Origin: Tistrella mobilis
Lineage (GTDB): Bacteria; Pseudomonadota; Alphaproteobacteria; Tistrellales; Tistrellaceae
Length of the DNA: 64,000 bases
Assembly: GCF_039634785.1 (NCBI RefSeq)
Contig: NZ_JBBIAB010000005.1
Coordinates: forward strand, 248,001-312,000
Direction: 5' to 3'
The notes under the pieces are model-generated. The model did no database searches. It was not told where the DNA came from and saw only the letters and a list, made by a program, of their open reading frames with translations. Shown one piece after another: positions 1 to 64,000 of this stretch; position 1 is the stretch's first letter, and the number at the start of each line of letters is the position of its first letter. The translations under genes were made by a program, and so were the position numbers.

Positions 1-982
1 GGTCGGACGAAGCGCCGCGCCAGCGGGCATCCGTCGGCGGAAAATGACGGCCGATATCATCGGCGGCGATGGCACCCAGCACCGCATCGGTCAACGCATG
101 CAGGGCGACATCGGCATCGGAATGGCCGGACAGCCCCTGATCATGCGGCACACGAACACCGCAGAGCCAGACATGGTTGCCGGGGGCGAAGGCGTGGACA
201 TCGAAGCCGCTGCCGGTGGCCGGGAGCAGGGCGGCCGTCTGACCGCGCCGCGCCAGCAACTGCCGGGCCCTGTCCATATCCGCGGCCGTGGTGATCTTGA
301 AGGCGGCCTCGTCGCCGTCGACCAGCCGGACGGCATGGCCAGCCGCCTCCATCACCGCCGCATCATCGGTCAGCGCGTGGGGCAGCGTGTGTCCGGCCGC
401 GGCGCGATGAGCCGCAAGCAGCAGGTCCAGCCGTGCCCCTTGAGGGGTTTGCGCCCGCCAGAGGCCGTCGCGCGACACGGTCCCGGCGACCGTCATCGCC
501 TCGCCCCGCTTCAGCGTGTCGGTGACGGCGAGGGCCGGCAGGGCTGCCGGCGCGTCACCCAGAGCCTTCAGGACCCTGTCGATCATCCCGGCCGGCAGGA
601 AGGGGCGGGCGGCGTCGTGAACCAGCACGAGATCGATGTCACCACGCGCCGCCAGCGCTTCCAGGCCGAGGCGTACCGAATCCTGCCGCTCCGCGCCGCC
701 GATGACCGGCGGCGCCACCTCCAGCCCCGCCAGCGCCCGGTCGTGCAGGTCCCGGTCATCCGGGCCGATCACGACCTGGACGAGATCGATCCGCGGGTGG
801 GCAAGAAAGGCGGCAGCGGCATGGGCGAGCAGGGCACGGCCCCCAAGGGCCTGATACTGCTTGGGAACGCCGCCGCCGAACCGCCGGCCGCGTCCGGCCG
901 CGACGATGAGTGCCGCCGCGCGGCCGGGCGGCGGAGCGTCGCCGACGGGATCGTCGGATGGCTGCGGCCGGGTCGGGGTCAT
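1..982 (-). CDS. ispDF: bifunctional IspD/IspF (MEP pathway), 3' end outside window
   Basis: Fused isoprenoid enzyme: the N-terminal cytidylyltransferase (IspD) makes CDP-methylerythritol and the C-terminal domain (IspF) makes the cyclic diphosphate. Translating the minus strand from the ATG at 982 gives an IspD start with the nucleotide-binding signature [14 protein letters not shown] and PKQY, then VHDAARPF. The IspF part begins with SGFDVHAF (Asp and His metal ligands) and HSDADV. The reading frame is open to base 1, so the last part of IspF is missing. IspDF fusion is common in alphaproteobacteria. It is divergent from dusB with about 170 bp between them, which must hold both promoters. 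Confidence 0.95.
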
Positions 983-1154
983 CTGGCGCATCTCCTGGTC
1001 GGGCAGGGCGGGGCGGGGCTTCGAAACACCGCAGTGTCCTTCGATACCGGGGTCGGCCGATGGTTGCAAGCGCGGCCGACGCTTGCACCGCGCGGGCCGG
1101 CTCAATACACTTCGCCTAAACTTTATGCACTCAGCTCGGGCAATTGCCCAGCCC

Positions 1155-2168
1155 ATGACCAGGAACCCGATGATCGATCGGCTTTTCTCACCCGACAGAG
1201 CTGCACCTCCGGTGCTGCTGGCACCCATGGCCGGTGTGACCGACCGTCCGTTTCGGACGATGGTGCGGCGCTTCGGCGTGTCGGCGACGGTGTCCGAGAT
1301 GATCGCCGGCGGCACCCTGGTCGAGGGATGCCGACGCACCCTGTCGATGATCGACCTGGCGGGTGAGCCGGGGCCGGTCGCGGTCCAGCTGGCGGGGCGC
1401 GACCCCGAGGTGATGGCCGAGGCGGCGGAGAAGGCTGTCGAGGCGGGGGCGGCCTGGATCGATATCAACATGGGCTGTCCGGCAAAGAAGGTGATCAGTG
1501 GCGCCTGCGGCGCCGCATTGATGCGCGAACCCGACCGTGCCGAGGCCATCGTTCGGGCCGTGATCCGTGCGGCCGGCCCGGTGCCCGTCACGGTCAAGAT
1601 GCGGCTGGGCTGGGCCGAAGGTGAACTCTCGGCGCCCGATCTGGCTGCACGGCTTGAACAGATCGGCGTCGCGATGATCACCGTGCACGGTCGAACGCGC
1701 GCCCAGCTCTATAAAGGTTCGGCCGATCCCGCGGGCATTGCGGCAGTGCGGCGGCGGGTTCGCGTGCCTCTGATCGCCAATGGCGACGTTGCAAGCCCTG
1801 CCGATGCGCGGCGGCTTCTGGACCGGACCGGCGCGGACGGGGTGATGATCGGACGCGCCACCATGGGGCGGCCCTGGCTGCCGGCGCTGGTGATGGCGGG
1901 TCTGGCGGGGCGTAGCGTCGCCATGCCGGACCCGGCCGCCATCTGGGCACTTGCCCGGGCGCATTACGATCTGGCACTCGACCACTACGGCGAGGCCCAT
2001 GGTCGCCGGGTGGTGCGCAAGCATCTCGACGCCTATGCGACCGTTGCCGGCGCCGGCCGGGCGATACGCGACCATCTTGTCCGTGCCGAGCAGCCGGACG
2101 ACGTACGTGCCGTGCTCGATCGCCTTGCGCTGGGCGATCTTCCGGCAGATTTCGGAGTGGCCGCATGA
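1155..2168 (+). CDS. dusB: tRNA-dihydrouridine synthase B (NifR3-like)
   Basis: FMN-dependent reductase that converts uridine to dihydrouridine in tRNA. The product is about 337 aa. It begins near the family motif [14 protein letters not shown] and has [10 protein letters not shown] with the catalytic Cys at about residue 108, followed by [15 protein letters not shown] and IANGDV, all typical of DusB/NifR3. Open frame extends further upstream, but homology begins here. An internal ATG at 1170 is an alternative start. The last 4 bases overlap the ATG of ntrB, so the two are translationally coupled. This is the usual first gene of the alphaproteobacterial nifR3-ntrBC operon. Confidence 0.95.
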
Positions 2169-3460
2169 GTGACCCCAGCCTTCGGCACCCCGATCTTCTT
2201 AACCACGATGCCCCCGATCCCGAGGATCCCGTCCGTGATGTGGACGGAACCGCGGACGAAGGCCCCTCCACGCCCGCGGACGGGGGCCAGGACCCCGTCG
2301 GCAGCCCCCGCCAGCGCATGTGGAAAGGTCTGGCCCAGACCATGGCTCTGACCAGCTTCGGCCGGAAACGCCGGCCCTCCAAATCGTCCGTCCCGGGCGA
2401 TGCGATCCTCGACGCCCTGCCGCACCCGGTTCTGGTGGTGGCCAATGACGACCGGATCCTCTATGGCAATCCGGCCGCGGAGCAGTTTTTCGGCACCGGC
2501 ATCTCGGTGCTGATCGGCTCGGCGCTGACCGAGTTCATCCGCTATGACAGCCCGCTGATGGACATCATCCGCAAATGCTTCCTGCATGGCGGATCCAGCC
2601 TGAACGAATACGACATCGTGATCGACGGGCCGCGGACCGGCAGCCGGCTGGTGGATGCGCAGGTGGCCCCGCTGCCTGATCAGGGTGCCCCCGCCGTGCT
2701 GCTGTCGCTGATCGAGCGGTCCATGGCCCACAAGATCGATCGGCAGCTGACCCATCGGGGCGCCGCCCGATCGATCACCGGCATGGCCATGGCGCTGGCC
2801 CACGAGATCAAGAACCCGCTTTCGGGCATCCGCGGTGCCGCACAGCTGCTGGAGTACAACGTCGCCGAGGGCGACCGCATGCTCACCCAGCTGATCTGCA
2901 AGGAGGCCGACCGGATCGTGAACCTGATCGGCCGGATGGAGCAGTTTTCCGACGGCCGGCCGATCGAGCGGGAGCCGGTAAACATCCATGTGGTGCTGGA
3001 ACATGTCCGCCGCCTGGCCCAGAACGGCTTTGCTTCCCATGTCCGGTTCATCGAGCAGTACGACCCCTCGCTGCCGCCGGTCTATGGCCATCACGACATG
3101 CTGGTGCAGATCTTCCTGAACCTGGTGAAGAACGCCGCCGAAGCCGTTCCGGAAGAGGGCGGAGAAATCACGCTCACCACCGCCTTCCAGCATGGTCTGC
3201 GTGTCCAGGTGCCGGGCAGCCGTGACCGGCTGGACCTGCCGCTGGTGGTGACGGTGCAGGATAACGGCCAGGGCGTGCCCGAGGATATCCGGGCCAATCT
3301 GTTCGATCCTTTCGTGACCACCAAACCCTCGGGTACCGGCCTCGGCCTGTCGCTGGTCGCCAAGGCGGTCAACGATCATGGCGGGGTGATCGAGGTCGAC
3401 AGTCGCCCCCGGCGCACCGTGTTCAAGGTGATGCTGCCCATGTACAACCCCAAGGCCTGA
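2165..3460 (+). CDS. ntrB: nitrogen regulation sensor kinase/phosphatase NtrB
   Basis: Cytoplasmic two-component histidine kinase that phosphorylates or dephosphorylates NtrC in response to nitrogen status, normally via PII. 431 aa. The first ~75 residues are acidic and low in complexity. They are followed by a PAS domain ([19 protein letters not shown]), a HisKA domain with [15 protein letters not shown] (His about 213) and an HATPase domain with [10 protein letters not shown] and GTGLGLSL. No membrane segments. ATGA overlap with dusB and a 16-bp gap to ntrC indicate one operon. Confidence 0.95.
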
Positions 3461-3476
3461 AGGAACGACGGACGCG

Positions 3477-4961
3477 ATGGAGCCCGCAACCATCCTGGTC
3501 GCCGATGACGACCGCAGCATCTGTACCGTTCTGCATCAGGCACTCAGCCGGGCCGGGCATACGGTGCGCACCACCGGCACCGCCGCCTCGCTGTGGCGGA
3601 TGGTCGAGGACGGCGACGGCGATCTGGTGATCACCGATGTGGTGATGCCCGATGAGAACGCGCTCGACCTGTTGCCCCGGATCAAGCGCCTGCGCCCCAA
3701 CCTGCCGGTCATCGTGATGACCGCACAGAAGACGCTGTTGACCGCGGTCAAGGCGACTGAACGCGGGGCCTTCGAATATCTCCCCAAGCCGTTCGATCTG
3801 AACGAACTTCTACGCATCGTGCAGCGGGCGCTCAACACCCGGCGGGGCGATGCACCGCCGCCGGCGCTGGATCAGCGCGGCCAGCCGCAGGCCGAAGAAG
3901 AGATGCCGCTGGTCGGCCGGTCGCCGTCGATGCAGGAAGTCTACCGGGTTATGGCCCGGATCATGGGCACCGATCTGACGGTGATGATCACCGGCGAAAG
4001 CGGCACCGGCAAGGAGCTGGTGGCGCGGGCGCTGCATGATTACGGCAAGCGTCGCGGCGGGCCGTTCGTGGCGATCAACATGGCGGCCATCCCGCGCGAC
4101 CTGATCGAATCCGAGATGTTCGGCCACGAAAAGGGGGCCTTCACCGGTGCTGCCCAGCGCAAGACCGGCCGGTTCGAGCAGGCCCAGGGCGGCACGCTGT
4201 TTCTGGACGAGATCGGCGACATGCCGCTGGATGCCCAGACACGGCTGCTGCGCGTGCTTCAGGAAGGCGAATTCACCACCGTCGGCGGGCGCACGCCGAT
4301 CCGGGCCGATGTCCGCATCATCGCGGCGACCCACCGCGACCTTCGCCAGCTGATCCAGCAGGGCCTGTTCCGCGAGGATCTGTTCTATCGCCTGAACGTG
4401 GTGCCGGTGCGCCTGCCGCCGCTGCGCGAGCGGCGGGAAGACATCGCGGATCTGGCCCGGCATTTCCTGAAGCTCGCCTGCGATCAAGGCCTGCCGCTCA
4501 AGACCCTGTCGGCCGATGCGATCGAGGTGCTGACCGCCTATCACTGGCCCGGCAATGTCCGCGAGCTTGAGAATCTGATGCGTCGCCTGGCGGCGCTGTC
4601 GGCCGAGGACGTGATCTATCGTCCCGATATCGAGGGCGAGTTCGCCGAGCCGATGCCGGCGGATGACGACCGACGCCGCGGCGGCAGCCTGGGTGAGGCC
4701 ATCGATTTCCACCTCGCCGAATATTTCGATGCCCATGATGACGGCCTGCCGCCGGCAGGTCTCTATGATCGGATTCTGCGCGAGGTCGAGCGGCCGCTGA
4801 TCGAGCGTACTCTGGTCGCCACCCGGGGCAATCAGATCAAGGCGGCCCAGGTGCTGGGGTTGAACCGCAACACCCTGCGTAAGAAGATCCGGGATCTGTC
4901 GATCGAGGTCACCCGTGGGGGCGAGCCTACCCGCATCGGCGGCAGCGTGGCCGGCAGATGA
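3477..4961 (+). CDS. ntrC: nitrogen regulation response regulator NtrC
   Basis: Sigma-54-dependent activator of nitrogen assimilation genes. 494 aa, in order: receiver domain with phosphoacceptor Asp54 ([10 protein letters not shown]), AAA+ domain with Walker A GESGTGKE (from about residue 173), an intact GAFTGA sigma-54 contact loop (about 220-225), Walker [10 protein letters not shown], and a C-terminal Fis-type HTH ([20 protein letters not shown]). All motifs needed for sigma-54 activation are present. Cognate partner of NtrB upstream; overlaps ntrY by 4 bp. Confidence 0.96.
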
Positions 4962-7405
4962 CCACCGGATCCGCCGGGGAGGGCGTGCAGGAGGAACGGC
5001 CGCAGCCGTCGCGGGCGCCCGAGATGCGGCACCAGCGGGTTGCCGGCCGCATTGCCGGCAATTTCGGCCGCCGCATGGCCGTGCTCGTGGCCCGCATCCG
5101 TCCCGGTCGGATCTTCACGATCGCCCTGCTGATTGCGGCGCTGGGCGCGGGTGTTGCGACCTATCTGGCGCTGACGGGGCTGTCGTTCTTCGGCAACAAC
5201 TGGGGGACAGAGGCCCGCGCCGATGCCGGCACGGTGTTCATTCTGCTGAACATCGATCTGGCCTTGCTGCTGCTGCTGGTGGGCATGCTGGCGCATGGGC
5301 TGGTCCGGCTATGGCTGCAACGGCGCCGGCAGTCGACCGCCTCGCGGCTGCAACTGAGGCTGGTGACGCTGTTCGCGCTGGTGGCGGCGCTGCCCGCAAT
5401 TGTCGTGATGGTGTTCTCGGCGCTGTTCTTCGATTTCGGCGTGCAGACCTGGTTCAACGAGCGGGTTCGCACCGCGCTCAGCCAGTCGCGCGAGGTGGCT
5501 CAGGCCTATCTGCTGGAGCATCAGCGCACCATCCGGGCGGATGTCATCGCCATGGCGGGCGACATCGACCGCGAGGCGCTGACCACCTTCGATGCCAATG
5601 GCCGCCTTCAGCGGTTGATCGAGATCCAGGCGGCGCTTCGCAATCTGCCCGAGGCGATGGTCTTCCGCGGCGATGGCCGCATTCTTGCCCGCACGGAACT
5701 CAGCTTCAGCCTGGAGTTCGCCACCGTGCCGCAGCCGCTGCTCGACGAGGCGCGGCGCGGTGAGGTGGTGCTGCTGACCGACCGCCAGGACGATCGGGTA
5801 CGGGCACTGGTCCAGGTGCCGAGCCTGGGGGATGTTTTCCTGTATGTTGGCCGGTTCGTCGACAGTACCGTGCTCGACCACATGGAGCAGGTGAACCGGG
5901 CGGTCTCGCAGTACGAGGAGGCGGACAGCCGTCGGTCGGGCATCCAGCTCAGCTTCACCGGCCTGTTCGTGCTGATCGCGCTTCTGCTGCTGCTCGCGGC
6001 GGTGTGGATCGGCTTTCTGGTCGCGCGATCGATCGCCCGGCCGGTCAGCCAGCTGGTCGGCGCCGCGGAACGGGTGCGCGGCGGCGATCTGACCGCCCAG
6101 GTGCCGGAGGGACGGGAGGATGACGAGGTCGGCATCCTGGCCCGGGCCTTCAACCGCATGACCCGGCAGCTGGCGGCGCAACGCGAGGCATTGCTGGCGG
6201 CCAATCGCCAGATCGACACCCGTCGCCGCTTCACCGAGAAGGTGCTGGAGGGCGTCTCGGCGGGTGTTATCGGTCTCGATGCCGAAAACCGGGTCAATCT
6301 GGCCAATCGTTCGGCTCTGGCCCTTCTGGGGGTGGATTTCGATCAGGCGGTGGACCGGCCGGTCACCGAGCTTCTGCCGGCGCTGGCGCCGCTGCTGGCC
6401 CGACTGGCCGAACGGCCGGATCGGGTGGTTCAGGCCCAGATCGAGGCGGTTGCCGGCGGCAATCATCGCAATCTGATGGTGCGCCTGGCGGCCGATCTGG
6501 TGGTTCAGCGCGGCCGCGACGGCGCGGCGGCAACCGTCGGCGTGGTGGTCACCTTCGACGACATCACAGAATTGATGGTGGCGCAGCGCACGGCTGCCTG
6601 GTCGGATGTGGCACGTCGCATCGCCCACGAGATCAAGAACCCGCTGACCCCGATCCAGCTGTCGGCCGAGCGGCTGAAGCGGAAATATCTGAAGGAAATC
6701 ACCTCCGATCCCGACACCTTCGTCGCCTGCACCGAGACCATCATCCGCCAGGTCGGCGATATCGGGCGGATGGTGAACGAGTTCTCGTCCTTCGCCCGCA
6801 TGCCGCAGCCGGTGATGGCCGATGTCGATCTGGGGCCCTTGCTGCGCGAAGCCTCGATCACCCAGCGCATGGGACGCCCCGAACTGAAGTTCGATCTGGA
6901 ACGGCCGGATGGCCCGGTGATGGTGCGGGCAGACGCGCGACTGCTGGGCCAGGCCTTGACCAATCTGCTGGTCAATGCCGGTCAGGCGGTCGACGCGGTG
7001 GCCGAGGGCGAAGGTGTGCCGGTCAAGGATCTGCCCGAAGAGCGCCGGGTGATCCGGATCGTTCTGGAGGCGGGGGAGAAGCGGGCGCTGATTACCGTCG
7101 AAGACGCCGGCAAGGGCCTGCCCGAGGCGTTCCGCGGGCGACTGACCGAGCCTTACGTCACCACCAAGGCGAAGGGAACGGGTTTGGGCCTCGCCATCGT
7201 CCGCAAGATCATGGAAGATCACGGCGGCCGCCTGTCGATCGACGACCGTCGATCGGCCGACGGGCGTATCATCGGGGCGGTGGCGACACTGGAACTGCCC
7301 CTGGCCGATCCGGGTGCCGTCCCCGGCGCGGCCGCGTCAGACAACCGGCATTCCACGCCACGGCAGGACGGTCCCAACAGCTCTTCTGGTTCTACAAGGC
7401 CCTGA
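4958..7405 (+). CDS. ntrY: membrane sensor histidine kinase NtrY
   Basis: Sensor kinase of the NtrY/NtrX pair, linked in alphaproteobacteria to nitrogen, redox and envelope control. 815 aa. A basic N-terminal tail is followed by about three membrane helices within residues ~50-170, a periplasmic region, and a fourth helix near residue 330 leading into a HAMP domain ([20 protein letters not shown]). Then come a PAS domain, HisKA ([20 protein letters not shown]) and HATPase_c ([19 protein letters not shown]). ATGA overlap with ntrC. It is followed by ntrX after 4 bp, so all five genes from dusB to ntrX look co-transcribed. Confidence 0.95.
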
Positions 7406-7409
7406 CGCG

Positions 7410-8795
7410 ATGCCATCGGACATTCTGATCGTCGATGACGAAGACGACATCCGGCACCTGGTCGCTGAACTGCTCCGCGACGAGGGCTATACCGCCCGGA
7501 CGGCGCGCAACAGCGACGAGGCGCTGGCCGAGGTCGCGGCCCGGCTGCCCGATATGGTGCTGCTCGATATCTGGCTCGATGGCAGCCGGCTCGACGGCAT
7601 GGGCATCCTGTCCGAAATCGTGCGCGACCATCCCGGCCTGCCGGTGGTGATGTTCAGCGGTCATGGCACCATCGAGACGGCGGTCACCGCCATCCGCGAG
7701 GGTGCCTATGATTTCATCGAGAAGCCGTTCAAATCCGATCGTCTGCTGCTGGTGGTGCGCAATGCCATTGAGCATGCCAAGCTGCGCCGCGAAGTGGCCG
7801 ACCTCAAGAAGCGCACCGGCGGTGATGCCGAACTGATCGGCACCTCGGCCGCGGTGCGCCAGCTGCGGCACACGATCGAACGGGTGGCGCCGACCAACAG
7901 CCGCGTGCTGGTGACCGGCCCCGCCGGTGCCGGCAAGGAAGTGGCCGCGCGGCGGATCCACACCCAGTCGCGCCGGGCCGATGCACCATTCGTGGTGCTG
8001 AACTGCGCCATCATGACGCCAGATCGCGTGGAGGCGGAGCTGTTCGGCGCGGAGCCGGGAGCGCTTGGCCCCGACACGCCGCGCAAGCTCGGCCTGTTCG
8101 AACAGGCCCATTCCGGCACCCTGTTCCTCGACGAGGTTTCAGACCTGCCGATGGAGACCCAGGGCAAGGTGGTGCGTGCCCTGCACGAGCAGCGCTTCAC
8201 CCGGCTTGGCGGCGAGCGGCCGATCGAGGTCGATGTGCGGGTGGTTGCGGCCACCAACCGCGATCTTGCAAGCGAGATCCAGTCGGGGCGTTTCCGCGAG
8301 GATCTGTTCTACCGCCTGAACGTCGTACCGCTCAGGGTACCCAGCCTGAAAGAACGGCGGGACGACATCCCCGAACTGGCGCGGCATTTCATGGCGCGGG
8401 CTGCGGCGATGTCGGGCTTGCCGCCCCGCAGCCTGGGTGCTGATGCGCTGGCCGTGCTTCAGGCCGGGGAGTGGCCCGGCAATGTCCGCCAGCTGCGTAA
8501 CGTCATCGAGTGGCTGCTGATCATGGCGCCGGGCGATGCCCAGACTGAGATCCGGGCCGAGATGCTGCCGCCGGAGCTGGGGGCGGGTGCGCCCGCCCTG
8601 GTCAACCCGTCGGAGGATGGTGAAATCATGGGCCTGCCGCTACGCGATGCCCGCGAGGTGTTCGAGCGCAACTACCTGAAGGCCCAGGTCGCCCGCTTCA
8701 ACGGCAACGTGTCGCGGACGGCGAGTTTTGTGGGCATGGAGCGCTCTGCGCTGCATCGCAAGCTCAAAAGCCTCGGCATCAATACTTCCTCGTAA
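7410..8795 (+). CDS. ntrX: response regulator NtrX (degenerate sigma-54 loop)
   Basis: NtrC-family response regulator paired with NtrY. 461 aa from the ATG at 7410, where receiver homology starts (MPSDILIVDDEDDIRHLV); the open frame reaches further back into ntrY. Asp53 is in LLDIWLDGS. The AAA+ domain has Walker A GPAGAGKE and LFLDEVSDL, and the C-terminus has a Fis HTH (GNVSRTASFVGMERSALHRK). Where NtrC has GAFTGA this protein has GALGPDT, so it should not activate sigma-54 polymerase. That is the known state of alphaproteobacterial NtrX, thought to act with sigma-70 instead. Confidence 0.94.
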   Translation: MPSDILIVDDEDDIRHLVAELLRDEGYTARTARNSDEALAEVAARLPDMVLLDIWLDGSRLDGMGILSEIVRDHPGLPVVMFSGHGTIETAVTAIREGAYDFIEKPFKSDRLLLVVRNAIEHAKLRREVADLKKRTGGDAELIGTSAAVRQLRHTIERVAPTNSRVLVTGPAGAGKEVAARRIHTQSRRADAPFVVLNCAIMTPDRVEAELFGAEPGALGPDTPRKLGLFEQAHSGTLFLDEVSDLPMETQGKVVRALHEQRFTRLGGERPIEVDVRVVAATNRDLASEIQSGRFREDLFYRLNVVPLRVPSLKERRDDIPELARHFMARAAAMSGLPPRSLGADALAVLQAGEWPGNVRQLRNVIEWLLIMAPGDAQTEIRAEMLPPELGAGAPALVNPSEDGEIMGLPLRDAREVFERNYLKAQVARFNGNVSRTASFVGMERSALHRKLKSLGINTSS

Positions 8796-8828
8796 CCCAC
8801 TGGCAGATCGTCGAAAGGGCAGGGCCAC

Positions 8829-10205
8829 ATGAAGGTCATCATCTGCGGCGCCGGCCAGGTGGGGCACAACATCGCACGCTCGCTGGTGCGTGAAGAGAAC
8901 GACATCACCGTCATCGATCAGTCGGAAGACCTGATCCGCAAGCTTTCCGAATCGCTCGAGATCAAGGGGTTGATCGGCTACGCCTCGCATCCCGACGTGC
9001 TGGAGCAGGCGGGGGCGGCCGATGCCGACATGCTGATCGCGGTCACGGCCTCGGACGAGGTCAACATGGTCGCCTGTCAGGTGGCGCATGCGCTGTTCAA
9101 CGTCCCGACCAAGATCGCGCGCGTCCGCCATCAGGGCTATCTGCAGCCGATGTGGGCCGATCTGTTCAGCCGCGAGAACCTGCCGATCGACGTGATCATC
9201 TCGCCTGAACTGGAAGTGGCGCGGGCAATCGGCCGGCGCCTGAAGGTGCCCGGGGCGACCGACGTCATTCCGTTCGCCGGTGATCGGGTCTATCTGGTCA
9301 GTCTGAAGGCGGAAGCCTCGTGTCCGGTGGTCAACACACCCCTCTCTCAGCTGACCGAACTGTTCCCGGATCTCACGCTCCGGATCGTGTCCATCATCCG
9401 GGGGGACCGGATGATCGTGCCCACCCCGCGCGATCAGATCATCGCCGGCGACCAGATCTATTTCGTCGCGGATCGGGACCACGTGCCGCGGGCGATGGCG
9501 ATCTTCGGCTTCGAGGAACGCGAGGCGCGCCGGATCATCGTTGTCGGTGGCGGCAATATCGGCCTGTTCCTGGTCTCGCAGCTCGAAAAGCTGCAGCCGC
9601 GGCTGAATATCAAGCTGATCGAAGCCGATCGCCATCGGGCGGAACGGATCGCGGATCAGCTGACCCACAGCCTGGTGCTTTCGGGCAGTGGGCTTGACCC
9701 GGACCTGCTGGGAGACGCCAATACCGGCGGCGCCGAGACGATCGTCACCGTGACCAATGACGATGAATCCAACATCCTCTCGGCCCTGCTGGCCAAGCGC
9801 ATGGGCTGCAAGCGGGCGATGGCGCTGGTCAACAATCCGACCTACCCGCCGCTGATCAGCTCGCTGGGCGTCGATGTGGTGATCAATCCGCGGGCCGTGA
9901 CGGTGTCGCGGATCCTGCAGCATGTCAGGCGTGGCCGCATCCACGCCGTCTACAGCCTTCAGGATGGCGGCGGCGAGATCATCGAGGCCGATGCGCTGGA
10001 GACGTCGCCGCTTGTCGGGCGGCCGCTTCGGGAAACCGGCCTGCCGCAGGGGGTGATCATCGGCGCCGTGGTGCGCGAGGGCAAGGTCATCGCCCCCGAT
10101 GGCGACACGGTGATAAAGGCGCGGGACCGGATCGTGCTCTTCGCGCTGGCCGACAGCATCCGCAAGGTCGAAAAACTGTTCTCCGTCCGCCTCGAATTCT
10201 TCTGA
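8829..10205 (+). CDS. trkA: Trk K+ uptake system NAD-binding subunit TrkA
   Basis: Cytoplasmic gating subunit of the Trk/Ktr potassium importer. 458 aa made of two tandem RCK modules. The first has the Rossmann motif VIICGAGQVGHNIA at the N-terminus and the second IIVVGGGNIGLFLV near residue 235. Each is followed by a TrkA-C domain (for example VPTPRDQIIAGDQIYFV). It sits 33 bp after ntrX in the conserved ntrX-trkA-hfq order. The membrane subunit TrkH is not in this window. Confidence 0.94.
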   Translation: MKVIICGAGQVGHNIARSLVREENDITVIDQSEDLIRKLSESLEIKGLIGYASHPDVLEQAGAADADMLIAVTASDEVNMVACQVAHALFNVPTKIARVRHQGYLQPMWADLFSRENLPIDVIISPELEVARAIGRRLKVPGATDVIPFAGDRVYLVSLKAEASCPVVNTPLSQLTELFPDLTLRIVSIIRGDRMIVPTPRDQIIAGDQIYFVADRDHVPRAMAIFGFEEREARRIIVVGGGNIGLFLVSQLEKLQPRLNIKLIEADRHRAERIADQLTHSLVLSGSGLDPDLLGDANTGGAETIVTVTNDDESNILSALLAKRMGCKRAMALVNNPTYPPLISSLGVDVVINPRAVTVSRILQHVRRGRIHAVYSLQDGGGEIIEADALETSPLVGRPLRETGLPQGVIIGAVVREGKVIAPDGDTVIKARDRIVLFALADSIRKVEKLFSVRLEFF

Positions 10206-10230
10206 CCCGATCCGGAGCCCCGCCTTCGCC

Positions 10231-10947
10231 ATGACCCTGACCATGCCCGCGCGCGGGCTTGACGATGCGGCTGCCTTTGCGCGGCTCGGCCGCCCCGACG
10301 CCGTGCTGTTCGATTGGGATCACACCCTTGTCGATGCCTGGGGGGCGATCCTCGCCGCCTATAACGACGTCATGATCGCCTATGGCAAGCCGCCGGCGCT
10401 GACCCCGGAAGAGGGGCGGCTGCGCATCCGCCGCTCGATGCGCGACACCTTCCCCGAGATTTTCGGGGATCGTTGGCAGGAGGCGGCGCTGCGTTTCAAG
10501 GCAGCCTATGCCGCGCGGCACCTCGAGACCGTGGTCGCCATGGAGGGGGCTGCAGATCTGCTCGACCTGCTGGCGGGGCAGGGCATCCCGCTCGGTGTGG
10601 TCAGCAACAAGCAGGGCCCGTTCCTGCGGGCCGAGGTTGCCCACCTGGGGTGGGGGGAACGCTTCGGCGCCCTGCTTGGGGCCGGCGATGCCACGCGCGA
10701 CAAGCCCGATGCGGCGCCGGTCATAGAGGCGCTGGCCACCGTCGGCCGCGAGGCCGGCCCGAATGTCTGGTTCGTCGGCGATGCCCTGGTCGACATGGAC
10801 TGTGCCCGGGCCGCGGGCTGCACCGGCATCCTTCTGGTCCACGACGGGACGAGTCTTGATGAAGGGGTGCTTACACGCGCAGATCTCCGGGTTGTCGATT
10901 GCCGCCACCTGCACGACCTTGTAACTTCGGCGATGGGTCTTACCTGA
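10231..10947 (+). CDS. HAD-superfamily phosphatase (phosphoglycolate phosphatase-like)
   Basis: 238 aa HAD-like hydrolase, subfamily IA. Motif I is VLFDWDHTLVDAW (nucleophile and acid Asp), motif II is VVSNKQG, and motif III/IV is DKPDAAPV followed by VGDALVDMDCARAAGC. The layout matches Gph-type phosphatases, but the substrate cannot be read from sequence. It lies 25 bp after trkA and probably shares its transcript. The 174 bp after it contain a GC-rich hairpin (CCGGGCG-N5-CGCCCGG, around 11004) and then the hfq ribosome site. Confidence 0.85.
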   Translation: MTLTMPARGLDDAAAFARLGRPDAVLFDWDHTLVDAWGAILAAYNDVMIAYGKPPALTPEEGRLRIRRSMRDTFPEIFGDRWQEAALRFKAAYAARHLETVVAMEGAADLLDLLAGQGIPLGVVSNKQGPFLRAEVAHLGWGERFGALLGAGDATRDKPDAAPVIEALATVGREAGPNVWFVGDALVDMDCARAAGCTGILLVHDGTSLDEGVLTRADLRVVDCRHLHDLVTSAMGLT

Positions 10948-11121
10948 TCGGGCGGTCCGATATGGTACGGCTCCGGGCCGGCGTGTGATGGCACGCGGTA
11001 CCCGGGCGGGGGACGCCCGGCAACCGGCTCGACAAAGATCCCGGCTAAGACCCGAAAAGCGGTCGCGGCGGCCGGGAGACAGACCAACATCGCCGCATGA
11101 TAACAAGAAGGGGTGCCTCTC

Positions 11122-11391
11122 ATGGCGTCTGAAAAGAACCAGAACCTCCAGGATGTGTTTCTGAACTACATCCGGAAGAACAAGACTCCGGTGACCGTGT
11201 TCCTGGTCAACGGTGTCAAGCTTCAAGGTGTCGTGACCTGGTTCGACAACTTCTCCGTGCTGCTGCGGAGGGACGGGCACAGTCAGCTCGTGTACAAGCA
11301 TGCCATCTCGACCGTCATGCCGACGGTGCCGGTCCAGCTGTTCGATGCCCAGGCTCAGGGTGATCGCGACAAGGATCACGGCGACCATTGA
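11122..11391 (+). CDS. hfq: RNA chaperone Hfq
   Basis: Hexameric Sm-like RNA chaperone that pairs small RNAs with mRNAs. 89 aa. Sm1 is seen in [25 protein letters not shown] (given here only as family context), ending in VNGVKLQG. The Sm2 motif YKHAIST and QLVYKHAIS are present. The acidic/His-rich tail ([10 protein letters not shown]) is typical of alphaproteobacteria. The ATG at 11122 is chosen because AGAAGGGG lies 8 bp upstream; an in-frame GTG at 11113 is less likely. hflX follows, as in most proteobacteria. Confidence 0.97.
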
Positions 11392-11574
11392 TGGTCGAGA
11401 CGGACGGGGAACACGTGCTCTGCCCGCGCGGGTCCCCTGTCCGGCAGGGTTTCTGACCAGGCCGCCGCGGGTTCGCGTGCGGCCTGTCATCGCCTTTGGG
11501 GCGGGGTGGCGACCGCCGGCGACATGATGTCGCAACCTTTCCTGTCCTTTGCGCCCGGCGCATGAAGGAGCGGT

Positions 11575-12942
11575 TTGTCCGACGATAAGATCATCATCCG
11601 GCCCGACGGCGATCTGCCGGCCCGGGCCCTGGTTCTGCAGCCCGACGTCAAGGAGCAGCGGCGCGGTGCGCCGGCCCCGGTCGAGGACGATCCCGAAGCG
11701 GTGCGCAGCACCCGCGCGCGGCTGGACGAGGGGGTGGCGCTGACCGGCGCCCTCGGCCTCGACGTCGCCGAGGGGCTGGTTGTGCCGGTTGCGCGCATGC
11801 GGCCGTCCACCCTGCTGGGGTCGGGCAAGGTCGACGAGATCAAGGCGAAGCTCGAAGCCGCACCGGTCGATCTGGTGGTGATGAACCGGCCGCTGACGCC
11901 CATCCAGCAGCGCAACCTGGAGAAGGCCTGGAACGTCAAGGTCATCGACCGGATCTGGCTGATTCTGGAGATTTTCGCCGACCGCGCCCGCACCCGGGAA
12001 GGGCGGTTGCAGGTCGAACTCGCCCGGCTCGGCTATCAGCGCAGCCGTCTGGTCCGCAGTTGGACCCATCTGGAGCGCCAGCGCGGCGGCCGCGGCTTCC
12101 TGGCTGGCCCCGGCGAAACCCAGATCGAGACCGACCGCCGGATCATCGACGACAAGATGGCCAGGCTGAAGCTTCAGCTTGCCGAGGTCGTCCGTACCCG
12201 GGAGCTGCACCGCAAGAAGCGCCGTGAAGTTCCCTATCCGGTGGTGGCGCTGGTCGGCTACACCAATGCCGGCAAGTCGACGCTGTTCAATCGGGTCACC
12301 GGCGCTTCGGTGATGGCCAAGGATATGTTGTTCGCCACGCTGGACCCGACCATGCGTGCGCTCGACCTGCCCTCGGGCCGGCGGGTGATCCTGTCCGATA
12401 CCGTGGGCTTCGTCTCCGAACTGCCGACCGGCCTCATCGCCGCCTTCCGGGCGACGCTTGAAGAGGTGCGCGAGGCGGCGCTGATCATCCATGTCCGCGA
12501 CATCGCGGACCCCGATACCGGCGCCCAGCGGCGCGACGTGCTCCATGTGCTGGGTGAGCTGGGCATGGGCCATCGCCTGGCCGACGACGTGCTCGAATTC
12601 CGCAACAAGCTCGACATGCTGGAAGGCGAGGCGCGGGAGCGGGTGCTGAACGAGGCGGCGCGCGCTGAAGATGCGGTTGCGGGTTCAGCCCTCTCCGGCG
12701 AAGGGCTCGACCGGTTGTTCGCCGCGATCGATGCCCGGCTCGCGATCGGGGACGAGCTTGCCCATTTCGACGTGCCGCATGCCGACGGCCAGGCCCTGGC
12801 CTGGCTCTATGCCCATGGCGAGATCGCCGAGCGCGAGGATGACGAGGCTGCGGCCCATGTGGCCGTCCGCCTGAAACCCCAGGATCTGAGCCGGTTCCAG
12901 GCCCGCTGGCCGCATCTCTCGGCGCCTGTGTCGCCGACGTGA
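11575..12942 (+). CDS. hflX: ribosome-associated GTPase HflX
   Basis: GTPase that splits or rescues stalled 70S ribosomes. 455 aa. The N-terminal HflX domain contains VPVARMRPSTLLGSGKVDEI and the Gly-rich loop RGGRGFLAGPGETQIETDRR. The G domain has G1 GYTNAGKST (about 228-236), G3 DTVGFVSELP and a degenerate NKLD-type G4 (RNKLDML). The start is the rare TTG at 11575, preceded by AAGGAG 4 bp upstream. No in-frame ATG is near the conserved N-terminus, so the TTG seems real. Confidence 0.94.
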   Translation: MSDDKIIIRPDGDLPARALVLQPDVKEQRRGAPAPVEDDPEAVRSTRARLDEGVALTGALGLDVAEGLVVPVARMRPSTLLGSGKVDEIKAKLEAAPVDLVVMNRPLTPIQQRNLEKAWNVKVIDRIWLILEIFADRARTREGRLQVELARLGYQRSRLVRSWTHLERQRGGRGFLAGPGETQIETDRRIIDDKMARLKLQLAEVVRTRELHRKKRREVPYPVVALVGYTNAGKSTLFNRVTGASVMAKDMLFATLDPTMRALDLPSGRRVILSDTVGFVSELPTGLIAAFRATLEEVREAALIIHVRDIADPDTGAQRRDVLHVLGELGMGHRLADDVLEFRNKLDMLEGEARERVLNEAARAEDAVAGSALSGEGLDRLFAAIDARLAIGDELAHFDVPHADGQALAWLYAHGEIAEREDDEAAAHVAVRLKPQDLSRFQARWPHLSAPVSPT

Positions 12943-12961
12943 TTTTTTTGGGCCCGGAGCC

Positions 12962-12967
12962 CTTGAA
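12962..12967 (+). promoter_or_regulatory. possible heat-shock -35 element of groESL
   Basis: CTTGAA lies 7 bp before the CIRCE element and matches the -35 consensus of RpoH-type promoters in alphaproteobacteria. A convincing -10 at 17-18 bp spacing is not obvious (ACCTGA region), so this is tentative. Confidence 0.35.
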
Positions 12968-12974
12968 CGATTTG

Positions 12975-13001
12975 CTAGCACTCTTACCTGAGGAGTGCTA
13001 A
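12975..13001 (+). promoter_or_regulatory. CIRCE operator (HrcA binding site)
   Basis: CTAGCACTC-N9-GAGTGCTAA, a near-perfect match to the CIRCE inverted repeat (TTAGCACTC-N9-GAGTGCTAA) with a single change in the first base. It lies 85 bp upstream of groES, where the HrcA repressor binds in other alphaproteobacteria. hrcA itself is not in the window. Confidence 0.95.
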
Positions 13002-13085
13002 ACAGCCCGTGCAGGTCCGGCCCATCCGGGAGAGCCTGAACGGGCCGGGCACATCCTCAGAAATCGCTCAGACTGGAGAGTACTC

Positions 13086-13376
13086 ATGGCGATTCGTCCG
13101 CTGCATGATCGCGTCGTTGTGCGCCCGATCGAGCAGGAGCAGAAGACGGCCGGCGGCATCATCATCCCCGACACCGCCAAGGAGAAGCCGCAGCAGGGCG
13201 AAGTCATTGCGGTCGGCAATGGCGTCCGCGGCGAGGACGGCAAGGTTGTGGCGCTCGACGTGAAGGTCGGCGACCGCGTCCTCTACGGCAAGTGGTCGGG
13301 CACCGAGGTGAAGGTCGACGGCCAGGACGTTCTGATCCTGAAGGAGCAGGACATCTTTGGCGTGATCGAGGGCTGA
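13086..13376 (+). CDS. groES: co-chaperonin GroES
   Basis: Heptameric 10-kDa cap of the GroEL folding chamber. 96 aa, family-typical length. Motifs: [14 protein letters not shown], the mobile loop [19 protein letters not shown], and [26 protein letters not shown] precedes the ATG. It is under CIRCE control and followed after 118 bp by groEL. Confidence 0.98.
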
Positions 13377-13485
13377 TCCCCTTCATCCCGCATCCGGTTC
13401 CGCTTTCGCCGGACCAAATTTCGTGACCAGGGACCGGGATGGCCGCCAGGCGGGTCCCATCCCCTGACCACATCAGAGCTTTTGA

Positions 13486-15141
<1,656 letters not shown>

Positions 15142-15196
15142 TCCGGCCGATACCAGCCGACCCGATCTTCGGATCGACGGTCTATGTATCGATGGA

Positions 15197-15240
15197 GGCC
15201 GCAGTCCCGGAAACGGGGCTGCGGCCTTCTTCTTTTTCTG
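15197..15240 (+). terminator. rho-independent terminator of groESL
   Basis: GC-rich stem GGCCGCAGTCCCG paired with CGGGGCTGCGGCC (one G-U pair) around an AAA-containing loop. It is directly followed by TTCTTCTTTTTC. Confidence 0.9.
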
Positions 15241-15280
15241 ACAAAGAGTTACCGACGGATCTTCCGGAATTCCGGAAAGA

Positions 15281-15315
15281 AAAAAGCCCGCCCCGGTGCG
15301 ACCGGGGCGGGCTTT
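15281..15315 (-). terminator. rho-independent terminator of the SDR gene
   Basis: Perfect stem GCCCGCCCCGGT/ACCGGGGCGGGC around GCG. Read on the minus strand it is followed by TTTTTTC, ideal for the SDR/mazG transcript that ends just to the right. On the plus strand it has only TTTC, so it may act weakly in both directions. Confidence 0.88.
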
Positions 15316-15338
15316 CTGATGATGGGCTGGGTCCGGCT

Positions 15339-16097
15339 TCAGCCGCGCTTCACCGCGAAGGCGTTGAAGGCCTGCATGACCGGCATCAGCTCCAGCACGT
15401 TGATGTTGAGGTGCCGGGGGGTCTTGCTGACCCAGTGGATGACATTGGCGATGTCATCGGCGCTCATCGGCGTCATGCCTTCATAGACCTTCGCGGCCCG
15501 TTCCTTGTCGCCGCCGAAGCGCACCGTGCTGAACTCGGTATCCGCCATGCCCGGCTCGATGCTGGTGACGCGGACATTGGCCCCCAGCAGGTCGGCCCGC
15601 AGATTCAGCGAGAACTGGTGCACGAAAGCCTTGGTGCCGCCATAGACATTGCCGCCCGGATAGGGGTAGGTGCCGGCAACCGAGCCCAGATTGATGATAT
15701 GACCGCGATCGCGGGCGACCATGCCCGGCAGCATCGCGCGGGTCATATAGGTCACACCCTTGATGTTGGTGTCGATCATGGTGTCCCAGTCGTCGAGATC
15801 GGCGCTGGGGGCGGGGTTGAGGCCCAGGGCGAGGCCGGCATTGTTGATCAGCACGTCGACGGCGTCGAACGGGGCGGGCAGGGCGGCCATCGCCTCTTCC
15901 ACGGCCTTGCGGTCGCGCACGTCGAGGGTGACCACATGCACCTCGCCGTCGAGTTCGGCCTTCAGCGCCTCCAGACGCTCGGTACGGCGCCCGACCAGCA
16001 CCAGACGGTCGCCGGAGGCGGCATAGGCGCGGGCGAGGGCGGCGCCGAAACCGGCGGTCGCGCCGGTGATGAGGACGGTCAGGCGGTCGGACATCAC
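15339..16097 (-). CDS. SDR-family NAD(P)-dependent oxidoreductase (YdfG-like)
   Basis: 252 aa classical short-chain dehydrogenase. Cofactor motif LITGATAGFGAALA at the N-terminus with RR following strand beta-2 (VGRRTERL), which suggests NADP preference. NNAGLALG, then the catalytic Ser in LGSVAGTYPYPGG and YGGTK (YxxxK). GNVYGGTKAFVHQFSLNLR and EPGMADTEFS resemble YdfG-type 3-hydroxy acid/L-allo-threonine dehydrogenases; the exact substrate is not provable. It overlaps the mazG stop by 4 bp, so it is translated from the mazG transcript. Confidence 0.88.
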   Translation of the reverse strand: MMSDRLTVLITGATAGFGAALARAYAASGDRLVLVGRRTERLEALKAELDGEVHVVTLDVRDRKAVEEAMAALPAPFDAVDVLINNAGLALGLNPAPSADLDDWDTMIDTNIKGVTYMTRAMLPGMVARDRGHIINLGSVAGTYPYPGGNVYGGTKAFVHQFSLNLRADLLGANVRVTSIEPGMADTEFSTVRFGGDKERAAKVYEGMTPMSADDIANVIHWVSKTPRHLNINVLELMPVMQAFNAFAVKRG

Positions 16098-17002
16098 GTC
16101 GTCTCCTTGTCTGGTCCGGGGAGGTCTTCAGGTATGCGAGCGGCTTCGGCCTCGGAAGCCTTCACCGCTTGCCAGAGCGCTTCCAGCCGGTCGGCATCGA
16201 TCGGCCCGCCACCTTCTTCAGCTGTGAGCCGGGCTTCAAGGGCGCGAAACCGCCGCTCGAACTTGGCATCGGCCCGCCGCAGGGCATCTTCGGGATCGAG
16301 ATGAAGCTTGCGGGCAAGCTGGGCAACGCTGAACAGCAGGTCGCCCACCTCTTCGCGCACGGCGTCGTGATGGCCGGCGTCCATCGCCTCACGCAGCTCC
16401 GTCGTCTCTTCGGCGACCTTGTCGAGCACGCCCCGGGCATCCGGCCAGTCGAAGCCGATCCGGGCAGCGCGCTTGCCGAGCTTTGCGGCGCGCATCAGCG
16501 CCGGCATCGCCCGGCCGACATCATCCAGCAGGCTTGGGGCGGTTGCCGGGGCGGCATCGGCGCGGGCGGCCTTGGCGGCGCGTTCTTCCGCCTTGATATC
16601 CTCCCAGCGCCGGCGCACGGCATCCTGGTCGGCGCCGCCATCCTCCGCAAAGACATGAGGATGCCGGCGGATCATCTTGGTGACGATCGCCTCCACCACA
16701 TCAGGGAAGGCGAAGGCACCGGCCTCTTCGGCCATGCGGGCATGGAAGACCACCTGGAGCAGCAGATCGCCCAACTCGTCGACCAGATCGGCCATGGAGC
16801 CGCGATCGATGGCGTCCGCAACCTCGTAGGCTTCCTCGATCGTATAGGGTGCAATGGTCGAGAAATCCTGGGCGACGTCCCAGGGGCAGCCGCTCTCGGG
16901 GTCGCGCAGCCGCGCCATCACCCGCAGCAGGGCCCGGATGTCGCGGCGGTCCGCGGCTGCGTCGTCGGGCAGGGCGGGGCGGGCAGGGGCGGCGTCCGTC
17001 AT
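16094..17002 (-). CDS. mazG: nucleoside triphosphate pyrophosphohydrolase MazG
   Basis: Housekeeping all-alpha NTP pyrophosphatase that cleans abnormal NTPs. 302 aa. Two MazG domains: the N-terminal one has GCPWDVAQDFSTIAPY and EEAYEVADAI with VDELGDLLLQV (metal-binding acidic residues) and KMIRRHPHVF. The C-terminal repeat has EETTELREAMD and REEVGDLLFSVAQLAR. Start ATG at 17002. First gene of a two-gene unit with the SDR. Confidence 0.95.
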   Translation of the reverse strand: MTDAAPARPALPDDAAADRRDIRALLRVMARLRDPESGCPWDVAQDFSTIAPYTIEEAYEVADAIDRGSMADLVDELGDLLLQVVFHARMAEEAGAFAFPDVVEAIVTKMIRRHPHVFAEDGGADQDAVRRRWEDIKAEERAAKAARADAAPATAPSLLDDVGRAMPALMRAAKLGKRAARIGFDWPDARGVLDKVAEETTELREAMDAGHHDAVREEVGDLLFSVAQLARKLHLDPEDALRRADAKFERRFRALEARLTAEEGGGPIDADRLEALWQAVKASEAEAARIPEDLPGPDKETT

Positions 17003-17143
17003 CGGGCGGCTTCCATCTGGATGGAGAGGGGCGGCTTCGGCCGTGTCGGGCCCCTTTCATACCGCCGCCGCCGCCCCGGGTCCATGATGAACCACCGCAG
17101 GTCCATTTGGTGGATTTCCGCACGGCACAGGCCGTCCGGCGGG

Positions 17144-18166
17144 TCAGGCGGCCTGCGCCGCTTCGGTCTTCAGCTCCGAGACGATCGAGAACGACCGCCG
17201 ACGCAGATTCTGGTCGTAGATCGCCGCATTGATCATCACCTCATTGGCACCGGTCAGCCCGATCAAGCGTTCCAGCCCCTTGCGGACGGTCTCGCGGCCA
17301 CCGATGATCGAGGCGCCGAGGAAGTCTTCCACGGCCCGGGCTTCGTGCACCGACCAGAGCGCGTCCATGTCGTCCACCGGCGGTGCCAGCGGCTGCATGT
17401 CGTTGCGGATCAGGTTCAGCACGTGCTGCTTTGCCGAGGTCGAGAGATAGTCGGCCTCCTCGTCGGTCTCGGCGGCAATCACGTTGGTGCCGATCATCGC
17501 ATAGGGGGCCTGCAGCGTCTCCGACGGCTCGAAGGCCCGGCGATAGATCGCCAGTGCCTCCAGCATGTAGCGCGGTGCAAACTGGCCTGCGAAGGCGAAA
17601 GGCAGGCCCAGCTTGCCGGCAAGGCGCGCGCTGAAATCACTGGAGCCGAGCAGCCAGATCGGTACCTCCAGGCCTTCGCCCGGAATCGCCCGCACCCGGC
17701 GTGGCGACGAGGATTCCGGCTTGGCCAGGAAGCCGCGCAGCTCCATCAGCAGGGCAGGGAAGTCTTCGGGGCGGCCGGTCAGGTCGCGGCGCAGCGCCCG
17801 TGCGGTCAAGCCGTCGGTTCCGGGCGCCCGTCCGAGGCCCAGATCGATGCGGCCCGGATACAGGCTCTCCAGCGTTCCGAACTGTTCGGCGACGATCAAG
17901 GGGGCGTGATTGGGCAGCATGATGCCGCCGGATCCGACGCGAATCCGGCGCGTGCCTCCGGCAATATGGCCGATGAGGATGGCGGTGGCCGAACTGGCGA
18001 CGCCGGGAATGTTGTGATGCTCCGCCAGCCAGTAGCGGGTGTAGCCCAACTCGTCGACATGGCGCGCCAGAGCGAGGCTGTCGGCATAGCTTTGGGCAAT
18101 CGGATGGCCGGCCCTGATCGGCGACAGGTCCAGCACGGAGATCCGGGTTTGGGCAAGAAGGCTCAT
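17144..18166 (-). CDS. luciferase-like monooxygenase (MsnO8-type LLM flavin oxidoreductase)
   Basis: 340 aa F420/FMN-dependent luciferase-fold protein. Typical run: [59 protein letters not shown] (family signature, only quoted in part), [21 protein letters not shown], then [13 protein letters not shown]. These match the MsnO8 group of putative alkanal-monooxygenase-like proteins. Substrate unknown. The frame is open further upstream, but homology starts at the ATG at 18166. It is monocistronic with an AT-rich divergent promoter region in front. Confidence 0.88.
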
Positions 18167-18199
18167 GGAATGCGGGCTCCCGGTCGGGTTCGGGTGGTC

Positions 18200-18216
18200 C
18201 GGTCTATATAAGACCG
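18200..18216. promoter_or_regulatory. inverted repeat in the promoter region of the LLM gene
   Basis: CGGTCT-ATATA-AGACCG, perfect 6-bp arms around an AT-only centre, 34 bp upstream of the LLM start. The TATATA centre could be a -10 box overlapped by an operator. No regulator can be assigned. Confidence 0.4.
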
Positions 18217-18432
18217 ATTCGGTCGGGATTGCACCTGTCGCGTTGCATGATCGCGCCCTTCCAGGCATTCTTGATAATCGCATAAGCAACATTATGGAAA
18301 ATAAGACCTGGATTATGGGGAGTGTTGTCATGGCTGGCATATGGCTTGATGACCGGTGCCCGGTCTTGATGCATTCTGCCGCGCCACACTGCCAGCCAGA
18401 CCCGAGGGTCGGTAAGCCATAAGGGATCGACA

Positions 18433-19212
18433 TTGACCGACCTCCGACATGGGACAGCGATCCCCAACTGGTATCGCGCCGAGGATCATTTCTTCACGGC
18501 CATCAGCGCCCAAAATGAAGGCTTCGGGCGAGGTGTCCGGGCCTATGTCACCGGCGTGGAAACGGCTGCCCTGAACCTGCTGTCCCTGCATCTGCCGGCC
18601 GAAGCGCCGGACGCCGCGGCTGATCGTGGGGTTGCCTTCATGACCGGCGCCGGCCTGCCCTTCTCGCTCGCTTTGCCCGAAGACCGGGTGTCGGCATACG
18701 AAGCCTGGGCCGCCGGCTACGGACTGACGCCGTCCGGGATTACGACCGCGATGACGATCGATCCGGCGAAGCGGCAGCCCCGGCCGGGTGCCGTCGGCAC
18801 CGACCTTGTGGTCCGGGCCATCGATGACCTTGAGGTCTGGAGCCGCCCCTTGGCCGAAGCTTTCGGCGGCGGACCCCAGATTTCGCGGCAGTATAGCGAT
18901 CGCCACCATGCAGCCAGGCATGCTGGACATCGTCTGGTGCATCTGACCGGCTTCGTAGAGGACGAGCCGGTCTGCTCGGTGACCCTGTCCATGGCGGGCC
19001 GGATTGCGCGCCTCGACGATGTCGGCACGCTGCCGGCCCGTCAGGGGCGCGGCTATGGCAGCCGGCTGGTCGCTCACGCCCTGCAGCTGGCAGAGATGCG
19101 GGGTGCCCTCGCCTGCTGTCTGGAGGCATCCGTCGACGGCACGGCGCTCTATACCCATGCCGGCTTCGTCGAGCTGTTCCGCATCATGATCTTTGCTCGC
19201 GACGAGGCCTGA
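18433..19212 (+). CDS. GNAT-family N-acetyltransferase
   Basis: 259 aa. The C-terminal half carries a GNAT fold: [22 protein letters not shown] then [16 protein letters not shown] (acetyl-CoA pyrophosphate loop), ending with [11 protein letters not shown]. The N-terminal half (about 1-115) shows no recognised domain. The start is TTG at 18433 with AAGGGA 7 bp upstream. Acceptor substrate unknown. The stop codon lies inside a 17-bp inverted repeat. Upstream 18217-18432 is AT-richer than the surroundings and probably holds its promoter. Confidence 0.8.
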
Positions 19213-19253
19213 GCCGAAAATACGTAACCCGGCAAGTTTTCGGCTCAGGCCTC
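19204..19253. repeat. perfect 17-bp inverted repeat over the GNAT stop codon
   Basis: The arms GAGGCCTGAGCCGAAAA (19204-19220) and its exact complement (19237-19253) flank a 16-nt loop. In RNA this is a long hairpin with A-U pairs next to the loop. There is no T-tract after it, so it is not a canonical terminator. It may stabilise the mRNA 3' end or end transcription from either side. Confidence 0.7.
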
Positions 19254-19266
19254 AAGGGCCTCGGCC

Positions 19267-19306
19267 GACAAAAAAATGCCGGGAAACGGCAAACCGTTTC
19301 CCGGCC
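19267..19306 (-). terminator. rho-independent terminator, minus strand
   Basis: GCCGGGAAACGG/CCGTTTCCCGGC stem with a CAAA loop. Read on the minus strand it is followed by a run of seven or more T. It would end the transcript of the DUF2076 gene, whose stop is 220 bp upstream of it. The 19307-19527 stretch between them has no convincing gene on either strand. Confidence 0.85.
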
Positions 19307-19527
19307 AAGTCACTTCCGCATCGGCGACCGATCCGGGGGCAACCGGATCGGTTGGGCAAGGCTTCCGGCCGTCAGGGCGGACGGGTCGGAAGCGGACCGG
19401 CACGAGACGTGGGCAGGGTCGAAATGGCCGTGCCGGTCGGTGTCAGCGAAGCGCCAGGGGTCTCGAGGACGACTTCGCCGAACGTCGGACCATCGGGCTG
19501 AACATGGGCAGCCAGCCCGATGGAAAA

Positions 19528-20130
19528 TCAGAACAATTCCTCGTCACCGCCGAAGAAGTCGCCACCCTCGTCGGCCATCATGTCGGCCGCGGGATCAAGC
19601 TCTTCGGGCATGGCTTCGGTTGCGGCCGCCATGGCTTCATCGGGTGCGAGCATGCCGGCGATCATGTTGCCGAGCACCACGCCGCCCGCGACACCCATGG
19701 CGGTCTGGGCGGCACCCGCCAGGAACCCGCCGCCGGAACGCTGAGGCTGCGCCCCCCAGGGGGCCCCGCCCGGCTGCTGACCGTATCCCGGCTGCTGCTG
19801 GCCATAGCCCTGCTGAGCATATGCCTGCCGGGGCTGCGGCTGCGGACTCTGGCGGCTGCCGCCGCCGAACAGGCCGGAGAGGAAGCCACCGCCCGAGGCG
19901 GGGCGGCTGGCGAGCTGCTGCTCCAGCTCCTGGATACGGGCCTGCGCCGCGTTCAGCGCATGCTCCTGGATGACGATGGTCTGCGCCATGTAGTAGGGCG
20001 AGCCGGGCTGCGCGTCGACGCGCTGACGGATGAACTGCTCTGCCTCGGCATCGCGCGCACCGGCGCTGCGTTCGACCTGGCCGAGCTTGGCAAAGAGGTC
20101 GTCGATGGCTTTGCGGTCCTGGGCGTCCAT
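19528..20130 (-). CDS. DUF2076 domain-containing protein
   Basis: 200 aa, function unknown. N-terminus MDAQDRKAIDDLFAKL followed by a coiled-coil-prone stretch (AQARIQELEQQL) is typical of DUF2076. The middle is rich in Gly/Gln/Tyr/Pro (QQGYGQQQPGYGQQ), then a Gly/Ala hydrophobic segment (AMGVAGGVVLGNMIAGML) that may insert in the membrane, and an acidic Gly/Phe tail (GGDFFGGDEELF). The ATG at 20130 is chosen because domain homology starts there. Terminated by the hairpin at 19267-19306. Confidence 0.85.
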   Translation of the reverse strand: MDAQDRKAIDDLFAKLGQVERSAGARDAEAEQFIRQRVDAQPGSPYYMAQTIVIQEHALNAAQARIQELEQQLASRPASGGGFLSGLFGGGSRQSPQPQPRQAYAQQGYGQQQPGYGQQPGGAPWGAQPQRSGGGFLAGAAQTAMGVAGGVVLGNMIAGMLAPDEAMAAATEAMPEELDPAADMMADEGGDFFGGDEELF

Positions 20131-20278
20131 GACGTGATCTGTTCCCGTGATGACGGATGACGTGTGATGATAGTCGCAGCCTGGCGGACTTCGCGCGGGA
20201 CGCGAGGTGCTGGCGGCACCCCTGCCCTCCGGCACCGGGCGGAGGCCTTGAAGCCCCCTGCCCCGGCACCGGCGGCCG

Positions 20279-20995
20279 TCACTCCTCGCGCTGACCGGTC
20301 AGGCTCAGCAGCAGCTGGAAGAGGTTGACGAAGTTCAGGTAGAGCGAGAACGCGCCGAACACCGCCAGCTTCTGGCTCGATTCATGGTCCCAGTTCTCGG
20401 AGTACTGCTCCTTGATCGACTGGGTGTCCCAGGCGGTCAGGCCGACGAAGACCAGAACGCCTGCCACCGAGACCACGAACTGGAGCATCGACGAGCCGAT
20501 GAAGATGTTCACCAGGCTGGCGATGATCACGCCGATCAGGCCCATGACCAGGAACGAGCCGAACTTCGACAGGTCCCGCTTGGTGGTGTAGCCGTAAAGG
20601 CTGGTGGCGCCGAACATGGCGGCCGTGATGAAGAAGGTCCGGGCGATGCTGGCGCCGGTGAACACCAGGAAGATCGACGACAGCGACAGGCCCATGACCG
20701 CACAGAAGGCCCAAAAGGCGGTCTGTGCTCCGGCAGCCGACATCTTGTGGATGCGGAACGAGAACACGAGCACGAAGGCGAGCGGCGCCAGCATCACCAC
20801 CCATTTGAGCGGCGTGCTGAAGATCGGCACATAAAGTGCGGGCGTGGTGCCCACCACGAATGCGACGATGCCGGTGAGGACGAGCCCCAGGGCCATGTAG
20901 TTGTAGACCCGGAGCATGTGCCGCCGGAGGCCTTCGTCAAACGCGGCGCCCGTCTGGGCGTATGCCGCTTCGCGGGCGAAGGGTGGCAGGTTCAT
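20279..20995 (-). CDS. Bax inhibitor-1/YccA family membrane protein
   Basis: 238 aa with about seven hydrophobic helices, e.g. VYNYMALGLVLTGIVAFVVG near the N-terminus, then MLAPLAFVLVF, FFITAAMFGATSLYGY and the C-terminal LYLNFVNLFQLLLSL. This is the UPF0005/TMBIM fold; the conserved acidic pair and the FGAFSLYLNFVN end are present. Bacterial members are thought to be pH-sensitive calcium-leak channels or FtsH modulators. Start ATG at 20995 with AGGGGA 9 bp upstream. Confidence 0.92.
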   Translation of the reverse strand: MNLPPFAREAAYAQTGAAFDEGLRRHMLRVYNYMALGLVLTGIVAFVVGTTPALYVPIFSTPLKWVVMLAPLAFVLVFSFRIHKMSAAGAQTAFWAFCAVMGLSLSSIFLVFTGASIARTFFITAAMFGATSLYGYTTKRDLSKFGSFLVMGLIGVIIASLVNIFIGSSMLQFVVSVAGVLVFVGLTAWDTQSIKEQYSENWDHESSQKLAVFGAFSLYLNFVNLFQLLLSLTGQREE

Positions 20996-21086
20996 CTGGT
21001 GTGGTCCCCTTTGGGGGCCCGTTCCGGGCGGCATTGCCGCCGGGGGCCCTCGTCAACTCATTGCCGTTGCGTTTGCGTTCGATCGT

Positions 21087-21857
21087 TCAGTAGAGGCTGC
21101 GGGCCAGGCGATCCGCGGCTTTGCCGAGATCGCGCGGGTCCGTGACAGAGGCGGTCAGGACATAGGCCTGATCGCCGATCTGCCAGAAGGCGGCCGCCTC
21201 GTCTTCCGCCTTCACTTCCTGCGGCCAGGAGACGTCGAACTCGTCGACCCTGACCGCGAAGAGCGACATCCGTCCGAGTTTCCGGTCCTCGATCGTCATC
21301 TCGACACTCGGGCCGTCATTGGACGGAAAAACCTGGACATCGATCACGCGCCAGTCTTCCGGCAGAACCGGCAGGGAAATGCGCGTGGCCTGGCGGATTT
21401 CCTGGGCGTCGAAGGCCGCTGCCGTCGGCGCGGACACCATGCCGTGACGAAGCATCGCCACCCGATGCGCCATCAGCGCCTCGTCTACGAAGCCCGGCGG
21501 CGTGGGGGCCGCCTCGCTGGTCGAGATGCCACCGAACTGAGCATGGGCCGCCCAGCCGATCGACAGCAGGGCAACCACCGCTGCCGCCCGCTGCATCCGA
21601 CGCATCACGCCGGTAAAGGCCAGACCGCGTTCCACACGCCGCGCCGCATCGATCAGCCGCGGCGACGGGCGGCCCTGGGCGCCACCGAAGGCGATCCGGA
21701 GCGCATCGCGGGTGCGCAGATCGGCCATCACCTGCGCCGCCACATCGGGATGGCGGGACAGGTAATCCTCAACTTCCATCCGCCGCGCAATGTCGAGCTG
21801 TCCGTCGACATAGGCATGCAGATCGAAGTCGGGCAGGCGCTCAGTCGGTGCCGTCAT
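21087..21857 (-). CDS. anti-sigma factor (ECF partner), membrane-bound
   Basis: 256 aa. The N-terminal part (DFDLHAYVDGQLDIARRMEVEDYLSRHPD, quoted only as DLHAYVDGQLD) is a zinc-less anti-sigma head. A single membrane helix near residue 90 (AAAVVALLSIGWAAHAQ) leads to a periplasmic C-terminal domain ending in a possible sensor region. Its start overlaps the end of the sigma-factor gene by 17 bp, the classic arrangement of an ECF sigma factor and its anti-sigma. Signal sensed unknown. Confidence 0.85.
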   Translation of the reverse strand: MTAPTERLPDFDLHAYVDGQLDIARRMEVEDYLSRHPDVAAQVMADLRTRDALRIAFGGAQGRPSPRLIDAARRVERGLAFTGVMRRMQRAAAVVALLSIGWAAHAQFGGISTSEAAPTPPGFVDEALMAHRVAMLRHGMVSAPTAAAFDAQEIRQATRISLPVLPEDWRVIDVQVFPSNDGPSVEMTIEDRKLGRMSLFAVRVDEFDVSWPQEVKAEDEAAAFWQIGDQAYVLTASVTDPRDLGKAADRLARSLY

Positions 21858-22401
21858 CCGACCCTCCAACGATTCGAAGCTTCGGCGGGGAACCGGCGGT
21901 CCGCGCCGCTGCGGGCCCGGCCTCGTCGAGCGCCCGAAGGGCAGCCCGCGCGCGGCCGATCCGCGACATCAATGTTCCCACCGGCACGTCGAGCGCTGCC
22001 GCCGCTTCCTGGTAGGACAACCCTTCGATCGCCACCAGGTGCAGCGCTTCGCGCTGCTCGTCGGGGAGCTGCAGGAATGCCCGCCGCACCTCGTCGAGCC
22101 GGACCGCGTCGTCCTGGGCCGGTTCCGCATGCAGCGGTTCCAGCTCGGCCGAGCGTTCCTCGCGGGTCTGACGCGCCAGCCGCGCGCGCCGGGCGGAGAC
22201 GAAGGTGTTGTGCACGATCGCCAGCAGCCAGCCCTTCAGATTGCCGCCGCTGCGAAAGCTGCCCCGCTTTTCATAGGCGCGGACCAGCGCGTCGTGCACG
22301 AGATCCTCGGCATCCGCCTCGTCGCGGGTCAGCACCCGGGCATAACGCCGAAGCGCCCCCAGTTCCCCAACCACATCGAAGCCATTGCGTGTCGTGCTCA
22401 T
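21841..22401 (-). CDS. ECF-type RNA polymerase sigma factor
   Basis: 186 aa sigma-70 family, extracytoplasmic function group. Region 2 is seen in YARVLTRDEADAEDLVHDALVRAY and NLKGWLLAIVHN. Region 4 is LPDEQREALHLVAIEGLSYQEAA with GTLMSRIGRARAAL. There is no region 1 or 3. The unusual C-terminal tail is about 20 residues (RTAGSPPKLRIVGGSDDGTD). Co-transcribed with its membrane anti-sigma downstream. A possible self-regulated promoter lies immediately upstream. Confidence 0.92.
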   Translation of the reverse strand: MSTTRNGFDVVGELGALRRYARVLTRDEADAEDLVHDALVRAYEKRGSFRSGGNLKGWLLAIVHNTFVSARRARLARQTREERSAELEPLHAEPAQDDAVRLDEVRRAFLQLPDEQREALHLVAIEGLSYQEAAAALDVPVGTLMSRIGRARAALRALDEAGPAAARTAGSPPKLRIVGGSDDGTD

Positions 22402-22407
22402 ATCCCG

Positions 22408-22444
22408 TAGACGCAGCGACGGCCGGGTTTCATCCCGGCCGTCG
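22408..22444 (-). promoter_or_regulatory. candidate ECF promoter and hairpin before the sigma gene
   Basis: On the minus strand GGGATG (22436-22431) and CGTCTA (22413-22408) are separated by 17 bp, resembling ECF -35/-10 pairs, 7 bp before the sigma ATG, so the transcript would be nearly leaderless. The same bases include an 11-bp perfect stem (22417-22427 with 22434-22444). Read on the plus strand this stem is followed by T7, giving a terminator shape that faces away from both neighbouring genes. Confidence 0.45.
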
Positions 22445-22471
22445 TATTTTTTTCGGAATTTTTTGACCCGG

Positions 22472-22813
22472 TCAGTTGCGGGTCCAGCGGGGCTCCCGCG
22501 CCGGCTCCGACGGCCGGCCGAACCAGCGGTCGAACAGCCGGTTCACCCGGCCGCGATGGTCGTCCAGAACCTCAGGCGGCGTTCGCCGTTCAGCCCAGCG
22601 CAAGCCGAAACTCACCACGGCGATATCGTCCAGGATGCCGAAGATCATCAGCACATCGGGGATGAGGTCGAGCGGGCTCACCACATAGGCAAGCACGCCG
22701 ATCACAGCAGCCCTGGCCGCCCAACTCTGACGGCGGTCACGGATGCTGGAGACGAGGGCAAGGGCATCGCGCCCGAGCAGGGCAGCGACGCGGAACAGGC
22801 GCAGTCGGGCCAT
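22472..22813 (-). CDS. DUF1232/YkvA-family small membrane protein
   Basis: 113 aa from the ATG at 22813 (an ATG at 22885 in the same frame would add 24 residues that lack family similarity). The DUF1232 core is visible: AARAAVIGVLAYVVSPLDLIPD and LDDIAVVSFGLRWAERR. It probably has one or two membrane helices. Function unknown. Gap of 70 bp to the sigma gene downstream; no clear terminator between them on this strand. Confidence 0.82.
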   Translation of the reverse strand: MARLRLFRVAALLGRDALALVSSIRDRRQSWAARAAVIGVLAYVVSPLDLIPDVLMIFGILDDIAVVSFGLRWAERRTPPEVLDDHRGRVNRLFDRWFGRPSEPAREPRWTRN

Positions 22814-22973
22814 GGCTGGCTGCGTCTCCCATTCGAGAGGGGCGGCGAAGGATTCGACCGCCCGGCGGGGGGCGTGCCCCGGCACTCTTCACATGGGAAC
22901 GGCGGACGGCCTTGCCAAGATCCCGGCCCCCGCCCCTGCTTTCCCCTTGCGCGACCGACCGTCTCAGGCGCAT

Positions 22974-22992
22974 ATCTTAACAACGATAAGAT
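22974..22992 (+). promoter_or_regulatory. inverted-repeat operator candidate before the MFS/TetR pair
   Basis: ATCTTA-N7-TAAGAT lies 15 bp upstream of the MFS start and just before its GGAGG ribosome site. The MFS gene is followed by a TetR-family regulator, so this is a plausible TetR operator controlling both. No second copy was found before tetR. Confidence 0.5.
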
Positions 22993-23007
22993 TGGAGGAT
23001 ATGCCTC

Positions 23008-24195
23008 ATGACCATGCAGTCCGGTTCCGCGCCGGCAGCCGATCGGCGCCTGATCCTGCTTCTCGCCGGCATGGCCGGCCTTGGGGAGTTTGCCGCCACG
23101 GCCTGGCTGCCGGCCCTGCCGGCCGTGGCGAATGATCTGGGGGTCGGCCTTGGGACCGTGCAGGCAACGGTGACCGCGGGTCTGATCGCCTTCGCCCTCG
23201 CCAACCCGATCCTGGGGCCGCTTTCCGACCGCATCGGGCGTCGTCGGGTGCTGGTGCCGGGATTTGCGGCATACCTTGTCGGCTGTGTGATCGCGATGGC
23301 GGCACCTTCGGCGATCTGGCTGATTCCGGCGCGCATTCTTCAGGCCGTCGGTGCCTGTGCCGGACTTGTGGTCGGCCGCGCAATCGCCCGTGACCGTCAT
23401 GACGGGGCGGCGCTGACGCGGATCATGGCCCTGATCACCCTGGTCTTCTCCGTCGCTCCGGTGGCGGCGCCGCTGATCGGAGGACTTCTGACCGATGGTG
23501 TCGGCTGGCGGGCGATCTTCCTGGTCGCCTTCGTCTATGCCGCCCTGCTGCTGCCGCTTCTGCGCGGGTTGCCTGAAACGCGGCCGTCGGGCACCGCCGC
23601 CACGCCGATCGCCACCCTGCCGCGCAGCTATGCCGGAATGCTGCGCGAGCCGGGCGTCGGTACTGCCCTTGCCGGCAGCGCACTGCTTCTTGCGGCGCTG
23701 TTCGTCTTTCTGGTTGGGGCGCCCGCGATTTTCGTGCAGGGCCTGGGGCTGGGCGCATCGGTGGTCGGCACGTTTCCGCTCCTCACCGTGGGTGGGTTCG
23801 TCATCGGGACCGTGCTTGCCGCGCGGCTGGCAGATCGCATGCGTCCGCGCAGTCTGATGCGGGTCGGCGCCGGCATCGCCGTTGCCGGTACGCTCGCCAT
23901 GCTCACCCTTCCGGTGGCTCCGCTACCGACGCTTGCCGCCATGGCGATCTTCGATCTGGGGCTCGGTCTGGTGCTGCCGGTGGTCGGCAGCACGGTCATG
24001 ACGGCATTTTCCAGCCGGGCCGGTCTGGCATCGGGATTGATCGGCCTTGTTCAGATCACCGGTGGCGCCTTGGGGGCCGGCCTGGTGCCTGCGGTCGGTG
24101 GTCCGGCCGAACTGGCCGTTCCTGCTCTTATGAGCGGGCTCGCCGGCGCCGCCTGCCTCTGCTTTCTGGCCAGGGAGGCGGGCGGAAGCCGTTGA
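23008..24195 (+). CDS. Bcr/CflA-type MFS multidrug efflux transporter
   Basis: 395 aa, about 12 hydrophobic helices. MFS motif A is between helices 2 and 3 (LGPLSDRIGRRRVL). The segment PARILQAVGACAGLVVGRAIARD matches the drug:H+ antiporter-1 Bcr/CflA subfamily, as does the early LPALPAVANDLG. GGAGGAT precedes the ATG by 8 bp. Followed by a TetR regulator on the same strand. Exported drug unknown. Confidence 0.88.
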   Translation: MTMQSGSAPAADRRLILLLAGMAGLGEFAATAWLPALPAVANDLGVGLGTVQATVTAGLIAFALANPILGPLSDRIGRRRVLVPGFAAYLVGCVIAMAAPSAIWLIPARILQAVGACAGLVVGRAIARDRHDGAALTRIMALITLVFSVAPVAAPLIGGLLTDGVGWRAIFLVAFVYAALLLPLLRGLPETRPSGTAATPIATLPRSYAGMLREPGVGTALAGSALLLAALFVFLVGAPAIFVQGLGLGASVVGTFPLLTVGGFVIGTVLAARLADRMRPRSLMRVGAGIAVAGTLAMLTLPVAPLPTLAAMAIFDLGLGLVLPVVGSTVMTAFSSRAGLASGLIGLVQITGGALGAGLVPAVGGPAELAVPALMSGLAGAACLCFLAREAGGSR

Positions 24196-24256
24196 ACAAT
24201 CGGCTGGCCCTGATCACTATGGCCGCGCAGTGCTGTCAGCGTCACGGAAAGGGCCG

Positions 24257-24850
24257 ATGGCCAAGGCCAGATATCATCACGGCGACCTTCCCAGAATGCT
24301 GGTCGAGGCGGCGATCGTTCATCTCAAGGATCACGACGCCTCGACCCTGGGGTTGAGGCCGCTTGCCAAGGCGGTCGGGGTGTCGGAGGCGGCCCCCTAT
24401 CATCACTTCGCCGACCGGCGCGCGTTCGAGCACGCGGTGATGATCGAGGGCTATGCCCTGCTCCGGGCGCGCTGTCTGGCCGTGGCACCCCAATCGCTAC
24501 GCGACCTGCTGGATGCCTATGTCGGCTTCGCCGTGGAGCATCCCAATCTCTTCCGGCTGATCCACCGCTCGGGCGAGGCCCGTGATCCCGCCAATGCAGC
24601 GCTTGCGGCCGCGTCGGAAGCCGCCTTCGCCCCCTTGCTTGCGGAAGTGCGCCGTCGGGCGCAGATGGCCGGAGTTTGCGAGGCGGATCGGATCGGCTTT
24701 CTGGCCCTGATGGTCTGGACCCAGGTTCACGGCCTTGCCGAGGTCGTGATCTCGGATTTCCTGCGGCTTGGTGCCGACGGCGCGAGCTTCAGGGAGCGCG
24801 CCTATGCCTATATCGAGGCCGGGCTTCGCACGGCGCTGACCGCTGACTGA
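24257..24850 (+). CDS. TetR-family transcriptional regulator
   Basis: 197 aa from the ATG at 24257 (GGAAAGGG ribosome site; the frame is open 9 codons upstream). N-terminal HTH: KARYHHGDLPRMLVEAAIVHL then GLRPLAKAVGVSEAAPYHHFADR. The C-terminus resembles the TetR_C_33/WHG domain (LFRLIHRSGEA, FLALMVWTQVHGLAEVVISDF). Probably represses the MFS gene it follows, via the repeat at 22974-22992. Confidence 0.88.
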   Translation: MAKARYHHGDLPRMLVEAAIVHLKDHDASTLGLRPLAKAVGVSEAAPYHHFADRRAFEHAVMIEGYALLRARCLAVAPQSLRDLLDAYVGFAVEHPNLFRLIHRSGEARDPANAALAAASEAAFAPLLAEVRRRAQMAGVCEADRIGFLALMVWTQVHGLAEVVISDFLRLGADGASFRERAYAYIEAGLRTALTAD

Positions 24851-24852
24851 GA

Positions 24853-25308
24853 TCAGCTCCGCCGCTTGCGGGCCCGGTCGTCATTGTGGCGCCTGTGCGG
24901 CGCATCGGTCTGGACGGGCCTCGTTCCGCCCTTCCGGCTTTCGCTCTTCCGGCTTCCGCCCTTCCGGCTTCCGCCCTTCCGGCCCGTATCCTGCGAGGCC
25001 GTCTCCCGTGCCTTCCCTCGCGCCAGCCAGGCGGAGCGCAGCCCGAACACGGCCATGCCGCCGGCGATGGTGAGCAGGGTCGCCGAGGCGATGACCATCC
25101 CGAACGTGTCGCCGGTGAGGGCCTCGTCGAAGCCGTAACGATAGACCAGCCCCCGGAACAGGCCGAAGAACAGCCCGCCCGCCACAAGCATCCAGAGCAG
25201 CTTGTGGAGCGGCCGGTCAGTCTGCCAGCCCAGAACGGCACACAGGATCCAGAGGATCGGATCCCGCAGCGTGCCGAGGAAGATGGTCTTGATGATCAGG
25301 GGATCCAT
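24853..25308 (-). CDS. small membrane protein with basic pentapeptide-repeat tail
   Basis: 151 aa, not recognised. Hydrophobic segments around residues 1-25, 35-60 and 70-95 (for example LLWMLVAGGLFFGLFRGLVY). A C-terminal cytoplasmic tail follows with four imperfect RKGGS-type repeats and more Arg/Lys/His. The ATG at 25308 is preferred because AGGAAGG lies about 12 bp ahead; an in-frame GTG at 25320 overlaps the upstream stop. Last gene of the metG-tatD-MBL block. Convergent with tetR, with 2 bp between their stops. Confidence 0.65.
   Translation of the reverse strand: MDPLIIKTIFLGTLRDPILWILCAVLGWQTDRPLHKLLWMLVAGGLFFGLFRGLVYRYGFDEALTGDTFGMVIASATLLTIAGGMAVFGLRSAWLARGKARETASQDTGRKGGSRKGGSRKSESRKGGTRPVQTDAPHRRHNDDRARKRRS
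24924..24983. repeat. four tandem 15-bp units coding RKGGS repeats
   Basis: Units of TTCCGCCCTTCCGGC at 24924-24938, 24939-24953 (two mismatches), 24954-24968 and 24969-24983. They code the repeated basic pentapeptides at the C-terminus of the small membrane protein. Confidence 0.85.
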
Positions 25309-25316
25309 GATGCCGC

Positions 25317-26162
25317 TCACCCTTCCTCGGTCTCATAGGCCAGCTCGACCGCCAGGCCGTCGAAGGCGGGCTCGATGCCCTCGGGCAGCTTCGCTGCCAG
25401 TGCTGCATGGCCCATTTCGTGGTTCATATGGGTGAGCAATGCCCGCTCGGGCGCCACCCGGTCGATCCAGCCCAGGGTCTGGCTCAGCCAGGAATGGGTC
25501 ATGTGCGGCCGCTCGCGCAGGCAGTCGACGATCCAGAGCCGGGTGCCGGCCAGCACATCGAAAGCGGCATCGTCGAGCGCATTCACATCGGTCGAATAGG
25601 CGATCGGTCCGAAGCGGAAGCCAAGGCTGGTGATCCGGCCATGGGTCTGCGGGAAGGCCTCGATGCGGATATCGCCGACCGTAAACACGGCGTCCTGCGC
25701 GATCCGCATGGCCTCGGCCGTCGGCGGATAGAGCGGGTTTGGTTTGGCCGGGTTCGGGAAGACGTAGCGAAAGCCGTCGAACAGCCGATCGATGGTGAAA
25801 TCGTCGCCATAGACCGGCGTCGGCCGGTCGGTCCGGAAGGCGAAAGGCCGCAGGTCGTCGATGCCGTGGATATGGTCGGCATGAGCATGGGTGTAGAGCA
25901 CCGCATCCAGCCGATCGACCCGCGCTGTCAGCATCTGGTCGCGGAAATCCGGCCCGGTATCGACCACGATGCGGGTGGTCGCGGTCTCGACCATGATCGA
26001 GGCACGACGGCGGCGGTCGCGCGGATCGGACGACAGGCAGACCGGACAGCCACAGCCCACCACCGGCACGCCCGCAGACGTGCCCGACCCCAGCACCACC
26101 ACGCGGATCCGCCCGGGGGCGGGCGGTGTGCGCGGGTCAGGGTGCGGGGGCATCGGCGACAT
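25317..26162 (-). CDS. MBL-fold metal-dependent hydrolase (PhnP/RNase Z-like)
   Basis: 281 aa metallo-beta-lactamase fold phosphodiesterase-like protein. Motifs: VVLGSGTSAGVPVVGCGC, VDTGPDFRDQ, the zinc motif YTHAHADHIHGIDDL (HxHxDH), QTHGRITSLGFRF, and LLTHMNHEMGH near the C-terminus. The Cys pair GCGCPVC is typical of the PhnP-like group. Usually found next to tatD in alphaproteobacteria. TGA/ATG overlap with tatD (a GTG 1 codon earlier is also possible). Substrate probably a cyclic phosphate or nucleotide; not proven. Confidence 0.87.
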   Translation of the reverse strand: MSPMPPHPDPRTPPAPGRIRVVVLGSGTSAGVPVVGCGCPVCLSSDPRDRRRRASIMVETATTRIVVDTGPDFRDQMLTARVDRLDAVLYTHAHADHIHGIDDLRPFAFRTDRPTPVYGDDFTIDRLFDGFRYVFPNPAKPNPLYPPTAEAMRIAQDAVFTVGDIRIEAFPQTHGRITSLGFRFGPIAYSTDVNALDDAAFDVLAGTRLWIVDCLRERPHMTHSWLSQTLGWIDRVAPERALLTHMNHEMGHAALAAKLPEGIEPAFDGLAVELAYETEEG

Positions 26163-26968
26163 CACGCTCCGGTGGCCCCCGTCGCGGCAGGACGGATCGC
26201 CTTGGAGAACAGGCGGTAGAAATTGTCGGTGGTGACCGTTCCCAACTCGTCCGCCGTCACCTCCTTCAGTCCGGCCAGGAAGGCGGCGGTATGGGCGACG
26301 AAGGCCGGCTCGTTGCGCTTGCCACGCTTCGGCACCGGCGCCAGATAGGGGGCGTCGGTTTCGACAAGCAGACGGTCCAGCGGCACGCGCTTCACGGTCT
26401 GGCGCAGGTCTTCGGCATTGCGGAAGGTGATGATGCCCGAGATGGAGATGGACATCCCCATCTCGAGTGCCGCATCCGCCAGGCGGTCGGTTCCGGTGAA
26501 GCAGTGGATCAGGCCCGGAAAGGCGCCCTTCCCCATCTGCCGGGTCAGCACGTCGATGGTGTCGTCATCGGCATCGCGGGTGTGGATGATCACCGGCAGG
26601 CCGGTGGCGCGGGCGGCCTCGCAATGGGCCTCGAAGGTCCGGATCTGGTCCTCGCGCGGGCTTTTGCCGTAATAGTAGTCGAGCCCGGTTTCGCCGATGC
26701 CGATCACCTTGGCATCGGGGGCGGCCAGGCCGATCAGCGTCTCCGCCGCGACCGGTCCCTCGGGGCCGGCCTCGTGCGGATGGATGCCGACCGAGCACCA
26801 GACATCGTCATGGGCTTCCGCCACCGCGCGCATCCGCTCGTAAGTGGAGAGCCGGGTGGAGATGGTCTGGAAGGCGATCACGCCCGAGGCGCGGGCCGCG
26901 TCGAGTACGGCATCGAGTTCCTCGGCAAAATCGGGGAAATCGAGATGGCAGTGGCTGTCGACCAGCAT
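26162..26968 (-). CDS. tatD: TatD-family metal-dependent deoxyribonuclease
   Basis: 268 aa TIM-barrel hydrolase. MLVDSHCHLDFPDF carries the first metal His residues. Others are SVGIHPHEA, IGETGLDYYYG (Glu ligand), VIIHTRDADDD, GLIHCFTGT and LLVETDAPYLAPVP (the latter is the TatD signature). The frame is open 59 codons upstream into metG, but family homology starts at 26968. The gene lies between metG and the MBL hydrolase, the standard order. Confidence 0.95.
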   Translation of the reverse strand: MLVDSHCHLDFPDFAEELDAVLDAARASGVIAFQTISTRLSTYERMRAVAEAHDDVWCSVGIHPHEAGPEGPVAAETLIGLAAPDAKVIGIGETGLDYYYGKSPREDQIRTFEAHCEAARATGLPVIIHTRDADDDTIDVLTRQMGKGAFPGLIHCFTGTDRLADAALEMGMSISISGIITFRNAEDLRQTVKRVPLDRLLVETDAPYLAPVPKRGKRNEPAFVAHTAAFLAGLKEVTADELGTVTTDNFYRLFSKAIRPAATGATGA

Positions 26969-27023
26969 GTGACCCGTCTTCGTTCCGGATGATCGGTCGG
27001 CTGCGCGTCTCTTCGCGGATGCG

Positions 27024-28574
27024 TCAGCCTTCAGTCTTCGCAGTCGTGTCGATGCGCGGGAAGATCGGCTGCGGCGCCGCGATCTCGCAGCCGGGCACCA
27101 GAGCGTGCTTGGTGCCGAGTGCCGTGAAGCTGCGATCGGCGGCATCGACCTTCAGGAAGTCCAGGATGCGCGCTGCCGAGGTCGGCAGGAAGGGCTGCAC
27201 CACGATCGCCAGATGGCGGATGGTCTCCATCAGGATATAGAGCACCCGGTTCATCGCATCCGGATCGGTCTTGCGCAGCGTCCACGGCGCCTCGCGATCG
27301 ATATAGCGGTTGGCCGCGCCGACGGTGGCCCAGATTTCTTCCAGCGCCTTGTTGTAGGCCTGGGCGGTCACCAGCGGGCGCACGCGGCTGATCAGGTTGT
27401 GGGCCTCGGCGATCAGCGGCTCCTGGGCGAGCATGGCGGCATCGACGCCGGGGCTCGGCACCTTGCCCGCGCAGTTCTTGGTCACCATCGACAGCACGCG
27501 CTGCACCAGATTGCCGAAATCATTGGCGAGATCGTTGTTGATCCGCCCGATCATCGCCTGGCGCGAGAAGTCGCCATCATTGCCGAAGGGCACTTCGCGG
27601 AGCAGGAAATAGCGGGTCTGATCCAGGCCATAGGTCGACACCAGGTCGTGCGGATCGACCGTGTTGCCCAGGCTCTTGGACATCTTCTCGCCTTCGATCG
27701 TCCACCAGCCATGGGCGAACACCCGGCGTGGCGGGGTCAGGCCGGCAGCCATCAGGAAAGCGGGCCAGTAGACGGCGTGGAAGCGGACGATGTCCTTGCC
27801 GACGGTGTGATGCACGGTCGGCCAGAAGGTCTTGAAACGCTCGTCCGAGGTGTCGGGATAGCCGATCGCGGTCAGATAGTTGGTGAGCGCATCGATCCAG
27901 ACATACATCACATGGGCCGGATCGCCCGGCACAGGCACGCCCCACGAGAAGGTGGTCCGCGACACCGACAGGTCGTTGAGCCCGCTGCGGATGAAGCTCA
28001 GCACCTCGTTGCGCCGGCCGACCGGCTGAATGGCGTCGGGGTTGCGCTCGTAATGCGCCAGCAGCTTCTCGCCCCAGGCCGAAAGCCGGAAGAAGTAGCT
28101 GGGCTCCTCCACCCATTCCACCTCGGCGCCGGTCGGGGCCTTGCCGTTGACCAGCTCGCTTTCCTGATAGAAGGCTTCGTCGCGGACCGAATACCAGCCG
28201 GCATAGGAGCCGAGATAGATCTCGCCCTTGTCGACCAGGGTCTTCCACAGTGCCTGACAGGCGTCGCGGTGACGGGGCTCGGTGGTGCGGATGAAATCGT
28301 CATTGCTGACGTTCAGCAGACCGGTCAGTTCGCGAAAGCGCTCCGAGACATCATCGGTGAAGGTCTGCGGGTCGACCCCTTTCAGCTCGGCCGATTTGGC
28401 GACCTTCTGGCCATGTTCGTCCGTGCCGGTCAGGAACATCACCCGCTTGCCGTCCAGACGCATGAACCGGGCCACCACGTCGCACGAGATCGTCGTGTAG
28501 GCGTGCCCGATATGGGGCTTGTCGTTGACGTAATAGATCGGCGTCGTGACGTAGAAGGCGTCGGCCGCGGACAT
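27024..28574 (-). CDS. metG: methionine--tRNA ligase
   Basis: Class I aminoacyl-tRNA synthetase, 516 aa, the short form without the C-terminal tRNA-binding domain. HIGH-like motif in KPHIGHAYTT, TGTDEHGQKV, VWIDALTNYL, and the KMSKS loop KMSKSLGNTVDP. The C-terminal anticodon-binding helices carry NLVQRVLSM. The frame is open 38 codons further upstream; the ATG at 28574 fits the family N-terminus (FYVTTPIYYVND). Gap of 85 bp after holB. Confidence 0.97.
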   Translation of the reverse strand: MSAADAFYVTTPIYYVNDKPHIGHAYTTISCDVVARFMRLDGKRVMFLTGTDEHGQKVAKSAELKGVDPQTFTDDVSERFRELTGLLNVSNDDFIRTTEPRHRDACQALWKTLVDKGEIYLGSYAGWYSVRDEAFYQESELVNGKAPTGAEVEWVEEPSYFFRLSAWGEKLLAHYERNPDAIQPVGRRNEVLSFIRSGLNDLSVSRTTFSWGVPVPGDPAHVMYVWIDALTNYLTAIGYPDTSDERFKTFWPTVHHTVGKDIVRFHAVYWPAFLMAAGLTPPRRVFAHGWWTIEGEKMSKSLGNTVDPHDLVSTYGLDQTRYFLLREVPFGNDGDFSRQAMIGRINNDLANDFGNLVQRVLSMVTKNCAGKVPSPGVDAAMLAQEPLIAEAHNLISRVRPLVTAQAYNKALEEIWATVGAANRYIDREAPWTLRKTDPDAMNRVLYILMETIRHLAIVVQPFLPTSAARILDFLKVDAADRSFTALGTKHALVPGCEIAAPQPIFPRIDTTAKTEG

Positions 28575-28659
28575 CGGGCGTCTCCGGACAGGGGAGGGCC
28601 GGCCGCTCACGGGGTCGCGGGGCCGGGTCGGTCTCATCTCGGCATCGTGTACGGCGTCG

Positions 28660-29787
28660 TCAACCGCTCGCCGCCGCGAACTCGGCAACGACGGTGATCA
28701 GCACCTGCTTGCGGTCGAGATTTGCGGAGAGCGCCTGGCGGAGCCGCGCGCTCAACCTATCCCACAGCTCGACCCATTGTTCAAGGGGACGCGCCCCGGC
28801 CAGACGCGCGGCCAGGCGCGCCTCGCCGGGGATTACCTCCTGGCCGATCCCGCCCATGCGTGCATGGGCGCGCAGCCAGCGGGCCATCCACCAGCCCCAG
28901 GCCTCGACCAGGGTCTCATAGGCCTCCAGCGCATCGGGTCGGCCCACCGCCTCCCCCAGCGCAATCAGGGCCTTCCAGTCCGGCACCGGCCGGCCGGTGT
29001 CGAGGCAGGCGATCAGGGCAGCCAGCAGCTCGGGCCCCTGCCCCTGCGCAAGCGTCAGGGCGCGGCCGGGTGCGCCTTCCGCCATGACCCGGGCGACCGC
29101 GCGCCGAGATGGCGCAAGTTCCGGCAGGCGCGCGGTCAGAAAGCGCTCCATCCGCGCATCGTCGAGCGGCGCCAGCGCCAGCCGTCGGGCGCGGGAGCGG
29201 ATGGTGGGCAGCAGCCGGCCGGGCGCATGGGCAACCATCAGGATCAGCGCCTGCGCCGGCGGTTCTTCCAGCAGCTTCAGCACCGAATTGGCGGCATTGC
29301 GGTTCATCTCGTCGGCGGCATCGATAATCACCACCCGCCAGCCACCGGCGGCCGATGTCTGGCCCAGAAACGGGCGAAGTTCCCGGGCCTCGCCCACGGT
29401 GATCTCGGTGCGCGGGCGGCCCCGGTCGTCCAACCCGCGCTCCAGCACCAGCAGGTCGGGATGACTGCCGGCCGCGATCCGCCGGGCGGCCGGATGCTCG
29501 GCGGAGATGTCGAGACTTGCAGGCGGTGTCGCGGGATCGAAGAGCGGCGGGCCACCGAACAGCCCGGCACCCTCGGTCGCGGCCCGGGCGGCATCCTCGG
29601 TGGTCGCCAGCACGAAGCGGGCGATCCGATAGGCAAGCGTCGCCTTGCCCAGCCCGCGCGGCCCGGTGATCATCCAGGCATGGGCGAGCCGGCCGCCGTT
29701 CCAGGTCTCCAGAAAGCCCCGCTCCGCAGCCTCGTGCCCCACCAGCTGGGGCGTGAACCGCGGATGGCCCGAGACGGCCTCGCTCAT
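28660..29787 (-). CDS. holB: DNA polymerase III subunit delta'
   Basis: Clamp-loader subunit, 375 aa. AAA+ fold: LVGHEAAERGFLETW, HAWMITGPRGLGKATLAYR (Walker A-like) and VVIIDAADEMNRNAANSVLKLLEEPP (Walker B and the SRC-adjacent region, here as TIRSRARRLAL). It overlaps the end of tmk by 4 bp, the common tmk-holB pairing, so expression is coupled. Confidence 0.94.
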   Translation of the reverse strand: MSEAVSGHPRFTPQLVGHEAAERGFLETWNGGRLAHAWMITGPRGLGKATLAYRIARFVLATTEDAARAATEGAGLFGGPPLFDPATPPASLDISAEHPAARRIAAGSHPDLLVLERGLDDRGRPRTEITVGEARELRPFLGQTSAAGGWRVVIIDAADEMNRNAANSVLKLLEEPPAQALILMVAHAPGRLLPTIRSRARRLALAPLDDARMERFLTARLPELAPSRRAVARVMAEGAPGRALTLAQGQGPELLAALIACLDTGRPVPDWKALIALGEAVGRPDALEAYETLVEAWGWWMARWLRAHARMGGIGQEVIPGEARLAARLAGARPLEQWVELWDRLSARLRQALSANLDRKQVLITVVAEFAAASG

Positions 29788-30458
29788 AGGCCCGCGTCCC
29801 GGCCGGGGGCCAGGCGGCCGGCTACCACCTCGCGGATGGCGATCTCGACCGCGTCGATATCGGCGGTGGCATCCACGACCGCGCATCTTGCGGGCTCTGC
29901 TGCAGCGATGGCCAGAAAGGCCTGTCGCAGCGCCTGATGGAAATCGATCCCCATGCGCTCGAACCGGTCTTCGCCGGCGCCGGGCGCCGCAGGCGCCGCG
30001 GTTTCGATCCGCCGCCCGGCGCGGGCCAGGCCGGTTTCGGGCGGAAGATCCAGGATCACGGTCAGATCCGGCATCAGCCCGTCCAGCACCCAGCCTTCAA
30101 GCGTCGCGATGACGGCGGGGTCCAGCCCGCGGGCGCCGCCCTGATAGGCGCGGGTGCTGTCGATGAAGCGGTCGGAAATCACCCAGCGCCCGGCATCGAG
30201 CGCCGGGCGGATGGTCTGCTCGACATGATTGCGCCGGGCGGCCGCGAGCAGCAGGGTTTCCGACAGCACGTCCCAGCGGGCGACATCCCCCTGGGTCAGC
30301 AGCGGACGGATCGCTTCGGCGCCGGCCGCCCCTCCCGGTTCGCGGGTCTCGACCACATCGATCCCCTGCCCGCGCAGATGCCGCGCCAGACGGCGAAGCT
30401 GGGTGGACTTGCCACCCCCCTCCCCGCCTTCCAGGGTAATGAAGCGGCCGCGCGCCAT
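29784..30458 (-). CDS. tmk: dTMP kinase
   Basis: 224 aa. P-loop RFITLEGGEGGGKSTQLR, DR-x motif in REPGGAAGAEAIR, VISDRFIDSTRAYQGGARGLD and VILDLPPETGLARAG. This is the short Gram-negative type of thymidylate kinase. The ATG at 30458 is chosen; a GTG at 30476 overlapping the dac stop is possible. Same transcript as the carboxypeptidase upstream and holB downstream. Confidence 0.95.
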   Translation of the reverse strand: MARGRFITLEGGEGGGKSTQLRRLARHLRGQGIDVVETREPGGAAGAEAIRPLLTQGDVARWDVLSETLLLAAARRNHVEQTIRPALDAGRWVISDRFIDSTRAYQGGARGLDPAVIATLEGWVLDGLMPDLTVILDLPPETGLARAGRRIETAAPAAPGAGEDRFERMGIDFHQALRQAFLAIAAAEPARCAVVDATADIDAVEIAIREVVAGRLAPGRDAGL

Positions 30459-30472
30459 CACTGCTGGGCCCG

Positions 30473-31711
30473 TCACTGCTGGGTCTGGGGTTCGCCGCCG
30501 CCGGCAGCGCCCGAGACGAAGTGCGAGATCGCAGCCAGAATCCGGCCGACCGGCCCGGCCTCGGCCACGTTCTGGCCGGCGACCAGCGGCACCGAAAGCG
30601 GCTCGACGCCGGGCACGTCGACCACCAGCTTCGCGATCTCCTGACCCTGGGCGATCGGTGCCTGGATCGGACCCTCATAGACCACCTTGGCAGCCAGATT
30701 GTCGCGATCGGCCACCGGCAGGGTGACGACCAGATCCCGCGCTGGTACCAGCGGCACGGTGCCCTGATCGCCCAGCCAGACCTCGGCGCTCTCCACCACC
30801 TCGCCGGCGGAGAACAGCTTGCGGTTCTCGAATTCGCGCATGCCCCAGGACAGCAGCCGCTCGCCCTCGTTGGAGCGTTCGTTGACGTTGCCGAGGCCGT
30901 TCACGACCATGATCAGCCGCCGGTCACCCTGCTTCATCGACGCGGTCAGACCGTAGCCGCCGGCTTCGGTGTGGCCGGTCTTCATGCCGTCGACGCCGAT
31001 ATCCTTGTAAAGCAGCGGGTTGCGGTTGCCCTGTTTGATGCCGTTATAAGTGTATTCGGTCTCGGAATAGAATTTATAGAACTCGGGGAAGTCGTCGATG
31101 ATCCGCCGGGCGAGCGTCGAGAGGTCGCGGGCCGTCATATAATGCTCGGGATCGGGCCAGCCCGAGGCATTCATGAAGTGGCTGCCGGTCATGCCCAGCT
31201 CGCGGGCCTTTTCGTTCATCAGCCGTGCGAAGGCCTCTTCGCTGCCGGCCAGACCTTCGGCCACCACGACGCAGGCGTCGTTACCGGACTGGACGATGAT
31301 GCCCTGGATCAGGTCCTGAACCTTCACCCGGGTGTTCACCTCTACGAACATCTTGGAGCCGCCCATCCGCCAGGCGCGTTCGCTGACCGGGAAGGCGTCG
31401 TCCATCGACACACGGCCTTCCTTGATGCGCTCGAACAGGATGTAGGCGGTCATCAGCTTGCTCATCGACGACGGCGCCATGCGCTCGTCGGCGTTCTTGG
31501 CGTAGAGCACGGCACCGGTGGTGTCGTCGAGCAGGATGGCCTGCTTGGCGGCGCTTTCGAAATGGGGGGCGGCGGCAAGCGCCGTCCCGGAAGCCAGCAC
31601 CGACGCCAGCAGGGCGATACCGGCGCTCATCCGTGCCGTGACGCCGCGGATGTCGCGCCGGCGGCGGGGGAACGTCGTGCCGTTGCGCAAGCTCTGTGCG
31701 ATCACCGTCAT
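30473..31711 (-). CDS. D-alanyl-D-alanine carboxypeptidase (DacA/PBP5-like)
   Basis: Penicillin-binding protein of the S11 family that trims pentapeptide stems in the periplasm. 412 aa. A long basic N-terminus precedes a signal helix (residues ~28-47, ending ALAAA). Active-site motifs: SxxK as S82-M-S-K85, SGN at 142-144 and KTG at 244-246. PBP5 C-terminal beta domain follows, then a short amphipathic tail. Sits between rlpA and tmk in the wall-remodelling block. Confidence 0.93.
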   Translation of the reverse strand: MTVIAQSLRNGTTFPRRRRDIRGVTARMSAGIALLASVLASGTALAAAPHFESAAKQAILLDDTTGAVLYAKNADERMAPSSMSKLMTAYILFERIKEGRVSMDDAFPVSERAWRMGGSKMFVEVNTRVKVQDLIQGIIVQSGNDACVVVAEGLAGSEEAFARLMNEKARELGMTGSHFMNASGWPDPEHYMTARDLSTLARRIIDDFPEFYKFYSETEYTYNGIKQGNRNPLLYKDIGVDGMKTGHTEAGGYGLTASMKQGDRRLIMVVNGLGNVNERSNEGERLLSWGMREFENRKLFSAGEVVESAEVWLGDQGTVPLVPARDLVVTLPVADRDNLAAKVVYEGPIQAPIAQGQEIAKLVVDVPGVEPLSVPLVAGQNVAEAGPVGRILAAISHFVSGAAGGGEPQTQQ

Positions 31712-31784
31712 GCTCTTTCGATAGCTCGTCTGCTCAGGACTTGAAGATGGACCGGCGAAGGCGGGCGACAAAGGCCCGTCGCCG

Positions 31785-32762
31785 TCAGTCCGTGACGATC
31801 GAGCCGCGACCGTAGCCGTCGCGGCTCAGCCGCGCCACCACCTTTTCCGCGTCGCGTGAGGCCTTGAACGGGCCGATCCGGACCCGATAGAAGCGCTGGC
31901 CGTCGACATCGGCCGGTGCGATCACCGTGTGGCCGTAGTCGAGCAGCCGGTTTTCCAGCGCGCGCGCGTTCTCGGGCTCGCGGAAGGCGCCGACCTGGAC
32001 ATAGGTGCGGTCCGATCCGGGGGCCGTGCGGGTACCGGCGGGCGGCGGCACCGGGGTCGCGAAGACCTCTCCTGCCGGCACGGCCTCGACCTGTTCTTCC
32101 ACGATGCTCGCAGTGGCGACCACGGGCCCGCGTGGCGAGGTGGCGGGCGGGGATGCAGTCGCCTCGGCGCCGAGCGATGCCAGCATCACGCCATCCGCCT
32201 CGGGCAGATAGTCGAGTCCATATTCCTCGGTGACGTTTTCAAGCCGCACCCTGGCCGTGCCCTTCTGGATCACCCCCAGCAGCTGGGCCGAGCGTTTAGA
32301 CAGATCGATGACCCGGTCACCCACGAAGGGGCCGCGGTCGTTGACGCGCACGATCAGCACCCGGCCGTTTTCGAGGTTGGTGACCCGCACGATCGACGGC
32401 AGCGGCAGGGTGGTGTGGGCGGCCGTCAGCGCGTTCTGGTCATAGACCTCGCCATTGGCCGTGTACTTGCCGTGGAAGGTCGGCCCGTACCAGGACGCGA
32501 CCCCTTCTTCCCTGTAGCCCGGCTCGTCGGCCGGATAATACCAGCGGCCCATCACCTGATAGGGCTTGCCGATCTTCTGGTTCGGCCGTGCGGCCGAGCT
32601 TGAGGACGGCGTCGTGCCCTGCCCCACGGCCGGGGCGGACGATGTCGGCTGGGTCGGCCGCCCCGCGCAGGCGGCCAGCGCCAGCGCGGCAAGGGCCACG
32701 CCCGTGAGCATCAGCGTGCGGCGGGAAGCGCGGGCGGCGCGGCCGTCGACGGGTGGAGCCAT
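31785..32762 (-). CDS. rlpA: septal ring lytic transglycosylase RlpA (lipoprotein)
   Basis: 325 aa. Lipoprotein signal with lipobox LAAC (Cys32). The double-psi beta-barrel domain has GVASWYGPTFHGKYTANGE and the catalytic-type Asp in VRVNDRGPFVGDRVIDLS, with LGVI following. The C-terminal SPOR domain (YVQVGAFREPENARALE, YRVRIGPF) should bind denuded glycans at the septum. A Pro/Thr linker separates them. Located between mltB and dac genes of the same strand. Confidence 0.94.
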   Translation of the reverse strand: MAPPVDGRAARASRRTLMLTGVALAALALAACAGRPTQPTSSAPAVGQGTTPSSSSAARPNQKIGKPYQVMGRWYYPADEPGYREEGVASWYGPTFHGKYTANGEVYDQNALTAAHTTLPLPSIVRVTNLENGRVLIVRVNDRGPFVGDRVIDLSKRSAQLLGVIQKGTARVRLENVTEEYGLDYLPEADGVMLASLGAEATASPPATSPRGPVVATASIVEEQVEAVPAGEVFATPVPPPAGTRTAPGSDRTYVQVGAFREPENARALENRLLDYGHTVIAPADVDGQRFYRVRIGPFKASRDAEKVVARLSRDGYGRGSIVTD

Positions 32763-32891
32763 GGACGTGTCGTCTCCCGGAGAAGTGCGGGGATGGGGAT
32801 GGGCGGTGCGGCAACAACAGACGCCGCTCTGGCGGCCCGTCAGGGGCAGCCGCCGCGGCGCCACGGTTTCGAACGCTGTCGGGACCGGATG

Positions 32892-34043
32892 TTAACGGCC
32901 GGCAATCCGGTCGGCAAGGGTGCCCACCGCGGTCGCGAAGTACTGCGAGCGGTTCCAGCGCAGGATGACCTCGTAATTCTCGGTCGCGAGATAGGCCGGG
33001 CCGTTGCGGCCGCCGGGCAGCACGATCTTCGCCGGCACATTGCCGGTGACCGGCAGGGCGGCCCCGTCCTTGCCCGTGACGCCGGCCGCCGCCCAGGCGG
33101 CTGCCGTCCGGCTCTCGCCGTCGAGGCCGATGCGGCTGCGATCGAAGCCCTTGGGCAGTTCCACCGGCCCGCCCCAGCCGAAATCCGGGTTCCAGCCGCG
33201 TCGCGACAGATAGTTGGCGGCCGAGGCGAAGACGTCCTTGCGAGTGTTCCAGATGTCCTTGCGGCCATCGCCGTCGCCATCGACGGCATAGGACACGAAG
33301 CTCGACGGCATGAACTGGCTCTGGCCCATCGCGCCGGCCCAGGATCCGCGCATCTCGGCGGGCGAGATATGGCCCTCGTCCAGGATCTTGAGTGCGTGCA
33401 GCAGCTCGCCGCGGAAGAACTTGGCCCGCCGCCCCTCATAGGCGAGCGTCGCCAGCGAGGCGATGACCGGATAGGTCCCGGTCACCCGGCCGTAATCGGT
33501 CTCGACGCCCCAGAGCGCCACCACCACTTCGGACGGCACGCCGAACCGCGCCTCGACATCGGCCAGATCGGCCTGGAACTCGGCACGCAGGCGCCGGCCC
33601 TGATCGATGCGCCGCTGCGGTACCACCCGGGTCATGTACTGCTCGAAGGTGATGGTCGATTCCGGCTGCGAGCGGTCGAGTTCCACCACCCGCGGAATCG
33701 GGGTGACGTCGCGGAAGGCGGCATCCAGAATGCCTTCCGAAATCCCCTGGGCGCGCGCTTCCTTCTTCACCCCCTGAACCCAGGCATCGAAGGCCGGGTC
33801 GGCCGGGCTGACGGTGCGGGCATGGGCCAGCGAGACCGGCACCGGGGCGGCGGGCTGGGCTGGCGGCTGCGGTGCCACTGCCTGGGGCTGGACCGAGGCG
33901 ACCGCCTCTTCCGCGCCACGTCCGCCGCCGCAGGCGGCCAGCACCATGGCCAGGCCGGTCGCGGCCATCAGCCGTGCCACCCGCCTTTCCGGACGGATCG
34001 CGGGGCGGTGGTCGGTCGTGGGAAGGCCGGTGTCGCGGATCAT
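32892..34043 (-). CDS. lytic murein transglycosylase (MltB family, lipoprotein)
   Basis: 383 aa. N-terminal signal with lipobox LAAC (Cys38), then an Ala/Pro/Gln linker. The SLT_2 domain contains ALWGVETDYGRVTGTYPV with the catalytic Glu, SWAGAMGQSQFMPSSF, and DGDGDGRKDIWN, ending in NYEVILRWNRSQYFATAVG. Start at 34043 with GGAG 8 bp upstream; the frame is open further. Cuts glycan strands to 1,6-anhydro ends. Confidence 0.93.
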   Translation of the reverse strand: MIRDTGLPTTDHRPAIRPERRVARLMAATGLAMVLAACGGGRGAEEAVASVQPQAVAPQPPAQPAAPVPVSLAHARTVSPADPAFDAWVQGVKKEARAQGISEGILDAAFRDVTPIPRVVELDRSQPESTITFEQYMTRVVPQRRIDQGRRLRAEFQADLADVEARFGVPSEVVVALWGVETDYGRVTGTYPVIASLATLAYEGRRAKFFRGELLHALKILDEGHISPAEMRGSWAGAMGQSQFMPSSFVSYAVDGDGDGRKDIWNTRKDVFASAANYLSRRGWNPDFGWGGPVELPKGFDRSRIGLDGESRTAAAWAAAGVTGKDGAALPVTGNVPAKIVLPGGRNGPAYLATENYEVILRWNRSQYFATAVGTLADRIAGR

Positions 34044-34209
34044 GCCGATCTCCGGAATGCTCTGGGGAGGAGGGTCAGGGGCGTCCTGTCGCATCCGGTT
34101 GTGCCACACGTCTTCCGCGTGCGGCAAGCCCGGCCAGGGCCCCGGATACCCGAATCTATGCGGCCCCGCCCCGCTTCGGGCCACCCTGCCGGTATGGTTA
34201 AAATGCCGT

Positions 34210-34251
34210 GAAAAAAATCGGGCGAAAAATCATCCGCCGGGCTTGCCGGCG
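34210..34251 (-). terminator. candidate rho-independent terminator, minus strand
   Basis: CGCCGG-N5-CCGGCG (34235-34251) is followed on the minus strand by GATGATTTTT and then GATTTTTTT. It stands 165 bp upstream of the mltB start, so it would close a minus-strand transcript arising from the non-coding region to its right. Confidence 0.5.
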
Positions 34252-34943
34252 ATGAAAACCGATCCCATCCCTAACCTACAGGAAGCAGGACGAAACCCCG
34301 AGGCCGGGACGCCCCAGAGACGGGGCCGCCGCATAAAGGCCGGGCGAGGTCGGCAGCCGTTCACGACAGGGTGACGGTCCCCGCTCTCGGACCCGTGACA
34401 TCCCCGCCGGAGGTTGATTAGGCGTCCTGCACGCAAAAGCGGGCGTGCGGTTATGTGCCTGGAGTGATCCTCCACCATGTGACGTCGGGCCGCCCGCATG
34501 AACGGTCGGAGTTGCAAGCGGCACACGCGCGTGCGGCTGCTCCCCGCCCGCGGCGACGGCGGCACCCGCCCGAGGGACGCGCCGTGCGGCCGCCGACCCG
34601 CCAGAGGCCGGTAAGACGGACCATGGCAGCGGTTGGCAGACCCCACGGCGTGCCATGATCCCGACGGGACCGCGACGGACCGCGCACCGGAGGAGAGCCG
34701 CAACACCCCCGCAGAGGCGGCAGGGTACCTCAGGAGCAGGCGCGCGGCTCGCCCCGTCCGACTGTCGGGCCCGGCGGCGTCGGGCCACGGGGGACTTTCC
34801 CGTCCACCCCGCCCCGACGCCGCCGGCGCTCTCTCTCCGCCCCACCAGCCCGTCATGTACCGCACAGGCCCGGCGCTTTCGCACAGGGGCCTGCGTTCGC
34901 ACGTCTTGCCGCCCCCCTCGCCTTCTGCTACCCATGTCGAACC
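34252..34943. other. GC-rich non-coding, hairpin-rich region
   Basis: About 690 bp with no credible protein on either strand. Open frames exist but have biased, low-complexity Arg/Gly/Pro content. It contains a perfect 14-bp inverted repeat (CCGGCGGCGTCGGG at 34771-34784 and its complement at 34813-34826) enclosing a smaller hairpin, and another around 34863-34893 (CAGGCC/GGCCTG). With a terminator at its left end on the minus strand, it may encode a structured RNA. It does not match the conserved cores of RNase P RNA or tmRNA that I could recall. Confidence 0.4.
34771..34826. repeat. perfect 14-bp inverted repeat in the non-coding region
   Basis: Arms 34771-34784 and 34813-34826, spacer 28 nt. 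The spacer itself can pair (CGGG with CCCG), giving an extended stem-loop. Confidence 0.75.
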
Positions 34944-35033
34944 GGATGGGTGGCCGAGCGGTTTAAGGCACCGGTCTTGAAAACCGGCGTGGGGTCATGC
35001 CCACCGTGGGTTCGAATCCCACCCCATCCGCCA
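34944..35033 (+). tRNA. tRNA-Ser(UGA)
   Basis: 90 nt including an encoded CCA. The acceptor stem GGATGGG pairs with CCCATCC, the anticodon stem-loop CCGGT-CTTGAAA-ACCGG has anticodon TGA, a long variable arm follows (GTGGGGTCATGCCCAC), and the T-loop is GTTCGAATC. All class II tRNA-Ser features are present. It reads UCA/UCG serine codons. The 3' end borders an AT-richer gene. Confidence 0.98.
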
Positions 35034-35054
35034 AATCTGTAAGGCTCGGCGTTC

Positions 35055-35060
35055 TATAAT
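35055..35060 (+). promoter_or_regulatory. possible -10 box before the HEPN gene
   Basis: A perfect TATAAT lies 12 bp before the ATG of the HEPN gene and overlaps the spacing to its GGAGGG site. Transcription from it would leave an almost leaderless mRNA. No good -35 is visible, because that position is in the tRNA 3' end. Confidence 0.3.
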
Positions 35061-35072
35061 GGAGGGCTTTTG

Positions 35073-35765
35073 ATGGCTGGGCGGCCGCCAAAAGTCGATC
35101 ATGTTAAAGCAACTTTTCTCAGCGAATTAAAGGCTGCTGAGGATCTTGCGGCAAAGATTCAGCAGTTCGTTGGGGGCATTAACTCGGCGGGCCCACCTGG
35201 GCTTCACCCCAAATATGTTCGCCAAGTTGTTGAACTAGCCTTCATGGGGGTAGTGGCCTCTTGGGAGGAGTTTTTGGAGCGAGCACTCGTTCGCTATGTT
35301 GCTGGCGCGAAAACCGTGCACAACTATGCGCCGACGCCGAAATTTGGGCTTGCAACCTCATTGGCACATTCCTATCAAGTGCTTTCAGGTAATCCGAATT
35401 TTGATCGATCAAAAGACTACCTGAAGGTGAGTGATCCAAAGTGGGTTACAAACTCGGCGGACTTCTACTTTAGCGCCCATGGTTTTGGCGATATTGTAAA
35501 AAATTCGAACTTGCTCAAGCATGCATCTGCTATCCGAAACCGAGTTGCCCATGCATCCCAGAAGTGCCGAACAGATTTTCGGGCGACCGCGATTTACTTC
35601 TTAAATCCCTCCAATAATAAGCTATCGCGAGGATACGGGCCGGGCGACTTGCTCCTCTCGCCAGTGCTAAGGCATTTCGGACAACCGGCTGTTCAAGCCA
35701 GGAAAAGCCATTTCACCGCGTATTCGGACTTGTACAAATCACTGGCCAACAAGGTGGTGCCGTAG
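35073..35765 (+). CDS. HEPN-domain protein (putative RNase/defence), accessory
   Basis: 230 aa. Residues 150-165 contain KHASAIRNRVAH, an R-x4-H motif (Arg155/His160) characteristic of HEPN domains, which are often metal-independent RNases in toxin or phage-defence systems. The helix before it (VVELAFMGVVASWEEFLERALVRYV in essence) fits the RiboL-PSP-HEPN/MAE_28990-type fold. GGAGGG precedes the ATG by 6 bp. G+C is far lower than in its neighbours (about half against two thirds), and it starts 39 bp after tRNA-Ser, so horizontal acquisition is likely. No antitoxin or partner gene is next to it. Exact family and activity are unproven. Confidence 0.62.
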   Translation: MAGRPPKVDHVKATFLSELKAAEDLAAKIQQFVGGINSAGPPGLHPKYVRQVVELAFMGVVASWEEFLERALVRYVAGAKTVHNYAPTPKFGLATSLAHSYQVLSGNPNFDRSKDYLKVSDPKWVTNSADFYFSAHGFGDIVKNSNLLKHASAIRNRVAHASQKCRTDFRATAIYFLNPSNNKLSRGYGPGDLLLSPVLRHFGQPAVQARKSHFTAYSDLYKSLANKVVP

Positions 35766-35906
35766 TCGTCTATCCCCAAGCGTTTCATCACGAGCGCTCC
35801 CAGATCCGTGCGCTCCCCCGGTCCTTCCCGCGGCTTAGCGAGTTTTCGGATGATGATTTTTTGGGGTTGGTAGGGCGGGCTTGGGCTGGGCACGCTGCCC
35901 GTCATT

Positions 35907-36590
35907 TTAGGTGAGGCGGTGGGTTTTCCTGGTCAGGACCACGGCGAGCACCAGCTGGACGGTGCATGCGCGCAGCCTGGTCTTCATCTCGACGACGCGG
36001 GCGGCGTCATGGAATTCGGTGAAGCGCCGGACCTTGTCCGGTCCGTCGTCCGTGCCCTGGTGTTGGCCTCCAGCGGGGCGACACGAGCGCGCAGGGTGGC
36101 GTCGATGGCCAGCCCGAGGATGAAATTCACGCCTGAGAACCGGCAGAGGTCGAACACCTGCGGTGCTGCATAGTGGCTGTCGGCTCGAACCAGGATCTCC
36201 ACGCGGGGCCAGTGGATCTGATCAGACAGTGCAGGTGGGCGGCCATTTTTCGATCGCTGGGGCGGTGGGCAGGAGGGCATTGACGAACCGGCCTTCGCCA
36301 TCGAACACGACGATGGGTTGGAAGCCATATTTCGTCGTAAGGGGCGTTGAACATCCGCAGCTGTTGGTGGTCATGGGCGGCGTCGAATGTATCATCGATA
36401 TTCGGCACGATGCGCTACGGATGATATCGGCGAGGCTATGCTGAACCTGATCGGGCTGACGGGTGTCGGCGATGCAGGCGGCCAGCCGTACCGCCACCTT
36501 GAGCCGGATATTGATCTCGCACAGCGCCAACACCCCGGCCTCGTACGACAGGCTGCCCCATCGGAACAGGCTTCCCACGGCGCAATCTCG
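35907..36590 (-). pseudogene. decayed IS1380-family transposase
   Basis: Read on the minus strand in three different frames, fragments of one IS1380 transposase appear in the right order. They are RLAACIADTRQPDQVQHSLADIIR-like N-terminal text, IDDTFDAAHDHQQLRMFNAPYDE, YGFQPIVVFDGEGRFVNALL, then VEILVRADSHYAAPQVFDLCR and GVNFILGLA, and a C-terminal scrap ending at the stop at 35907. About 100 codons between the first two pieces are missing and at least three frameshifts are present, so it cannot be active. Flanks 35766-35906 and 36591-36944 hold no supported gene; they probably contain more insertion-sequence debris. Confidence 0.82.
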
Positions 36591-36653
36591 CATGGCGGGT
36601 GCAGTCTCATCGGATCGGGCGGATTTATGTTTGGTGGCTGACTCCTAAAACTA

Positions 36654-36725
36654 ATCAATGGCTTGCGCTACAGCGGCAACCATCGGAGCGCATCTGGCGC
36701 ATAATCCTGGTCAGTAGCCATTGAT
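36654..36725. repeat. 10-bp inverted repeat flanking 52 bp
   Basis: ATCAATGGCT (36654-36663) and AGCCATTGAT (36716-36725) are exact complements. They lie in the AT-richer debris just right of the transposase remnant and could be ends of a small mobile element or a hairpin. No coding content inside. Confidence 0.5.
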
Positions 36726-36944
36726 CCGGATCGAATGCACGTTAGCCCGTCAAGTTTTAGTCCCCAAGTTATTACCGGGAGAATTGCGCAGATCATCGAC
36801 AACGCGAGCTGCGTCGAGCATCAGCAGTTTGCGGCGGGCCGGACGATATTAAAACGTCTTCGCCGTTCCTGGTGCAAGACGTTCCCGCGCTCGTAAAAAT
36901 GGACTCATTCCCTACAATCCCCGACGATATCCGCCGCCATCCGC

Positions 36945-37955
36945 ATGCCAGCGCACGCCCTAAGGAGATCTCCCCATGCCCCCCGCCAACCGATCGACCC
37001 CGGCCTGCGCCAATACCTCGACGCGCTCGACGCCGCCTCCGGCCGCCCGCCTGCCGATGATGCCGCGCGGGTGCAGGAGGCGCGGGAGGGGATGGTGCGG
37101 GCGCTCTTGGCGCGCGAGGCGATCCCTGGTCTGCCGAATGCGGTGCGGGTGCGTGATGTGGTGATCGGGGCGGGGTTGACCGGGCGGCTTTATCTGCCCG
37201 AGCGGATGACGCCGGCGCCGGCGGTTCTGGTCTATACCCATGGCGGCGGCTGGGTGTTCGGGTCGGTGGAGACCCATGATCCCTTCTGCCGGCTGCTGGC
37301 CGATGCGGCCGGGGTGATCATTCTCTCGGTCGAGTACCGGCTGGCGCCCGAGCACCCCTACCCCGCCGCCCGGGATGATGCTCTCGCCGCCTGGCATTGG
37401 GCGGTGGCCGAGGCGGCGGGTTTCGGTGGCGATCCGCGGCGGGTTTTGCTCGGCGGGGACAGTGCCGGGGCGCAACTCGCCATGGTGACGGCCCGTCGGG
37501 TTCTGCTGGCGGCGGGTGGCGCGGATAGTCAGGCGGCGGTACGGCCCGCCGGGGTGATGCTGCTTTACCCGGCGACCGATCATCCCTCGGGCGGCCATGC
37601 CTCTTATGTCGAGAATGCCACGGGCTATCGGCTGACGGCCGAGGCGATGCACTGGTTCTGGCGCCAGTATGCGCCCGATGGTGATCCGGCGGATCCGGAT
37701 CTGTCGCCGCTGCGGGCGGGTGTCCTGCCGGACATGCCGCCGGTGCTGGTGGCGACCGCCGACTATGATCCGCTGCGGGATGAAGGCATCGCCCTTGCCC
37801 GCCGGCTGGAAGCGGCAGGCGTTGCCGTCATGCATTTGCATGCACCCGACATGCATCACAACTTCCCCGTCCATCCGGGGTCGGTGGCGCGTTTCCCGCA
37901 ATGTGATACGGCCATGGCCGGGATGGCCGGCTGGCTGCGGTCGGTGGCGGGCTGA
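36945..37955 (+). CDS. alpha/beta hydrolase, HSL-type esterase (start uncertain)
   Basis: 336 aa in the longest frame. Hormone-sensitive-lipase family: oxyanion-hole HGGGW (99-103), nucleophile GDSAG (171-175, Ser173), SVEYRLAPEHPYPAARDDA before it, then the acid in TADYDPLRDEG and the catalytic His in HAPDMHHNF. Hydrolyses short-chain carboxylic esters. The only good ribosome site (AAGGAG at 36961-36966) serves an ATG at 36976 that is out of frame by one base; one extra C in the C6 run after it would give MPPRQPIDPG. Either the start at 36945 is used without an SD or there is a homopolymer error/frameshift here. Confidence 0.85.
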   Translation: MPAHALRRSPHAPRQPIDPGLRQYLDALDAASGRPPADDAARVQEAREGMVRALLAREAIPGLPNAVRVRDVVIGAGLTGRLYLPERMTPAPAVLVYTHGGGWVFGSVETHDPFCRLLADAAGVIILSVEYRLAPEHPYPAARDDALAAWHWAVAEAAGFGGDPRRVLLGGDSAGAQLAMVTARRVLLAAGGADSQAAVRPAGVMLLYPATDHPSGGHASYVENATGYRLTAEAMHWFWRQYAPDGDPADPDLSPLRAGVLPDMPPVLVATADYDPLRDEGIALARRLEAAGVAVMHLHAPDMHHNFPVHPGSVARFPQCDTAMAGMAGWLRSVAG

Positions 37956-37959
37956 TGGC

Positions 37960-39465
37960 TCAGCCGGCTGCCTGCGCGCGCATGCCGTCGGTTTCATCCG
38001 CCACGCGGCAGACCCGGTTGCGGCCAGCGCGTTTCGCATCGTAAAGCGCCGCATCGGCCCGGCGCACGATGTCCTCGACCCGGTCTTCGGGGCGCCAGGC
38101 GGCAACCCCGAAACTGCCGGTGCAGGGGCCGACCGCGAAGCCATGGGCGGCTATGGCTGCCCGCAGCGCCTCGGCCCGCCGGGCGGTTTCGGGCAGATCC
38201 GCTCCCGGGCAGACCAGGATGAATTCTTCGCCGCCCCAACGCCCTGCCATGCCGCCCGGGCCCTGGCCGGCACGCAGCAGGGCTGCCACATCGACCAGCA
38301 CGGCATCGCCCAGCTGGTGGCCATGCTGATCGTTGACGGCCTTGAAATGGTCGAGATCGAGCATGATCACCCCGAAGCTCTGGCCGGTTCGTCGGGCACG
38401 GGCCAGTTCCTCCTCGAGGAAACCGTCGACCTTCATCCGATTGAACAGCCCGGTCAGCGGGTCTGTGGTCGACAGGCGGACCAGTTCCCGATTCATCCGC
38501 GCCAGTTTACGGTTCCAGTAGAGTGCAAGCAGCAGCAGCACCGCCGCTGCGGCACCGACCTGCCAGACGAGGCGATAATCAATCCCGCGCTGGATCTGCA
38601 CGGCGACATGACGGTTGGAAATCGCCTCCCGCTCCTGCGCCGTGACCGTTGCGATGCCCTTGTCCAGAATGTCGCGCAGCATCGGTTCTCCGGCCAGAAC
38701 GCCGACCCGCAATTCATTCGTTAATTCAGGAACCTGGCCCGCAATCTTCAGATTGAACAACCCCTCCTTGCGGATCGCATAGGCGGCGACGATCAGCGAC
38801 CGGATGGTCATGTCGGCCCGGCGTTCCGAAACCATCTCGACCGCTTCGGGCTCGCTGCCGGTGGTGGTGATCTGAAGATTGGGATAGAGCCGCCGCAGCC
38901 GCTCTTCGACCATGGTGCCACGCGGCAGGGCCACGGTCTCGGCGCTGACCCCGTGAAGGTCGCCGATATAGGGGTGCTCTTCACGGGTGATCACGATGTT
39001 CTGGTCGCGAAAGATCGGCGCGGTAAAGACCAGCCAGCGTTCCCTTTCGGGCGTCCGGTTCAGGAAGCTGAGGATCCGGCAGTGCCCGGCCTTCGAAGCG
39101 GCGAGGCTTTCATCCCAGCTTGCGGTCGGATGTAGCACGATGTCGATGCCGAGCCGTGTCGCCACCAGACGGAGAAGGTCGGCCGCGATGCCGACATGCC
39201 GGCCGGCTTCGTCGATCCGCTCAAAAGGCTCCCAATCCGGGTCGACGCACATGGTCACGGGGCCGCTTGTCGCCAGCCATAGCCGTTCGGTTTCGGTAAG
39301 TGCGACGGAAGCACCATCTGCTGCCGCCGTCGTGGCGGCGCTCGGGGTCATACAGACTGCCCCGAGAGCAAGACACGCAGCGATACCGCCCCCTCGGAGC
39401 CGTCTGCCGATCCGTGTTGTCCTCACCTGGGCGCCGTCTCCGATATCGTCTCGTGTTGTGAGCAT
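37960..39465 (-). CDS. diguanylate cyclase with periplasmic substrate-binding sensor
   Basis: 501 aa inner-membrane c-di-GMP synthase. N-terminal signal/anchor (GGGIAACLALGAVCM), a periplasmic SBP_bac_3 amino-acid-binding-like domain (residues ~45-275: VTMCVDPDWEPFERIDEAGRHVGIAADLL, quoted for type only), a membrane helix near 300 (VGAAAAVLLLLALYW) and a C-terminal GGDEF domain with active site GGEEF. DPLTGLFNR and HFKAVNDQHGHQLGD are intact, so it should be active. No EAL domain. A periplasmic ligand, perhaps an amino acid, likely controls it. The tail is convergent with the esterase (4 bp apart). Confidence 0.92.
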   Translation of the reverse strand: MLTTRDDIGDGAQVRTTRIGRRLRGGGIAACLALGAVCMTPSAATTAAADGASVALTETERLWLATSGPVTMCVDPDWEPFERIDEAGRHVGIAADLLRLVATRLGIDIVLHPTASWDESLAASKAGHCRILSFLNRTPERERWLVFTAPIFRDQNIVITREEHPYIGDLHGVSAETVALPRGTMVEERLRRLYPNLQITTTGSEPEAVEMVSERRADMTIRSLIVAAYAIRKEGLFNLKIAGQVPELTNELRVGVLAGEPMLRDILDKGIATVTAQEREAISNRHVAVQIQRGIDYRLVWQVGAAAAVLLLLALYWNRKLARMNRELVRLSTTDPLTGLFNRMKVDGFLEEELARARRTGQSFGVIMLDLDHFKAVNDQHGHQLGDAVLVDVAALLRAGQGPGGMAGRWGGEEFILVCPGADLPETARRAEALRAAIAAHGFAVGPCTGSFGVAAWRPEDRVEDIVRRADAALYDAKRAGRNRVCRVADETDGMRAQAAG

Positions 39466-39609
39466 AGCGGTATCGCATACGGTCGCAAAGCACGGAACCT
39501 GCCCCGGAAATCCTGGCATCATCTGAGATTGACCCAATGGTCACCATCGGGCTTAACTGAGACAGCCGACTGGATTGTCCCATGCGGCATCCACCCCGCG
39601 GAGGCCCGC

Positions 39610-39966
39610 ATGATTGCCCAGATCCTTGCCGCGCTGGTCGCGGCCATCCATGCCTATATTCTCGTCCTGGAGATGTTTCTCTGGGACACGCCGCGCGGTC
39701 GGAAGGCCTTCGGCACCACGGCCGATTTCGCGGCGCAGACCCGGGTTCTTGCCGCAAATCAGGGGCTCTATAACGGCTTTCTGGCAGCCGGCCTGATCTA
39801 TGGTCTGGTGCGCGGCGGCGATGAGGGCTTCGCCTTCCTCGTCTTCTTCCTGGTCTCGGTTGTGGTGGCCGGGCTTTATGGTGCGGCAACGGCGAGCCGC
39901 AAGATCCTGTTCATCCAGGCGCTGCCGGCGGCTTTGGCGCTGGCGGCGCTGCTCGCCGGGATCTGA
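39610..39966 (+). CDS. DUF1304 small membrane protein
   Basis: 118 aa, about four membrane helices, function unknown. IAQILAALVAAIHAYILVLEMFLW then the conserved RKAFGTTADFAAQTRVLAANQGLYNGFLAAGL (DUF1304 hallmark NQGLYNGFLA). Start ATG at 39610; the open frame begins 27 codons earlier without similarity. The 284 bp after it (39967-40250) carry only short hairpins (e.g. CTGAC/GTCAG around 40003) and presumably the promoter of the ABC operon. Confidence 0.88.
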   Translation: MIAQILAALVAAIHAYILVLEMFLWDTPRGRKAFGTTADFAAQTRVLAANQGLYNGFLAAGLIYGLVRGGDEGFAFLVFFLVSVVVAGLYGAATASRKILFIQALPAALALAALLAGI

Positions 39967-40250
39967 GGCGCGGGTCGGATCATGATGCGCGGGCGGGCGA
40001 CTTCCTGACGCCATTCTGTCAGTTGGGTGCCTGTCCAGCGCGAATTTCCGCCCTTCGGGTTCGGCAAGCGCGGAAACGGCTGCTAGGATGGACGGAACGA
40101 GAACGGCGCCGCTGCCGTTGTTCGCGTCGCGCCGGCAGCCTGTCCAAAGGCCGCCGGCATCGGAAAAGAGACAGACGTCGCAGACGTTCCGGGGTGGCGC
40201 GGCAGAGACCCGCCCCCGTCTTGTCAGGAACCAATGGGGGACGCCGCTCC

Positions 40251-41207
40251 ATGCCGACCATCGATCGCCGCACCTTGTTCCGCCGTGCGGGCCTTCTCAC
40301 CCTCGCCGCCACGCTCGCCCTCGGCACCGCTGCCGTCGTGACGGGCCCCGCCCGTGCGGCCGACGCCATCACCGTCGGCTCCAAGATCGACACTGAAGGT
40401 GCGGTGCTCGGCAATGTCATCCGCCTGGTGCTGGAGAATGCCGGCTATACCGTCAACGACCGGATCTCTCTGGGCCCGACCAAGATCGTGCGCGAGGCGT
40501 TGCTGGCGGGTGAGATCGATATCTATCCGGAATATACCGGCAATGCCGGCTTCTTCTTCAACATCGATGCCGATCCGGCCTGGAAGAAGGCGGATACCGC
40601 CTATGCCAAGGCGAAGCAGCTGGATGCCGAGGCCAATGATCTGGTCTGGCTGCAGCCGGCGCCGGCCAACAACACCTGGGCGATCGCCGTGCGCGGCGAT
40701 GTGGCCGAGGCGCAGAAGCTCGCCACGCTGGATGATTTCGGCAAATGGGTCGCCGGCGGCGGCGATGTGAAGCTCGCGGGCTCGGCGGAGTTCGTGGAAA
40801 GCCCGGCCGCCCTGCCCGCCTTCCAGGAGGCCTATGGTTTCAAGCTCTCGGCCGACCAGCTGCTGGTGCTTTCGGGCGGTGATACCGCCGCCACCATCAA
40901 GGCCGCAGCCGAAGGCACTTCGGGGGTCAATTCGGCCATGGTCTACGGCACCGACGGCGCCATCGCGGCGGTCGGGCTGAAGGTCATGGAAGACACCAAG
41001 GGCGTCCAGGCGGTCTACGAACCCGCCCCGGTGATCCGCGGAGCGGTGCTGAAGGCGCATCCCGATATCGAGGGCCTGCTGGAGCCGGCTTTCCAGACCC
41101 TCGACCTCGAAACCCTGCAGGCGCTGAACGCCAGCGTCCAGATCGAGGGGCAGGATCCGCGGGCCGTCGCCGAAGCCCATCTGAAGAAGGCAGGGCTGCT
41201 GAAGTGA
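40251..41207 (+). CDS. glycine betaine/osmoprotectant ABC transporter, substrate-binding protein
   Basis: 318 aa periplasmic OpuAC/ProX-like binding protein of the OsmF/YehZ type. It has a twin-arginine-like signal (DRRTLFRRAG) with cleavage near ARAADA. ITVGSKIDTEGAVLGNVIRLVLENAGY and IYPEYTGNAGFFF are characteristic; further on come NNTWAIAVRGDVA and LKAHPDIEGLLEPAF. First of four genes with 4-bp overlaps forming one importer. Ligand likely glycine betaine or another compatible solute, at low affinity as known for YehZ. Confidence 0.9.
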   Translation: MPTIDRRTLFRRAGLLTLAATLALGTAAVVTGPARAADAITVGSKIDTEGAVLGNVIRLVLENAGYTVNDRISLGPTKIVREALLAGEIDIYPEYTGNAGFFFNIDADPAWKKADTAYAKAKQLDAEANDLVWLQPAPANNTWAIAVRGDVAEAQKLATLDDFGKWVAGGGDVKLAGSAEFVESPAALPAFQEAYGFKLSADQLLVLSGGDTAATIKAAAEGTSGVNSAMVYGTDGAIAAVGLKVMEDTKGVQAVYEPAPVIRGAVLKAHPDIEGLLEPAFQTLDLETLQALNASVQIEGQDPRAVAEAHLKKAGLLK

Positions 41208-42436
41208 GCACGCTCGACGGCCTGGATGCCGTCGACGACGAGGCGGCGCCCGCCGGGCGCCCCTCTCCGCGCGGCAACCGGCTGCTGGCGGTTCTGGTGA
41301 TGGCGATGGCGGCGGCGACCGCTTTCGCGGGTTTCGTGACCATCGCCCCCAACCGCATCCTTTCCGGCCGTGCCGTGGCCGCCGTCGACGCCCTTCCGGG
41401 GACCGAATTCGCCATCCTGGTGCTGATCCTGGCGGGGCTGGGCGCCACCGCGCTGATCCGGCCCGGGCGCGGGGCCGATCTGATCGCGGCGGCGCTTGCC
41501 GGCCTGCTGTTCTTCGGCCTGCTCTTCGCTGCCGGCGACATCGCCACCGGGGTTCTTGCCGAACGCGGCACCGCCGCCCGCACCTCCTTCGGCGCCGGCT
41601 TCTGGATCCTGGTCGCCGCGGCGCTTCTGGTGCTGATCGATGCCGTCGCCCGGCTGAGGCCGGGCCCGGTACTGGGGCCGCTGGGTGTGGTGGTCCTGCT
41701 CGGCCTGATCTGGGCGGCGGTCGCCTCGGGCCGGCTCGATGATCTGTCGCTGATGCGCGAATACATGGCTCGCCGCGACCGGTTCGGCGTCGAGATCCTG
41801 CGTCATCTGCAGCTGGTGGCGCTGGCGCTTGCGATCGCCTTGCCGTCGGGCGCTGCCCTCGGCCTTTGGGCGCGGGCACGGCGCGGCGCGGCGCCCTTGA
41901 TCTTCGGCGTGCTCAACCTGCTCCAGACCGTGCCCTCGATCGCGCTTTTCGCCCTGCTGATCGGCCCGTTGACCAGCCTTGCCACCGCCGTGCCGGCTCT
42001 GAAGGCGGCAGGTGTGTCGGGGATCGGCGTGGCGCCGGCGGTGATCGCCCTCGCCCTCTACGCCCTGCTGCCGACGGCGCGCGGCGTGGTCGCCGGCTTC
42101 GCCTCGGTGCCGGAGGCGGTGATAGAGGCCGCCCGCGGCATGGGTCTCTCCGACCGTCAGATCCTGGTTCAGGTCTCGCTGCCGCTGGCCCTGCCGGTGT
42201 TGCTCGCGGGTCTCCGGATCGTGCTCGTGCAGACGATCGGTCTTGCGGTGGTCGCGGCGCTGATCGGCGCCGGCGGGTTGGGCGCCTTCGTCTTCCAGGG
42301 GCTGGGTCAGACCGCAACCGATCTGGTCCTGCTGGGGGCGCTGACCGCGATCGCCCTCGCCCTCGCCGCCGATGTGGTGCTGCGCGCCGCCTCGGCCTGG
42401 CTCGCCACCCGCCTGACCGGAGCCCGTACGTCATGA
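41204..42436 (+). CDS. osmoprotectant ABC transporter permease (long N-terminal membrane extension)
   Basis: 410 aa. The C-terminal part (from about 190) is a BPD-type permease with EAA loop (EAARGMGLSDRQILVQVSLPLALPVLLAG). The N-terminal 180 residues add about five further hydrophobic helices, as in YehY-type permeases. Start is GTG at 41204, overlapping the binding-protein stop (GTGA). Pairs with the second permease and the ATPase that follow. Confidence 0.9.
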   Translation: MSTLDGLDAVDDEAAPAGRPSPRGNRLLAVLVMAMAAATAFAGFVTIAPNRILSGRAVAAVDALPGTEFAILVLILAGLGATALIRPGRGADLIAAALAGLLFFGLLFAAGDIATGVLAERGTAARTSFGAGFWILVAAALLVLIDAVARLRPGPVLGPLGVVVLLGLIWAAVASGRLDDLSLMREYMARRDRFGVEILRHLQLVALALAIALPSGAALGLWARARRGAAPLIFGVLNLLQTVPSIALFALLIGPLTSLATAVPALKAAGVSGIGVAPAVIALALYALLPTARGVVAGFASVPEAVIEAARGMGLSDRQILVQVSLPLALPVLLAGLRIVLVQTIGLAVVAALIGAGGLGAFVFQGLGQTATDLVLLGALTAIALALAADVVLRAASAWLATRLTGARTS

Positions 42437-43368
42437 GCATGATCGTCTTCGAAGGGGTGAGCAAATTCCACGGCAACCGCGCCGCGGTCGAAGACCTCTC
42501 CTTCACGGTGCCCGAGGGGGAGATCTGTGCGCTGGTCGGACCCTCGGGCTCCGGCAAGTCCACCACGCTGCGCCTCGTCAACCGTCTGATCGAGCCCGAC
42601 ACCGGCCGGATCACGCTCGGCCGCACCGACATCGCGAGCCTTGAGCCCGTCGCACTGCGACGCCGCATCGGCTATGTCATCCAGTCCATCGGGCTGTTCC
42701 CGCACTGGACGGTGGCGCGCAATGTCGCAACCGTGCCGGTGCTGCTCGGCTGGCCCAGGGACCGGATCCGGGCGCGGGTCGATGAACTCCTCGATCTGGT
42801 CGGGTTGGACCCGGCGGAGTTCGGCGGCCGCCATCCGCATGAACTTTCAGGTGGCCAGCAGCAGCGCGTGGGCGTTGCCCGTGCGCTGGCCGCCGATCCC
42901 GAGGTTCTGCTGATGGACGAGCCTTTCGGCGCGCTCGACCCGGTCACGCGCGACGAGATCCAGACCGAACTCCAGCGCATTCAGACGGCCACGGGCAAGA
43001 CGATCGTCATCGTTACCCATGACGTCGACGAAGCCATTCGCCTTGCCCATCGCATCGCCATCCTGCGCGATGGCCGGCTGGTGCAGATCGATCGCCCGGC
43101 CGCCCTGCTCGCCCGGCCGGCGGATGAGTTCGTGCGGGAATTCGTCGGCGGGCCGCTTGCCGGTCTGCGCATGCTTCGTACCCGCACGGTGGCGGAGCGG
43201 ATCGAGGCCGGGGCCGATGTCGCGGGCGGGCCGGTCCTGCATCCGGACATGCCGCTGGACCTGGCCCTGGGTGCCATGGTGGCGGCCAGGGCCGATCGGC
43301 TGGCGGTGGCCGATGCCTCCGGTCGGAAGCTCGGGGTGGTGACCCTGGGCGGGCTGGTGGCAGGATGA
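42433..43368 (+). CDS. osmoprotectant ABC transporter ATP-binding protein
   Basis: 311 aa. Walker A GPSGSGKST, Q-loop VIQSIGLFPHWTV, signature LSGGQQQRV, Walker B VLLMDEPFGALDP, H-loop IVTHDVDEA, typical of the OpuA/ProV glycine-betaine group. After the ATPase domain there is only one CBS-like half (about residues 255-310: MPLDLALGAMVAARADRLAVAD) instead of the usual pair that senses ionic strength in OpuA. Start ATG at 42433, overlapping the previous gene by 4 bp. Confidence 0.92.
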   Translation: MSMIVFEGVSKFHGNRAAVEDLSFTVPEGEICALVGPSGSGKSTTLRLVNRLIEPDTGRITLGRTDIASLEPVALRRRIGYVIQSIGLFPHWTVARNVATVPVLLGWPRDRIRARVDELLDLVGLDPAEFGGRHPHELSGGQQQRVGVARALAADPEVLLMDEPFGALDPVTRDEIQTELQRIQTATGKTIVIVTHDVDEAIRLAHRIAILRDGRLVQIDRPAALLARPADEFVREFVGGPLAGLRMLRTRTVAERIEAGADVAGGPVLHPDMPLDLALGAMVAARADRLAVADASGRKLGVVTLGGLVAG

Positions 43369-44132
43369 GCCTTGCCGGCACCCCGCCTCTTGGTCGCCCG
43401 GGCCGCCCGCTCTGGCGCGATCCGCTGCCCTGGGCCGCTGCGGCGCTGGTGATCGCGACGCTCGCCATGCCGGCGGCCGAACCCCTGTTCCGGGCGCTCT
43501 ATCCCGACTTGCCCCGGCCGATCTACACCCGGACCGATTTCCTGACTCTGATGCTCTCGCATGTCGGGCTGGTGGCGGCCTCGAGCGTGATCATCTGCCT
43601 GGTCGGCATCGCCGTCGGCATTTTCGTCACCCGGCCCGCCGGCCGTGACTTCGCCCGCCTGGTCGACATGGCGACGGCCGTGGGGCAGACCTTTCCGCCG
43701 GTTGCCGTGCTTGCCCTGGCCGTGCCGGCGGTGGGCTATGGTCCGCTGCCGACGCTGATTGCGCTTGCCTGCTACGGTGTGCTGCCGGTGGTCGAGACCA
43801 CGGCAGCCGGCCTCCGCGCCCTGCCGCCGGCATTGAAGGAAGCTGCCGACGGTGCCGGTTTCGGCCCGACCGGCCGCCTGCTCCGCATCGAGCTGCCGCT
43901 TGCCTTCCCGGTGATGCTGGCGGGCATCCGGACGGCGGTGATCATCAATATCGGCACGGCCACGATCGGTTCGACCGTCGGTGCCGTCAGTCTGGGGTCG
44001 CCGATCATCGAGGGGCTGTCGGGCTCCAACCCGGCCTATGTGGTTCAGGGAGCGGTCCTGGTCGGGCTGCTCGCCATCACCACCGACCTCTGTTTCGAAC
44101 GCCTCGCCCGCCTGGGGTCAGTCCGGGGCTAG
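43365..44132 (+). CDS. osmoprotectant ABC transporter permease
   Basis: 255 aa, about six membrane helices. BPD permease fold with EAA-like loop EAADGAGFGPTGRLLRIELPLAFPVMLAGIR and the typical GTATIGSTVGAVSLGSPIIEGL. ATGA overlap with the ATPase gene. Its 3' end overlaps the convergent PPDK-like gene by 15 bp. Confidence 0.9.
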   Translation: MSLAGTPPLGRPGRPLWRDPLPWAAAALVIATLAMPAAEPLFRALYPDLPRPIYTRTDFLTLMLSHVGLVAASSVIICLVGIAVGIFVTRPAGRDFARLVDMATAVGQTFPPVAVLALAVPAVGYGPLPTLIALACYGVLPVVETTAAGLRALPPALKEAADGAGFGPTGRLLRIELPLAFPVMLAGIRTAVIINIGTATIGSTVGAVSLGSPIIEGLSGSNPAYVVQGAVLVGLLAITTDLCFERLARLGSVRG

Positions 44133-45731
44133 GACCGTGTCGATGCGGGCCAGAAGATCTTCGGGCTCGCGGGTCACCACCTCAAGCGCACCGGCATGAA
44201 CCGTGCCGGTATTACCGTCCAGCGTGATCTGGCTGCCGGTCCCGAAGATCCGGCCGCCGATCACCACCCGCCCCGCGGCTTCGTCGATCATCAACTCTCC
44301 GCAACCGACCAGACAGACCTTGCCGAGCTGCCGGGCCACCACGGCTGCATGGGATGTCCGGGCGCCACGCATGGTGAGCAGCCCGCCGGCACGGTCGAGC
44401 GCGGCGACATCCCGGGTTTCCGCGTCCCGGCGCACCAGGATGGGGACCTCGCCGCGGGTGCGCGCCGCCTCGACCTGGGCTTCGTCGAGGGCGATGGGCC
44501 CGCTCGCCACGCCGGCGGATGCGCTGGCCGCGCGGGCGAGCGGCTCGGCCACCCGTCCATCGGCCGTGGCAATCACCCGCTCGGCAAGGCTTGCGCGATC
44601 AAGGGATCGGAGACGGTCGCGGGCGGTACGGGCATCGATCAGCCCTTCGTCCAGCAGATCGAGTGCGATGCGTGCGGCGGCAAGCGGCGTGCGCTTTCCG
44701 TCGCGGGTCTGAAGCAGGAACAGGCGGCCGTCCTCGATGGTGAATTCGATGTCCTGCATGTCGCCGAAGGCCTGTTCCAGCCGGGCTGCCGACGCTACCA
44801 GTTCCGCCCAGAGATGCGGTGCCGCGGCCGACAAAGCCTCATGCCCCTCGGCCGAGCGGCGACCGGCGACGACATCCTCACCCTGGGCATTGAACAGGAA
44901 ATCGACCCAGAGGCCGGGCACGCCGGTGGTGGGGTCGCGGGTGAAGCCCACACCGGCGCCCGAGAGCCCGCCGGCATTGCCGAACACCATCTGCTGCACG
45001 GTCACCGCCGTGCCCATGCTGTCGGCGATCGCATGCAACGCCCGCCACGACCGTGCCATGGGCGCCTGCCACGAGCGGAACACCGCCTGGATCGCCGCCT
45101 GAAGCTGATCGGCGGGATCCTGAGGGAAGGCCGTGCCGGCGGCCCGGGCATAGGTGTCCAGATGCCGGCGGGTCAGTCTGCGCAGGGCGTCGAAATCCAG
45201 CGCCCTCTCAGGCACCGTGCCGCGGATCGCGTCCAGATCGGCATCGAAGGCGGCGGGATCGATACCCGCCACCACCTCGCCGAACCCTGCGACCAGCCGG
45301 CGATAGGCATCCCAGACGAGCCGCGGATGGCCGGTCAGCCGAAGCATGCCGTCGACGGTCGCGTCTGAGAGCCCGATATTGAGCAGGGTCTCCATCATGC
45401 CCGGCATCGAAACCGGCGCACCGGAGCGCACCGACAGCAGCAAAGGCCGGCGGGGATCCCCAAGCCCGCGGCCGGTCGCCTCTTCCAGCCGCTTGAGCGC
45501 GGGGCGCCACAGGGATGGCCCGACCTCTTTCGCCCGGGCGCACCAGGCCGTGCCGATCACGAAGCCGGGCGGAACCGGCAGGCCCAGCGCCGCCATGCGG
45601 GCCAGATTGAAGGCCTTGTTGCCAAGGCTCGCCGCGCTTGCATCTTCGGCCAGGGCAGCGCCCGGCAGGATGACGGGGATGGTGGTGGAAGGTCCGGCCA
45701 TGCCCTCGTTTTTCACAGTCTGGCGCGTCAT
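44118..45731 (-). CDS. PPDK-like protein: ATP-grasp plus phospho-His domain, no PEP barrel
   Basis: 537 aa. Residues ~25-370 match the nucleotide-binding N-terminal half of pyruvate phosphate dikinase (LGNKAFNLARMAALGLPVPPGF, LLLSVRSGAPVSMPGMMETLLNIGLSD, VFGNAGGLSGAGVGFTRDPTTGV, IEFTIEDGRLFLLQTRDGKRTP; quoted piecewise). Residues ~430-520 are the swivelling phosphohistidine domain, GARTSHAAVVARQLG with His461. The C-terminal PEP/pyruvate TIM barrel (about 350 aa) is absent, so it cannot be a complete PPDK. It starts by ATGA overlap inside the upstream gene, implying joint action. The acceptor of the phosphate is unknown. Confidence 0.85.
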   Translation of the reverse strand: MTRQTVKNEGMAGPSTTIPVILPGAALAEDASAASLGNKAFNLARMAALGLPVPPGFVIGTAWCARAKEVGPSLWRPALKRLEEATGRGLGDPRRPLLLSVRSGAPVSMPGMMETLLNIGLSDATVDGMLRLTGHPRLVWDAYRRLVAGFGEVVAGIDPAAFDADLDAIRGTVPERALDFDALRRLTRRHLDTYARAAGTAFPQDPADQLQAAIQAVFRSWQAPMARSWRALHAIADSMGTAVTVQQMVFGNAGGLSGAGVGFTRDPTTGVPGLWVDFLFNAQGEDVVAGRRSAEGHEALSAAAPHLWAELVASAARLEQAFGDMQDIEFTIEDGRLFLLQTRDGKRTPLAAARIALDLLDEGLIDARTARDRLRSLDRASLAERVIATADGRVAEPLARAASASAGVASGPIALDEAQVEAARTRGEVPILVRRDAETRDVAALDRAGGLLTMRGARTSHAAVVARQLGKVCLVGCGELMIDEAAGRVVIGGRIFGTGSQITLDGNTGTVHAGALEVVTREPEDLLARIDTVLAPD

Positions 45732-47674
45732 GCTCCGGCTCCCATGCGGCTGAAGGCGAGGTCGCGCAGCCCATAGCCGGTGACCAGCAGGGCATCGGTC
45801 GCGAGTTCCAAAGCGGCCGCGAAATCGGTAGCGAGATTGAGGGTCGCGGCATCGGTCAGGTGGCGGGCGAGCACGCGGCGGACGTCGCGCAACAGCTGAT
45901 CGGCGGCGCGTTCGGCACCGACGATCCGCCAGAGGACGGCCACCAGCTCTTCATGATCGTCCGCTGTGCCATCGGGCCCCAGACTGCGCGCAATGGCCAG
46001 GGCACGGACATGGTCCTGGGCGGCGGTGAAAGTGGTCTCGGCCAGGCGGCGCAGCACCTCGCGGACCTCGGATGTCCAGCCCCGATCATGACCCTCGGCG
46101 ATCACCGACAGCAGGAACGCGGCCTCTTCAAGGGCATCGGCGACGTCGTCGGCCCGTTCGATCAGGCGCAGCATCGGCAGGCGATGGGGCTGGCGATCCG
46201 CCTGTTCACGCAGCCGCATGACCAGTTCGTCGGCCTGCCGTTCCCAGGTCTTGGCACGGTCGGCAAAAGTGGTTGCGGCCGTTGCATCGTGCTCAAGACC
46301 ATGGATCAGCCCGTCCCGCACCCCTTCGGCAAGCGCATGGCAGAAGCCGGCATGGTCGGCCAGTGCCTCGAACTCGCTGACCTGATGACGGAGATGGGCC
46401 AGCAGCATCACCCGGGCATCATCTGCCACCACCCCGGCCGGCTGATTGCGCAGCAGGGCCTCTTTCGCCCGCACCATCAGCTCGACCAGAAAAGCCATCG
46501 CGGCGGTGCGGCCCATGACCTCGTCCAGCCGGTCGCCGATGCGGAAGTATTCAGGCCCCACGGCCTGCATCGCGCCATGGACCAGATCGGGCCCGCCGGC
46601 CACCAGCCAGGCCATATGCCCTGCCTCACGCGTTGCCGCGTCGGTGAGGACGGCAATCGCATCGAGCTTCGACACGAAGGGGGCCAGCCGTTTGCGTGCC
46701 CGGTTCCAGTCGATCAGGAACACGATCCGCGCGGCCAGACCTTCCAGCGCGCCGAGCAATGCCGCCTCATCCGCACAATCGAAGATCGCGGTGCCGACGT
46801 GATAGGCCTCGCCGGCATTCAGCCCGCGGGTCCGGCGGCTTTCGCTGTCCGACCACACGGCGCCGATCATCCCCAGCATGGTCTGAAAGAAGGCGAAGCG
46901 CTGGCGGTGGAGATCCAAATAGGTCAGGCTGATCCGCAGATCCTGGACCTGGATGACCAGGACATGGGCGTCATTGGTGCCGATGTCGTTCTGGATCAGC
47001 AGCCGCTGCCTGTCGCGGGTCGCTGCGGTCTCGAGCCCCGGGTGATCGAATTTGAGCGGCCGGGTGCGATTCAGCCCGCGCATGAAGGCGGCGATCCTCG
47101 GCCGGTCGGCATCGGCGATGGCCCAGACATGGGCGCCGTCGATCTGCTCGTCGGCCAGTTCCGTCGCCAGCCGGTTCAGACTCTTGTGCAGATCCATCAC
47201 CAGCGGGTGGAAGCCGTCGGGTGCCGTGTCGCGACCGGCGGTCAGCGCCGTCAGCACGGCATCCTCCAGCCGGTTGCCCTCCATCCCGTCGAGCCGCGCC
47301 ACCCACACCGCAACCCGTCGGGCATGGCTGCCCGCCTCATCATGGCCGCCATCGATCAGCGGCCTGGCCATCAGCTTCAGGTCTTGAGCCAGCAGCTGCC
47401 GCAGCCGGGGCAGATCCGGCAGATGCACGCCGTCGGCATCGGGGGTCGCGGTTGCCACCGCCTCGCTGGCCCAGGCGCCGTCGACGCCGGCAGCCGCCGC
47501 CTCGCGCGTCAGGTCTACGGGTGCAGCGCCGGGCCCGGTCGCCCGATGTCGGGCGGCCTGCAGGACGCTCAGATACAGTTTCAGCCGGTCATTTGCCGCA
47601 AGGGCGGTGGTGATCCAGGCCGGCAGCAACAGCTGCACCTGGCCGAGCGCATCGACGACCCCGGTCTTCTCCAT
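45728..47674 (-). CDS. large PhoU/DUF47-like protein coupled to a PPDK-like gene
   Basis: 648 aa, not a named protein. The C-terminal ~220 residues look like the helical DUF47/PhoU_div fold (TFADRAKTWERQADELVMRLRE, LIERADDVADALEEAAFLL, WRIVGAERAADQLLRDV). The N-terminal ~400 residues are a separate mostly helical region with motifs IQNDIGTNDAHVLVIQVQD and DLRISLTYLDLHRQRFAFF that I do not recognise. No signal peptide or membrane helix. The ATG at 47674 has GGAG 9 bp upstream. Translationally coupled with the downstream PPDK-like gene, so a phosphotransfer or metabolic-control pair is likely. Confidence 0.65.
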   Translation of the reverse strand: MEKTGVVDALGQVQLLLPAWITTALAANDRLKLYLSVLQAARHRATGPGAAPVDLTREAAAAGVDGAWASEAVATATPDADGVHLPDLPRLRQLLAQDLKLMARPLIDGGHDEAGSHARRVAVWVARLDGMEGNRLEDAVLTALTAGRDTAPDGFHPLVMDLHKSLNRLATELADEQIDGAHVWAIADADRPRIAAFMRGLNRTRPLKFDHPGLETAATRDRQRLLIQNDIGTNDAHVLVIQVQDLRISLTYLDLHRQRFAFFQTMLGMIGAVWSDSESRRTRGLNAGEAYHVGTAIFDCADEAALLGALEGLAARIVFLIDWNRARKRLAPFVSKLDAIAVLTDAATREAGHMAWLVAGGPDLVHGAMQAVGPEYFRIGDRLDEVMGRTAAMAFLVELMVRAKEALLRNQPAGVVADDARVMLLAHLRHQVSEFEALADHAGFCHALAEGVRDGLIHGLEHDATAATTFADRAKTWERQADELVMRLREQADRQPHRLPMLRLIERADDVADALEEAAFLLSVIAEGHDRGWTSEVREVLRRLAETTFTAAQDHVRALAIARSLGPDGTADDHEELVAVLWRIVGAERAADQLLRDVRRVLARHLTDAATLNLATDFAAALELATDALLVTGYGLRDLAFSRMGAGA

Positions 47675-47778
47675 GCCGTTCAGCTCCTGCACGAATGGGC
47701 ATGTGCAGGATGCTAGCCCGGCCATGTGGCAGCTTCATGGCAGCGAGGCCGCGGCCAGTGGTCGCAGCTTTTCGTGCC

Positions 47779-48171
47779 TCAGCCGGCCGCCCGGCGCCGC
47801 GGGGCGCGGGGCTTTTTCGGAGGACGGGCACGAGATGCCGTCAGCGCCGCCTGCCAGGCTGCCCTTGCGTGGTCGCAAAGCACCTCGTCATCATCGAAAA
47901 CCTCGTCCGGCGCCTCGTAATAGGACCCGACGGTGACGGTTCGTCCGGGCCGGTCATAACGAAACGGCTCCAGCCCCATGGCCTCGTATGCGGGCCGGCT
48001 TTGGTCGTCGACCCTGAAATAGAGGGTGCCGCCGATCACGAAGGCGAAGTTCACGCCGTCGATGGACAGCCCTGCCCCGCTGAACATGCGCTTCACGACC
48101 ACCGGGCCCAGCGGGGCCAGCCGTTCCGCCACCTCCAGCGCCTGTTCGCGGGCGTCAGCACTGTTGCTCAT
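47779..48171 (-). CDS. TfoX/Sxy N-terminal domain protein
   Basis: 130 aa. TfoX_N fold: VVKRMFSGAGLSIDGVNFAFVIGGTLYFRVDD followed by GLEPFRYDRPGRTVTVGSYYEAPDEVFDDDE (cited for type). It lacks the C-terminal domain of the competence regulator Sxy. The tail is Arg/Pro/Lys-rich and probably disordered. Stand-alone TfoX_N proteins are common in alphaproteobacteria; function unknown. The 290 bp to its right (48172-48462) are AT-rich with no gene and hold the divergent promoters. Confidence 0.9.
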   Translation of the reverse strand: MSNSADAREQALEVAERLAPLGPVVVKRMFSGAGLSIDGVNFAFVIGGTLYFRVDDQSRPAYEAMGLEPFRYDRPGRTVTVGSYYEAPDEVFDDDEVLCDHARAAWQAALTASRARPPKKPRAPRRRAAG

Positions 48172-48462
48172 GACCGGTCTCCTGCGCGTTGGCTGTCTCG
48201 CAAAGGTTTAAACTCTGTTTTGTTGGCTGAGTGGGTGGTGGATGATAACCATGAATGTTCTCATTTTACCCTCGTCTCTCTTGGCCACAACACTGTACGA
48301 TTCCTATTTTTTCAAAGGCCGATAATTGTTGCCACATGCGGCCGCTGCCGGAAGAAGATGACTTCGCCGGGAATCTACCGCAGGGTATGCAGAAGACCTT
48401 CGGGTCGGATGATCCCTCGTCCCCCTCCTCAGAAGAACAAGATCAAGGCATCCGGGCTCCCC

Positions 48463-49686
48463 ATGACCACCACCTCCCCCGCATCCCCGGTCTTCCACGG
48501 CTGGTTCGTGGTTGCCGCAGCCTTTGCCGTGATGTTCATCGGCTTCGGAGCCGCCTACAGTTTCAGCGCCTTCGTCGACCCGCTGCAGGGCACGTTCGGT
48601 GCCTCCCGCGGGGAAGTCTCGCTGATCTTCTCCCTGGCCGGTTTTCTGTATTTCGCGCTCGGTCTCATCACCGGTCCGATTGCGGATCGCTGGGGGGCAC
48701 GACCGATCACCCTGGCCGGCATGGTCTTCGTCGGGTTGGGCATGATTCTGGCGGCACAGGCGACCAGCATGAACCAGGTCTATATCGCTTATGGTCTGGG
48801 TGTCGGTCTGGGCGTCGGCTGTTCCTATGTTCCGGCAATCGCCTGTGTCCAGCGCTGGTTCACCCGCAAACGCGCCTTCGCCTCGGGCCTCGCCGTGGCG
48901 GGCATCGGCGTCGGTACCCTGGTGGTTCCGCCGGCAGCGTCTCTGGCGATTGAGGCCCTGGGCTGGCGAACCGCCTGGGTGGTGATGGGCGTCGCGGCGA
49001 TTGTCCTCGGCGCCGGCATGGCCCTGCTCCTGGAGGCGGATCCACGCCATCGCGGGCTTGCGCCGGATGGCGGCACCGCTGCCGCCGTTCAGGGAACCGG
49101 TCCGGCACCGGGCATGTCGGTCGCCGAAGCCCTGCGCTCACGCGCCTTCTTTCAGCTCTATCTGTCGGGCACCATCTCGGCCTTCGGCGTTTTCGTGCCC
49201 TTCGTCCATCTGGTCCCCTATGCCACGGATCGGGGCACGGCGCCGGCAACCGCAGCCCTGCTTCTGGGGGTGATCGGTATCGGCAGCACTGCCGGTCGTT
49301 TCATGCTGGGCGGTATCGCCGACCGACTGGGGCGACGGACGACTCTGGTCTGCATGTATGTGGGCATGGGCGCATCGCTGATCATCTGGGCCGGGTTCTC
49401 CAGCCTTTGGGCGCTCGGCCTTTTCGCCTTCCTCTATGGCGTGTTCTATGGCGGCTGGGTGGCCGTGCTTCCGTCGGTGGTGATGGATGCCTTCGGCAGC
49501 CGCAATGTCAGCGGCATCATCGGCATTCTGTATACCTGCGTGGCGGTGGGCACGCTGGTCGGCCCTACGGCGGCCGGCTATATCTACGACGCCTCGGGCA
49601 GCTATCTGCTGCCGATCCTGGTGGCGATGGCGGGGAACTTCACGGCCGCCGGGGTGATGGCACTGGGCATGCGGCGCGGGCAGTGA
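48463..49686 (+). CDS. MFS transporter, OFA (oxalate/formate antiporter-like) or monocarboxylate type
   Basis: 407 aa, 12 hydrophobic helices. It starts HGWFVVAAAFAVMFIGFGAAYSFSAF, typical of the OFA/MCT group, with motif A-like GPIADRWGARPITL after helix 2 and GGIADRLGRRTTLV in the second half. RWFTRKRAFASGLAVAGIGVG is the family-specific loop. Likely exports or exchanges a small mono- or dicarboxylate; the substrate is not readable. The frame is open far upstream, but the ATG at 48463 is where homology starts. Confidence 0.88.
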   Translation: MTTTSPASPVFHGWFVVAAAFAVMFIGFGAAYSFSAFVDPLQGTFGASRGEVSLIFSLAGFLYFALGLITGPIADRWGARPITLAGMVFVGLGMILAAQATSMNQVYIAYGLGVGLGVGCSYVPAIACVQRWFTRKRAFASGLAVAGIGVGTLVVPPAASLAIEALGWRTAWVVMGVAAIVLGAGMALLLEADPRHRGLAPDGGTAAAVQGTGPAPGMSVAEALRSRAFFQLYLSGTISAFGVFVPFVHLVPYATDRGTAPATAALLLGVIGIGSTAGRFMLGGIADRLGRRTTLVCMYVGMGASLIIWAGFSSLWALGLFAFLYGVFYGGWVAVLPSVVMDAFGSRNVSGIIGILYTCVAVGTLVGPTAAGYIYDASGSYLLPILVAMAGNFTAAGVMALGMRRGQ

Positions 49687-49801
49687 GCGCAGCGTGGCGG
49701 TCCTGCGTCTTCCGCGCGACATCGACCGCCCCCCTCTGGCATCCCGAAAGACGCGGTCCGATGTCCTGATGCCAATGGCCACAGTCGGAGGATCCACCGC
49801 C

Positions 49802-50089
49802 ATGGATACCAGCAGCAGCCACGACCAGATCGCCAAGAAGCTTCAGGATGTGGGCGCGATGCTCGAAATGCAGACCCGCAAACTGCATGACGACGGCAAT
49901 GAGGGTGGAGCGCTGTCGCGCGATCAGCAGGAGCTGCACGATGCCTATCGGGCCCTCAAGACCCGGCTTGAAGACGGCATTCGTGATCTCGCCGCCTTCG
50001 ATCGCGAAGTCGACCGGCTGGAAGAGCGGGTGACCGCCTGGATGGGGCAGGTCGAAACCAGGCCGGCGAGCCGCCCCTCCCGATCCTGA
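49802..50089 (+). CDS. small coiled-coil hypothetical protein
   Basis: 95 aa, not recognised. Soluble, helical and charged, with heptad-like spacing in ALKTRLEDGIRDLAAFDREVDRLEERV. GGAGGATCC precedes the ATG by about 9 bp. No cysteine or membrane segment. It lies between the MFS gene and the convergent N-ATPase gamma gene; no evident link to either. Confidence 0.55.
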   Translation: MDTSSSHDQIAKKLQDVGAMLEMQTRKLHDDGNEGGALSRDQQELHDAYRALKTRLEDGIRDLAAFDREVDRLEERVTAWMGQVETRPASRPSRS

Positions 50090-50117
50090 CCCCTTCCGGT
50101 GCCGGCCCGCCCCGATC

Positions 50118-50999
50118 CTAGCCGGCGCCGTTGCGTCCGACAGCCATGCCGCCCGTTGCGAGTTCGATGATCTCGTCGGTGATCTCGTCCTGATGGATCC
50201 GGCGGGCGAGATTGGTCAGATCCTCGCGCCGCCGTTCGATCCCCGTTTTGGCCGCGATCATCGCGGTCATGCGGGCGGTGTTCTCGGCCGCATAGGCGAG
50301 CAGCAGCACCTCGCAGAGTTCGGCGAAAACGTATTCTGCGGCCAGCCCGTCCAGCAGCTCGGCAGGCGGCAGCGTGATGAGCGGCGCCACGCGCCGGCCA
50401 GAAACCGGGAAACGCGAGAAGTCGAACGGCACCAGCTGGCGATGGATGATCTCGACGGTGTTGCCCTCCCCGCCGGCCGAGGGCGTCCCGTGCACCACCG
50501 CCAGCTGCCGCACCCGCCCGGTATCGAGCCGGTCATAGAGCGCGCCTGCAACATGATCGGCAAGGGCCGGCACGTCATCCACATGGGCCAACATCGGCAC
50601 CGACCAGGCCACATCCAGCCCGCGCACGCCCGCCAGCATCAGCCCGCGGTCGCCCACGATCAGCAGATCCACCGGAGCCGACCCGGCCACTTCCATCGCC
50701 CGGTCGAGCAGCCGGTCGGGCAGACCGCCGACAAAGCCCTGATCGGGTGTGACGACCAGAAGGGCGGTGCGCATCGGCACCACCCGCCGTGGCGCCCCAC
50801 CCCGATCATCACCCGCCTGCATCGCCAGCGCGTCGCCGATCGCACGTCCGACGATGTCGGCATGGGCCCGAACCGCCTGTATCCGTTCCCGTGCTTCCCG
50901 CGCCCGGACGGACGCGATGCCGCGCATGGCGGTCACGATCGCCTCCAGCTGACGAACCGTGCCGATCCGCGCTTCGACGTCGTGGAGGCGGCCGCTCAT
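50118..50999 (-). CDS. atpG: N-ATPase gamma subunit
   Basis: Central rotor shaft of the N-type F1. 293 aa, more diverged than housekeeping AtpG. N-terminal helix [29 protein letters not shown], Rossmann-like middle with [19 protein letters not shown], and C-terminal helix [45 protein letters not shown]; each is the expected gamma element. Last gene of the nine-gene operon, overlapping the alpha stop by 4 bp. Confidence 0.93.
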
Positions 51000-52558
51000 C
51001 CGTTTGTCCCCGTGGCGGCGGGTGCCGACAGATGCCCCGTAAGTTCCTTCAGGGCGGCGACCAGCTCGGCCCGCGCGGCATCATCCAGCTTGCCGCCAGC
51101 TGCCACGATCCGGGCAGCACCGGGCGCATGCGCGTCCAGATGTGCCGCCAGCCGCGGCCGGATGGCCTCCACCTGATCCTTCGACAGACCGTCGAAGATG
51201 CCTCCCGACAGCCCCACCAGCACGCCGATCTCGTCGATCGGGCGGAGCGCCGCATAGCGCGGCTGGCGCAGCCAGGCGCGGATCGCTTCGCCGCGGCGAA
51301 TGCGGTCACGCACGCGGGCATCGGTCATGCGGCCGAAACGGGTGAACATCTCCAGCTCCAGAAACTGGGCATAATCCAGCCGCAGCCGGCCCACCGCGCC
51401 GCGAAGGGCGGCGGTCTGGGTCTTGCCGCCCACCCGGCTGACCGACAGGCCGACATCCACCGCCGGCCGCTGATCGGCCGCAAACAACCCGCGGTCCAGA
51501 ACGATCTGGCCGTCGGTGATCGAGATCAGATTGGTGGGGATATAGGCCGAAAGATTGCCGGCATCGGTCTCCGCGATCGGCAGCGCGGTCAGCGAGCCGC
51601 CGCCCAGTTCCGGCGACAGCTTGGCCGCCCGTTCCAGCAGACGGGAATGCAGGTAGAAGATGTCCCCCGGATAGGCCTCGCGGCCCGGCGGCTCGTGGGT
51701 CAGAAGGGCGAGTTCGCGGTGGGTTGCGGCATGGCGGGTCAGGTCGTCGATCACGATCAGCGCATGGCCACCGGCATCGCGCACCGCCTCGGCAATCGTC
51801 ATGCCGGCGAAGGGCGCCATCCATTGCAGCCCGGCCGGTGCGCCTGCGCCGGCAACCACGAACACCGTGCGCTCCGGCGCTCCGAAACGCTTCACCGCAT
51901 CGATCACCCGGCGCACGGCCGACGCACGCTGGCCGACCGCGACATAGACGCAGATCATGTCGCTATGGGCCTGGTTGATGATCGTGTCGACCGCCACCGC
52001 CGTCTTGCCGGTGGCACGGTCCCCCACGATCAGCTCCCGCTGGCCGCGGCCCAGGGCGAAGAGGGCGTCCACCACCAGCAGGCCGGTTTCCACCGGCTCG
52101 GTGACCAGATCGCGATCCATGATCGCCGGTGCCGGGCGTTCGACCGGCAGGGTTTCCGTCGCCTTCACCGCCCCGCCCCCGTCCAGCGGCCGGCCCAGCG
52201 GATCGATGACCCGGCCCAGCAGGCCCGGGCCCACCGGCACCGTCACCACCTGGCCGGTGCCCCGCACGGGGCTGCCGGCTGCGATGCCGGCGCCGTCATC
52301 CATCATCACCGCGCCGATCCGCCCGGTGTCGAGGGTGAGCGCGAAGGCGCGGCGGCCCTCGCCCATATCCAGCAGCTCCATCAGCCGGATATCGGGCAGG
52401 CCCGAGACCAGGGCGATGCCGTCACCCATACGCTCCACCCGGCCGACCGCTTCGGCGGCAGCCCCCACCCGGGCACGATCGAGCCGGGCCTCGCCATCGG
52501 CCAGCCAGGCGCCGTCATCGGCCATGGCGGCCTGCTGGATCGGATCACTGGCGGTCAT
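50996..52558 (-). CDS. atpA: N-ATPase alpha subunit
   Basis: Non-catalytic nucleotide-binding F1 subunit. 520 aa. P-loop [44 protein letters not shown] (alpha-type ITDGQ) and the [10 protein letters not shown] signature. Start ATG at 52558, overlapping the b-subunit gene by 14 bp. Sequence is diverged from standard AtpA, e.g. at the ends, as for other N-ATPases. Confidence 0.95.
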
Positions 52559-53288
52559 CGCGCGCGAACTCCCGGGCAATCTGCGCCAGATCGGCGCGGA
52601 AACTGTTGGTGACCACGGCATGATCGGCCGCGGCCTCGAAGCCCGCGATCAGTGCGGGCTCGACCCTGATCTCCAGCGGCGGGACTGACCCGAGCACCCG
52701 GCCGATGGCCGCCTCGAGCGCAGCGCGCGTGGCCGCGCTCACCTCGGTGGCGGCCAGCAGCACCAGCGTTTCACCCCCATCGGTGAAGCGTCGTTTGACC
52801 GCATCGGGCAGGCCATCCAGGGCCTGGGCAAACCCTTCGATGAAACCGTCGAGACGTGCTTCGATCGGCAAACGGTCAAGCAGGCGCGCCGCGATTCGCG
52901 CCGCCAGGGTCCTGGCTGCGGCCTCGACTTCAGTGGTGCGCGCCGCCGCCGCGCGATCGGCCGCTTCCGTAGCCCGCGCCGTGATCCGCGCCGCTTCGGC
53001 CTGTGCCGCATCGATCACGGCGGCTGCCGCCCGATCTGCAGCCGCAACAGCCGCGGCCTCGGCAGCGGCATGGCCGGCCTTCAGGGCCGCATGTTCAGAG
53101 GCAGCGGTCGCCCGTTCGGCAAGGGCGGCCTGCCGCGCCGCCTCGGCTTCGTCGAGGATCGCCCGCGCCGCCTGCTGGCGCCGGTCGATCATCGCCGTAA
53201 CCGGCTTGAACAGAAAGCGGCCAAGCAGCCAGATCAGGACCAGGACGTTGACCGCCTGAATACCCAGCGTCCACCAGTCGATATGCAT
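52545..53288 (-). CDS. atpF: N-ATPase b subunit with delta-like C-terminus
   Basis: 247 aa, longer than the ~160 aa of usual b. A membrane helix ([21 protein letters not shown]) leads into a very Ala/Glu/Arg-rich stator coiled coil up to ~150. The last ~100 residues ([50 protein letters not shown]) resemble the C-terminal domain of the delta subunit. The operon has no separate atpH, so this protein probably replaces both, as known for N-ATPases. Confidence 0.9.
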
Positions 53289-53301
53289 GGCGACGGGCCG
53301 A

Positions 53302-53550
53302 TCAGCCGACGAAGGGATTGGCGAACAGCACCAGCAGCGCGATCACCAGACAGTAGATCGCCATGGTCTCGATCATCGCCAGGCCGACGAACAGGGTGCG
53401 CGACAGGGTTGGGGCCGCCTCGGGCTGGCGGGCGATGGCATCCATCGCAGCCGCCACTGCCCGGCCTTCGCCGAGCGCGGGGCCGATGGCGCCGAAAGAC
53501 ACCGCCATCGCGGCGGCGAGAATGCTGACGATCTCGATCCAGTTGGTCAT
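53302..53550 (-). CDS. atpE: N-ATPase c subunit, Na+-type
   Basis: 82 aa, two membrane helices with the ARQPE polar loop, forming the rotor ring. Ion ligands: Glu28 (PALGEG), Glu61, Thr62 and Tyr66 (ETMAIY). Compared with the Na+-translocating c ring of Ilyobacter (Gln32, Glu65, Ser66, Tyr70) every position is conserved or conservatively replaced with identical spacing, so Na+ is the probable coupling ion. ATGA overlap with atpB. The gene is short and lies in an alternative frame of a longer open stretch. Confidence 0.94.
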   Translation of the reverse strand: MTNWIEIVSILAAAMAVSFGAIGPALGEGRAVAAAMDAIARQPEAAPTLSRTLFVGLAMIETMAIYCLVIALLVLFANPFVG

Positions 53551-54281
53551 GACGCAGTCCCGGAGGAGGTAGGGGAGGAAGAAGATGTGGACGTATGGCC
53601 GGAAGCGGGCGGTGAGCCGCCCTCGCCTTCCAGCCCGGAGGCGATGAACACCATGGCGAGCACGGCGAAGATGTAGGCCTGCACCGCCCCGGTCAGCAGG
53701 TCGAGCGCCATCAGCGGGATGGGCACCAGAAGCCCCGCCAGCGACAGCACGATGCCGATCACGAACACGCCGCTCATCACATTGCCGAACAGGCGGATGA
53801 CCAGAGAGAAGGTCCGGGTGATCTGCTCGACAAGGTTGAGCGGCACCATCACCAGGCTGGGCTCGGCAAAGGTCTTCAGATAGCCGCCGAGCCCCTGCGC
53901 CCGGATGCCGAAGACGATCACCGAGACGGCGACGATGGCGGCCAGTGCCGCATCGGTTTCGATATGCGCGGTCGGCGGCTCGATACCCGGCACCAGCGAG
54001 GACCAGTTGGCGGTCAGGATGAACACCAGCAGCGTACCGATCAGGGCGCGAAACCGCGCCGGCTCCACCCGCATGGTCTCGCGGATCTGACTGTCGATAG
54101 CCTCGACCACCAGTTCCAGCACGGCCTGCATCCGGCCCGGCATCAACTCCAGCCGCCGGGTCAGCATCCAGGAACCGCCGGCAAGCAGGATCATGATGCC
54201 CCACGTCACCAGCACCGGCGTGGCGATCGGCACCGGCCCCAGATGAAAGGCGATCGGGGTTTCGAGCGGTGATCCGATCAC
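53547..54281 (-). CDS. atpB: N-ATPase a subunit
   Basis: Stator half-channel subunit, 244 aa, 5-6 membrane helices. Conserved VEQITRTFSLVIRLFGNVMSG carries the essential Arg (in SLVIRLFGN). The C-terminus ends with an unusual Gly/Ser/Thr-rich tail (GEGGSPPASGHTSTSSSS) about 25 residues long. Starts at GTG 54281, overlapping the atpR stop (GTGA). Confidence 0.94.
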   Translation of the reverse strand: MIGSPLETPIAFHLGPVPIATPVLVTWGIMILLAGGSWMLTRRLELMPGRMQAVLELVVEAIDSQIRETMRVEPARFRALIGTLLVFILTANWSSLVPGIEPPTAHIETDAALAAIVAVSVIVFGIRAQGLGGYLKTFAEPSLVMVPLNLVEQITRTFSLVIRLFGNVMSGVFVIGIVLSLAGLLVPIPLMALDLLTGAVQAYIFAVLAMVFIASGLEGEGGSPPASGHTSTSSSSPTSSGTAS

Positions 54282-54598
54282 GACGACCGCCCCCCATCGG
54301 GCAGCATGGCGGCGGATCGACGGCGCACCCGGCCGACCACCACCCGCCGCGCGATCAGGACACCCAGGGCAGCCGCCAGCAGCGGCCCCGCCCCCTGGCG
54401 GGCCGCCAGCACCAGAACCGGCACCAGAACGGCGAAGCGCGCCACCTGCATCGCTATGGCAAGACCGATGCGGCCGCCGGCGAAGAGATCTGTGTTCCGT
54501 CGCAGCACCAGAAAAAACCCGGCCCCGGCAGCAAGCCCCGCGACAAATGCCAGCGCCAGCGCCGTCGGATCCACCGTCAGGGTCGAGAGGGCGTTCAT
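54278..54598 (-). CDS. atpR: N-ATPase-specific membrane protein AtpR
   Basis: 106 aa, three hydrophobic segments (ALALAFVAGLAAGAGFFLVL, IGLAIAMQVARFAVLVPVLVL, LLAAALGVLIARRVVVG). AtpR is found only in N-ATPase operons and is thought to help c-ring assembly. Identification rests on position between atpQ and atpB and on the hydrophobic pattern. ATGA overlap with atpQ. Confidence 0.88.
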   Translation of the reverse strand: MNALSTLTVDPTALALAFVAGLAAGAGFFLVLRRNTDLFAGGRIGLAIAMQVARFAVLVPVLVLAARQGAGPLLAAALGVLIARRVVVGRVRRRSAAMLPDGGRSS

Positions 54599-54885
54599 GG
54601 GCGATGCATCCATTTCCAGGCCGACCAGAAGCCGAGTGCCACGCCCGCCATCAGCAGGGCGGCAGCGAAGGTGATGCCGGTGCCGGCCAGCCGGTCGAAC
54701 CAGCGGCCGAGGAACAGGCCGAGCAGCATCGGCGTCACGATCATCCAGCCGAGCACGCCGATCTGCCCCAGCCGGTGACCGATCCCGGGCTCATGATCCT
54801 TGCGTTTCGCCACCTCGCGGGCGGCCTGGCGATCGGCGGCCTGCTCCATCCGCCGGTCCTGACGGCGGTCGCGCGGCGGGGTCAT
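54595..54885 (-). CDS. atpQ: N-ATPase AtpQ (AtpI-like) membrane protein
   Basis: 96 aa. The hydrophilic N-terminus (MTPPRDRRQDRRMEQAADRQ...) is rich in Arg/Asp. It is followed by two helices with the AtpI/Gene1-type motif IGVLGWMIVTPMLLGLFLGRWFDRL and a second helix FAAALLMAGVALGFWSAWKW. Second of the two accessory membrane genes of the N-ATPase type, between epsilon and AtpR. GGGGAGG ribosome site 7 bp upstream of the ATG at 54885. Confidence 0.9.
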   Translation of the reverse strand: MTPPRDRRQDRRMEQAADRQAAREVAKRKDHEPGIGHRLGQIGVLGWMIVTPMLLGLFLGRWFDRLAGTGITFAAALLMAGVALGFWSAWKWMHRP

Positions 54886-54901
54886 GGCGTCGCCTCCCCG
54901 G

Positions 54902-56787
<1,886 letters not shown>

Positions 56788-56843
56788 TCACGGGCCCTTC
56801 ATTGCTGCTACGCACAATCTCCACCCCGATGCTCCCTCCGACC

Positions 56844-56857
56844 TTGATCAGGATCAA
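56844..56857. promoter_or_regulatory. perfect FNR/Anr-type box in the N-ATPase/dehydratase divergent region
   Basis: TTGAT-CAGG-ATCAA matches the FNR/CRP-family anaerobic consensus TTGAT-N4-ATCAA exactly. Centre is 96 bp from the atpD start and 172 bp from the dehydratase start. For atpD that would place a class II transcription start near 56809. Palindromic, so either gene could respond. Confidence 0.75.
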
Positions 56858-56900
56858 GCAATTCAGGATTCGGCCGGGGTTCATGCACCGATCCTCATTT

Positions 56901-56919
56901 GGTTCATTCAGTGAACCAC
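56901..56919. promoter_or_regulatory. palindromic operator candidate before the dehydratase operon
   Basis: TGGTTCA-N5-TGAACCA, perfect 7-bp arms. A TTGACA -35-like hexamer (56931-56936) begins 12 bp downstream on the plus strand, with a weak -10 (CAGGAT) at about 56953. An unlinked regulator could bind here. GTTCAT also occurs as a direct repeat 20 bp upstream (56880 region). Confidence 0.5.
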
Positions 56920-57022
56920 GATTTGCGTATTGACACCAACGGACAGGCCGCGCAGGATCCATTCAAGTCAAGATGATCACCGGCGCATGAAGTCCGGTGG
57001 CGCGACGGGAGGACGACAAGTC

Positions 57023-58279
57023 ATGGGCTACACGCTCGCGGAGAAGGTTCTCGCGCGGACCTCAGGTCGCGATCACGTTCGGGCCGGAGATGAAATCGAG
57101 GCCCGCCCCGATTTCGTCATCGCGTATGATTTTCCCGGCTATACCGATGTGATCTTCCGTCAGATGCGGGACGATTTCGGTATAGAGCGTGTCGACGATG
57201 CATCCCGCTTCGCCATCTTCATCGACCACATGGTTCCGACGGCCACGCCGAAGGAAGAAGAGCTTCACCAGATGACCCGGGCATGGTGCGCCGAACAGGG
57301 CGCAGCCCTTTACGAGCGCCACGGCATCGGTCATCAGGTCTCGGCCGAGGTCGGCTATGCGGTGCCCGGCGGCTTCGCGGTCCATTTTGACGGTCATGTC
57401 AGCCAGCTCGGCGCCTTCGGTTCGCTGGCGATCGGGCTGCGCCGCAACCTTCTTGAGGCCTTCGTCCGCCCCGCCATCTCGATCAGGGTGCCGGAGACGG
57501 TGCGGATCGATCTGACCGGTTCTCTCCGGCCGGGGGTGATGGCGCGGGACGTCTTCCACCATCTGGTCCGGGCGCTCGGCCCCAAATTCGCCGCCTTCAA
57601 GGTGCTGGAACTGGGCGGGCCGGCGGTTGCGGAGATGAGCATCGAAAGCCGGCAGACGATCTGCGGCCTTGCGATGTTCACTGGCGCCACCACCGCTGTC
57701 ATGATGCCCGACGACAAAACCGCGGACTGGCTGGGAGACCGGCCGAAGCTCGCGCTCGACCCGGTATTCAGCGACGACGATGCCGTCTATGCCGCCCGCC
57801 ACACCGTCGACCTGTCGGCGCTGGAGCCGGTGGTCGTCCTGCCGCCCACGCCCTCCAATACCCGCGATCTCTCGGAGGTGATCGGCACCGAGGTCCAGGC
57901 CGGCTATCTCGGCAGCTGCGCCAGCGGCCGGATCGAGGATCTGCGCGCTGCGGCCCAGGTGCTGAAAGGCCGTCAGATCGCCCCCGGCTTCGCGCTTCAT
58001 GTCGTGCCCACCAGCCGGGCGCTGATGGCTCAGGCCGCGGCCGAAGGTTTGATCACCACGCTGGTCGAGGCGGGCGCCTTCGTCAGCAGCCCGTCCTGCG
58101 ACTATTGCTTCGGCCGGATCGCGACCATGGCCGAAGGCCAGCGGGCGGTCTCTACCGGCACACTCAACGTGCCCGGCCGCATGGGACATCCGAAGTCCGA
58201 GATCTTCCTGTGCAATGCCGCAGCCGTGGCTGCCGCCGCCATCGAAGGCCGGATCGCGGATCCCCGCCGCTATCTCTGA
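57023..58279 (+). CDS. aconitase-family dehydratase, large subunit (LeuC/DmdA-like)
   Basis: 418 aa [4Fe-4S] hydro-lyase subunit of the LeuC/homoaconitase type. Fe-S ligands are visible: GYLGSCASGRIEDLRAA (first Cys) and SPSCDYCFGRI (Cys-x2-Cys). Substrate-side motifs: IDHMVPTATPKEEE and HGIGHQVSAEVGYAVPGG, where LeuC has HGIVHVI-like text. STGTLNVPGRMGHP near the C-terminus. Lower similarity to LeuC than expected for leucine synthesis, and neighbours are a transporter and a lyase, so catabolic use (e.g. of 2,3-dimethylmalate or a related alkyl-malate) is more likely. GGGAGGACGA ribosome site before the ATG. Confidence 0.85.
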   Translation: MGYTLAEKVLARTSGRDHVRAGDEIEARPDFVIAYDFPGYTDVIFRQMRDDFGIERVDDASRFAIFIDHMVPTATPKEEELHQMTRAWCAEQGAALYERHGIGHQVSAEVGYAVPGGFAVHFDGHVSQLGAFGSLAIGLRRNLLEAFVRPAISIRVPETVRIDLTGSLRPGVMARDVFHHLVRALGPKFAAFKVLELGGPAVAEMSIESRQTICGLAMFTGATTAVMMPDDKTADWLGDRPKLALDPVFSDDDAVYAARHTVDLSALEPVVVLPPTPSNTRDLSEVIGTEVQAGYLGSCASGRIEDLRAAAQVLKGRQIAPGFALHVVPTSRALMAQAAAEGLITTLVEAGAFVSSPSCDYCFGRIATMAEGQRAVSTGTLNVPGRMGHPKSEIFLCNAAAVAAAAIEGRIADPRRYL

Positions 58280-58365
58280 AGGCGGCCCCGCCGCCGGGGT
58301 CACCCGTCTCCGGCCCCGCCTTTCCGGCCCTTCTCCGCCATCTTTCCCATCCAGGAGTGCAGCCC

Positions 58366-58896
58366 ATGTCGCTGCCCGATCTCCGCGGTCGCGCCGTCTG
58401 GGTGTTCCGCGAGGACGACTACGACATCGACCGCATCATCGGTGTCGAGAACATCAAGATCACCGATATCGACGCGCTGGCCGCGCTGGTGATGAAGGAT
58501 GACGAGCCCGGCTTTCCGCAGAAGGTCCGGCCCGGCGACCTGCTGGTCGGCGCCGACAATTTCGGCTACGGCCATCCGCATTATCCGGCCATGCGCGCCA
58601 TGCGCCATCTGGGTGTCGCGGGCGTCATCGCCGACGGCTTCTCACCCGGCTTCTGGCGGGGTGAAATCAGCATGGGCTTCCCGCTGATCCCCTGTCCGGG
58701 CGTCGCGGCCGCCACCGACCGCTTCGACAGCCTGGAGGTCGACTGGCAGGCAGGCTGCGTCCGCAACCTGACCAGGGGCTGGGAAAAGCCGTTCGAACCG
58801 CTGTCGGTCGCCGACCGGGCGATGCTCGAAGCGGGCGGACTGGTGCCCTATCTCAAGCGCGCGGTCGATGCCGATCGCGCCCGCGCCGGAGGCTGA
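58366..58896 (+). CDS. aconitase-family dehydratase, small subunit (LeuD-like)
   Basis: 176 aa swivelling domain subunit. GRAVWVFREDDYDIDRIIGVENIK begins it; the LeuD-type active-site loop is LLVGADNFGYGHPHYPAMRAMRHLGVAGVIADGFSPGF, where the usual GSSRE Ser/Arg motif is replaced by ADNFGYGHP, typical for the DmdB-like/prokaryotic HACN small subunits. CCAGGAG precedes the ATG. Pairs with the large subunit 86 bp upstream. Confidence 0.85.
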   Translation: MSLPDLRGRAVWVFREDDYDIDRIIGVENIKITDIDALAALVMKDDEPGFPQKVRPGDLLVGADNFGYGHPHYPAMRAMRHLGVAGVIADGFSPGFWRGEISMGFPLIPCPGVAAATDRFDSLEVDWQAGCVRNLTRGWEKPFEPLSVADRAMLEAGGLVPYLKRAVDADRARAGG

Positions 58897-58900
58897 TCCC

Positions 58901-59767
58901 ATGCTTGCGCAAATGGCGGTCAGCGGCATCGCGCTCGGTGCCATCTACGGTCTCGTCGCGCTCGGTATCGTGCTGGTCTATCGGGCGACGGGGGTGATCA
59001 ATTTCGCCCATGGCGAAGGCGTCATGATCTCGGCCTTCATCGCCTGGACCCTGCTCGAAGCCGGGGTCCCCTACTGGCTGGCGGCCATCCTGACCATCGC
59101 CGCCGCCGCCCTGATCGGCCTTGCGATCGAAGTGGTGCTGATCGGCCGCTTCATCGGCAAGCCGCTGCTCGCCAATGCGATCGCTACCCTCGGCCTCTAC
59201 CTGATCCTGGGCGACGTCGCGGTCTGGATCTGGGGCAAGGATCCCCACGACATGGCCGGGCCGTTCTCGCAGGCGCCGATCCTGATCGGCGGCGTGGCGG
59301 TCAGTCTCGCCGATCTCGGCATCATCGCGACCTGTCTGGTGCTGTCGGCGGCGCTCTTCGCCTTCTTCCGCTATGCCCGGACCGGTATCGCCATGCAGGC
59401 GGCCATGAGCAACGAAACCGCGGCCCGGCTGCAGGGCGTGCCGGTGGCCCGCATGCACGGCCTGGCCTGGATGCTCTCCTATATGGTGGGTGCTGTGGCC
59501 GGCCTGCTGATCGCACCGCTGACCTTCCTGCATTTCACCATGATGCAGCAGGCCCTGCATTTCGCCTTTGCCGCCGCGGTTCTGGGCGGGTTGACCTCGA
59601 TGCCGGGCGCGCTCGTCGGCGGCGCCATCGTCGGGCTGACGGCGAACCTCACCGGCGCCTATGTGGACTCGGCGTTCAAGGAATTCATGCCCTTCCTGGT
59701 CATGCTCGCGATCCTGATCGTCAAGCCCTCCGGCCTGCTCGGCCGTCACGCGACCAAGAAGATCTGA
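58901..59767 (+). CDS. branched-chain-type ABC transporter permease (LivH-like)
   Basis: 288 aa inner-membrane permease, about eight helices. SGIALGAIYGLVALGIVLVYRATGVINFAHGEGVM is the LivH hallmark; MQAAMSNETAARLQGVPVARM is the cytoplasmic EAA-like loop. Start ATG at 58901, 4 bp after the dehydratase stop. With the next four genes it forms a complete HAAT importer. Confidence 0.92.
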   Translation: MLAQMAVSGIALGAIYGLVALGIVLVYRATGVINFAHGEGVMISAFIAWTLLEAGVPYWLAAILTIAAAALIGLAIEVVLIGRFIGKPLLANAIATLGLYLILGDVAVWIWGKDPHDMAGPFSQAPILIGGVAVSLADLGIIATCLVLSAALFAFFRYARTGIAMQAAMSNETAARLQGVPVARMHGLAWMLSYMVGAVAGLLIAPLTFLHFTMMQQALHFAFAAAVLGGLTSMPGALVGGAIVGLTANLTGAYVDSAFKEFMPFLVMLAILIVKPSGLLGRHATKKI

Positions 59768-59782
59768 GGCGGAGGGAGACCT

Positions 59783-60751
59783 ATGACCATGAGCCTCGAT
59801 CTGCCCGCCGCGCGCAGCCGCCCCGGCCGTCTTGCCCTCGCCGGGCTCGGCATCGCCGTTCTGCTGGCCCTGCCCTTCATCCTCGGCGGCTATTTCCTGT
59901 TCATCGCCAGCCTGGTGCTGGTCTATGTGCTGGCCGCCTTCGGCACCAATCTGCTGACCGGCTACACCAATCTCATCTCGCTGGCAGGGGCCGTGTTCTT
60001 CGGCATCGGCGCCTATGGCGCCGCCATCCTGACCGGGGAATACGGTGTCACTCTGCTGGTCGCGGCGCTTGCCGCAGGCCTTGTCGCCATGGTCGTCGGC
60101 CTGCTGCTCGCCATCCCGCTGCTGCGCCTGGAAGAGGTCTTCCTCGCCATGGCGACGCTCGGCTTCGTGATGATCTTCGCCGAGATCGCCAAATCGGGTG
60201 GCGAGTTGACCGGCGGCGAGAACGGCATGGGCGTCGCCGCGCCGGATCTCTTCGGCCTGGAACTCGGCGGCGCCGGCACCTACTGGATGCTGCTTGCGGT
60301 GGTCGCGGTGCTGATGTGGATGGGGGCCAATTTCGGGGCCAGCCGCTGGGGGCGTGCGCTCAAGGCGGTGAAGGGCAGCGAATCCGCCGCCCGGATCATG
60401 GGGCTCGACACCGCCCGCCTCAAGATCGTCGCCTTCGCGCTGTCCTCTTTCTATTGCGGCGTCGCCGGTGCGCTCTACGGCCCGCTGATCCGCTTCATCG
60501 ACCCGTCCACCTTCGATCTGATGGTCTCGATCAGCTTCGTGTCCATGGTGATCGTGGGTGGTCTGGGCTCTATCCGCGGCTCGATCCTGGGCGCCGCCTT
60601 CGTGATCGCGGTGCCGCAATGCCTTACCTATCTGGGGCTCGATCAGGTCCAGCGGTCGGTCTATGGCCTCGCCATGATCCTGTCGCTGATGTTCCTGCCG
60701 GGCGGCCTTTCGGGTCTCGGCCACACGCTGTTCCGGAGGCATCGCCCGTGA
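59783..60751 (+). CDS. branched-chain-type ABC transporter permease (LivM-like)
   Basis: 322 aa, 8-10 helices. LivM signature NLLTGYTNLISLAGAVFFGIGAYGAAIL and RALKAVKGSESAARIMGLDTARLKIVAFALSSFYCGVAGALYG (cited for type). GGAGGGAGA lies 8 bp upstream of the ATG. Overlaps the ATPase gene by 4 bp (GTGA). Confidence 0.92.
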   Translation: MTMSLDLPAARSRPGRLALAGLGIAVLLALPFILGGYFLFIASLVLVYVLAAFGTNLLTGYTNLISLAGAVFFGIGAYGAAILTGEYGVTLLVAALAAGLVAMVVGLLLAIPLLRLEEVFLAMATLGFVMIFAEIAKSGGELTGGENGMGVAAPDLFGLELGGAGTYWMLLAVVAVLMWMGANFGASRWGRALKAVKGSESAARIMGLDTARLKIVAFALSSFYCGVAGALYGPLIRFIDPSTFDLMVSISFVSMVIVGGLGSIRGSILGAAFVIAVPQCLTYLGLDQVQRSVYGLAMILSLMFLPGGLSGLGHTLFRRHRP

Positions 60752-61587
60752 CCGCTGCACCCGAACTGCTGACAATCCGCGACCTCGCCATCTCTTTCGG
60801 CGGCCTGAAGGCGGTGGACGGCATCGACGTCACCGTCGAGCAGGGGGAAGTCCATGCCCTGATCGGCCCCAACGGCGCCGGCAAGACCACCGTGCTCAAC
60901 TGTGTCAGCCGGTTCTACGACGCCGCGCGCGGCAGCATCCGCTTCGGCGACCAGGAACTTCTGGGCCTCAAGCCCCACCGGGTCGCCCGGCTGGGCATTG
61001 CACGCACCTTTCAGAACCTCGAGCTGTTCCCGGAACTGAGCGTGCTCGACAACGTGCTGATCGGCCGCGACCGGGCGATGTCGGCGGGCATTCTGCCGGC
61101 CATGCTGCGCCTGCCGTCGGAACGGCGTGAAGCGATCCGCGAACGCGACCATGCCCTTGGTCTGATCGACGAGGTGGGTCTTGGCGGCGATGCCGACGCC
61201 ATCGTCGCGGATCTCCCCTATGGCCGTCAGAAGCTTGCCGAACTCGCCCGCGCCCTGGCACTGGATCCCAGACTGCTGCTGCTGGACGAACCGGCCGCCG
61301 GCATGAACCAGACCGAAGCGCGCACCCTCGGCGACCTGCTGCTGCGGCTGCGCGACCGCCACGGCCTGACCATCCTGCTGATCGAACACAACATGTCGCT
61401 GGTGATGCGGGTGTCGGACCGGATCACGGTCATGGAGCAGGGCCGCTTCCTTGCCGCCGGCACCCCGCCCGAGATCGAGCGCCACGAAGCCGTGATTGCC
61501 GCCTATCTGGGCAATCGCGATGCGGATGCCATCCCCCGGCGCGACCGGCGCCGCCAGGGCCCGACGAAGGAGATGGCCCATGCCTGA
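60748..61587 (+). CDS. branched-chain-type ABC transporter ATP-binding protein (LivG-like)
   Basis: 279 aa. Walker A GPNGAGKTT, IARTFQNLELFPELSVLDN (LivG Q-loop), signature-like LPYGRQKLAELARALA, Walker B LLLLDEPAAGMN, and IEHNMSLVM. The C-terminal ~25 residues are Arg-rich and unusual for the family. GTG start at 60748 overlapping livM. Confidence 0.93.
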   Translation: MTAAPELLTIRDLAISFGGLKAVDGIDVTVEQGEVHALIGPNGAGKTTVLNCVSRFYDAARGSIRFGDQELLGLKPHRVARLGIARTFQNLELFPELSVLDNVLIGRDRAMSAGILPAMLRLPSERREAIRERDHALGLIDEVGLGGDADAIVADLPYGRQKLAELARALALDPRLLLLDEPAAGMNQTEARTLGDLLLRLRDRHGLTILLIEHNMSLVMRVSDRITVMEQGRFLAAGTPPEIERHEAVIAAYLGNRDADAIPRRDRRRQGPTKEMAHA

Positions 61588-62299
61588 TACGCCCATTCTG
61601 GAGGTCTCGGGCCTCGTCGCCGCCTATGGGGCGATCCGTGCCCTGCACGGGATCGATCTGTCGCTCATGCCGGGCGAGGTTGTGGCCGTGCTGGGGGCCA
61701 ACGGCGCCGGCAAGACCACCCTGCTGCGCTGCCTGTCGGGGCTGCTGAAGCCGGTCGACGGCCGGATCGTCTTCGACGGCGACGACATTGCGGACAAGCC
61801 GGCCGAAGGACTGGTCGCCCGCGGCATCTCGCATGTTCCCCAGGGCCGGATGGTGTTCCCGGGATTGAGCGTGCGCGAGAACCTGATCGTCGGCGGCTGG
61901 ACCCGCGACCGTGCCGCCACGGCCCAGGGTATCGATCGCGCCTGCACCTATTTCCCCCGGCTTGCCGAGCGCATGGACCAGCAGGCCGGCACGCTGTCGG
62001 GTGGCGAGCAACAGATGCTCGCCGTCGCCCGCGGGCTGATGTCAGAGCCCCGCCTGCTGATGCTCGACGAACCCTCCATGGGTGTCGCGCCGGTGATCAA
62101 GGCCGTGATCTTCGATGCGCTGGCCGACATCGCCCGCGACGAGGGCGTCACCATGCTGATCGTCGAACAGGATGCCGAACTGGCGCTCGACCTCGCCGAC
62201 CGGGGCTATGTGCTGGAAACCGGCAGTCTGGCGGTCCAGGGCCCGGCCGAAGCGCTGCTCGCCGATGATGCCCTGCGCCGTGCCTATCTGGGCGGCTGA
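61580..62299 (+). CDS. branched-chain-type ABC transporter ATP-binding protein (LivF-like)
   Basis: 239 aa. Walker A GANGAGKTT, ISHVPQGRMVFPGLSVRENL (LivF-type Q-loop), signature LSGGEQQMLAVARGLM, Walker B LLMLDEPSMGVAP. Overlaps livG by 8 bp; AAGGAGA ribosome site lies inside the livG end. Confidence 0.93.
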   Translation: MPDTPILEVSGLVAAYGAIRALHGIDLSLMPGEVVAVLGANGAGKTTLLRCLSGLLKPVDGRIVFDGDDIADKPAEGLVARGISHVPQGRMVFPGLSVRENLIVGGWTRDRAATAQGIDRACTYFPRLAERMDQQAGTLSGGEQQMLAVARGLMSEPRLLMLDEPSMGVAPVIKAVIFDALADIARDEGVTMLIVEQDAELALDLADRGYVLETGSLAVQGPAEALLADDALRRAYLGG

Positions 62300-62388
62300 T
62301 CCGCCCCCCCTTGAAGACTTCGCATCCGCACCGCCGGCGGATCCGCCCGCATCAAGAGATCCCCGGCACCACAGGGAGGAGAGACCGG

Positions 62389-63621
62389 ATGACCCTGCGC
62401 TTCGACCGGCTGCGCCGCCGTCTGCTGACGGCTGCCGCCGCCATCGCCCTTGCATCCGCCCTGCCGGCGGGGCTGTCGCACCCGGCTTTCGCCGCAGATC
62501 CCGGCGTTTCCGACGACGCCGTCAAGGTCGGCAGCACCCTCGCCCTCTCGGGCACGCTCGCCTATATGGGCAAGGCCGTGCAGGAGGGCATGGAAACCTA
62601 TTTCGGCATGCTGAACGATCAGGGCGGCGTCAACGGCCGCAGGATCGAACTCGTCTCCTATGACGATGAATTCAAGCCGCCAAAGGCCGTCGCCAACGCC
62701 AAGCTGCTGGTGGAGCGCGACGACGTGCTCGCCCTGGTCGGCCCGGTGGGGACCGCCACGGTGCTTGCGGCCTATGAATATCTGGAGCCCAAGGGCGTGC
62801 CGATCGTAGGCGCGCTCAGCATCTCGGATGCCGTGACCAATCCGCCGCGGAAGCTGCTCTTCGCCCTGCCCTCGCCGCAGTCGACCGAGGCCCCGGCCTA
62901 TGTCGACTATGCCGTGAACGAGCTTGGCGCCAAAAAGGTCGCGATGCTGGTTCAGAACGACGCCTGGGGCAAACCCGCGCAGGACTATACCGAAAAGCAG
63001 CTCGCCACCCACGGCATGAAGCTGGTCGAGGTCCAGAATTTCGAGCGCCTGGCCACCGACCTGACCAGCCAGGTGGCGCGGCTGAAGGCGGCCGAGCCCG
63101 ATGTGGTCATCCTCTATGCCCTGGGCCAGCAGGCGGCGATCTTCTTCAAGAATGCCGAAAAGCTGGGCTGGAACCCGACCGTGTTCGGCGCAGGCGGGCT
63201 GAATGATCCGAAATTCGTCGAGCTGCTGGGCGGCGGTGCCGGCAAGACCCTTTATGTCGCCTCCTATTACGACCCGGTCGATGGCGAGAACCCGGCGATC
63301 AAGGCCTTTGTCGCGGAATACGGCAAGCGCTTCCCGAAATCGACCCCGTCCAGCCTGGCGCTGATGGGCTATTCGGCGGCGGCGACTTTTGCCGAAGCCC
63401 TGAAGCAGGCGGGCGACGACCCCACCCGCGAAAAGCTGGTCGGCGCGCTCGAAGGCATGAAGGGCTTCGATCAGAAGATCGGCCCCGCGATCACCTTCGC
63501 GCCGCTCTCGGACGATCCCTATTCGCGCCGCGGCCAGACGGGCGTGGTGCTGATGCAGCTTAAGGATGGCGGCTTCCGCTCGCTCGGCGCCGTGATCGAC
63601 CCGGTTCGCGGCGGCAGGTAA
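62389..63621 (+). CDS. branched-chain-type ABC transporter substrate-binding protein (type I)
   Basis: 410 aa periplasmic protein with Sec signal (RRRLLTAAAAIALASA, cleavage near AFAADP). Peripla_BP_6 fold: VKVGSTLALSGTLAYMGKAVQEGMETYF, ELVSYDDEFKPPKAVANAKLLVERDDVLALVGPVGTATV, VAMLVQNDAWGK (cited for type). These proteins bind amino acids, dicarboxylates or aromatic acids; specificity is not readable, but neighbours suggest a substituted dicarboxylate. GGGAGGAGAG before the ATG. Followed by a strong stem-loop. Confidence 0.92.
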   Translation: MTLRFDRLRRRLLTAAAAIALASALPAGLSHPAFAADPGVSDDAVKVGSTLALSGTLAYMGKAVQEGMETYFGMLNDQGGVNGRRIELVSYDDEFKPPKAVANAKLLVERDDVLALVGPVGTATVLAAYEYLEPKGVPIVGALSISDAVTNPPRKLLFALPSPQSTEAPAYVDYAVNELGAKKVAMLVQNDAWGKPAQDYTEKQLATHGMKLVEVQNFERLATDLTSQVARLKAAEPDVVILYALGQQAAIFFKNAEKLGWNPTVFGAGGLNDPKFVELLGGGAGKTLYVASYYDPVDGENPAIKAFVAEYGKRFPKSTPSSLALMGYSAAATFAEALKQAGDDPTREKLVGALEGMKGFDQKIGPAITFAPLSDDPYSRRGQTGVVLMQLKDGGFRSLGAVIDPVRGGR

Positions 63622-63631
63622 CCGCGCCTGA

Positions 63632-63660
63632 GGCCGGCCGGGTGACACCCCCGGCCGGCC
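63632..63660 (+). other. intercistronic stem-loop after the binding-protein gene
   Basis: Perfect 11-bp stem GGCCGGCCGGG/CCCGGCCGGCC with a 7-nt loop and no T-run. Such hairpins stabilise the abundant binding-protein mRNA or reduce read-through to the next gene. Confidence 0.7.
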
Positions 63661-63707
63661 GCGCCGCACGACAGATGCGCTCCTTTCCACGAAAGAGAAT
63701 CCGACCG

Positions 63708-64000
63708 ATGTCCCATGCCCGCATGCTCCGCGACCGGATCGAGGCCGGCCAGACCGTCTGGATGGCCGGTGCCTATGACGTGTTGTCGGCCCGGCTGGTC
63801 GCCGATGCCGGCTTCGACGCCGTCTTCACCACCGGCTTCGGCGTCTCGGCCAGCCTGCTGGGAGAGCCGGATGTCGAGCTTTACACCATGACCGAGAATG
63901 TGGGTGTGGTCCGCGCCATCGGCGACGTGATCGACATGCCGCTGGTTGCCGATGCCGATACCGGCTATGGCAATGTGGTCAACATCGTGCGCACCGTGCG
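63708..64000 (+). CDS. isocitrate lyase/PEP mutase superfamily enzyme (5' part)
   Basis: Only the first 97 codons are inside the window. MSHARMLRDRIEAGQTVWMAGAYDVLSARLVADAGFDAVFTTGFGVSAS (cited for type) continues with YTMTENVGVV and DMPLVADADTGYGN (Mg2+-binding DADTGYG). This is the N-terminus of the ICL/PEPM group that includes 2,3-dimethylmalate lyase, methylisocitrate lyase and oxaloacetate decarboxylase. Same strand as and close to the dehydratase-ABC genes, so likely their metabolic partner. GAAAGAG 11 bp before the ATG is a moderate ribosome site. Confidence 0.85.
   Translation, partial: MSHARMLRDRIEAGQTVWMAGAYDVLSARLVADAGFDAVFTTGFGVSASLLGEPDVELYTMTENVGVVRAIGDVIDMPLVADADTGYGNVVNIVRTV

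Follow-up and report, generated by a model that had tools for sequence, protein, structure and literature searches.

A predicted FNR/FnrL-type site precedes an N-ATPase operon in Tistrella mobilis and recurs before other N-ATPases

We find a perfect FNR-type palindrome, TTGATCAGGATCAA, upstream of an N-ATPase operon in Tistrella mobilis, and we consider it likely that this is the site of an FNR/FnrL-type regulator whose main target is that operon, activated at low oxygen for the upkeep of the proton-motive force. In the mechanism that we propose, the regulator would keep its iron-sulphur cluster and dimerise when oxygen falls (a step established for FNR and carried over here), bind TTGATCAGGATCAA, placed about 41.5 bp ahead of the transcription start, and activate atpDCQRBEFAG. 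The product would be a second rotary ATPase, probably H+-coupled, which most likely hydrolyses ATP to sustain the proton-motive force as respiration slows down. Among accessory rotary ATPases the N-type is widespread, and published proposals for its role include salt tolerance and acid survival. The operon would be a new target for a type of regulation that is already known, and the value of the finding lies in making the role of N-ATPases testable: a recurring oxygen-regulator site points both to a condition under which expression and phenotype can be sought and to a regulator candidate.

The N-ATPase operon and its enzyme

The window, which is the whole 64-kb stretch of DNA that we analysed (C5:248001-312000 of the 6.16-Mb genome), holds nine genes in the order atpDCQRBEFAG, including AtpQ and AtpR, the arrangement by which an N-ATPase is recognised:

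55327..56754, minus strand: atpD, N-ATPase beta subunit, first gene of the operon (TIGR01039, over cut-off)
54902..55438, minus strand: atpC, epsilon-like subunit, named by operon order and annotated relatives
54595..55005, minus strand: AtpQ (PF09527 and TIGR02230, over cut-off)
54278..54613, minus strand: AtpR, the N-ATPase marker (PF12966, 47.8 bits, cut-off 26)
53547..54281, minus strand: a subunit (PF00119)
53302..53550, minus strand: c subunit (Glu28, Glu61, Thr62, Met63, Tyr66)
52545..53288, minus strand: b subunit (PF00430 and PF00213 (OSCP/delta), both below cut-offs)
50996..52621, minus strand: alpha subunit (profile match)
50118..50999, minus strand: gamma subunit (all models under their cut-offs)

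The true start of atpC probably lies near 55342 or downstream of it. Against TIGR03305, the model for the alternate beta subunit, atpD scored 599.9 bits, below the cut-off of 752. That curated cut-off is passed by one of 385 genomes of the class and thus excludes this branch of N-ATPase beta subunits, so that automatic annotation labels the gene plain atpD. At E 1e-100, TIGR03305 matches 361 of the 385 genomes; we dropped it as a marker and used AtpR instead because it also picks up canonical beta. The b subunit is long (247 amino acids), with a weak b match at its start and a weak OSCP/delta match at its end, and the gene in this position in relatives is annotated ‘subunit delta’; it is perhaps a b-delta fusion.

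The first-pass annotation called the enzyme a Na+ ATPase, a label that its c subunit makes doubtful. Residues 61, 62, 63 and 66 are identical to the ion-site residues reported for the Burkholderia pseudomallei N-ATPase ring, which was measured as an H+-specific c17 ring moving 5.7 ions per ATP; the c subunit of that ring has Glu61, Thr62, Met63 and Tyr66 together with a helix-1 glutamate numbered 30 (PMC5376962).

As to the direction of work, the reading that we favour is an ATP-driven proton pump for low oxygen. The zeta subunit blocks ATP hydrolysis by the main F-ATPase of alphaproteobacteria. Because a zeta subunit (PF07345) is also encoded in this genome, hydrolysis would be the most likely role for the second enzyme. 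The best-surviving alternative keeps the regulation and changes the enzyme, which would be an ATP synthase suited to a low driving force by a large ring and many ions per ATP. We rate it as unlikely, though a serious contender: the c17 ring of B. pseudomallei, with its 5.7 ions per ATP, speaks for it, but the authors who measured that ring propose a pump (PMC5376962). At one locus, in a Rhodanobacter metagenome-assembled genome (MAG; L227), an acetate kinase-like ORF lies directly upstream, which as a single example fits a fermentative supply of ATP for a pump rather than a synthase. Nitrate respiration was considered as the low-oxygen setting and rejected, as the genome has no narG over cut-off and one weak partial match.

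The box, its genomic counterparts and a candidate regulator

The site in front of the operon is a perfect match to TTGAT-N4-ATCAA, exactly as the first-pass annotation had claimed:

56844..56857, no strand: FNR/FnrL-type box TTGATCAGGATCAA, arms TTGAT and ATCAA, spacer CAGG

Its placement between the N-ATPase and a dehydratase operon was likewise borne out. TTGATCAGGATCAA lies 89 bp ahead of atpD, in a 268-bp intergenic region bounded by the ATG of atpD (56754, minus strand) and that of the dehydratase-like gene (57023, plus strand). It is the only perfect box in the window, where 0.0036 would be expected from composition (67.5% GC). With up to one mismatch to TTGATN4ATCAA allowed, the window has four matches, a number reached in none of 100 shuffles (mean 0.61).

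Across the 6.16-Mb genome, the perfect pattern occurs six times and the reversed pattern once, against a compositional expectation of 0.34. The genes beside the other five perfect boxes, named by reading their translations without family searches, are as follows:

Perfect box between hemN-like and OmpW-like genes
Perfect box ahead of a cydA-like gene
Perfect box ahead of a phasin-like gene
Perfect box ahead of a universal stress protein gene, sharing bases with the stop codon of the preceding ORF
Perfect box just within the start of a MOSC-like ORF

Most of these boxes precede genes typical of FNR control. The relaxed pattern TTGAY-N4-RTCAA, the Fnr consensus of Sphingopyxis (PMC7713065), is found 17 times, its reverse twice, and about three sites are expected by composition. 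It adds 11 sites to the perfect set, of which we inspected nine (those on contigs C36 and C46 were left out): four are intergenic, including one ahead of a short ORF with a ccoN-like gene after it, and five are inside ORFs, including one in the last part of a cydC-like ORF, with another cydA-like gene 206 bp further on. The box set is therefore not clean, with one of six perfect sites and five of the nine inspected further relaxed sites inside ORFs. Contig C8, where the canonical F1 beta is encoded, has none of the 17 relaxed boxes. A relaxed box elsewhere in the window, TTGACCGCGGTCAA (3738-3751), was set aside; it falls within a response-regulator-like ORF and is probably a chance match.

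A regulator that could read such boxes is encoded in the genome. The HTH_Crp_2 profile matches 21 places, and among the 12 translations that we read, the protein at C10:104451 (L011) combines the cluster cysteines and recognition helix expected of a cognate regulator: a CX2CX7C motif, an additional cysteine that lines up with one in FNR, and an E..SR helix. Among solved structures, FixK2 (4i2o) and an FNR (5cvr/5e44) are nearest to it. The best NCBIfam model is FnrL, at 177 bits against a cut-off of 300, so that sequence comparison places the protein in the FNR/FnrL family, as a possible FnrL orthologue. A second E..SR protein, with a CX2C motif, is encoded at C15:62620.

Which divergent operon is the target

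Since the box is common to a divergent pair of operons, its target needed working out. The following elements bear on the question:

56765..56770, minus strand: ribosome-binding-like AGGAGG before atpD, found by reading
56816..56821, minus strand: possible -10 element GAGATT, inferred, 22 nt from the box towards atpD, three of six positions as in TATAAT
56901..56917, no strand: second palindrome, GGTTCATTCAGTGAACC, on the dehydratase side, found by reading
56930..56958, plus strand: possible separate dehydratase promoter TTGACA-N17-CAGGAT, found by eye, below the scan threshold
57023..58279, plus strand: divergent aconitase/3-isopropylmalate dehydratase large-subunit-like gene (PF00330; NF001614 at 365.5 bits, below its cut-off of 385)

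A scan of the intergenic region for promoters and terminators gave none over threshold on either side. In an alignment with two genomes of the genus, the box is inside a 46-bp block whose single change is a spacer base in the sister species G033, where the -10-like GAGATT reads GACATT. The matching place on the dehydratase side reads TTCATG and is variable in G033. The pattern of the second palindrome, GGTTCATN3RTGAACC, occurs once in the genome; the arms of GGTTCATTCAGTGAACC are largely kept in two relatives, and a conspecific genome has a perfect 7-3-7 version. GGTTCATTCAGTGAACC is perhaps the operator of a specific regulator for the dehydratase/transporter operon, in which the dehydratase-like gene is followed by branched-chain ABC transporter genes.

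Promoter geometry at other N-ATPases points, on balance, towards atpD. We examined 30 sites at 26 loci, each a relaxed box or a one-mismatch strict box at -300..-45 (L130, L193, L253, L216 and L244 were left out of this count). NANNNT was found 21-24 nt downstream at 21 of 30 sites towards atpD and at 7 of 30 the other way. The stricter TANNNT, at 6/30 versus 4/30 (forward shuffle mean 1.2, P 0.002), barely favours the atpD direction. Moreover, the ORF upstream is co-directional with atpD at L135, L190, L188, L197, L227 and, with a one-mismatch box, L126, as is an annotated flavodoxin gene in Paraburkholderia phytofirmans (L273), so that at those loci the box has no divergent rival to serve. 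In L227 the box overlaps the end of the acetate kinase-like ORF.

These comparisons weigh on two further alternatives. The box might control both divergent operons together, which we regard as improbable. Its position is common to both, and two loci with a divergent neighbour, L201 and L210, each carry a pair of boxes: TANNNT accompanies the distal one only towards the neighbour, and NANNNT the proximal one only towards atpD; the divergent genes there each seem to own a box, and divergent genes can therefore share a regulon. At the locus studied here, however, there is one box only, and the dehydratase side has no -10-like hexamer at the matching place and has a TTGACA and a palindrome of its own. 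The same features, together with the variability of that stretch in G033, make it more improbable still that the box serves the dehydratase/branched-chain ABC transporter operon with the N-ATPase as a bystander. This would suit a symmetric box between two operons and a dehydratase that belongs to an Fe-S enzyme family (PF00330), but other genomes keep the box beside the N-ATPase next to different, often co-directional, neighbours. We thus retain the N-ATPase operon as the probable main target.

The neighbourhoods of box-bearing N-ATPases in the set L201, L275, L210, L119 and L227 include a CBS-domain protein and cytochromes b (annotated in Burkholderia pyrrocinia), and further ORFs that resemble alcohol dehydrogenase, universal stress protein and acetate kinase.

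Relation to known systems

The first-pass annotation held that no regulation of N-ATPases was established. This is nearly right, with one report to set beside it: in Nitrospira marina, multiple N-ATPase subunits are more abundant at low O2 by proteomics (PMC8115632). That case differs from ours in consisting of protein data from another phylum, with neither a regulator nor a site named in the text available. Among the papers searched, none has both whole words ‘N-ATPase’ and ‘FNR’, synonyms such as Anr or FixK aside.

The box type is like that of the FnrL regulons of Rhodobacter capsulatus and R. sphaeroides, with which the genome shares hemN, universal stress protein and ccoN as kinds of target (PMC4634722). 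Two 14-mers given in that paper, TTGATCTGCGTCAA and TTGATAAGGATCAA, also precede N-ATPases, at L160 and L135, and a term search of its main text gave no match for ATP synthase. Cereibacter sphaeroides 2.4.1 differs in that its plasmid N-ATPase is without a box. The Fnr regulon of Sphingopyxis granuli TFA has the consensus TTGAc/t-N4-g/aTCAA, as here, with most boxes having their centre at -41.5 relative to a mapped start and targets that include ccoN, hemN2 and uspA; by term search, ‘ATPase’ and ‘ATP synthase’ are absent from its main text (PMC7713065). The N-type ATPase of B. pseudomallei resembles ours in its nine-gene operon and c-subunit residues and differs in its proposed role, acid survival, and the terms ‘oxygen’ and ‘anaerobic’ are absent from the main text of that report (PMC5376962).

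In B. thailandensis, the chromosome-2 atp operon, which we infer from gene order to be an N-ATPase, is down at 37 C, as are nar, nos and universal stress genes (PMC3966863). Under oxygen limitation the chromosome-1 atp operon is induced and, in the portion of that report available, the chromosome-2 operon is not named (PMC3966863); by analogy, its absence from the named oxygen-responsive genes would count against low-oxygen control as the best explanation. Elsewhere, a TTGATCTCGATCAA box is reported before cytochrome bd in B. cenocepacia, the accessible text on Dinoroseobacter shibae mentions only F0F1 clusters, as repressed, and N-ATPase mRNA of Synechococcus 7002 is described as showing no rise under salt.

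Recurrence before other N-ATPases

AtpR (PF12966) was found in 29 of 385 genomes of the class (27 over cut-off) and in 19 of 398 of the phylum (18 over). For upstream DNA we fetched 42 loci and scanned 39, L118, L143 and L156 being without a usable beta start; the c-subunit alignment drew in 80 named loci, 79 with beta in place (L183 being without). L216 and L244, at <30% identity, were dropped before the counts. Removal of near-duplicates reduced 116 upstream regions to 108, among which related strains stay (for example, L188 and L193).

All three genomes of the genus have a perfect box at -103. Of the 108 non-redundant N-ATPase loci, 18 have a relaxed box at -260..-45 before atpD, against 0.08 in shuffles (maximum 1 of 300), and 11 have a strict box in the same range, against 0.04 (maximum 1 of 300). 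Over the whole 600 bp, control motifs gave no match each (reversed relaxed and strict patterns, N3 spacing, a Crp-like motif and four permuted motifs) or one match each (N5 and N6 spacings). At 77 named loci, relaxed boxes number 15 in 16.5 kb upstream versus 24 in 845 kb elsewhere, and strict boxes eight versus six in the same stretches. Named carriers include members of Burkholderia, Paraburkholderia, Caballeronia, Trinickia, Ciceribacter and Hwanghaeella, with MAGs of Hydrocarboniphaga and Rhodanobacter.

Plasmid loci were scanned as well. We chose 18 of 106 records ourselves among the 60 listed; five of the 18 carry no atpD annotation, and there we took the start from the match. Six of 18 have a relaxed box at -300..-45 (Paraburkholderia phytofirmans, Caballeronia SBC2, Burkholderia pyrrocinia, Rhizobium ACO-34A, Paraburkholderia PGU19 and Ciceribacter thiooxidans), and the Sulfitobacter SK012 locus has one at -420. 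No box was found at the plasmid loci of four Azospirillum records, C. sphaeroides 2.4.1, Novosphingobium, two methanotrophs, Sulfuricella, Rhizobium jaguaris and Paroceanicella.

That TTGATCAGGATCAA is a chance match is scarcely credible: some boxes of the genome do lie inside ORFs and about three of its 17 relaxed sites are expected anyway, but only 0.00008 perfect boxes are expected from composition in the intergenic region, the box arms are kept in the sister species, and the box recurs before other N-ATPases. The low-oxygen control of the N-ATPase through an FNR/FnrL-type protein that the first-pass annotation had suggested is strongly supported in silico by the encoded regulator, the other boxes mostly before FNR-type genes, and recurrence in unrelated lineages far above chance. 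Because the arrangement recurs in unrelated bacteria, a low-oxygen role is now testable.

The recurrence is patchy. In a quick LG+G4 tree of 132 beta sequences (built without L253, L216, L244, partial matches and any locus offering <250 bp of upstream DNA), a relaxed box is present at 27 tips, in 16 all-carrier clades, and 105 of 132 are without one. The conservation on which the first-pass annotation had made its proposal depend is thus seen throughout the genus and, well above shuffles, at a minority of loci beyond it, while most N-ATPases lack the box. The tree calls for at least 16 state changes, with a mean of 24.8 and a minimum of 20 for shuffled labels; the trait follows lineages in part, yet with many gains or losses, and the count is blind to which of the two. 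A broader proposal, which we put forward tentatively and at less than even confidence, is that in many Proteobacteria N-ATPases would be low-oxygen proton pumps and not salt pumps, mobile operons wired repeatedly into the FNR/Anr/FnrL network (at least 16 changes), and that their hydrolysis of ATP would sustain the proton-motive force once respiration has failed and the main F-ATPase has been locked against hydrolysis.

Paraburkholderia xenovorans LB400 has both states in one genome. Its chromosome 3 N-ATPase operon (L203) has no box, and its chromosome 1 operon (L228) has one-mismatch boxes at -118 and -230, so that the pair offers a natural contrast between a boxed and an unboxed N-ATPase.
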